Source: a bacterium
GTDB lineage: Bacteria > Planctomycetota > JADGBV01
Reading direction: 5' to 3'
Assembly: GCA_023261545.1 (NCBI GenBank)
Contig: JAHFOS010000025.1
Location: forward strand, 1 to 35,393
DNA length: 35,393 nt
Shown here in pieces: positions 1 through 35,393 of the stretch (the stretch's first letter is position 1; every line of letters begins with the position of its first letter). The position numbers were made by a program, and so were the translations under genes. The notes below the pieces were generated by a model that ran no database searches, was not told where the DNA came from, and saw nothing but the letters and a program-made list of their open reading frames with translations.

Positions 1-3000
1 CCGTGAGGCGATAAGCGGCGAGGTCAGGTTCCGTTCCCGCCGTCCAGCTTGCGCGTACCGAGCCGGGAACGGTCGCCGTGTCCGTGGTGAGGCCCGCAAC
101 CACCGCCGGGGCCGCGACGTCCGCGATAGGCACGGCCTGCGGGAAGAATCCCGGCACGCCCAGCAGGAAATCCACTTGCTCGAAGGCGGCGGTGATGGCG
201 GCGTTGTCGCTCCGGGCTCCGAAGCGCAGGAAGGCATTGCCATCGCCTTGAGGTGGGGTCGCGCCGGAACTTTCGAGAGCCAGCGTCCGGCCATCGGCCT
301 CAATTTCCAGCGCCCCCTCAATGAAACGCAGGGTGTAGGTATGGAGGCGGCCACCATGATAGAAGCGCGCCTGCCGAGCGCCCACGCGCAGGCGATCCTG
401 AAAAATCTCCACCTCCTGGACAGGTCCCGCGTCGCTGGTCATGATGCGCAGCACGGTGAGCCCCTGGTTCGTGGGGTTGGCTCCGCTCGCGCGCACGCGG
501 AACTGAACGCTCAGCACGCGGTTTTCCTGGAGCATCGTCTGATAGAACTGGCGTTCGCTGTTGCCGGCGGGGATGAGCAGTTGGGCGTTGCCGCTCTCGG
601 TTCCCAACGTAGTACCTTCGGGCAGGCGCGCCACTTCCGCCAGGCCTGGGAAAGCTCCGAGTTCAGAGCCGGTAAAGAGTTCCGGGAAATGCGTAAAGCC
701 CGGGGGATCCGTCGCGAGGCTGGCGCGCCGCAGCAGTAGGCCGTCTTCGAGTTGGCGGGCGTCCACGGTAGCAACCTGCTTTTGCAACCCTGCCGAGCGG
801 CGGTTGAGTTTGTCCAGCACCGTGACCGTGTAGGTATAAGCCGTGTTGGGCGCCACGTCGCGGTCCACGTAGAAGTAGCGACTGCGGCCATCCTCGATAG
901 GCAGGGCAGCGGCAAGGACGTGGCCCGCCGCTGTACCGCGGTGGATAAGGAAGCCGATGGTTTCGCCGGAAGCTGCCGCAGCGTCGTAATTCCAAGCGAT
1001 AAAGGCGGCGTCCACACCGCCGCGTCCTTCGAGATCCGCCACTTCAAAAAGCGGCACCTTGGCGCGGGTTGGAGCCAGCGAGACGGTGTTGGAGAAGTTT
1101 TCGTTTCCGGCGGCGTCCCTGGACTTCAAGCGGAAGGAATAGGTGACGCCGATCTTGAGGTTGGCGATTTCGCGCCAGTGGGCTTTGCCGGCCACGACGA
1201 GGGCGGTTTCCGCCGTGGCAGGCGGCGCGTAAAGAATCGTCGCCGAGGCTACTTCCTCAGCGGCATCGGCACCGCTCTCCGGGTCAGGGTAGCTCCAGGA
1301 AAGGCGCGCCTTGCCGTCACCAGGCGCTCCCGTGAGCAGGGCGGCGGGCGGAGGCGCGGTGTCGAGGGGTTGGGCGCCGCCAGCGCCGGTGTTGGTGGAG
1401 TCCACCTTGACCACGTCTTCTTCGGGAGCAAAGACAACACTTTCCGGCACACCCACAGCGGTGGGTTTGCTGAGTCGGGTATAAGCCCGATAGGTGTAAG
1501 TTCCGGGCTCGCCGAAAGGAATGTGGTCGGTAAGAGAACCGGGATGGAGAGGATCTGCGGCGAGGTTTCCCAGATAGATCACGTTGCCCGAGACGCCTCC
1601 GCCCAGATCAACGACCTGTCCGACGCTGGGATGTTCCGGCAGGCTGGGAGCCGCCGGAGGCGTACCGGCTCCAGGTTTTGCCCTGACAATGATATTTTCC
1701 AGGAATTGGTAAGGCGCCTCCGTCTCCACGCGCGTCTGCCAGTTCACATCGGCCAGCGAGAACTTGCTATCCGGTGTCAAGCCCTTTACTCCGAGGTCGT
1801 AAACAAAACGCTTATAGGTGTCGAGCTCGTCCAGCATCACAATAGCCGCTGACTGGCCCTGGATGGAGTGTTGGCGGAAGACGAGCAGCTCCAGGGTGTT
1901 GGGATCCGCAAAGGTATCGCCCGCCGTGAAAGTGAGCGAGTTGCCCGCGGAGACGAGTCCTCCGCTATTCGTGCGATAGTTGGTGATGGTCCAGGCCGTT
2001 GCCTTGGGCAGAGCCACGGTGTTCACGGGCGTACCACCATCGCGTACCTCCACGGACTCAGCCGTGTAGGCCAGCTCGTCGAGTTCGTAGGCGTAGAACT
2101 CCGCCGAACCAGCCACAAGTTCCTCGTCCCGGAACTCCGTGCGCACGTGGTAGCGCTTGCGGGTGTCCAGAGCCGAGGCGAAGGAGGGCACGTCGCCACC
2201 CGTCGTCAGCACGATGCGTGCTTCGGCACGGTAGATGTCGCTGATAGCGATCAGGTTTTCGAGATCAGAGATGAAGTTCGATGCGTCCAGTGACAGGGTA
2301 GGCAAAGAGGATTCGGTTCCCTTGAGTTTGAAGCCCAGCCGGTTCCAACCCCCTGAGAAGGTCTGGAGCGCCAGGCTGGAAGAGCCGCCATCCGACGTGA
2401 CGATGAGCGAGCCGGAGGCCAAGTCTAGGTGGTCGTTTTCGATGACGCTGAAGCGGTCCTTCTTGTCGAAGGGCTCGTAGGCGACGTCCAGGAAATAGCG
2501 CTGGAAGGTATCCAGAGCCGAGTCGAACTCATTGCCCGAGCCCGTGCCGGCCACGGTGATGACGGCATTGCCGGTGTAAGTGGCGAGAATGGAAATGAGG
2601 TTGTCCGGGTTCGCCGCCAAGTCGGTGGCAGCTATCGGGTTCGGGCTGTAGCCATGAAAAATCCAGTCGGGGAATGTCCGGGGCGTCGGCGCCAACATCC
2701 GCACGGTGTTGCCGCTTGGGCCAGGGGTGAGGATATTCCCCGAGCCCACGCCCAGGGTGAGGATCTCGTTCTCAACCAGGAAATACGTGTCGAGCTGATG
2801 GAAGGGGCTGTGCTCGACAACAGCTTCGTAACGCTGATAAGTATCCAGGGCCGAGTCGAACTCATTGCCCGAGCCCGTGCCGGCCAGACTCACGGTGGCG
2901 TTTCCGGCGTAAGTAGCCGCCACGGGAATACGGTTCTCGGCGTTGGCGAGCGCGTTGGTCGCAAAAAGCTGCCCGGGTGTGAAGCTCTTAAAGGTCCAGC

Positions 3001-5822
3001 CTGCAAAGGCGTTCTTGAACTTGAGGTCGCTGGTGACGCCGTTCACGCGCACCACGCCCTCAGAGGGGAACTCCACATTGCCCGACTCCGTGACCACGAC
3101 GCTTTCCGTCTGATGGAAGGGCTCGTGGGTGACATCCACGCTGAAGCGCTCGTAGGTATCCAGCGCCGAATCGAACTGGTTGCCAGAGCCTGTGCCCGCC
3201 ACGGTCACCGTAGCATCAGCCTTGTAATTGGCGGTGATGGGAATTCGGTTCTCGGCGTCAGCGAGCGCGTTGTTTGCCGTGAAGGCGTTCGAGGAGAAGC
3301 TCAGGAAACTGTAGTCCGGAAAGTCCAAAAGGGGATGCGCATTGCCGGAAACCGTTGCCTGACCGCGACTGAGTGCCACGTTTTCCCCTTCCCCGGCAAT
3401 GAAACTCTCCTTCCGATTGAAAGGCTGGTGCGTGACGTCCACCTCGAAGCGTTCAAAGGTGTCGAGGGCCGAATCCAGCGAGTTGCCTGAGCCGGTGCCA
3501 TTCAGAGACACCACGGCGTTGCCCTCATAAGTGAGTTTGAAATCAAAGACGAGGTCCGACGGGACCTGAAGGTTGCCGGACGAGAATGGAGAGGAAACAA
3601 GCTGACCGTTGGCCTCGATCTTCTTCAGGAACCATGTGTCGAACAGCGGCATGCCGCCATCGCGAGGATTCGTCGGGAAGCGGCCAAAATTATGGGGATC
3701 GTTGATGGAAAGGTTGCCGTTGGCCATGGTCACGACTTCTTCGTCGTAGAAGAAGAAAGTGGCCGGCGCCGTCTGATGGAAGGGATCGTGTGCGACCGAA
3801 CCCTCATAGCGGTTGAAGGTGTCAATGCCACCGGGGATATCCACGACGACCTCATCTCCGCGCAGCTTGATGGTGCGATCCTCGTAGAAGGTGAAGTATT
3901 TCTCGAAGGCGTTGCCGCTTACCGTGAAGTGAACCGTGTAGACGCCCATGGACATGGAGTGGATGGCGTTGCCAGCGCTCCCGATGAAGCCGTTCACACC
4001 CGGCACGGGATGGTCTGCCGAGTCGAAGACTTCGTAGGTGGCCTCGTCACCGAAGTCCGTTTCCAGGGTGAGCTTGCGCAGCCGGGCACTGAGCGGATTC
4101 GCCAGCGAGTTGAACTCGTAAGCGCCCATATCCACGGGAGGCGTGCCCGCCATGGGTCCGTTCGGAGCGTCGGGATGATCGAAACGGGCGCTATCCTCCA
4201 AGTCCGCCCCAAAGGCAAGCGTACCGTCACCATTATCAATCACCCCGGCTTCAGGGTGCAGATGGTAGTCGCGGATCGTGAAGGCCGCGTTCCCCGAGGC
4301 TGAGGCCACGGCGTCGCCCAGCACCTCCAGAGTGTTGCTGGTGTTACTCAGAATAAGCAACCAGCGGTTGCCCGAGGAGCCTGGACTCACGAAGGCGCCT
4401 TTCAAAGCATCGGAATCCCAGAGATTTCCGGAAGTCATGAGCGTCGTGCGGCCCGTGGTGGCGTTGTAGGTAGGAGCGCCGTTCCAGTTTCCCGAGGCGT
4501 TTAGCGTTGCGATGAAAAGCTGCGCGTTGCCATCCAAGGCGACGTTGCCCGAGGGCAGGACGCGCTCGGTGCCGATGAGCGAGAAGAGATTGGAGGGAAG
4601 CTTTGCCAGCCCGGAGGGCTCATAAGCCCCGGCGATGCCGTTGGTGAACTTCGTGAGACCCAAGGCGTCGTTGAGCACGTCTTGAAGAACACCGCTCTTG
4701 AAGTTGTTCAGAACCGTGCAGTTCAGCAACAGCGTGGAGGTGCGCCCCACGAGATACATACCGGCTCCATCCTCCGTGGCGCGGTTGCCGGTGATAAGGC
4801 AGTTCTCCACTCGGCCACCAGCGTTATCGAGTTCGAGGCCACCGCCGTGCTCGGCGATGCTGTCAGCGAGGATGCAATCACGAATAGTGGGCGAGGAATT
4901 GTCCACCGTGATGGCACCGCCATCCCCGTCCGGATGCTGGCCTACGACGTTGCCTCCGCTCACGGTGAAGCCCTGGATCAGGGCTGCCGGCGTTTCGGCG
5001 AGATGGAGTTTGAATCCACGCCCGGAGTTCTCGCACAGGATGAAAGTTGCAAAAGGTCCCGCTTCGGACACGAGGCGCAGATCCTTGCCGCGGAAGTCCA
5101 GGTCCTTGTTGCCTGTGCCCTTGTAAACACCCGCCGCTACTTGAACAAGATCGCCAGGTCCCGCCGCATTTAAGGCAGCCTGAATCGTTTTCATCGGCCC
5201 CGTGCCGTTACCCGAGGTTGTCGCAGCGAGCCCATTATCGGTGTCTGAGCCCGTAACGACGTTCACAAAGAATGTGCGCGCCGTGCCGTTATGTTCGAAG
5301 GCGCCTATGTCCGCCAGGAGTCCACGCTTTACCCCGTCATAATCCGCGGCGGGGGCACGGAAAGGATCGGCAGCGGCGATGCAGGGCGAGCCCGCGCGCA
5401 GGTGAAAATTTCCCGGGGCAGCGAAGATGGGATAGGCGCTGATATTGCCGCGGTTGCCGGCGAAGCCCAGTTGCTCGATATCTGAGTGCGTGATCTCGGC
5501 GTTTCCTCCGGAGGTGGGATGGACTTCCCGGTCGCCGGCAGCGTTGTTTTGCCAAAGAATCGTGTTGGCGATAAGCGGGGCGGCGGAACCTTGAATCGCC
5601 ACGCCGCCCCCAGGTCCGCCCGCACGGTTTTGGGTGATGGTGGCGTTCAGTATCTCTACATTGGAAGAAGAGATGAATAACCCACCGCCCTGTCCCTGGG
5701 CCTCATTGCCGACCACCAGACAGTTCTCGAAAACCGCGAAATCCTCCCCGCGCAGGGCGCTGCCAACGTAGAGCAGCGCCCCCAGCAGGAGCAGCAGATT
5801 GCGGTTCCCGCGCACTGCCATC
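1..5822 (-). CDS. Very large secreted beta-helix / repeat / fibronectin-III-like protein, partial (C-terminus beyond window start)
   Basis: Manual reverse-strand translation from ATG at 5822 (MAVRGNRNLLLLLGALLYVGSALRGEDFAVFENCLVVGNEAQG...) stays open to position 1. It has beta-helix coils (ITGNRATEDGAGMYL), about seven (A/E)LDTYxRY repeats, and FN3-like segments (VRASWTAGTEPDLAAYRLT). Absent from the ORF track because no stop codon falls in the window. Confidence 0.85.
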
Positions 5823-5866
5823 GCCTAGCCTGGCCAGGAGGTCATAAAACCCGCTGACTAGCCTTC

Positions 5867-8800
5867 TTAGCGCAGCTCGAACTTAAGTTCTACGTTCTGT
5901 TCCCGGAAGGGGCCGGTGTTCTGCGTCGAGGTCCACTCGAAGGCCGGGACCCTGGAATTCCAGAAGGTACGGACCTTATAGAGGCCACTCTCGGGATCTG
6001 CTTGAACGCGACTCGTGGGCTTCGTGTTCGCAGTGTCCGCCTCAGCTATTTTGAGGAAGTTCTGTCCCGGTCGCTTCAGGAAAAAGTCCACGAAGAAAGT
6101 AGGGCCACCCCCCAAGTCGAAGTTGTGGGGGTCGAGAAAAATACCGATCTCGAAGATCCCGTGGAATACACTGGGGGGAGTCGGATGGGTGTCATAGGGC
6201 ACATTCGCCGGTTTTGCCCCGTCCGTCATGAAGTCATCGAGATAGACTTTTGGGTCAGAAACCGACGCATTTACGGCTGGCGAAAACAGTGTGCGCTTGA
6301 TCGCCCCACCTGTAGCTCCACCCTCGGCGGGAATCAAAATATCCACCGTGGCGGTGGGATCCACCTGGAGCCGTTTTTCCGTGAGGAAAGAGTCGGCTGG
6401 TGTGACCACCGGGTCAGGAGGCAGCAAGGTAATCTTGATAAAGTCCACCCGCAGTTCATCCAAGTTGCTCTCGCGCTTAAGTAGTGCCATGGGGTCACCC
6501 GACGGCTGAATCGTGAAATTCGCCGGCAGATCGATGGCGCTGGGATTGCCGTTGTAGAGCTTGATCTCGAAGGCCGAGGCAGCCACAACCCTGAGCTTGG
6601 TCAGCGTGTTTCCACTCAGGAGATTGCCGCTATAGACCCGGAAGCCATTTTCGTCACGCCCGTTGCCCGCAGCCGTGAAGGGGAAGGGGTTTCCCGACGC
6701 CGTGACCTCCATCAAGGAGAAACTATCCAGGCTGGCCGCAAGGTAGCGGAAACCCGTGCCGCTCACCGTGGCTCCGGGACTGAAGTTGAGTTCCACCACT
6801 TGGTTGCCGCTGGAAGCCGCGGAGGTTATTTTGTTGCCGGAAGCGCTGAAGGTGCCGATGACCGATGTGGAATTCCCGCCCGTGAGCAGCCAGTTGTTCC
6901 GCAGGAAGTCCTCGGCGTTGCCGGAACTCGCAGAGCTCACCCCCGCAACCGCAGGCACATGAGCGAGTTTCGTGGACGCGCCGTTCTTGAAGAGCTTGAA
7001 GGCCTCGAAGCGCGAGGGCTTGGTGAGATCCACGTCCAGGCGCAACGTGGTCCAAGTCTTGTCCGCCACCAGTTTTTCAGCCGAGGCTACTGTGATGGTG
7101 TTACCGCTCAGGGCGTTGCCCGTATCCACCATGTCGAGCTGCAAGTTGCCCGAAGTGTTGATGCGCCACAATAGTTGCGGATCGCGACTCGGAACAGGTT
7201 CGACGTGCCGGTCCTGTGCCAGCATCACGTTGCCGTTGGCGCCGAATTTGCGTACCTGGGTTTCCAGCGTGAAGCGCTGACCCCAAGTGATGCTGCTGGG
7301 ACCGCCAATGATAAGAGAGGTCTCCGGAAGCTGTGCATTGCCGGCTCCGTTGAAGTTGAGCGCCGTACCCGCATATTGATTCTGGACGAACTTTACGCCT
7401 TGGATGGGAACGGTGTTGCCCGAGAAATAAACTGTCGGAGGCGGGATGGAGCCCTCGTTCTTGAAGCTTGTCACCTCATTGGCATCGGTGTTCCACTTCT
7501 GGTCATTGAAATCCAGGAAGAAGTTATTGTCCTCGATGGTAAAAATCACGTTGCCGGAAGCCGCCGAGGAAAGGCTGTACGAGTCGGTGGCCACCGCCGA
7601 TACTTTGAAGGTTCCGCGGGCGTTGGAACTCCAGGTGCCCGTGAAAGGCGCGACATTGCTGGAGGAGGCAAAGGCGGCAATGAGATTTCCTGACGCGTTC
7701 TCACGGATGGTGTACGTGAGGTTCGAAATGGTGTCGGTGTCGATGACGTTCGACTGGAAGGTCACATTGCCGCCCAGGATGAACTTGCTGTTCTGGGCGG
7801 GCGCCGTGATCGTCACGACAGGCGTGTCGTTGACGCGAATGGAGATATTCGCCGAGGAAGTCGAGGCGTTGTCATTGTCCTGGGCCTCCACGCGCAGGAG
7901 ATGCGTACCCACATTTCCCGTGGATTGGTTGAAGGAGAAGGCATTGCCTGAACCAATCGTGTTCACCAGCGCGCCGTTGTCATAGAAGCGCATTTGAGCA
8001 ATGCTGCCATCGGAATCCGTCGCGGTGCCGCTGAAGGTGTAGGTCCCCGGATTGATCACAGCCCCGTTGGCAGGCGCTGTTACGCTCACGCCCGTCGGCG
8101 GCGCGTTGATGCGAATAGAAACATTGCCCGAAGACGTCGAGGCGCCGTCGTTGTCATCCGCTTCCACGCGCAGCAATTGGTTGCCGGAGCTCGCCACGGA
8201 ATGGGTGAACGAGAACAGGTTGCCGCCGCCGGTCCCGATGGTGTTGACCAAAGTGGTGCCACTAGCCCCGGCATAGAACCTTATTTTCGCTATCGTGCCG
8301 TCCGTATCAGTCCCGTTGCCGCTGAAGGTGAAACCCTGGTTGATCTGGAAGACGGAACCGTCAGAGGGCGCGGTGACGCTGACACTCGTGGGCGGCGCGT
8401 TGATGCGAATCGAAACATTGCCCGAAGAAGTCGAGGCGCCATTGTTGTCCTCCGCCTCCACGCGCAGCAATTGATTGCCGGCGCTTGCAATGGAATGGGT
8501 GAAGGAAAAGACGTTGCCCCCACCGGTCCCGATGGTGTTGACCAAGGTGGTCCCGCTCGCACCGCCGTAAAACCTTATCTTTGCTATCGTGCCATCCGTA
8601 TCCGTCCCGTTACCACTGAAGGTAAAACCCTGGTTGACCTGGAAGATGGAGCCGCCGGAAGGCGCGGTCACACTGGCACTCGTGGGTGGCGCGTTGATGC
8701 GAATCGGGACGTTGCCCGAAGATGTCGAGGCACCATTGTTGTCATCTGCCTCCACGCGCAGCATCTGGTTGCCAGAGCTTGCGATGGAGTGGGTAAAGGA

Positions 8801-9778
8801 AAAGACGTTGCCACCACCGGTGCCAATGGTGTTGACCAAAGTGTTTCCGCTCGCGCCGCCGTAGAACCGCATCTTTACTATCGTGCCATCCGTATCCGTC
8901 GCGTTGCCGCTGAAGGTAAAGCCCTGATTAATTTGGAACACGCTGTTGCCCGAGGGCGCCGTGACCTGGACGTTGGTGGGTTCCAGATTCATGCCAAGAT
9001 TGAAAATTTCGCCGATATCCGCGCTGCTGAGGGCTCTGTTGTAGATGCGCAATTCGTCGAAATCAGCCTTGGCATAGGTGCCCATCGGGCTGTCGGAGGC
9101 GGCGACCTTGAGATTGCGCCCCGTATTGGTGAGGGAACCGGTAATGCCGGTCGCCACCACCTCCTGATTGCCGTTCATGAAAAGCTTGAGGTTGGAGCCA
9201 TCCCGCAGGGCCACGATGTGCGCCCATTGTCCGATAGTGAGGGCATTGGTGGCGGTGGTGTACTGAGGGAAACCACCGATTTCGGTCGCAAACATGGGCT
9301 TATTATCGGATCCACCAATGGAAGCGAGATCGACGGCCCACTCGCCAAGGGTGGGCGTGGCGTCATCGTTCCATTTACAGATTCCCCGCCAATTTGTAAA
9401 AACGACCGAATTCGCATTTTTCCTCACCCAAAAGCCCACGCTGAAATTCCCCGAGCCGAAGTAATAAATGCTGCTGTTGCCCATGGTCACGAGGTCGTCC
9501 ACGCCATCGCAGGCCACGAACCCATTTCCCGTGAGTGTCACCCCACCTTGCAGGGTGCCGTTATTCCCTGACGAGCTGGAGTCCGCCGCCACGTTGCCAC
9601 TGGCTTCACTGAATCGCCAATGGCCGATGAGTCCCGTGGTTGTGTCTGCACTGGCATAATTCTGCGCCAGCAACCACAGGGCGCTTGCGAACAGCAATTT
9701 GGCTTTTTCGGCGTTCATCAAAATTCTCCGAAGGGTGACACGGGAATGGACTGCGGTACGAAGTGTCGATGCGTTCAT
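5867..9778 (-). CDS. Secreted LamG-like (concanavalin-type) domain plus tandem Ig-like repeats
   Basis: 1303-aa ORF. Signal peptide after internal Met21 (MNAEKAKLLFASALWLLAQNYASA). LamG-like LIGHWRFSEASGN...DGVDDLVTMGNSS...FDELRIYNRALSSADI. Three near-identical and one divergent ~99-aa Ig-like repeats. Confidence 0.9.
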   Translation of the reverse strand: MNASTLRTAVHSRVTLRRILMNAEKAKLLFASALWLLAQNYASADTTTGLIGHWRFSEASGNVAADSSSSGNNGTLQGGVTLTGNGFVACDGVDDLVTMGNSSIYYFGSGNFSVGFWVRKNANSVVFTNWRGICKWNDDATPTLGEWAVDLASIGGSDNKPMFATEIGGFPQYTTATNALTIGQWAHIVALRDGSNLKLFMNGNQEVVATGITGSLTNTGRNLKVAASDSPMGTYAKADFDELRIYNRALSSADIGEIFNLGMNLEPTNVQVTAPSGNSVFQINQGFTFSGNATDTDGTIVKMRFYGGASGNTLVNTIGTGGGNVFSFTHSIASSGNQMLRVEADDNNGASTSSGNVPIRINAPPTSASVTAPSGGSIFQVNQGFTFSGNGTDTDGTIAKIRFYGGASGTTLVNTIGTGGGNVFSFTHSIASAGNQLLRVEAEDNNGASTSSGNVSIRINAPPTSVSVTAPSDGSVFQINQGFTFSGNGTDTDGTIAKIRFYAGASGTTLVNTIGTGGGNLFSFTHSVASSGNQLLRVEADDNDGASTSSGNVSIRINAPPTGVSVTAPANGAVINPGTYTFSGTATDSDGSIAQMRFYDNGALVNTIGSGNAFSFNQSTGNVGTHLLRVEAQDNDNASTSSANISIRVNDTPVVTITAPAQNSKFILGGNVTFQSNVIDTDTISNLTYTIRENASGNLIAAFASSSNVAPFTGTWSSNARGTFKVSAVATDSYSLSSAASGNVIFTIEDNNFFLDFNDQKWNTDANEVTSFKNEGSIPPPTVYFSGNTVPIQGVKFVQNQYAGTALNFNGAGNAQLPETSLIIGGPSSITWGQRFTLETQVRKFGANGNVMLAQDRHVEPVPSRDPQLLWRINTSGNLQLDMVDTGNALSGNTITVASAEKLVADKTWTTLRLDVDLTKPSRFEAFKLFKNGASTKLAHVPAVAGVSSASSGNAEDFLRNNWLLTGGNSTSVIGTFSASGNKITSAASSGNQVVELNFSPGATVSGTGFRYLAASLDSFSLMEVTASGNPFPFTAAGNGRDENGFRVYSGNLLSGNTLTKLRVVAASAFEIKLYNGNPSAIDLPANFTIQPSGDPMALLKRESNLDELRVDFIKITLLPPDPVVTPADSFLTEKRLQVDPTATVDILIPAEGGATGGAIKRTLFSPAVNASVSDPKVYLDDFMTDGAKPANVPYDTHPTPPSVFHGIFEIGIFLDPHNFDLGGGPTFFVDFFLKRPGQNFLKIAEADTANTKPTSRVQADPESGLYKVRTFWNSRVPAFEWTSTQNTGPFREQNVELKFELR
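7830..8990 (-). repeat. Intragenic tandem repeats, ~297-bp period, encoding Ig-like domains
   Basis: GGCGCGTTGATGCGAAT-type segments recur near 8098, 8394 and 8691. Repeated peptide: APS.GS.FQ.NQGFTFSGN.TDTDGTIAKIRFY.GASG.TLVNTIGTGGGN.FSFTHS.AS.GNQLLRVEA.DN.GASTSSGNVSIRINAPPT. Confidence 0.9.
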
Positions 9779-9790
9779 GCTCGTCGTTTC

Positions 9791-10492
9791 CTATTGGATG
9801 TTGGCCCAGCTATACTTGGTCGTGAAATCGCGATACATTTCGTAGAGGCGGTTGTCGCCGGCTGCGGCGCCAGGGTTGCGTTGGGAGAAAGCAGCTTCGA
9901 TGGCGGATATGTCAGCCAGTGCCTTTTCATCACCCCCGGCGCTACCGCGCATACGGTTCAGCCAGGCTTTCGCCGTGGCCGGGTCCTCCACAAGCCTGCC
10001 GAAAATCTTGTGGCGGCGATCCTCCTGCCTGGCGGCGATTGTGTCCAGGACCTTGCGTCCCTCGGGGCTTTGGGGATCCACCGCTTCCTTGGTACTGCGC
10101 GCTTCGAAACGTGCCAGACTGGTCAGCGGCACCGAAGTGCGATAGAATTTCTCCTCTTTGCCATCCACCTTGCGGGTCACGATGGGCAGTCCAGAGGAAG
10201 GGCCTTGGGTGGCCTCGGGATTTGAGACGGGGGCGGCCTGGGCCTTGCCCGGATCTGCCGGTTCCGCCTTGGGTGCCGGGGCAGCAGCGGCGTGCAGTTC
10301 CGGTGCCGACTTCTGGTCTGGTGCTGCGCGCTCCGATTCCTGCGAGGGCTTAAGTGCGGGCTCTCGGAAAAGAAAATAACCGGCAACCACCGCCAAGCCA
10401 ACACCTACCACTGCGGCCACCTGAATCGAATTCCTGGAGTTGCTCATGGTAGGACCACCTGACTCATGGGGCAAGGAAAACCCCCGCTCCAT
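9791..10492 (-). CDS. Hypothetical membrane-anchored protein (N-terminal TM helix, Ala/Pro-rich linker)
   Basis: 233-aa ORF; TM segment IQVAAVVGVGLAVVAGYFLF then a low-complexity linker. The internal Met at MSNSRNS may be the true start. Confidence 0.7.
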   Translation of the reverse strand: MERGFSLPHESGGPTMSNSRNSIQVAAVVGVGLAVVAGYFLFREPALKPSQESERAAPDQKSAPELHAAAAPAPKAEPADPGKAQAAPVSNPEATQGPSSGLPIVTRKVDGKEEKFYRTSVPLTSLARFEARSTKEAVDPQSPEGRKVLDTIAARQEDRRHKIFGRLVEDPATAKAWLNRMRGSAGGDEKALADISAIEAAFSQRNPGAAAGDNRLYEMYRDFTTKYSWANIQ

Positions 10493-11999
10493 CAGCGGCG
10501 GCCTTGTTGTTTTCTATGGTGCAACTGAGAAAGCGCGGGCCGGCACCGACACTGAAGATTCCCCCGCCGTTGCCGGAGGCGGTGTTTCCGGTAATTCTGC
10601 AGCCCACCAGGACCGGTGCGGCGGCGGGCGAAACGTAGATGCCCGCGCCTTCGGCTGCATGATTGGCGGTGATCACGCAATCGCGCAGCGTGGGCGAGGC
10701 GTTGCCGTTGATGAGAATGCCGCCGCCGTTCCCGCCGCTGTTGGCGCCGCGAATGGTGAAGCCTTCCAGAACCGTCGCAGGCGATTCGCTGTTGCCGAAA
10801 ATCACTCCCCGGCGCCCGGGCTCGTCCTGGACGTCGATCACCGTCACTTCAGGTCCCGAAGCGGCCCTGAGCCACAACCGTTTCCCAGCGAAGCTCAGAT
10901 TCGTGTTCTTGTCGCCGGGATAGAACCCTGCCGCCACCAGGATCAGAGAGTCATCTCCAGCCGAATCCAGGGCGGCCTGGAGGGTTTTCTTGGGGCCTTG
11001 GGTGTTGCCGGAGGGGACCGATGAAAGCCCGTCAAAAGCATCGCTGCCAGCACCGTCGTCCACATATAGGGTCGTTGCCGGCACCTGGGGCTGGACAAAA
11101 ACCCGAACCTCGTCCGAATCCTGGGAGACGATGACCCCGTTGCACTGGGCCGTGAGTCTCAAGGTGTAGGTGCCCGCCGACGAAAATACAGCCTCGGTGA
11201 TGAGCTTCGAGGCGTTCTGGAAAACCACGTTGCCAGATCCGGAAATCTTCTCCCATGCCACCGTCAGCGCAGTCTCGGGCAAGCTGGCACGGCCACGAAG
11301 CTCCACCCCGTTCGGAAAGACCACCACGGCGTCGGCTCCGGCATCCGCCCGGACCTCAAAGCTGGGGCTCACCACAGTCACGAATACGGTTCCTGTTCCC
11401 GTGCCGCCGTGTCCATCGCTGGCCGTGTAGTCGAAGCGGTCCACGCCTCGGGTCCCCGTGGTGGGCGTATAGCGAACCAGGGCATTGCCACCCAGGATCT
11501 GGGCCGTGCCCGAGCCCGGGACCGTGAGACTCGTCACCATCAGGCTGTCCATTTCAGCATCGGTGTCATTGGTTAGAACGGCGATATCCACCGAGTTGCC
11601 CTGGGTCGTGACTACGAAATCCGTCGCCGGCACCGGTGGGTCGTTCACCGGAGTCACGGAAATCTGCACCAAACCATCGTCGGTGTTGCCCGAGACAGCA
11701 GCCTGGAAGGCAAAACTGTCATTCCCCGAAAAATTGAGCGTCGGGTAGTAAACCAGATTGGGCGGCGTGCCGACCAGGGAGCCGTGGCTTGGGGATGGGG
11801 CGATGAGCGTCAGGTATTTCGTGCCTTGAACATTTGAAGATGCCGTCAGCAAAATCTGCAGCGGAGTATCTTCGGGGGTGGTGAGCGACTGGTCGTTTGC
11901 CGTGATATCTGCCCGAAGCAACGAACCCCCACCCGCAGCCAGGAGCGACCCGACCATCATGAAAAATCGCAAGAAGGACGCTTTCAGCTGCACGGACAA
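10464..11999 (-). CDS. Secreted cadherin/Ig-like plus beta-helix protein
   Basis: 511-aa ORF: signal peptide, cadherin-like repeat (LNFSGNDSFAFQAAV...VNDPPVPATDFVVTTQGNSVDIAVLTNDTDAEMD), then right-handed beta-helix coils (GCRITGNTASGNGGGIF). It ends abruptly at a coil (GAGVFLAP*). Confidence 0.85.
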   Translation of the reverse strand: MSVQLKASFLRFFMMVGSLLAAGGGSLLRADITANDQSLTTPEDTPLQILLTASSNVQGTKYLTLIAPSPSHGSLVGTPPNLVYYPTLNFSGNDSFAFQAAVSGNTDDGLVQISVTPVNDPPVPATDFVVTTQGNSVDIAVLTNDTDAEMDSLMVTSLTVPGSGTAQILGGNALVRYTPTTGTRGVDRFDYTASDGHGGTGTGTVFVTVVSPSFEVRADAGADAVVVFPNGVELRGRASLPETALTVAWEKISGSGNVVFQNASKLITEAVFSSAGTYTLRLTAQCNGVIVSQDSDEVRVFVQPQVPATTLYVDDGAGSDAFDGLSSVPSGNTQGPKKTLQAALDSAGDDSLILVAAGFYPGDKNTNLSFAGKRLWLRAASGPEVTVIDVQDEPGRRGVIFGNSESPATVLEGFTIRGANSGGNGGGILINGNASPTLRDCVITANHAAEGAGIYVSPAAAPVLVGCRITGNTASGNGGGIFSVGAGPRFLSCTIENNKAAADGAGVFLAP

Positions 12000-12055
12000 C
12001 CCGGATCAGCCCCGCAACGCCGTGTAGGGGAATCCGCCAAGCGCGAACCCCGGGG

Positions 12056-12586
12056 TCAGTTCTTCTCCGGGACGGACAGCGTTCTGAAAATCTCGTCCTG
12101 GGATAGGCGGAATGTTCCCGCCAGGGTATCTTTTATCCCGGCTTCGAGAGCCTTGAATTCGACGGCCATGCCCTGTCTTTTGAACTCGCCGCCGTACCGG
12201 CATCCATAAGCATAACTTTCTACGTGGATGGCATCGGGCAGCTCGCTGGAAGACAACGCCTGCGCCTTTGATGTGTCCTTGCGCTGGGAGTCTGAAGCGG
12301 CCTTGACGACCTCCACGCTTTGATCGTCGCTGAGAAGGTGCGGGCGATTCTCCAGCGCGTCCTGAAGGCCGCGGAGAAGGGTTTCAGCATCGATATTCGT
12401 GCCCTTGATGGCCTAGCCAATTAGCACTCCGTGAGTGTAGCTCTTGCGGGCCGATGGCTCCTTCAGGTCCAGGTCTTCCGCACTCGTTTTCGCAAGACCC
12501 ATAAAAAGGCACGACAGCACCAGAACACTGACGACCCGCGAAATTTTCACCCCGCATTCCGTCAAAACCTTCGGACAATTGGCCAT
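12056..12586 (-). pseudogene. FKBP-type PPIase N-terminal (Mip/FkpA-N-like) domain protein with in-frame amber codon
   Basis: From ATG at 12586: MANCPKVLTECGVKISRVVSVLVLSCLFMGLAKTSAEDLDLKEPSARKSYTHGVLIG*AIKGTNIDAETLLRGLQDALENRPHLLSDDQSVEVVKAA...ESYAYGCRYGGEFKRQGMAVEFKALEAGIKDTLAGTFRLSQDEIFRTLSVPEKN*. Internal TAG at 12413-12415; the same frame stays open on both sides. Confidence 0.65.
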
Positions 12587-13133
12587 GATTCTGCTCCTTT
12601 TGTAAAGGCACGGCCACCGGAAAGTAAGGGGGACCCGGTGGCGTCAAATTAGTTTTGCGCTACCTCGCCGCTTATTTTTGCACTTGCGCCGACATATTTT
12701 TCATTTAAGAGCCAGTTGCACGAATCGCCAGTACCACAGCCCGTAGCGGTCTTGCTTGGGCAATAACCACTACATATTGTGGTTGGATGGCCAAAAATAC
12801 GATTCATGCAACAAACTCATATAATCAAAGTTGAGTTCACGTGTTGTATTTTATCCATTAAAATCCAGAAGTCAGAGGCGCCCCGCGCCGCCAATACCAC
12901 CAAAATCAGCCTCTAGACACACCGGCACCTCCCCGCACCTTCTCCGGCGGCATCCTATTCCACCTCCTGGCGGTTGCCTCGGCCTGACGTCGCACCTGGC
13001 GCTGGAAACAAAGGCGTAGAGCAGGTTTAAGGCTGCAGCCCCGCACCTCCAACCAGAAGCTGGCCAACCCTCCAAAAGCGCCTGTGAGAAGGGCCGATTG
13101 GGCGACTGTGCTCTCCCCGGAACACCGTTAGGC

Positions 13134-13526
13134 TTACTGCGCCGCTTCCGCTTCAACATCGCCCGCAATGGCGCCAAGGCCAGTTGCAGCGTCTTCCTGA
13201 CCGCCTTGCTCATGGTCCTGGTGCTGGTTGGGCTTGCCCCGAGGCCGGAAGTTCCACAGCGCGCAGGTCTTGATCTCGCAGTTGTAGACTTCGGACCATT
13301 GGCAATTGGAGCACTGGAAGCATTTCATGGCGATAGCACGGGGCCTGTTGAGTTTCGCAATCTTGACCCCATCTCTCAGCAGTACCTCAACGCGAACGTA
13401 TCCTCCTGACGCGTTCAAGCCGTCAGCCTTGGCAACTTTAGTCTTGGCTGCCCTGGCAGCTTTAGATTTAGCGGCCCACTCAGCGCGCTGCTCAGGGGTA
13501 GCGTTGGCAATACCAAAATTGGCCAT
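13134..13526 (-). CDS. Small phage-type Cys-cluster protein
   Basis: MANFGIANATPEQRAEWAAKSKAAR... followed by MKCFQCSNCQWSEVYNCEIKTCALWNFRPRG, the C-x2-C...EV..C....C.LW.FR.G pattern often seen in phage/prophage small proteins. Confidence 0.6.
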   Translation of the reverse strand: MANFGIANATPEQRAEWAAKSKAARAAKTKVAKADGLNASGGYVRVEVLLRDGVKIAKLNRPRAIAMKCFQCSNCQWSEVYNCEIKTCALWNFRPRGKPNQHQDHEQGGQEDAATGLGAIAGDVEAEAAQ

Positions 13527-14164
13527 GGTTTTACCCTCACAAAGTAAGATTTGGACTGGATCCCCAGATACTCGCGAAATACAGCGGTATTTCAATAGTC
13601 AGTTGGCCTTGGACCCCTTCTACGACCCCTCATCATCCAAATCGGCTGGAGTGCTACAGGCTAGTGTAGTTTTTAGCTAGAAAACGATTCTAGCGGGTGG
13701 GATCGGAATCAAAAACAGCGTTCCGGCAAACTATTGAAAAAACACCCTGCCGGCAGGTAAATTTATAACAATAGTGAAATCGGCGTAGGATGCCCCAGGA
13801 TCGGAAACGTAAAACCTTCGGAGAACAGGATAGCCGAGCCGGCTTGTTTTCAAGGCACGGCGACTGGGCTAGGCGGAACCCGAAAATAACGCCACCTGCT
13901 GGCGACTTGGCGATAAGCATTTGCCGGGTCAAAAAGCAGAATTTTGATCGGCGCTGCCCGGGAAAAATTTCCGGGTCCGTGTCCGGGCCAGCTCCGGCAT
14001 TCCGGCTGGCGGGCATTTGGAACAATAGTGAAATCTGCGCCTCGGCACGAAAACCCCTTCCCCCCTCCCGTGGCGGCGCTTTCCCCCCAAACCCCCCTTC
14101 CTTGCAGTCAATCCCCACCCCCTAACCCCTACCACCTCACCTCCCTGAATGGAAGATCAAGTGT

Positions 14165-14555
14165 ATTGGAATTACCTGCGTGGGTATCGCTGTTAATAGC
14201 ATCTGCAGGAGATTGCTAGTAACAGCGATCCCTTAGCGACCGCAGGTAACTAGAGATCCCATTGCTTGCTGTAACAGCGATCCCTTAGCAAGCGCTGTAA
14301 CAGAGATCCCTTAGCGACCGCTAGTAACAGAGAATCTCCTAGTAACAGGGGATTCCCTACCAGTCGCTGTCTAACAACGATCCCTTAGCGATTGCTGTAA
14401 CAGGAATCCCCTAGCGAGTGCTAGTAACAGGGGATCCCCTAACGAGCGCTGTTAATAACGATCCCCTAGCGATTGCTAGTAACAGGGATCCCCTAGCGAC
14501 TGCTAATACCAGGGGATCCCCTAACGAGCGCTGTTACTAGCGATCCCAAGTATAA
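14165..14555. repeat. Degenerate tandem-repeat array, ~26-28 bp unit, about 12 units
   Basis: Recurring consensus about GCTRGTAACAGNGATCCCYTAGCGANY, with several units containing the palindrome GGGGATCCCC. Units abut without unique spacers. Confidence 0.8.
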
Positions 14556-15563
14556 TGGCATGGCCGCGTGCGCGCGGTTAATAAGTAAGATCGCATCGTG
14601 GGATCTGCAGGAGATCAAAAAATAAATTTAAAACTGGGACTTGAAAAGGAGAATTTCTTGCCTATCCTCTGCATGCGCTTAAAAACGCTACCACCGGCTC
14701 CATACCTGAATGAAGATTGAATTTTAGACTGGGGGAACTGCAGGCTGCCGTAGCGATCTTCATACAGTTTTCCAGAGAAGTGCAGCCAGATCTAGCACGC
14801 AGCAGGGTGAGATTGCCATGGGGCTGTGTTCGTCAAAAAAATGAAAAGAACACCACCGAAGTTAGCGTGAGCAGCAAGCTAAGGTCGAGAGCGGACTACG
14901 CGAGCTAGTGGCACTTCGGGAACGGTGCGGCCCGCCGATCAATCCAGCGGGCGTTGCGCTGTCCGCAGGCATGATGGCGAAGCTAGGGACTCCCGTGAGC
15001 GCCGGGGTGCTGGGAACAAAGATCGGGAAGCACCTTGAGTAAAGCAGGATCCCTGTCCCACTACACAGACTCCAAAAGCGTCCCCCCTTTGGGCTTGCAG
15101 ATCATCTGAAAGGGTGCGAACCCTGCGTGAAAATCCAAACCCACACTGGCCGGCTCAGTAACCGCATCAATCCAATTCGGATAGAAGTAAGACCATCTCA
15201 GCCGCCTATGGATTAAAAAGTTTCCTAAACAAAACCAGGGCAACTGCGATAGGGCCGAATCCTGTCAAACCCCGGCAGACGGTTTGGTTATGCACCGGCG
15301 GATTTCGCGATCAAACTTTGCGGATTGTGCATATTGCGGGAACCATTTAGACAAGATGCTATCTGCAGGTCGTTGCTGTGCAAGATCAAAAAAACATTAG
15401 GACTATTGTAAAAGTAAAATAGAAAATACCTATTTCCTATGCACAGGAATTTGTCGAACGGAAAACTGATTCCATTGTCTTCATCGTGAACTACAAAATT
15501 GCAAACCCTCTTGCCAAGGGGGATCTCCGAGATGACAGGTCGCAAGAAATTTAGGAGGTCGCG

Positions 15564-18500
15564 ATGCCTTCTTTGAACTGGGGCACGATCCAGGATGGCG
15601 GTACTTTTGAATCGCTGATGCACGCGATCCTCTACGCCGAGGATCGTGCAACGCTCCTGTTTGGCCGCCCCGGCAGGGATGCCGGTCAGGACGCACGTTC
15701 CTCCGACGGAACAATCGTTTATCAGGCAAAATATCGTCAGAAACTTGTGATGGATGGTGCAGTTGACCTTGCACTTGAGGAATTGAAAAGCATCAAGGAC
15801 TACCGCAAGCCCGATCACCCCAATCAAAGACATTGGATGAACGCACGACAATGGGTCTTGGTTGCCAATTTTTCCATTAACCCTGACGATGAGACTAAGT
15901 GGCAGAGCCGTGTTGTTCCTGCCTATCGGGAGGAGGGGTTGGAGGCCAAATACTGGCACATCGAAACATTAGAAGGCAAATTGTCGGCGCATCCCGAGAT
16001 TCTCGATGTTTTTTTTGGTGGTGAAAATCGCGTGCTGGTCGGTTTGAAAGAAGCTCATGATCTCCTGATTGCTGCGTGCGTTGGCCCCGAGTCTCTGGAC
16101 ATACCAATGGTTGGCCGTGATCATGAGTTACAGCAGATTAAAGATTTTGCGAACTCCGATGACAAGTGGGTTCTCCCTGTAGTTGGTCCGGGTGGGGTCG
16201 GTAAGTCGCGCCTCCTATATGAAAGCCTCATCACGTTGAGGCAAGACGGCTGGAGGGTGCTTTGGGGGCTTCCCGGGGAGATGTCAAAGTCCTCACAGTG
16301 GTCTCGGTCTCTGAACGGTTCTCAGAAAACTTTTGTGGCAATTGATGATCCAGATGACTCCAGCCTGTTGCGGAGAGTGATTGAGCAATTGTCAGCCATC
16401 GAACGAAAATGGCGCGTTATCATCGCCTGTCGAAATGAAAATGCGGGGGCATTTCTTCAATTCCGAAACAACCGCCTAGTCTCCGAAACGATGCCGCTGA
16501 TTCCTCTCGACGAGCCAGCATCCAAAAGTCTGATGAATATATGTTTGAAAGGAAAGGCAGAGGACCACTGGCTTCATTCAGTCTTTAAATTCACCGGCGG
16601 CAACCCGGGGTGGATGTGTCTTATTGCGGAACTGACTAATCGAAAAGCTCTGCCTGAACTGCCAAATAAAATAGATGATATCGCCAGCACCTATGTCGAA
16701 TCCTGTTTGACATCGTTAAATAAAAAGCACCAAGAACACGGACGGAAGCTCCTTCGCTGGTTGTCCCTCTGGGGCGTTCTCAAGGTAGGTATTGAAGATA
16801 CAAAGAATGTGGAATTCCTATTTTTAAAATCGCTAGGAATACCTGCCAATTTGTCCGTCGATCTATTGCGAGGTCTCGTGCAAAAGGGTCTTGTTCGTAA
16901 TTGGGGTGTGGGCAGACAGCTTTACGCTGTTGAGCCACTTGTCGTTCGACAGCATATCCTGGGCGATTGGTTATTTGTTGCAGGATCTGATGGGTATCAT
17001 GTCAGTGCGGCGGGGAAACGGCTGGTAGACCAGTTGACCCGGGGAAAAATTCCATCCGTGGACTCGGTTCTAAAAACGCTTTCGCACCTGGTGCTATCGC
17101 GGCTAAATGACGCTGAAACAGATTCTTTTCTGGGACCCATGTTCAAGGCAATGGAGGAAATTGCTAGAAATGGAACAGTACTGGTACAGTATCGTATCGC
17201 CGATCTTATTGAAAAATCCGGATCAGCCGTTCCCGAGAGTTCCTTGAATGTTCTTATGACCATTCGGGAAAACTACAATGATAGCATGGACGTCATTGTC
17301 CAGCCGTGGGGCAAGCAGACTTACACCCATGAATCGCTTGTGGCTAATTTTCCATGGATTCTTTACCAGATCGCCGAGCACATTTCAGATCAAGTTGTGG
17401 CGAGGCGATTCCTGGAGGAATTCCGATTCCTCTTGAAGCTTGAAAATGCCAAGAAGCTCCACGCCGAGGCTGGCAAGGGGGTACATCAACTGCTCAAACG
17501 GATATTGTGCGAATCCAAAAACTTGGAAGTCTTTACGCGATCTGCCTACGATATAGCGGTCGAGCAGCTTGCGGATCCGACAGCCTGGCCCTTCGTCGGG
17601 GCGTTAATCGAATCACTATTGGACCCGATTCGGAAGTCGACGAATTGGACCGACGACTGGACGATTACTTTTTCTAAAAGAGCAATTCATCCAGAACGGG
17701 ACGAGTGGAATCTAGCAGAAAAACTACGGGACAAGGTATTGGATTCTTTACGAGAAGATCGCCAACCCGATGTTCGCGCCGGGCTTTGGCACGTTCTCGC
17801 AAAGTCGCACCATGAGTTCCATCGTGTAGTTTTGCATGGCAACGTGACGGAGGAGGCCGATGCACCGTACCAGGCCGTCCTGGAGAAGGATCTCGAAACC
17901 TGCGCAGCCATTCTGCAGTCTCCCCCAATACCGTTAACTATTGAGGAGGCGACACTGGCTCGTGAGATGTGGTCCTGGTACTTGGAGTATGGCGAAGAGG
18001 ACTCTCTTAGAGATCTGGCGCGCAAATGCGAAAAACTCTATGATGGGATTTCAATATGGAGGCTGCATGGTTTTTATAGGTTTGAAGAGCCTGAAATCCT
18101 GCGAATAGCTGATACTTTAAAGTCGGCCAGGAACATCAATGTTTACGAGGAGTTTTTTTCAGAATCTGAGCGTTATCTAAAATCTGTAGGGGACGGAGCT
18201 GAATACGGAAGTTTGTCTGCTTTGGCCGATTCATTAGTTTTTTTGTTTAGGCCTGACGCACCCGTCAATCCATTGACGTCCTTTGTTTTAAAAGTTTTGG
18301 CTGATGGGAAAAGACCTGTCGGTAGCGCTTCAAGCTGGACTTTTTCTGTCAGGATTTGCGAGAGAGGCCTGGGGCGGATCAAGAAAGACTCCTCGGATGC
18401 ATTAAAAATTCTGAATTACCTTAGATTGATTTCAGACAAAACTCCTCAAAAATCCGATCTCCTTTATGGCCTCTACTCGAATGCACATCCAGCAATAGTC

Positions 18501-19478
18501 GGAGAGCTTACTGAGGCCGAGCTGCAATTTTTACTGGATTTCGAGGCGGAGTTTAAGGAGCCCGCTCGGTGGTTTTACTTGTTGGGCACATTTACGTCAG
18601 TAAATCCTGGCACTGTCCAGGAGTCATTGGCGAAAAAACTTTATTCGCTGGGAAATGTGGAAACCTCCAGCCATTGCATATCAAGTTTTATTCGTGCGCT
18701 CCATATTTCCTGTATTAGGTATGGGGATAGATTTGGCCCTGAGATTGTTGAGTGTATCATTGGGACGATTGTTAAACACAATCTTGATGGGGGGCTTTTG
18801 GGGCGGCATGAACTTGAGGATATCAGTCGTCGTATTAGCTACAAAATGCCATTGAAATTTCTCATCAAGCTACTTAGAACACGCATGGATCTTGACGGAA
18901 AACAAAAACCCTACGATGACTTCAAAATCGTACCCCACAATTTCAAAGTGAGCACATGGTGCAGGTTTAACACAACCAATCCTGCGGAAGTGGATGATTT
19001 TCATGAGTTTTGTCATTTGGCGCTGGGCAACGGATTCACAGCCTTGTACTGGATGCCAAAATACATCTCTCAAATGGACCCCTCGGGACAGCATGTTGGC
19101 GCTTTCGTTGAAAAATATATCTTCGAAAATTCTGTTGTTGATGGGGATTCGTTAGCACGATTATCCTATTTGGCCTCAGAGTACCCCGACGACTCTCAAG
19201 CTTGGGCCGCTATCGCACGACCAATCTGCGTGAAAACCTGGGCGCTTCGAAGAGAGGGAAGGGAACATGTTTATTTTGGGCTATCCCGGAAGGAGACGGG
19301 TGTGATTCGTGGCGCACGAGTGGACCACTGCACTCAAATGCGTGACCGCGCAGTCCAATTGCTCAGTATCGAGCCCAAAGGTTCCCCTTTGTGGCCCTAT
19401 CGAGAGTGGGCGTTGAAATGCGCCGAAGCTGATCTTCGTCGGGAAACGGAAAGAGCGGAAGAAGACGCCCATGGCTGA
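15564..19478 (+). CDS. Mrr-like restriction nuclease plus STAND P-loop NTPase, Avs-like putative antiphage protein
   Basis: 1304 aa, strong SD (AGGAGGT) upstream. N-terminus TFESLMHAILYAE...GRDAGQDARSSDGTIVYQAKYR (E...D...QxK nuclease pattern). Walker A GPGGVGKSRL, Walker B TFVAIDDPDD, VIIACRNEN, FTGGNPGW (STAND GxP-like). Long unassigned C-terminal region. Confidence 0.85.
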   Translation: MPSLNWGTIQDGGTFESLMHAILYAEDRATLLFGRPGRDAGQDARSSDGTIVYQAKYRQKLVMDGAVDLALEELKSIKDYRKPDHPNQRHWMNARQWVLVANFSINPDDETKWQSRVVPAYREEGLEAKYWHIETLEGKLSAHPEILDVFFGGENRVLVGLKEAHDLLIAACVGPESLDIPMVGRDHELQQIKDFANSDDKWVLPVVGPGGVGKSRLLYESLITLRQDGWRVLWGLPGEMSKSSQWSRSLNGSQKTFVAIDDPDDSSLLRRVIEQLSAIERKWRVIIACRNENAGAFLQFRNNRLVSETMPLIPLDEPASKSLMNICLKGKAEDHWLHSVFKFTGGNPGWMCLIAELTNRKALPELPNKIDDIASTYVESCLTSLNKKHQEHGRKLLRWLSLWGVLKVGIEDTKNVEFLFLKSLGIPANLSVDLLRGLVQKGLVRNWGVGRQLYAVEPLVVRQHILGDWLFVAGSDGYHVSAAGKRLVDQLTRGKIPSVDSVLKTLSHLVLSRLNDAETDSFLGPMFKAMEEIARNGTVLVQYRIADLIEKSGSAVPESSLNVLMTIRENYNDSMDVIVQPWGKQTYTHESLVANFPWILYQIAEHISDQVVARRFLEEFRFLLKLENAKKLHAEAGKGVHQLLKRILCESKNLEVFTRSAYDIAVEQLADPTAWPFVGALIESLLDPIRKSTNWTDDWTITFSKRAIHPERDEWNLAEKLRDKVLDSLREDRQPDVRAGLWHVLAKSHHEFHRVVLHGNVTEEADAPYQAVLEKDLETCAAILQSPPIPLTIEEATLAREMWSWYLEYGEEDSLRDLARKCEKLYDGISIWRLHGFYRFEEPEILRIADTLKSARNINVYEEFFSESERYLKSVGDGAEYGSLSALADSLVFLFRPDAPVNPLTSFVLKVLADGKRPVGSASSWTFSVRICERGLGRIKKDSSDALKILNYLRLISDKTPQKSDLLYGLYSNAHPAIVGELTEAELQFLLDFEAEFKEPARWFYLLGTFTSVNPGTVQESLAKKLYSLGNVETSSHCISSFIRALHISCIRYGDRFGPEIVECIIGTIVKHNLDGGLLGRHELEDISRRISYKMPLKFLIKLLRTRMDLDGKQKPYDDFKIVPHNFKVSTWCRFNTTNPAEVDDFHEFCHLALGNGFTALYWMPKYISQMDPSGQHVGAFVEKYIFENSVVDGDSLARLSYLASEYPDDSQAWAAIARPICVKTWALRREGREHVYFGLSRKETGVIRGARVDHCTQMRDRAVQLLSIEPKGSPLWPYREWALKCAEADLRRETERAEEDAHG

Positions 19479-20430
19479 TTTGGAAACACAGGTGAAGTCC
19501 AGCGCGGATCAATTGCGCGATGCATTGGGGAATGTCAAACTCAGGTCATCAGGAACCGCGTTGCCGATAAAATGCTACGAGAACTGGGAAATTCTCGCGT
19601 CCTTACATTCCTGCCTCACAGACGCTGTACCACTATTCGAAGTCAGAAGAATTGCATGGTTGGTCATGAACTCTCTGGTCAACGATGGGCGCATGGATCG
19701 GGAAAACAGACGAGTGCTTCAGAAGCAGCTATTAGATCCATCCAAATCTGTACCCAGCTATTCTTTCGATGGAGAACCCACGGACTTTGCCATAAGCAGA
19801 CATCTGGCGACAACAGGATATGTTTGTTCGGCGTGGAGCTTGTATGACCGACTTGCAAATGTGTGCGGACGGTTGTCGGCGTGGAAGGATGTTCCGAATG
19901 ACCCTTGGCAGGATCCCAAGCTATGGGGAAACTTGATGAGTGAGGGAAACAAGAGCGTTGGCGGCTTCATGATCCAGCAGCCGTTGGCAGCTGCTTACGG
20001 ATGGCCAACGGGGGTTGCTTACAAGATTCGGAACTGGTTGGTCCATGACGGGGGAGACGCTGGGCGACCAGGATTCTTCGAAGGAACACAAGTCTCGGAT
20101 CGCTTCATTCTACATAATAACGCCGTATCCTATCTTCAAGAGTGCTGCACCTACAAGTGTGAAAGTGGAAAGATTGATCGTTGTTGTCTTTCTGCTACGG
20201 ATGAGCCTTGGTTGACCCGTGACCTTCTTCAAATCCTTGAGAAGTATCACGCTGAAATCGACACCATGCTAACCTATCTTGTAAAATGGAGCGTGGGGTC
20301 TTTTGTCGGACAGATCCTAACATTTTGCGAACGAGACAAGCATATCTTGGTTACAACTGCAGTCACTACTCGCTCCTCGCGTGGGCGAACCCGAAGGCGG
20401 ACGAGCACGACGAGACCCTCCATGTCATAG
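19471..20430 (+). CDS. Unknown accessory protein with HEPN-like RNxxxH motif, coupled to the STAND gene
   Basis: 319-aa ORF; its ATG overlaps the upstream stop (ATGGCTGA, 19471-19478). Contains YKIRNWLVHDGGD. The C-terminal ~25 aa are low-complexity Arg/Thr and may not be native. Confidence 0.75.
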   Translation: MADLETQVKSSADQLRDALGNVKLRSSGTALPIKCYENWEILASLHSCLTDAVPLFEVRRIAWLVMNSLVNDGRMDRENRRVLQKQLLDPSKSVPSYSFDGEPTDFAISRHLATTGYVCSAWSLYDRLANVCGRLSAWKDVPNDPWQDPKLWGNLMSEGNKSVGGFMIQQPLAAAYGWPTGVAYKIRNWLVHDGGDAGRPGFFEGTQVSDRFILHNNAVSYLQECCTYKCESGKIDRCCLSATDEPWLTRDLLQILEKYHAEIDTMLTYLVKWSVGSFVGQILTFCERDKHILVTTAVTTRSSRGRTRRRTSTTRPSMS

Positions 20431-20919
20431 GGCAGACGTTCCTGAAGACCACTCCGCTGGGGGCACGGGAACAATAACGCCCCGGCGCACGGCGCCAAGC
20501 TCTAGCATCTGCAGGGTAGTCATAGCAGCTACCACTCCAACACGCCTACGTGCCGGCGCACGCTGGTTACTCCTATTCCTTAGTTGATCGGCAAGGTCCT
20601 CCAACCGCGTCTGGTACTCGTTGAAGCTATCGCCCTGTGCTTTGAAGACATTGCCGTAGGTGCGAATACCTGAAATGTCCCTGTCAAGCTGCATCGTGGG
20701 AATGAAGGCACCCGTCCCGGACATGGAGGATACGAATAAAAGCCCCAGTTTACGTGAGATTCTGGTGGCATGCCCCCACACTTCTGACGCAATGGCTGGA
20801 AGCGGTTCTGCTACCACAACCTGAAACCAAACTACCCAAATATCACTGGGATCCAGTGTAGAGTCTGTGGTAACTGCGGATCGTAAAGATACGGACATAG
20901 TGCTAGAAGTGGTCACCAA
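20425..20919 (-). CDS. Hypothetical protein
   Basis: 164-aa ORF with plausible composition; no family recognised. Confidence 0.4.
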   Translation of the reverse strand: MVTTSSTMSVSLRSAVTTDSTLDPSDIWVVWFQVVVAEPLPAIASEVWGHATRISRKLGLLFVSSMSGTGAFIPTMQLDRDISGIRTYGNVFKAQGDSFNEYQTRLEDLADQLRNRSNQRAPARRRVGVVAAMTTLQMLELGAVRRGVIVPVPPAEWSSGTSAL

Positions 20920-21022
20920 GTGAGCTGTAAAAGTTTCTCCGTAAACATACGGGGAAAGAATTTGGAAATTATCGGTTTTGGCGCTAAAGCGGTCACCTGT
21001 AAAAAGAAGCAGATGACCGCTG

Positions 21023-21463
21023 TCATAGAACCCCCAAATGGGTAAGAAGATCTCTAAACTGGGCGCTCGGCAGATTGGTCATGTGAATTACACTGTCTTG
21101 CAGCCAGGCGTTGTTGCTAGGGCTTATGAGCCGGCCTGGAGGGTTCCACAGCTTGTAGCCTCCGGGTGTGGTGATGTCAACGACGAAGGCCAGCTTGCTG
21201 ACCCCCTTCACACTCTTGGCCGCCATCTTGGCCCAGAAATCAAACTCCCACTCTGCCCAGTGCAGGATGTCCTCTTGAGTCCCTTCGAAAACCATCCCAA
21301 ATGTCAAAATGACCCGGGGGTCTTGAGCTACCTTGCTAACGTACCTGTTGGTCAGTTTGAGATACAGCAGGCGCGCGACGTCAGTTAGCCACTCCGTCCT
21401 AGCGTCCTGGTCCCCAGGCCGGTCTGGATGAAACTCCCAAGACCGGACGGTGTACTGCAGCAC
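21023..21463 (-). CDS. Hypothetical protein (possibly 5'-truncated)
   Basis: 146-aa ORF with GTG start; the frame extends upstream as EADPTSDVGFYAAVLQYTV before a stop. No family recognised. Confidence 0.45.
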   Translation of the reverse strand: MLQYTVRSWEFHPDRPGDQDARTEWLTDVARLLYLKLTNRYVSKVAQDPRVILTFGMVFEGTQEDILHWAEWEFDFWAKMAAKSVKGVSKLAFVVDITTPGGYKLWNPPGRLISPSNNAWLQDSVIHMTNLPSAQFRDLLTHLGVL

Positions 21464-21963
21464 GGCAGCATAGAATCCAACGTCACTGGTCGGGTCAGCT
21501 TCAGCGCGGCCTCACTTTCTGAGCTTGGAATTATAGCGATCCAGCGCCGAGTCCCTCCCTCGCCACCATAGAGGCGCGATGCTCAACGACAGGAATTGAT
21601 GGATCCACCGCGTCATGGTGCATTCGTACAGATCGGCAGTGTTGGCCCCTATTCGCAAGCTGGACGCCCGCAGGAAAAACTGCGTAGGGGACGGCCTTGA
21701 ATGCCCCGATAATGAACTAAAATTAGATTGGCCCCGGACCTGAGCATTTTCGGAAGGAGCATCAGGCTCGGGACCCTCGTCTTAGGAACTGGAACCTCCG
21801 GGTGCGAAGGGCGCTGAGTGACGCGCGAAATGCACAAAAAATCAACGGGGGAGTTCCTCAAGATGAGTGTGCTCAAAGAAGCTATCGCGTGTAGTGCAAG
21901 TTCGAGTAGCAATTCTCAAGGAATTGCGTCCGCGGATGTGATGCCTGCTGTCTGGAACGTTTC

Positions 21964-22377
21964 GTGGACCAGGAAATGACTGGAGCCACTTCCACTCGTG
22001 TCAGCACCCCGGAAGAAGGAATGCCTCATTCCGGTCTCAAGCCCGCTTTATCTGCAGCGCGTCATGATCGAAGCCTCGATCCTCCCGTGAAACCCTGCAA
22101 GACTATCATTCCAAAGCTGTCGCCACCAGAGCCCCAAACCGCAACCTTGATGTTCCCGGAAGTCATGGAGCCCGAACTCGCAGCGAAGTATTTGCGCCTC
22201 AATAAGGGAGGGGCGAGAACCTTGGCTAACTGGAGGATGCGCGGGATAGGCCCGCCCTTCGTGAAAATGGGCCACAAGATGATCCGCTATCGCAAGGGAA
22301 CCTTAGACGCCTGGATGGCTAACAGGGAATACCAATTTACTTCCCAGTTTCTGGCAGAGAAGGTGCCCGGGATGTAA
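21964..22377 (+). CDS. Excisionase / AlpA-like helix-turn-helix protein
   Basis: C-terminal half EPELAAKYLRLNKGGARTLANWRMRGIGPPFVKMGHKMIRYRKGTLDAWMANREY matches the HTH_17/excisionase pattern. The true start may be downstream. Confidence 0.7.
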   Translation: MDQEMTGATSTRVSTPEEGMPHSGLKPALSAARHDRSLDPPVKPCKTIIPKLSPPEPQTATLMFPEVMEPELAAKYLRLNKGGARTLANWRMRGIGPPFVKMGHKMIRYRKGTLDAWMANREYQFTSQFLAEKVPGM

Positions 22378-23470
22378 TCCCGTAGGTAATTTTCTCGATG
22401 GCCTCCATCGCCTCGCGCTTCGAGGTGTCAGAGATGTGCTGGTATATCTGGGCGGTGGAGAGCTGGCTATGCCCCATGGCCGCCATGATTTTCTGCGGAG
22501 AAAATCCGTGCGTGGCGAGCTGCGATCCGAAAGTGCGGCGGATATCGTGGATACGGATGTCATTTAGTCCGCAGCGCGCGCGCACCCGTAGCCAGGACTT
22601 CCCAAGTCCGTTTATAGGCGTCCCCTTGTCGCCAGCAAAGACGAACTCCGAGACCCGCGGCAGGCTTCTCAGGATTCCCAGTAGCGTCGCATTGAGCGGC
22701 ACTATGTGTGGGCGCCCGGACTTCGTTCGCGGAATAGTCCACAACTCGCGCTCGAAGTCCACGTCCTCCCAGCGCATCCGCCGCACCTCGGTTCTCCTCT
22801 GCCCCGTGAGGAGCAGCACGTTGAAGTAGGCGCGGTAAGTCGGGTTCTCCAGTTCCACGGACTCGCGCCACTTTTGGATCTCCTCCAGGCCCAACCATCG
22901 CTCGCGCTTCTGCTCTGGAAACTTGCGCATGCGACTAGCCGGATTCGTCGGGATCATTTCCCATTCGACGGCTTTGGCTACTAGATGCTGCACGAAGGCC
23001 AGGAACCTATTGGCCTGAACGCTGCCATGCCGTTTCATAACTTCATTATGCCAAGACGAAACGAGTCGGCGTGTAATATCGGAAACGCACAATGGCCCCG
23101 CGAGTTTTTCTAGCCACATCCTGTACTTCGCTTTGTCCATCGCCGTCCGCGCCGAATTCCTGGTGTCCACATGGGATTTCCAATATTCATCCAGAAGCTC
23201 TGAAAGCGGCACCTCCCGCGTCTCTTCGAGCCGCCTCCCCAGCAGTTTCGCAGCCCGTTTCCGAGCCTCATCCACCGAAATATCTTCGATCCTCCCCAGG
23301 GTTCGCGTCGTATCTCGCCCCCCACGGTAGATGCGCACCACGTAAGATCGAGCCCCCCCATAACTCACCCGTATCCCAAAACGGCGGTCGAGATCATCCC
23401 ATAAAAACTGTACCCCAGCGCCCGGCAGCGGAATCCCAAAGACATTCCTCCTCGTCAGCCGCACTTGCAC
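22337..23470 (-). CDS. Tyrosine recombinase / phage-type integrase
   Basis: 377 aa with catalytic signatures LLTGQRRTEVRRMRWEDVD, HDIRRTFGSQLATHG, MGHSQLSTAQIYQHI. Confidence 0.93.
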   Translation of the reverse strand: MQVRLTRRNVFGIPLPGAGVQFLWDDLDRRFGIRVSYGGARSYVVRIYRGGRDTTRTLGRIEDISVDEARKRAAKLLGRRLEETREVPLSELLDEYWKSHVDTRNSARTAMDKAKYRMWLEKLAGPLCVSDITRRLVSSWHNEVMKRHGSVQANRFLAFVQHLVAKAVEWEMIPTNPASRMRKFPEQKRERWLGLEEIQKWRESVELENPTYRAYFNVLLLTGQRRTEVRRMRWEDVDFERELWTIPRTKSGRPHIVPLNATLLGILRSLPRVSEFVFAGDKGTPINGLGKSWLRVRARCGLNDIRIHDIRRTFGSQLATHGFSPQKIMAAMGHSQLSTAQIYQHISDTSKREAMEAIEKITYGITSRAPSLPETGK

Positions 23471-23648
23471 CCACCTCCGCTAGACTATTTTTGACACGGC
23501 TTCGACACGATAGCACCGTGATTATGAAGGTATGCATCGTGATTCAACAAGTACTTTGGAGCAGACGTTCGCCTGCATAATTTCAAGATAACTACCTAAT
23601 AATCAGAATAATATCTTGAAAACCACACGCTTACAAAAGATTGGAAAG

Positions 23649-23721
<73 letters not shown>

Positions 23722-23842
23722 GGAACCGATACGAAGGCCTATCTTTTGGACGGTGACGAACCGTCAAGGAACGTAAGTTAAAGCCCATGAATACACCGCG
23801 TCGGCCCGGAGTCGCGTTGCGAAGGCGGATCGGCACGATCTC

Positions 23843-25159
23843 GTGAATAGCGATCGGCCCATCTTGAAGGACACGGGTCAGTCGGCCCGAGTCGCTTGGG
23901 CTGAACTGGGGACGGCTGTGCTGAGCCTTGCCCTCTTCCTCAACGTGCTGCGCACGGGCGCCGTCATCGTCCCGGATTCGATAGGTTACCTCGACCACTG
24001 GATCATCCGGCCACCGCTTTTGCCCTGGCTGCTGGATTTTTCCAGGGTTTTGCTGGGACCGCGCTACCTGCTGGGTGCGGCGGCCATCCAGACTGTTTTG
24101 CTCCTGGCTTCCGTTCACTTCCTGTGCCGCGAACTGCGCCGGACTTTTTCGCTGGGCGGCCTGGGCTACTGCGGCTGCTATATCTCCCTGGTTTTTGTCA
24201 TGGTGCCCAACCCGATGCTGGGAGTCGTGGGCGCTCAAATCGCCTCGGAGGCCATCGCCTACTCCCTTTTCCTCGTCAATATCGCGCTGCTGCTGCCCTG
24301 CCTTCAAGAACGCCATCCGCGCCGCGCCGCCGCCGCCCTGATGGTGGCCGCCGTCAATATCCTGAGCCGCGAGCAGATGTTTTACGCCTTTTTCACCACG
24401 GCGCTCTTCCTCGTCTTCCTGCAGCGGCGCCAGCGCGGAACGGCCTTGAAAACGCTGCTGCTGGCCACCCTTTGCCTGGCGTGCGTCTCCCTCGCCAACG
24501 GCGCCTACCACAAAGCCGTCAACGGGAGCTTCAGCGGCCCGTCATGGCTGTATCCCCACTTGTGGGCCAGCCTGATCTTCGTCTGCCGGCACGAGGACGT
24601 CGCCCTCTATGCCGGCGATCCCGAGTATCCCGCCATCCAAGGCATCTTCCGCTACGCCGAAGATAACCGGCTTTTTGCCCACCACCGCCGCGCTGACAAC
24701 TCCTCCATGTCCCGACACTACATGTACAAGATGCCCAGCATCTTTTTCGGCGGCATCGTGAACGCCTACAAAAAGCAAGCCGATCAACCCATGGACAGCG
24801 AGCTGTTCAAGCGGGTCAGCGCGGCCTCGCGCCGGCATTTCCCGGTCTTGCTCGCGAAAAAGCTCCCCCAATTCGCCGAGCTTTTCGCCATCAAGCTGCT
24901 CCAATGCCTGGGCGTGCTGGACGGCTTCCTCGCGGCCTGCTTCCTGGTCGCCTGGCGGGCGGCGCCGCGAAGCCCCATCGCGCTCGCCCTGGGTCTGGCG
25001 CTCGCGATGCTGCTGGCGAACTGCCTGCTGCTGGGCCTCTGCAATCAGATAGCCCCGCGTTACCTGATCACCACCACCGCCCTGACGCTGGTCGGATGCG
25101 TCCTATCCGCCAGCCATTTGAGCAGGCTCCGGGTGCATAACGAAGCCATGGAGTTGTAG
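23843..25159 (+). CDS. Multi-pass membrane protein, possibly GT-C-like
   Basis: 438-aa ORF with many hydrophobic helices; no decisive family motif. Confidence 0.7.
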   Translation: MNSDRPILKDTGQSARVAWAELGTAVLSLALFLNVLRTGAVIVPDSIGYLDHWIIRPPLLPWLLDFSRVLLGPRYLLGAAAIQTVLLLASVHFLCRELRRTFSLGGLGYCGCYISLVFVMVPNPMLGVVGAQIASEAIAYSLFLVNIALLLPCLQERHPRRAAAALMVAAVNILSREQMFYAFFTTALFLVFLQRRQRGTALKTLLLATLCLACVSLANGAYHKAVNGSFSGPSWLYPHLWASLIFVCRHEDVALYAGDPEYPAIQGIFRYAEDNRLFAHHRRADNSSMSRHYMYKMPSIFFGGIVNAYKKQADQPMDSELFKRVSAASRRHFPVLLAKKLPQFAELFAIKLLQCLGVLDGFLAACFLVAWRAAPRSPIALALGLALAMLLANCLLLGLCNQIAPRYLITTTALTLVGCVLSASHLSRLRVHNEAMEL

Positions 25160-25225
25160 GGAGTCCAGCGCCGGGTTCAGGGCGCGGAGTTCAAAGATCC
25201 CCGCGCGCGGAGGCGTCGCTTTCAA

Positions 25226-27115
25226 CTACCGTTTCGGGGAGGCCGCGTCCTCTCGCAGCAATTCCTCCAACGGCCGGCCCGTGATGGCGGCGAGGAAAAT
25301 GTGCCCGTAGCGCCGGCATTTGCTTTCGCCGACGCCTTTCACGGTCAGGAAAGCGGCCTCGTCCGCGGGCTTGAGACGCGCCATCTCCCGCAGCGAAGCG
25401 TCGGAGAAGACGAGGTAGGCGGGCTGTCCCGCGCGCTGGGCCAGGGCGCGCCGCAGCTCGCGCAGCCGCTGGAAGAGCGCGTCGTCGGGCGCGCCGTTTT
25501 CCGGCTGGGTCGCGGTCGGCGTGCCGCCGCCACGCCTGGGCGCTCTCACGGATTTTTCCACGACGCTGAGCCGCACGGCGCCGCCTTGTTTGCAGAGGGC
25601 GAGGCCCGTCGGGGTGGTCCTGACGATGGGGAATCCCTCGTTATTATCAATCACGAGCGAGCCCTGGAGGACGAGCTGATCGATCCAGGTATGCAAGGCG
25701 ACCTCCTCGCAGTTCTTGAGCAGCGCAAACGTGCTGAGCTGGTCGTGGCCGTGGCGCCGGATGCGCTCGTTGTCGCGCCCGAGCAGCACGTCCACCACGT
25801 GGCCCACGCCGAAGGTGTTGCGACAGCGCTCCACGGCGCAAAGGATCTTCTGCGCGGCTAGAAGCGCCTCGCCGGCGGGCAGCTCCCGGGTCTCACCCAG
25901 GCAGACGTCGCAGGCGCCGCAGGAGGCGGAGTTTTGCCGGCCCGGGGGCGGCCAGGACTGGCCGAAATGCTCCGCTAGCAACTGGTGGCGGCAAATCGGG
26001 GCCACGGCGTAGCGGCCGATGTCCCGGATCTGGCGCTCGAAGGCAGCCTTGCGATCCGCGGGGAGCGGGCCGTCCATTTCCGCGAGGTGGCGATGGGTGG
26101 CGATGTCGCTGTAACTGTGCAGCAGCACGCATTCTGCGGGCAGCCCGTCGCGGCCAGCGCGCCCGGATTCCTGCTGGTAGTGCTCGATGCTTTTGGGCAA
26201 GTTGGCGTGGACGACAAAGCGCACGTTGGAGCGATCAATGCCCATGCCGAAGGCTATAGTAGCCACGACGACATCCAGACGTTCCTCCAGGAAGCTGCGC
26301 TGGGTCTTGCTGCGCCGGCCCGCATCCAACCCGGCGTGGTAGGCCTCGGCGGAGGCACCGGCTTCGCGCAGCTTTTCCGCCAGCCGCTCGGTTCCGGTCC
26401 GGGTTTGGCAGTAAACGATGCCGCCCTCGCCCGGGTGCCGCGCCATGACGTCCAGGACCTGGCGCGCGGGCTGGCGGCGCGCCAGGGAACGGTAGAGCAG
26501 GTTTGGCCGATCCACGTGGCCGACGAGCCGCAACGGATCGCGCAAGCCAAGCTGCTCCACGATGTCCTGCTGCACTTTGGGCGTCGCCGTGGCCGTGAGC
26601 GCCAGGCGCGGCACATCACCGCAGGATTCCAGCATGGCGGCGAGCTGGCGATATTCCGGGCGGAAATCATGTCCCCATTGGGAAATGCAATGGGCTTCAT
26701 CCACCGTTATGAGCCGCAACCGGCCCTGGATCCTCGGCAGCAGATCGCCCGTGCAGAGGCGTTCGGGACTGGCATAGATGAGTTCCGCGCGCCCGGCCTG
26801 CAATTCGCCGTAAGCCCGCCGGCGCTCATCAGCACCCAAATTGGAGTGCAACGCCACCGCCTGGAGACCGGCCTCCCGGGCCGCGGCCACCTGGTCGTCC
26901 ATCAGGGCGATGAGCGGGGATATCACCAGCACGGCCCCCTCCCCCAAGGCCGCCGGGACCTGGAAGCAAAGACTTTTACCCCCGCCCGTGGGCAGGATCA
27001 CCAGGCAGTCGCGACCGCTGAGACTGGCCTCGACAGCTTCCCGTTGCAGGGGGCGAAAGCTGTCATAGCCCCAAGTGCGCTTGAGAACCTCCAGCAGGCG
27101 GTCGTTACCGGACAC
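25226..27115 (-). CDS. recQ: ATP-dependent DNA helicase RecQ
   Basis: LPTGGGKSLCFQVP, DEAHCISQWGHDFRPEYRQL, ALTATAT, SGRAGRDG, C-terminal HRDC-like region. Confidence 0.95.
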   Translation of the reverse strand: MSGNDRLLEVLKRTWGYDSFRPLQREAVEASLSGRDCLVILPTGGGKSLCFQVPAALGEGAVLVISPLIALMDDQVAAAREAGLQAVALHSNLGADERRRAYGELQAGRAELIYASPERLCTGDLLPRIQGRLRLITVDEAHCISQWGHDFRPEYRQLAAMLESCGDVPRLALTATATPKVQQDIVEQLGLRDPLRLVGHVDRPNLLYRSLARRQPARQVLDVMARHPGEGGIVYCQTRTGTERLAEKLREAGASAEAYHAGLDAGRRSKTQRSFLEERLDVVVATIAFGMGIDRSNVRFVVHANLPKSIEHYQQESGRAGRDGLPAECVLLHSYSDIATHRHLAEMDGPLPADRKAAFERQIRDIGRYAVAPICRHQLLAEHFGQSWPPPGRQNSASCGACDVCLGETRELPAGEALLAAQKILCAVERCRNTFGVGHVVDVLLGRDNERIRRHGHDQLSTFALLKNCEEVALHTWIDQLVLQGSLVIDNNEGFPIVRTTPTGLALCKQGGAVRLSVVEKSVRAPRRGGGTPTATQPENGAPDDALFQRLRELRRALAQRAGQPAYLVFSDASLREMARLKPADEAAFLTVKGVGESKCRRYGHIFLAAITGRPLEELLREDAASPKR

Positions 27116-27160
27116 GCGCGCGGTATAAACGCGAACGCCGTTTGGCTATCCAGGCTGCTC

Positions 27161-27257
27161 GGATTTATCCACAGATTACACCGATGGGCACTGATTAAAG
27201 AGGCCAGCTCTGATTGATTACTTTCCGTGTTAATCTGTGTCATCTGTGGAAAAATCC
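27161..27257. repeat. Imperfect inverted repeat of the TTATCCACAGATTACAC...GTGTTAATCTGTGTCATCTGTGGAAA type
   Basis: Left arm GGATTTATCCACAGATTACACCGATGGGCAC; right arm reverse complement GGATTTTTCCACAGATGACACAGATTAACAC. Confidence 0.75.
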
Positions 27258-27375
27258 CCCGGTATTACGATTTGCTTCCCGCATTGCCAGATCGTGTTCC
27301 CGTGTGAAAACTCTTGAAAAGTGCGCATTATTCGGATGAAAAAAATTAAGGGAAATCGTTCTCGGTGCGCCCCAG

Positions 27376-28251
27376 TCAGCCGCCAGCCGTGTATTGCGCC
27401 ACATCGGCCTCCCAGGCGCGCAGTTTGTCCGCGATGAAGCCCAGCACCTGTTCATGCTCAGCCCGGCCCGATCCCGAGGTGACCGCCATGGGCGGACCGA
27501 AGGCGAAGCGCACGGGATGGCCGGGACGGATGGGCCCCAGGTCCTTGATCCAGCGGCCGTTGCCCCAGAAGCGTGTGTTGAGAGCGAGAGGCACCAGCGG
27601 AAAGCCCGTGCGCCGCGCCAGTTTGACGGCGATGGTGTTGAAGGCCTCGCCATCGAAACGATCCGAACGCGTGCTCTGGGGAAAAAGCACCAGCGAGCGG
27701 CCACGAGCCAATAGTTGTCCACCCTGCTCGAAGAGCTCCTCCAGATCGCGGCGCGGGTTCGCACGTTCCAAAGCCACGGCGCCAGTGGCTTTCAGGATAT
27801 CGCCAAGCCAGGGGTAGCCCAGCAGCGAGCGCTTGACGACAAAGGAGGCATCCTTGAAGGGAAAGATGATGCCCGGCAGCATGAAAGTCTCCAAGGAACT
27901 CATGTGATTGGAGGCGAAGATCACGGGCCCCGCCTGGCCGCGCAACATTTCCAGGCCCTCGATGTTGACACTGCCGCCGCAGCTTTCGATGAGTGGGATC
28001 AGCCCGAGGCTTTCCAGTTGCAAGGCCGCCCGCGGTTCGCTGCCCTTGCGAATGGCCTTCAGGGTGGCAATGACACCGCGCACCAGCCCTTGGTAGAAGC
28101 GCAGGGCGGCAGCTCCCGGGAGACGGAACCCGGGTCGTCCTCCCGAGGGCGACGCATAACCGCCAGCGCGCAGCAGGATTTCAGGCAAAGATTCGGGCGT
28201 CACGGAAAGCATCATAGGGGCGGTCACGTCCAGCGAAGCCGGTGGCATCAA
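27376..28251 (-). CDS. 1-acyl-glycerol-3-phosphate acyltransferase-like (PlsC family)
   Basis: NHMSSLETFMLP acyltransferase motif I-like, SLVLFPQSTRSDRFDGEAFNTIAVKLARRTGFPLVPLAL. Confidence 0.85.
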   Translation of the reverse strand: MMPPASLDVTAPMMLSVTPESLPEILLRAGGYASPSGGRPGFRLPGAAALRFYQGLVRGVIATLKAIRKGSEPRAALQLESLGLIPLIESCGGSVNIEGLEMLRGQAGPVIFASNHMSSLETFMLPGIIFPFKDASFVVKRSLLGYPWLGDILKATGAVALERANPRRDLEELFEQGGQLLARGRSLVLFPQSTRSDRFDGEAFNTIAVKLARRTGFPLVPLALNTRFWGNGRWIKDLGPIRPGHPVRFAFGPPMAVTSGSGRAEHEQVLGFIADKLRAWEADVAQYTAGG

Positions 28252-28469
28252 GGAAAGTAAGCGTTCAGCCCATCATTTGCGCCTTCGATGGCCTAAAATT
28301 TCGCGATACGAGAGCCTGTCTTTTGAAGCATCAATCATTTGGTGTAGCCCAACCTCGGATAGCAAAGCCAAAAGACCCACCAGCGCTGCCCGCCGTTGGC
28401 GGACCCTGAGGCGGCCGTTCCTACCCTTGCAAGCACAGCCCCCATCGGCCCTCCGGCCTCTCCCCTGTG

Positions 28470-28506
28470 AACTCAAGCCACCGGCGGGAGCTTGAGTTTT
28501 TTCTTT
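28470..28506 (+). terminator. Rho-independent terminator-like hairpin
   Basis: AACTCAAGC-cacc...-GCTTGAGTT followed by a T-run. Confidence 0.6.
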
Positions 28507-28528
28507 AAACGCGCCCAGGAAGTCCCCG

Positions 28529-28656
28529 AAAAATCCTTAAACGCGTTTTTAGGGGGGTCAAAACATACGAATAAGGCCAAAAAACAGCCCGTTTTTTGGC
28601 TTATTTCATTGAGAATCAATCACTTATCGTGGTTCACTTATCGTGGTCTGACCCGA
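28529..28656 (+). repeat. MITE-like dispersed repeat, copy R1
   Basis: CCTTAAACGCGTTTTTAGGGGGGTCAAAACATACGAATAAGGCCAAAAAACAGCCCGTTTTTTGGCTTATT...CGTGGTCTGACCC; internal hairpin. Confidence 0.85.
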
Positions 28657-28847
28657 ACCCACAGGACCCATCGGAATACCGGACCCACACCGGACCCAAA
28701 CCCGACCCGGACCCGTCAACCGGACCCGTGGTGCGGACCCAGCCGTTTTTATCTTATGGACCGTTGCATATTTAAGCCCCTGACTAAAAACGCGAGGATG
28801 TACCGGGGCGACCCAACAGTTCTTTTGAAAATAAAAGGCAAAGTGGC

Positions 28848-29660
28848 ATGAACATAGACTTCTCAACTTGGGCTTACCTGGAGAAGTTAACCTGGAAACA
28901 CGTGCTACTCGCCTTGACTGTTCTGATTGCGGCAAGGTTCTTGTCTTTTTTTCTTCGCGGCCTGCTTCGCCGCATCGCGGAAAGCGGCTCACCTCACTTG
29001 CGGCTCTCGATCCTACGCGTGACACCTATCGTCCGTCTTTTGATCGGAATTACAGCGGTGATTGTTATTGTCCCGATTTTTGTCGAGCCCACCTTCAGAA
29101 ACGCTGTTGCGGTGATTGCGAGCGTGGGCTTGGTGCTCGCCTTCGCGTTTAAGGATTACGGAAGCAGCCTAGTTGCCGGACTTGTAAACGTGCTGGAGAA
29201 CACCTATCAACCTGGAGATTGGATCGAGCTGGGTGGAGTCTATGGGGAGGTCAAGTCGATTGAGCTGCGAGCTACGCATATTGTGACAGCCGACGATACG
29301 GAGGTGATCATCCCCAACTCCCATATCTGGTCGGGGAATATTGCCAACGCCACCAGTGGCAACCGAAGCCTGCTATGTGTTGCAGAGTTCTACTTACACC
29401 CTGACCATGACGCTATGAGGGCACGGGCGCAGTTGGCGCAGATTGCAGAAACTAGCTCCTATCGGAAGTCCGACACGCCCGTTGCTGTGATCGTCATGGA
29501 AAAACCTTGGGGGACGAAATACCGACTAAAGGCTTACGTGAAGGAAAGCCGCGATCAGTTCCTTTTCATCAGCGATCTGACAGTCCGGGGCAAAGAAGCT
29601 CTTCGGGCCATGGGCATCCGATTCGCACAGGCGCCTTATGCGGCTGTGGAATCTGGGTGA
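28848..29660 (+). CDS. MscS-family small-conductance mechanosensitive channel-like protein
   Basis: VIASVGLVLAFAFKDYGSSLVAGLVNVLENTYQPGDWIELGGVYGEVKSIELRATHIVTADDTEVIIPNSHIWSGNIAN. Confidence 0.93.
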   Translation: MNIDFSTWAYLEKLTWKHVLLALTVLIAARFLSFFLRGLLRRIAESGSPHLRLSILRVTPIVRLLIGITAVIVIVPIFVEPTFRNAVAVIASVGLVLAFAFKDYGSSLVAGLVNVLENTYQPGDWIELGGVYGEVKSIELRATHIVTADDTEVIIPNSHIWSGNIANATSGNRSLLCVAEFYLHPDHDAMRARAQLAQIAETSSYRKSDTPVAVIVMEKPWGTKYRLKAYVKESRDQFLFISDLTVRGKEALRAMGIRFAQAPYAAVESG

Positions 29661-29866
29661 TCTATTTTTCTTTTTTTCGATTCGACCCCATGAGCGTACA
29701 ATAAGCGCACATGCGGTTTTGTTTCGTGGGCGAGGCATCTTGTCGCCGGTGCTTTTTTTCAACACGGAACGCAGAGGTTTCGGAGCCCCCGCCGGACGTG
29801 CGGCGTGGAATGGGAGTTTTTTCGATCCCGATCAGGCGAGACGTAAAACCGAGTTATCCGAGGCCT

Positions 29867-29992
29867 GAAAATTCCTTAAACGCATTTTTAGGGGGGTCAA
29901 AACATACGAATAAGGCTAAAAAACAGCCCAATTTAGGGCCTATCTTCCTGCTTATCAATCGGTTGGCTTGGCGGTTGGCTTGGTCCGACCCC
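29867..29992 (+). repeat. MITE-like dispersed repeat, copy R2
   Basis: CCTTAAACGCATTTTTAGGGGGGTCAAAACATACGAATAAGGCTAAAAAACAGCCC...TTGGTCCGACCCC. Confidence 0.85.
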
Positions 29993-30062
29993 CTGAGCAC
30001 GAGCCTCGCGGGGCTGAACCTCCTGCGCGGTGAGATTTGAGGGGGATCGCCGTGCCTCCGCG

Positions 30063-30190
30063 CCATTCACCACGAAGGCCGCACCCTTGAAGGAAAAGAG
30101 GATGCCCGGCAGCATGAAGGTGTCCAGGGCGCTCATGTGATGGGAGGCGAAAATCACGGGGCTCATTTGGCTGAGCAATATTTCAACGTG
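30063..30190 (-). pseudogene. Truncated duplicate of the PlsC-like acyltransferase
   Basis: Peptide MLSQMSPVIFASHHMSALDTFMLPGILFSFKGAAFVV aligns with MLRGQAGPVIFASNHMSSLETFMLPGIIFPFKDASFVV of the 27376-28251 gene, then diverges. Confidence 0.8.
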
Positions 30191-30207
30191 CCCTATAATG
30201 CATCGCG

Positions 30208-31419
30208 ATGCACTCGTTGCGCGAACTCTACCGCATCGGCCCGGGACCCTCGGCGAGCCATACCATGGGGCCGCGCCGCGCCGCGGAACTGTTTTGCTCC
30301 CGGCACCCCACGGCCACCCGCTTCAGCGTTGCTCTCTACGGCAGTTTGGCGGCCACCGGTCGCGGGCATCTCACCGACGTTGCGCTCGTCGAGGCCTGCC
30401 GCCCCCGGCCCATCGAAATTGTCTGGAGGCCGCGCGATCTGCTGCCCTTGCACCCCAACGGCATGGAGTTCCTGGCCTACGATGTGGCGGGTAGCGAGTT
30501 GGAACGCTGGCGCGTTTACAGCGTTGGCGGCGGGGCGCTGCGCGAGGAAGGCCGCACCGCGCAGGCGCCTCAGATTTACGGCTGCAATAGCATGGAAGCC
30601 ATCCTGCGTTGGGCGCACGAAAACGGCAAGGCCTTGTGGCAACTTGTGGACGAGTGCGAAGGCCCGGAGATCCGCCCTTTCCTCGCTGAAATCTGGAAAG
30701 TCATGCAGGAAGCGGTGGGCCGCGGTCTCGCCGCGCGCGGGACGCTCCCCGGCGTGATCAAGCTCGAACGCAAAAGCGCGCTCTATTTCGAGCGCATCAT
30801 GAAGAAACCCGAGTCGTTGCGCCGTACCGGATTGCTTTCCGCCTACACACTGGCGGTCTCGGAAGAGAACGCCGCCGCGGGCCGCATCGTGACCGCTCCC
30901 ACTTGCGGCGCCTGCGGCGTGCTGCCCGGCGTGCTCTATTACCACCACCGGCATGAGAATGTCAGCGAAGAAAATATCCTGCGGGCGCTGGCCACCGCCG
31001 GACTCGTGGGCAACCTCGCCAAAACCAACGCCTCCATCTCCGGAGCGGAAGTGGGCTGCCAAGGCGAGGTGGGCACCGCCTGCGCCATGGCCGCCGCCGC
31101 CGTCGCCCAACTCCAGGGGGGCAGCCCCGAGCAGATCGAGTACGCCGCTGAAATGGGCATCGAACACCACCTCGGACTCACCTGTGATCCCGTGGCGGGC
31201 CTGGTGCAGATCCCCTGCATCGAGCGCAATGCCGTCGCCGCCAGCCGCGCCGTGGACGCCGCCGCCTACGCCATGCTCTCGGACGGCCAGCACAAAGTCT
31301 CCTTCGACCAGGTCATCGCCACCATGAAACGCACCGGCCTGGACATGAAAAGCGGCTACCGCGAAACCGCCGAAGCAGGCCTGGCCTCGACGCTGAAAGA
31401 GTTGAACGACTGCGGCTGA
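30208..31419 (+). CDS. sdaA: L-serine ammonia-lyase (iron-sulfur dependent)
   Basis: IGPGPSASHTMGPRRAAE, TAPTCGACGVLPGVLYYH, EVGCQGEVGTACAMAAAAV, GLTCDPVAGLVQIPCIERNA. Confidence 0.95.
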   Translation: MHSLRELYRIGPGPSASHTMGPRRAAELFCSRHPTATRFSVALYGSLAATGRGHLTDVALVEACRPRPIEIVWRPRDLLPLHPNGMEFLAYDVAGSELERWRVYSVGGGALREEGRTAQAPQIYGCNSMEAILRWAHENGKALWQLVDECEGPEIRPFLAEIWKVMQEAVGRGLAARGTLPGVIKLERKSALYFERIMKKPESLRRTGLLSAYTLAVSEENAAAGRIVTAPTCGACGVLPGVLYYHHRHENVSEENILRALATAGLVGNLAKTNASISGAEVGCQGEVGTACAMAAAAVAQLQGGSPEQIEYAAEMGIEHHLGLTCDPVAGLVQIPCIERNAVAASRAVDAAAYAMLSDGQHKVSFDQVIATMKRTGLDMKSGYRETAEAGLASTLKELNDCG

Positions 31420-31501
31420 CGCGGGAGGCGCTGGCCAAGACCACCCTACCCCGGCGGCTTGGCCCTTTTTCCCTAGAATTCAGAGATATTGGCCATCGCG
31501 C

Positions 31502-31617
31502 TCAGGCCAGCCAGCGGTCGAGGTTTTTGCGCACGAAGGCATCATCCGACAGATCGCCGTGCGCGCGATAGACGCGATCAATCTCCCCCAAAGGCCAAGT
31601 CCCGATCCAGCGCTGCT
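31502..31617 (-). pseudogene. 3' remnant of an unidentified gene
   Basis: Open minus frame QRWIGTWPLGEIDRVYRAHGDLSDDAFVRKNLDRWLA* with no start, abutting repeat R3. Confidence 0.45.
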
Positions 31618-31735
31618 AAAGATCCTTGAAACCACTTTTAGGGGGGCAAAAACATACGAATAAGGCCCAAAAACGGCCCGTTTTAGGGCTTATCTCCAGA
31701 TGGATCAATTACTTAGCGTGGTCCGACCCCGAATT
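31618..31735 (+). repeat. MITE-like dispersed repeat, copy R3
   Basis: TTTTAGGGGGGCAAAAACATACGAATAAGGCCCAAAAACGGCCCGTTTTAGGGCTTATC...TTAGCGTGGTCCGACCCCG. Confidence 0.85.
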
Positions 31736-31739
31736 CTCA

Positions 31740-31832
31740 AGAAAGTAGGAAGGCAGAGCTCGTCGGCTTCGTCGCGGCGGCCTTGGGCATTCTCCAGCCA
31801 AGGCTGACCTTGAAAGTAGGAAGGCAGAGCTA
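31740..31832 (+). repeat. 20-bp direct repeat GAAAGTAGGAAGGCAGAGCT, two copies 73 bp apart
   Basis: 31740-31759 and 31813-31832, just upstream of folB. Confidence 0.85.
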
Positions 31833-31843
31833 GCGTCGCGGGC

Positions 31844-32209
31844 ATGTCTCAGCCGGGCCTCATCACCATCGCGGACCTCGAAATCAGCGCCATCGCGGGC
31901 ATCTACCCGCACGAACGTGAGGCGCCGCAGCGGTTGCTCCTGCAAGCCGAAATCGAGACGGATTTCAGTGCCGTGCGCGCGGAGCAGGGGCGTGTGGTGG
32001 CGGGCTTTGATTACCATCGCTTCGCGCAATTCCTCGAAGATCGCATCACCAGCGCGCGCTACGGGCTGCTGGAAGATCTCGTCACGGATGTCTCAGGCGC
32101 CGCGCTGCGCGAATTTCCGGAGATCGTGGCTCTGACCCTGGCGGTGCGCAAACCCGCCGCCGTGCCCCAGACCCGTTACGTCGAAGCGCGGCTGCGGGTG
32201 ACCCGGTAG
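31844..32209 (+). CDS. folB: Dihydroneopterin aldolase
   Basis: ITIADLEISAIAGIYPHEREAPQRLLLQAEIETD...VAGFDYHRFAQFLEDRITSARYGLLEDLVTDVSGAALREFPEIVALTLAVRKPAAVP. Confidence 0.92.
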   Translation: MSQPGLITIADLEISAIAGIYPHEREAPQRLLLQAEIETDFSAVRAEQGRVVAGFDYHRFAQFLEDRITSARYGLLEDLVTDVSGAALREFPEIVALTLAVRKPAAVPQTRYVEARLRVTR

Positions 32210-32311
32210 GGGCCGGCTGGAAGCGCAGCGGGCGTGAGCGCGCGCGAACATCACGATTTTAGCCAATAAAATCGGGCTCAAACGGCCCTCCAAGACGGAC
32301 TCAGCGCAGGC

Positions 32312-32439
32312 TCGTCAGGCCCCCCGCCCTGCTGGGGCAGGGATCCCAGCGCCCCAGCAGGGCGGGGGGCCGAGTAGCCTTGTTCCGGGTCATCTTGGGC
32401 TAAAATCACGATGGTTCCGTGAATCTAATTTCCTATCGG
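32312..32439 (+). repeat. Left ~125-bp inverted repeat (IR-L) flanking the 820-aa gene, with internal long hairpin
   Basis: CGTCAGGCCCCCCGCCCTGCTGGGGC...GCCCCAGCAGGGCGGGGGGC...AGCCTTGTTCCGGGTCATCTTGGGCTAAAATCACGATGGTTCCGTGAATCTAATTTCCTATCG; matches the reverse complement of 34832-34956. Confidence 0.9.
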
Positions 32440-34852
32440 CCTGATCGTGTTGAATGAAAAACACGGAGGGTTTGTCGGTAACAATGAGGTCATTCAGACA
32501 GGAGCCGCCCTTGACGGGTTTCAGGATGAACCGGTGTTCTTCGGCGCGCAAATTCCCCAGCGCTCCCATCCAGACAACCCGAAAGGCGTTGTTATTTCGA
32601 TGCCACTGGTAAGAGGGTTCGACGGTGATTTTAAAAGGTGAGGCGCCGTCCAGTGCGCATTCAAAAATCCTGTTGACGGCGTTCGGTTCATCCCGCCGGA
32701 GGCGGGCCAGCAGGTAATATTTTCCTTCCCCGGGCGGAGTGAACTTAAAATCCAAAACCGGTTGTTGCGCCACGCCGTCGAGAAGCGCGTATTTTCCACC
32801 GGTAATATTTTCTGAATCATCCTTTTTGATAAAAGCGTTGGTGCCGGCGGTGGGATCAAGATAAACGGAATTCGGGGCCTCCGGCCTGTGGAGCCTTTCG
32901 GTGAATTGTCCTTTTGCGTAGATTGTCACCGGACGCGACAAACCTTCCGGCGTCCGCACGAGAAAAGCCCCGCGAAACCAGGGGCGTCCGGTTAATTTTT
33001 GCGGAAGGGAGACGGTGAGTTTCAGCGTTTTTCCGGGCTTGATTTCTCCAGAGGCGGGTTCGACTTTGAACCAGGTGAAGGCCTGGTTCTGACGGATTTG
33101 AAACTGGATAGCATGGGCGGCATTTTCCGGACAAACCAGCAACATTTCCAGGGTCGATTTTTCCAGCGGCGAATTAAATTGGAGTTGTCTGGGCTCGGTG
33201 AAAAGGGCCAGGGGGCGGTTGGGCAGGTCGTCGACAGCGCCGATGAAGGCTCCAAGGTCGGACCCCTCCCGGGTGAGATTGCTGAGCCCGACGCTTTTGC
33301 CTTTGGCGGGACTGCCAGATCTGAGTTGAAAATTTCCTTCAAGCGGGTTTATCAATTCCGGATCTGCGCAGATCCCGGTTTTTTCCAGACCCAGATCTTT
33401 GAGGTCGGAAACGGCTTTTTGCGATGACTCCGCGCTTTTTCCGTCCCAAAAAAGATTGTTGTTAAAATTGTCGAACTTCGTCGATCGGTCCGTTTTCATC
33501 CGTTCCTCAGCGCAAACGAAAATATTGTTCCGCGCGAAGCCGAGCCATGTTCCGGTGAGCTTATCGATATTTCCGTAAGCGGTGTTGTTGGTGCAAAAAA
33601 CCGTGTTGTTCAGGACAAAACGTTTTCCCGTCTGAAGTGCGCTATGGCCGTTTTTAAAGGACTGGAGAGAAAGGCCGCTTTCGTCCCCGGGATTCACCAG
33701 CAGATTGTTGAAAATATATTGAGGGCCGAGCAAGCAGGCTCCCGTGCTGACTCCGCAAAGTGTTCCCTCCACTTTATTTTGATAAAAGCGGACGTTCATT
33801 CCCCCGCCTTCCAATTCGATTCCGTCGTCATTGCCGAAGGCGTGGAAGTTGCCGTAAATGTCGGCGTCCCGAAAAAAACCGCCGCTCGGCGAACTGTTTT
33901 CCGAACTTTCCACCACGTCGTTCCAGCGGTGTTCGTCGCTGCCAATAAAGTCGTTCCAGCGCAGCACTGTTCCGCCCCGGGATTCATAGACGTAAACGGC
34001 GCTGGGTCCGGCGGGGTGGGAAAACATCCAGGAATTGGCACGGCTTTTCGGATCGTGAATATAACAGCGCTCCACCACGGTCCGGGCACTGTGGTAAATA
34101 CGGACTCCCGCATCGTAATTGATGCATTTTCCCTTTTCGTCGAAATATTGCCCGATGGAATGGGCGTCGTCGAAATTCTGGGTTCCGACGAGTCCCCACC
34201 CCGAAAGGTCGCAATTGAGGATGCGGATGTCATCGGAATCCGTCACATCAACGGCGCAGCGATGTCCGCTTACAATCTTCACATTTTCCATGATCACATA
34301 GCGGGCGTTTTTAAAAGCGATGGTCGCCTGACTTTCGGGATCGTTCGGATCATCGGGAATGATTTCAATGGGACGGGAAGCGACCAGTTTAATCCACCCA
34401 TTGGGAGAGCCTTCTTCGGAAATAACGATGCCTTTTCTTTTCCCGGCCCTTTCGCTTAAATCAATGACCCGGGCGACCGGCACGGAGCTTTTCCAGGTCT
34501 TGAAGCCGCCCTGAAAAAGAATTTTATCCCCGCCTTCCGGACGCACCTGAAGCTCGTAGCTGATGTCTTCCCGTAAACCAAAAAGGCTGCCTTTCCAGAC
34601 ACCTGCCGGCAAATTGATCACCGGCGACATGGCCGACTGCCAGGCCGTTTCTCCTTTGCGACGGAATTCAACAGCGAACTTTTCCCCCTCACCCTTCGTA
34701 GGATAAAAATAGTAACTGGCGTTTTCAAAACTGGGTTTGATTTCCAGTTCGCCGGGTTTTAAGTCAAAGTTGATTTTGATTTCCTCTCCGGACGCGAAGA
34801 GAATCATCAGAGATAAAAAAAGCGCCGCGAGTCGATAGGAAATTGGATTCAC
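32390..34852 (-). CDS. Secreted right-handed parallel beta-helix protein
   Basis: 820-aa ORF (GTG start), signal peptide (YRLAALFLSLMILFASGEE), beta-helix-like segments (VVERCYIHDP, GGTVLRWNDFIGSDEHRWNDVVE, FNNLLVNPGDESGLSLQSF). Confidence 0.88.
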   Translation of the reverse strand: MNPISYRLAALFLSLMILFASGEEIKINFDLKPGELEIKPSFENASYYFYPTKGEGEKFAVEFRRKGETAWQSAMSPVINLPAGVWKGSLFGLREDISYELQVRPEGGDKILFQGGFKTWKSSVPVARVIDLSERAGKRKGIVISEEGSPNGWIKLVASRPIEIIPDDPNDPESQATIAFKNARYVIMENVKIVSGHRCAVDVTDSDDIRILNCDLSGWGLVGTQNFDDAHSIGQYFDEKGKCINYDAGVRIYHSARTVVERCYIHDPKSRANSWMFSHPAGPSAVYVYESRGGTVLRWNDFIGSDEHRWNDVVESSENSSPSGGFFRDADIYGNFHAFGNDDGIELEGGGMNVRFYQNKVEGTLCGVSTGACLLGPQYIFNNLLVNPGDESGLSLQSFKNGHSALQTGKRFVLNNTVFCTNNTAYGNIDKLTGTWLGFARNNIFVCAEERMKTDRSTKFDNFNNNLFWDGKSAESSQKAVSDLKDLGLEKTGICADPELINPLEGNFQLRSGSPAKGKSVGLSNLTREGSDLGAFIGAVDDLPNRPLALFTEPRQLQFNSPLEKSTLEMLLVCPENAAHAIQFQIRQNQAFTWFKVEPASGEIKPGKTLKLTVSLPQKLTGRPWFRGAFLVRTPEGLSRPVTIYAKGQFTERLHRPEAPNSVYLDPTAGTNAFIKKDDSENITGGKYALLDGVAQQPVLDFKFTPPGEGKYYLLARLRRDEPNAVNRIFECALDGASPFKITVEPSYQWHRNNNAFRVVWMGALGNLRAEEHRFILKPVKGGSCLNDLIVTDKPSVFFIQHDQADRKLDSRNHRDFSPR

Positions 34853-34956
34853 GGAACAACCGTGATTTTAACCCAGGATGACCCAAAACAAGGCTGCTAT
34901 GTCCCCCGCCCTACTGGGGCGTTGGGACCCTAGCGCCCCAGTAGGGCGGGGGACGA
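34832..34956 (-). repeat. Right ~125-bp inverted repeat (IR-R) with internal long hairpin
   Basis: Reverse complement CGTCCCCCGCCCTACTGGGGC...GCCCCAGTAGGGCGGGGGACATAGCAGCCTTGTTTTGGGTCATCCTGGGTTAAAATCACGGTTGTTCCGTGAATCCAATTTCCTATCG. Confidence 0.9.
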
Positions 34957-35127
34957 AAAAATCGCGGGAGAATCGAGGCTGTCGGCCTCCCCAAAGCCGG
35001 GCGCGCCCTCAAAACCGGACGCGCGGGCGCGGAACCCCCATATCCGCAAGCCGTGCGAAAAATTTCTCGGGTTCAGGAAGGGCAGGCTGGCGGTGGCCCC
35101 ACCCTTATCCCGCCCTCCCAAGGCCAC

Positions 35128-35319
35128 TCAGCCGCCGGTCTCCTTTGCCGGCGGCCCCCGGATGTTGAGGCTGGGGGGATCCTTGCCAAGCAGATCTAGG
35201 TGTTTGAGGATGCGATAGATGACGGCGGTGTCATTGATGAAGGCGACGATGCGCATTGTGCCCGGGCAGGCGGGGCAGCGCAGCGGGTCAACCTCGTAGG
35301 AGTTTGTTCCATACTGCAC
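35128..35319 (-). pseudogene. C-terminal remnant of an IS91-type transposase
   Basis: YEVDPLRCPACPGTMRIVAFINDTAVIYRILKHLDLLGKDPP resembles the C-terminal CPxCxGxMRIIAFIxDxxVIxKILxHLGL region of IS91-family transposases; an in-frame TAA lies just upstream. Confidence 0.6.
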
Positions 35320-35393
35320 CCCATGCCTCTTTTGCGGCGGTTAGCTTTCATTCTGGCACCTTGCCTCTCGTCTTCTTTCATTTTCCGCAACAC

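Follow-up and report, generated by a model that had tools for sequence, protein, structure and literature searches.

Two overlapping genes in a stretch of planctomycete DNA have the appearance of a so far undescribed self-destruct system against phages. Based on sequence and structure comparisons of the pair in the window (the whole 35,393-nucleotide stretch that was analyzed), we propose that it is a two-gene abortive-infection system of the Avs/NLR type whose dedicated partner is probably a HEPN protein, a reading that we consider likely, if by a modest degree. The features on which it rests are as follows.

15553..15559, plus strand: Shine-Dalgarno sequence AGGAGGT, 4 nt ahead of the ATG of the large gene (sequence)
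15564..19478, plus strand: large receptor-like gene, 1304 aa, ATG start (open reading frame; full-length homologues P0004, P0007 and P0003)
15564..16043, plus strand: predicted restriction-endonuclease-like (PD-(D/E)XK / D-QxK) domain, residues 1-160 (alignments A5-A7; AlphaFold2)
16104..17033, plus strand: STAND NTPase and winged-helix-like part, residues ~181-490 (PF25199; Foldseek)
17034..19475, plus strand: least conserved C-terminal region, presumed sensor, residues 491-1304 (no Pfam match)
19471..19478, plus strand: 8-nt start/stop overlap of the large and partner genes, ATGGCTGA (sequence; identical in genome G393, ATGAGTAA in genome G683)
19471..20430, plus strand: partner gene, 319 aa, ATG start, putative HEPN (alignment A4; homologues P0005 and P0008)
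20344..20430, plus strand: C-terminal tail of the partner, not in its relatives (end of the family model; alignment A4)

An earlier note, made from the letters alone, had described reading frames of 1304 and 319 aa overlapping by ATGGCTGA, a perfect Shine-Dalgarno sequence, and the N-terminal motifs FESLMHAIL, GQDARSSDG and VYQAKYR in the larger protein; every one of these elements was found in its place. Because full-length, stop-free homologues of both reading frames exist in other genomes, we regard both as genuine genes.

The large protein (P0001) is a STAND NTPase of the Pfam family nSTAND_NTPase5 (PF25199), the sole Pfam family above cut-off in it. The profile covers residues 195-291 of the window protein with 41.2 bits against a cut-off of 34, which the relatives P0004 (34.4 bits) and P0007 (35.4 bits) also exceed. 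A Walker A motif, GPGGVGKSR, lies at residues 208-216 (GPGGVGK at 208-214) and a Walker B motif, VAIDD, at 258-262. When the window protein was aligned end to end (alignment A5) with P0004 (G393, 42% identity), P0007 (G683, 47%) and P0003 (genome G022, 26%), G208, G210, G211, G213 and K214 of Walker A, together with D261, were invariant among the four. A LuxR/MalT-type STAND transcription regulator was considered and set aside, as the NCBIfam model AbsR2 reached 12.6 bits against 850 and the N-terminus is nuclease-like.

That N-terminus carries E16, D43 and Q54-x-K56; none of these residues varies among the four homologues, despite an overall identity of 26-47%. The AlphaFold2 model of residues 1-490 shows an alpha-beta-beta-beta-alpha-beta order over residues 12-131 (helices at 12-26, 63-80 and 107-122; strands at 31-33, 43-45, 51-55, 96-100 and 127-131), followed by a P-loop NTPase. 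Confidence in the model is moderate (pLDDT 66 overall, mostly 60-88 in the nuclease domain and weaker around residues 31-41). As modeled, the order of the core, combined with E, D and (D/E/Q)xK, is that of the PD-(D/E)XK, or restriction-endonuclease, fold. Of the label "PD-(D/E)xK/Mrr-like" given to this domain previously, the restriction-endonuclease-like part agrees with the model, whereas the Mrr part does not go beyond a sub-threshold match. The Mrr catalytic domain (PF04471) was reached in P0003 only, with 14.5 bits at best against a cut-off of 21 (E 0.04), although the motif order of the large protein, E...GxD...QxK, is like that of Mrr-type restriction endonucleases.

Conservation falls along the protein: identity to the window protein is 61-64% in the nuclease domain, 50-53% in the NTPase and 35-40% in the C-terminal region, which is the pattern expected of a diversifying sensor of varying phage proteins. 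We presume on this basis that the C-terminal region is a sensor. It had been described as an unassigned region of about 850 aa; it has indeed no Pfam match, and its size is about 810 aa. When residues 1-490 were compared with the PDB by Foldseek, Avs4 in complex with a phage portal ranked first (8dgf_A, E 1.8e-9) and its second chain (8dgf_B) next, with plant NLR resistosomes ranking after Avs4. With 535 columns, counting gaps, against a query of 490 residues, the Avs4 alignment must cover the greater part of the nuclease domain. Because of the low global TM-score (0.24), the packing of domains in the model is not to be trusted. Taken from Pfam, AlphaFold2 and Foldseek, the predicted arrangement is the tripartite one of Avs proteins, i.e., effector, STAND NTPase and sensor, as the earlier reader had suggested. 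In another genome (G542, locus L023), we observed a STAND protein with a related NTPase and a different, non-nuclease N-terminus (MIRVFVSS...), which on reading of its translation is DUF4062-like; this is in keeping with the modular nature of STAND effectors.

The partner protein is best conserved in two blocks, W-S-x-Y-D-R-L-A-N (122-130) and K-x-R-N-W-L-V-H (185-192), within which YDRLAN (125-130) and RNWLVH (187-192) are invariant in the three homologues (alignment A4), the window protein being 45% identical to that of G393 and 42% to that of G683. The HEPN RNase motif is Rx4-6H with N, D or H following the R (PMC3710099), and R187-N188-x3-H192 conforms to it. A HEPN_Cthe2314 protein from the same phylum (P0009) reads YDRL...RNEIMH with similar spacing; the conserved YDRL of the partner likewise lies ~60 residues upstream of R-N-x3-H. 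Judging from these motifs, the partner is somewhat more probably a HEPN protein than not. The comparison of profiles (hhalign) between the partner and one HEPN_Cthe2314 protein was not significant, and HEPN-clan Pfam profiles gave no match at E <= 10 for any member of the partner family. The AlphaFold2 model of the partner is nearly all helical, but its pLDDT of 37.5 makes it unusable, and Foldseek with this low-confidence model returned no match. Matches of the partner family to CBM9, Fumerase_C and NPHI_C were weak and were judged to be chance.

The partner reading frame in the window exceeds its relatives, which end in "...FAARDQQ*" and "...FAARDQA*", by ~25-28 aa, and the family model stops at 20343. 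Another frame at 20344-20480 reads ILRTRQAYLGYNCSHYSLLAWANPKADEHDETLHVIGQTFLKTTPLGAREQ (...LLAWANPKADEHDETLHVIGQTFLKTTPLGAREQ over 20344..20430) with coding-like codon use, as if the final part of some unrelated gene had remained at a junction. Since this other frame resembles the end of another protein, the extension of the partner is likely due to a junction or to loss of the stop.

The earlier note had not recognized the pairing of the two proteins and had proposed a check for conserved co-occurrence; this check came out in favour of its proposal, as we found the same overlapping pair at three loci. Two further genomes of the phylum carry both genes with an 8-nt overlap, at 42-47% identity. 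The overlap in G393 is again ATGGCTGA, between the receptor gene (L017, 9040-12978) and a partner of 284 aa (12971-13825); in G683 it is ATGAGTAA, between the receptor gene (L020, 6978-10919, minus strand) and a partner of 276 aa (6155-6985). The three genomes are distantly related. Genomes were sampled in depth within this phylum: the partner occurs in 2 of 394 genomes sampled from the class of G393, and these two are also the only ones with the full-length receptor (by our own calculation, a coincidence of about 1 in 77,000, or 1/C(394,2), were the genes independent), and in a 276-genome sample of the phylum the partner occurs solely in the window's own genome. The divergent receptor P0003 (G022, L004, 6263-10240, 26% identity) is solitary, with no partner-like reading frame downstream; it works without a partner or has lost it. 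The surroundings of P0003 read as transposase, resolvase and SRAP-type genes. Among plasmids, the sole relative of P0001 was a decayed receptor copy on pAzo01 of Nostoc azollae (L006, 6001-7884), annotated as several short hypothetical proteins, from which it follows that the receptor family reaches the Cyanobacteriota; the partner was not found among the plasmids. P0001 had no relative among 50,697 phage records, and a direct scan of the genome contig collection with each protein gave no match.

Comparison with known families and systems placed the pair near several of them. The defence-model check that had been suggested for the locus turned out negative: neither the large protein nor the partner fits any PADLOC family, with none at E <= 1 for P0001 and none at E <= 0.1 for P0004 and P0007. 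Neither protein has a fitting family in NCBIfam or PHROG, and a PDB sequence search with the large protein produced no significant match to solved chains. Avs1-4 are reported to recognise the phage terminase or portal, or some other protein of the phage, and to kill through nuclease activity (PMC12931631). Like Avs4 (AVAST type 4, PDB 8dgf), the large protein has an N-terminal nuclease, a central STAND NTPase and a long C-terminal region; unlike Avs4, it has a PF25199-type NTPase and an overlapping partner gene, and is without a significant PADLOC or solved-chain sequence match. As no PADLOC model matched, we do not assign the system to any named Avs type. The partner resembles HEPN RNases (HEPN_Cthe2314, PF18730) in R-N-x3-H, in the upstream YDRL and in its helical prediction; it differs from the HEPN superfamily in having no profile match and in being encoded by a separate gene beside a nuclease-STAND protein, in contrast to the known fusions of HEPN to STAND-ATPase/TPR (PMC3710099). 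In the portions of the open-licence literature on STAND plus HEPN systems that were available, we found no description of such a receptor/partner pair.

The window pair sits between non-coding repeats and an integrase with an HTH_17 protein beside a tRNA-Phe gene.

21964..22377, plus strand: HTH_17 / excisionase-like small protein (PF12728, E 1.7e-5, just under cut-off)
22337..23470, minus strand: tyrosine integrase of the island (PF00589, 98 bits; PF13356)
23648..23721, minus strand: tRNA-Phe(GAA), probable attachment site (tRNA call)

That the genes lie on an integrase-bearing island, as previously claimed, is in keeping with an integrase adjoining tRNA-Phe; a second copy of the tRNA-Phe 3' end (att) was not found within the window, and the left edge of the island could for this reason not be placed. 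Upstream of the operon, 14211-14550 holds about seven degenerate, non-coding direct repeats of ~26 nt (TAACAGCGATCCCTTAGCGA-like) with internal inverted repeats. Two uncharacterised reading frames without a Pfam match (20425-20919 and 21023-21463, minus strand) separate the pair from the integrase; a PADLOC match of the former to PglZ (E 0.008) is probably chance. No other recognised defence gene was present among the tested reading frames of the window island. The surroundings in G393 are a clear defence neighbourhood, with a PLD-family nuclease and then an HsdM-type (type I) methylase downstream of the pair and a PADLOC PDC-S14 GIY-YIG/DUF4357 protein upstream; it is the one locus with clear defence neighbours. 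The PLD-family nuclease gene there (L017, 13899-15029) starts ~70 nt past the partner and is possibly a third member of the operon in G393. At the corresponding place, such a nuclease is absent in G683 and none was recognised in the window. Near the pair in G683 is a gene whose translation was read as that of a group II intron-type reverse transcriptase.

In the mechanism that we propose, a nucleotide in the STAND domain would hold the large protein inactive until, by analogy with Avs, a phage product is bound by the long C-terminal region. The NTPases would then oligomerise and bring the N-terminal nucleases together, DNA would be cut, and the infected cell would die or stop. Translation of the partner may be coupled through the overlapping start codon, so that it acts with the receptor in a fixed ratio. 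The partner would most likely be a HEPN RNase or a HEPN-fold subunit, released or activated by the receptor, and would supply an RNase or regulate the receptor. What counts for the Avs/NLR reading is the PF25199 assignment, the nuclease residues and the order of secondary structure around them, the Avs4 match followed by plant NLRs, the overlap, the co-occurrence, the neighbours in G393, the conservation gradient, the G542 protein with its other N-terminus and RNWLVH; against it count the misses in the libraries, HEPN profiles included, the unusable model of the partner, the values for the large protein (pLDDT 66, TM-score 0.24), the partnerless P0003 and the single defence neighbourhood.

The same defence role could be served by a partner that is no RNase and acts as a structural, regulatory or trigger-sensing subunit or as an inhibitor of the nuclease, its RNxxxH being incidental or RNA-binding. 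The missing HEPN profile and structure matches agree with this, as does the existence of non-catalytic HEPN domains (PMC3710099), and R[NDH]xxxH arises by chance in 5% of shuffles of the partner sequence. Invariance of the motif in three sequences at 42-45% identity to that of the window, with the polar N after R found in active HEPN RNases, argues in the other direction, as does the YDRL helix shared with the HEPN_Cthe2314 protein, even if that comparison was not significant; we judge a non-RNase partner unlikely, though well above negligible.

Two further readings are lower still in probability. The large protein might be a type IV-like restriction enzyme that directly recognises and cuts foreign (e.g., modified) DNA, with neither protein sensing nor cell killing, given the broad fold that its N-terminus shares with Mrr and the type I methylase gene adjoining one copy. 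However, protein-sensing Avs4, and neither McrBC nor Mrr, is closest to it in fold, and a fast-evolving C-terminus better suits a protein sensor, so that we hold this to be improbable. Even less probably, the pair serves the mobile island as a stability or toxin-antitoxin-like module, with the large protein as poison and the partner as antidote, or the reverse, and defence incidental. Such a module would account for the tight overlap, the strict co-occurrence in three genomes and the adjoining integrase, but the divergent P0003 persists without a partner, and known toxin-antitoxin genes do not look like a receptor of 1300 aa.

STAND/NLR immune receptors are common to bacteria, plants and animals, and each of the known bacterial Avs-type systems shows a new way of linking sensing to killing. 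On the Avs/NLR reading, the pair combines a nuclease-STAND receptor that is without counterpart in the searched defence-model library with a dedicated partner, in an overlap kept across distant genomes. This leads to the question as to whether a bacterial NLR is able to set both a DNase and an RNase in action. We suggest tentatively, as a possibility we rate below even, that the NLR-like receptor commands two nucleases, its own N-terminal DNase in cis and, in trans, a dedicated HEPN RNase from the overlapping downstream gene; if this is true, a single phage trigger would destroy both DNA and RNA.
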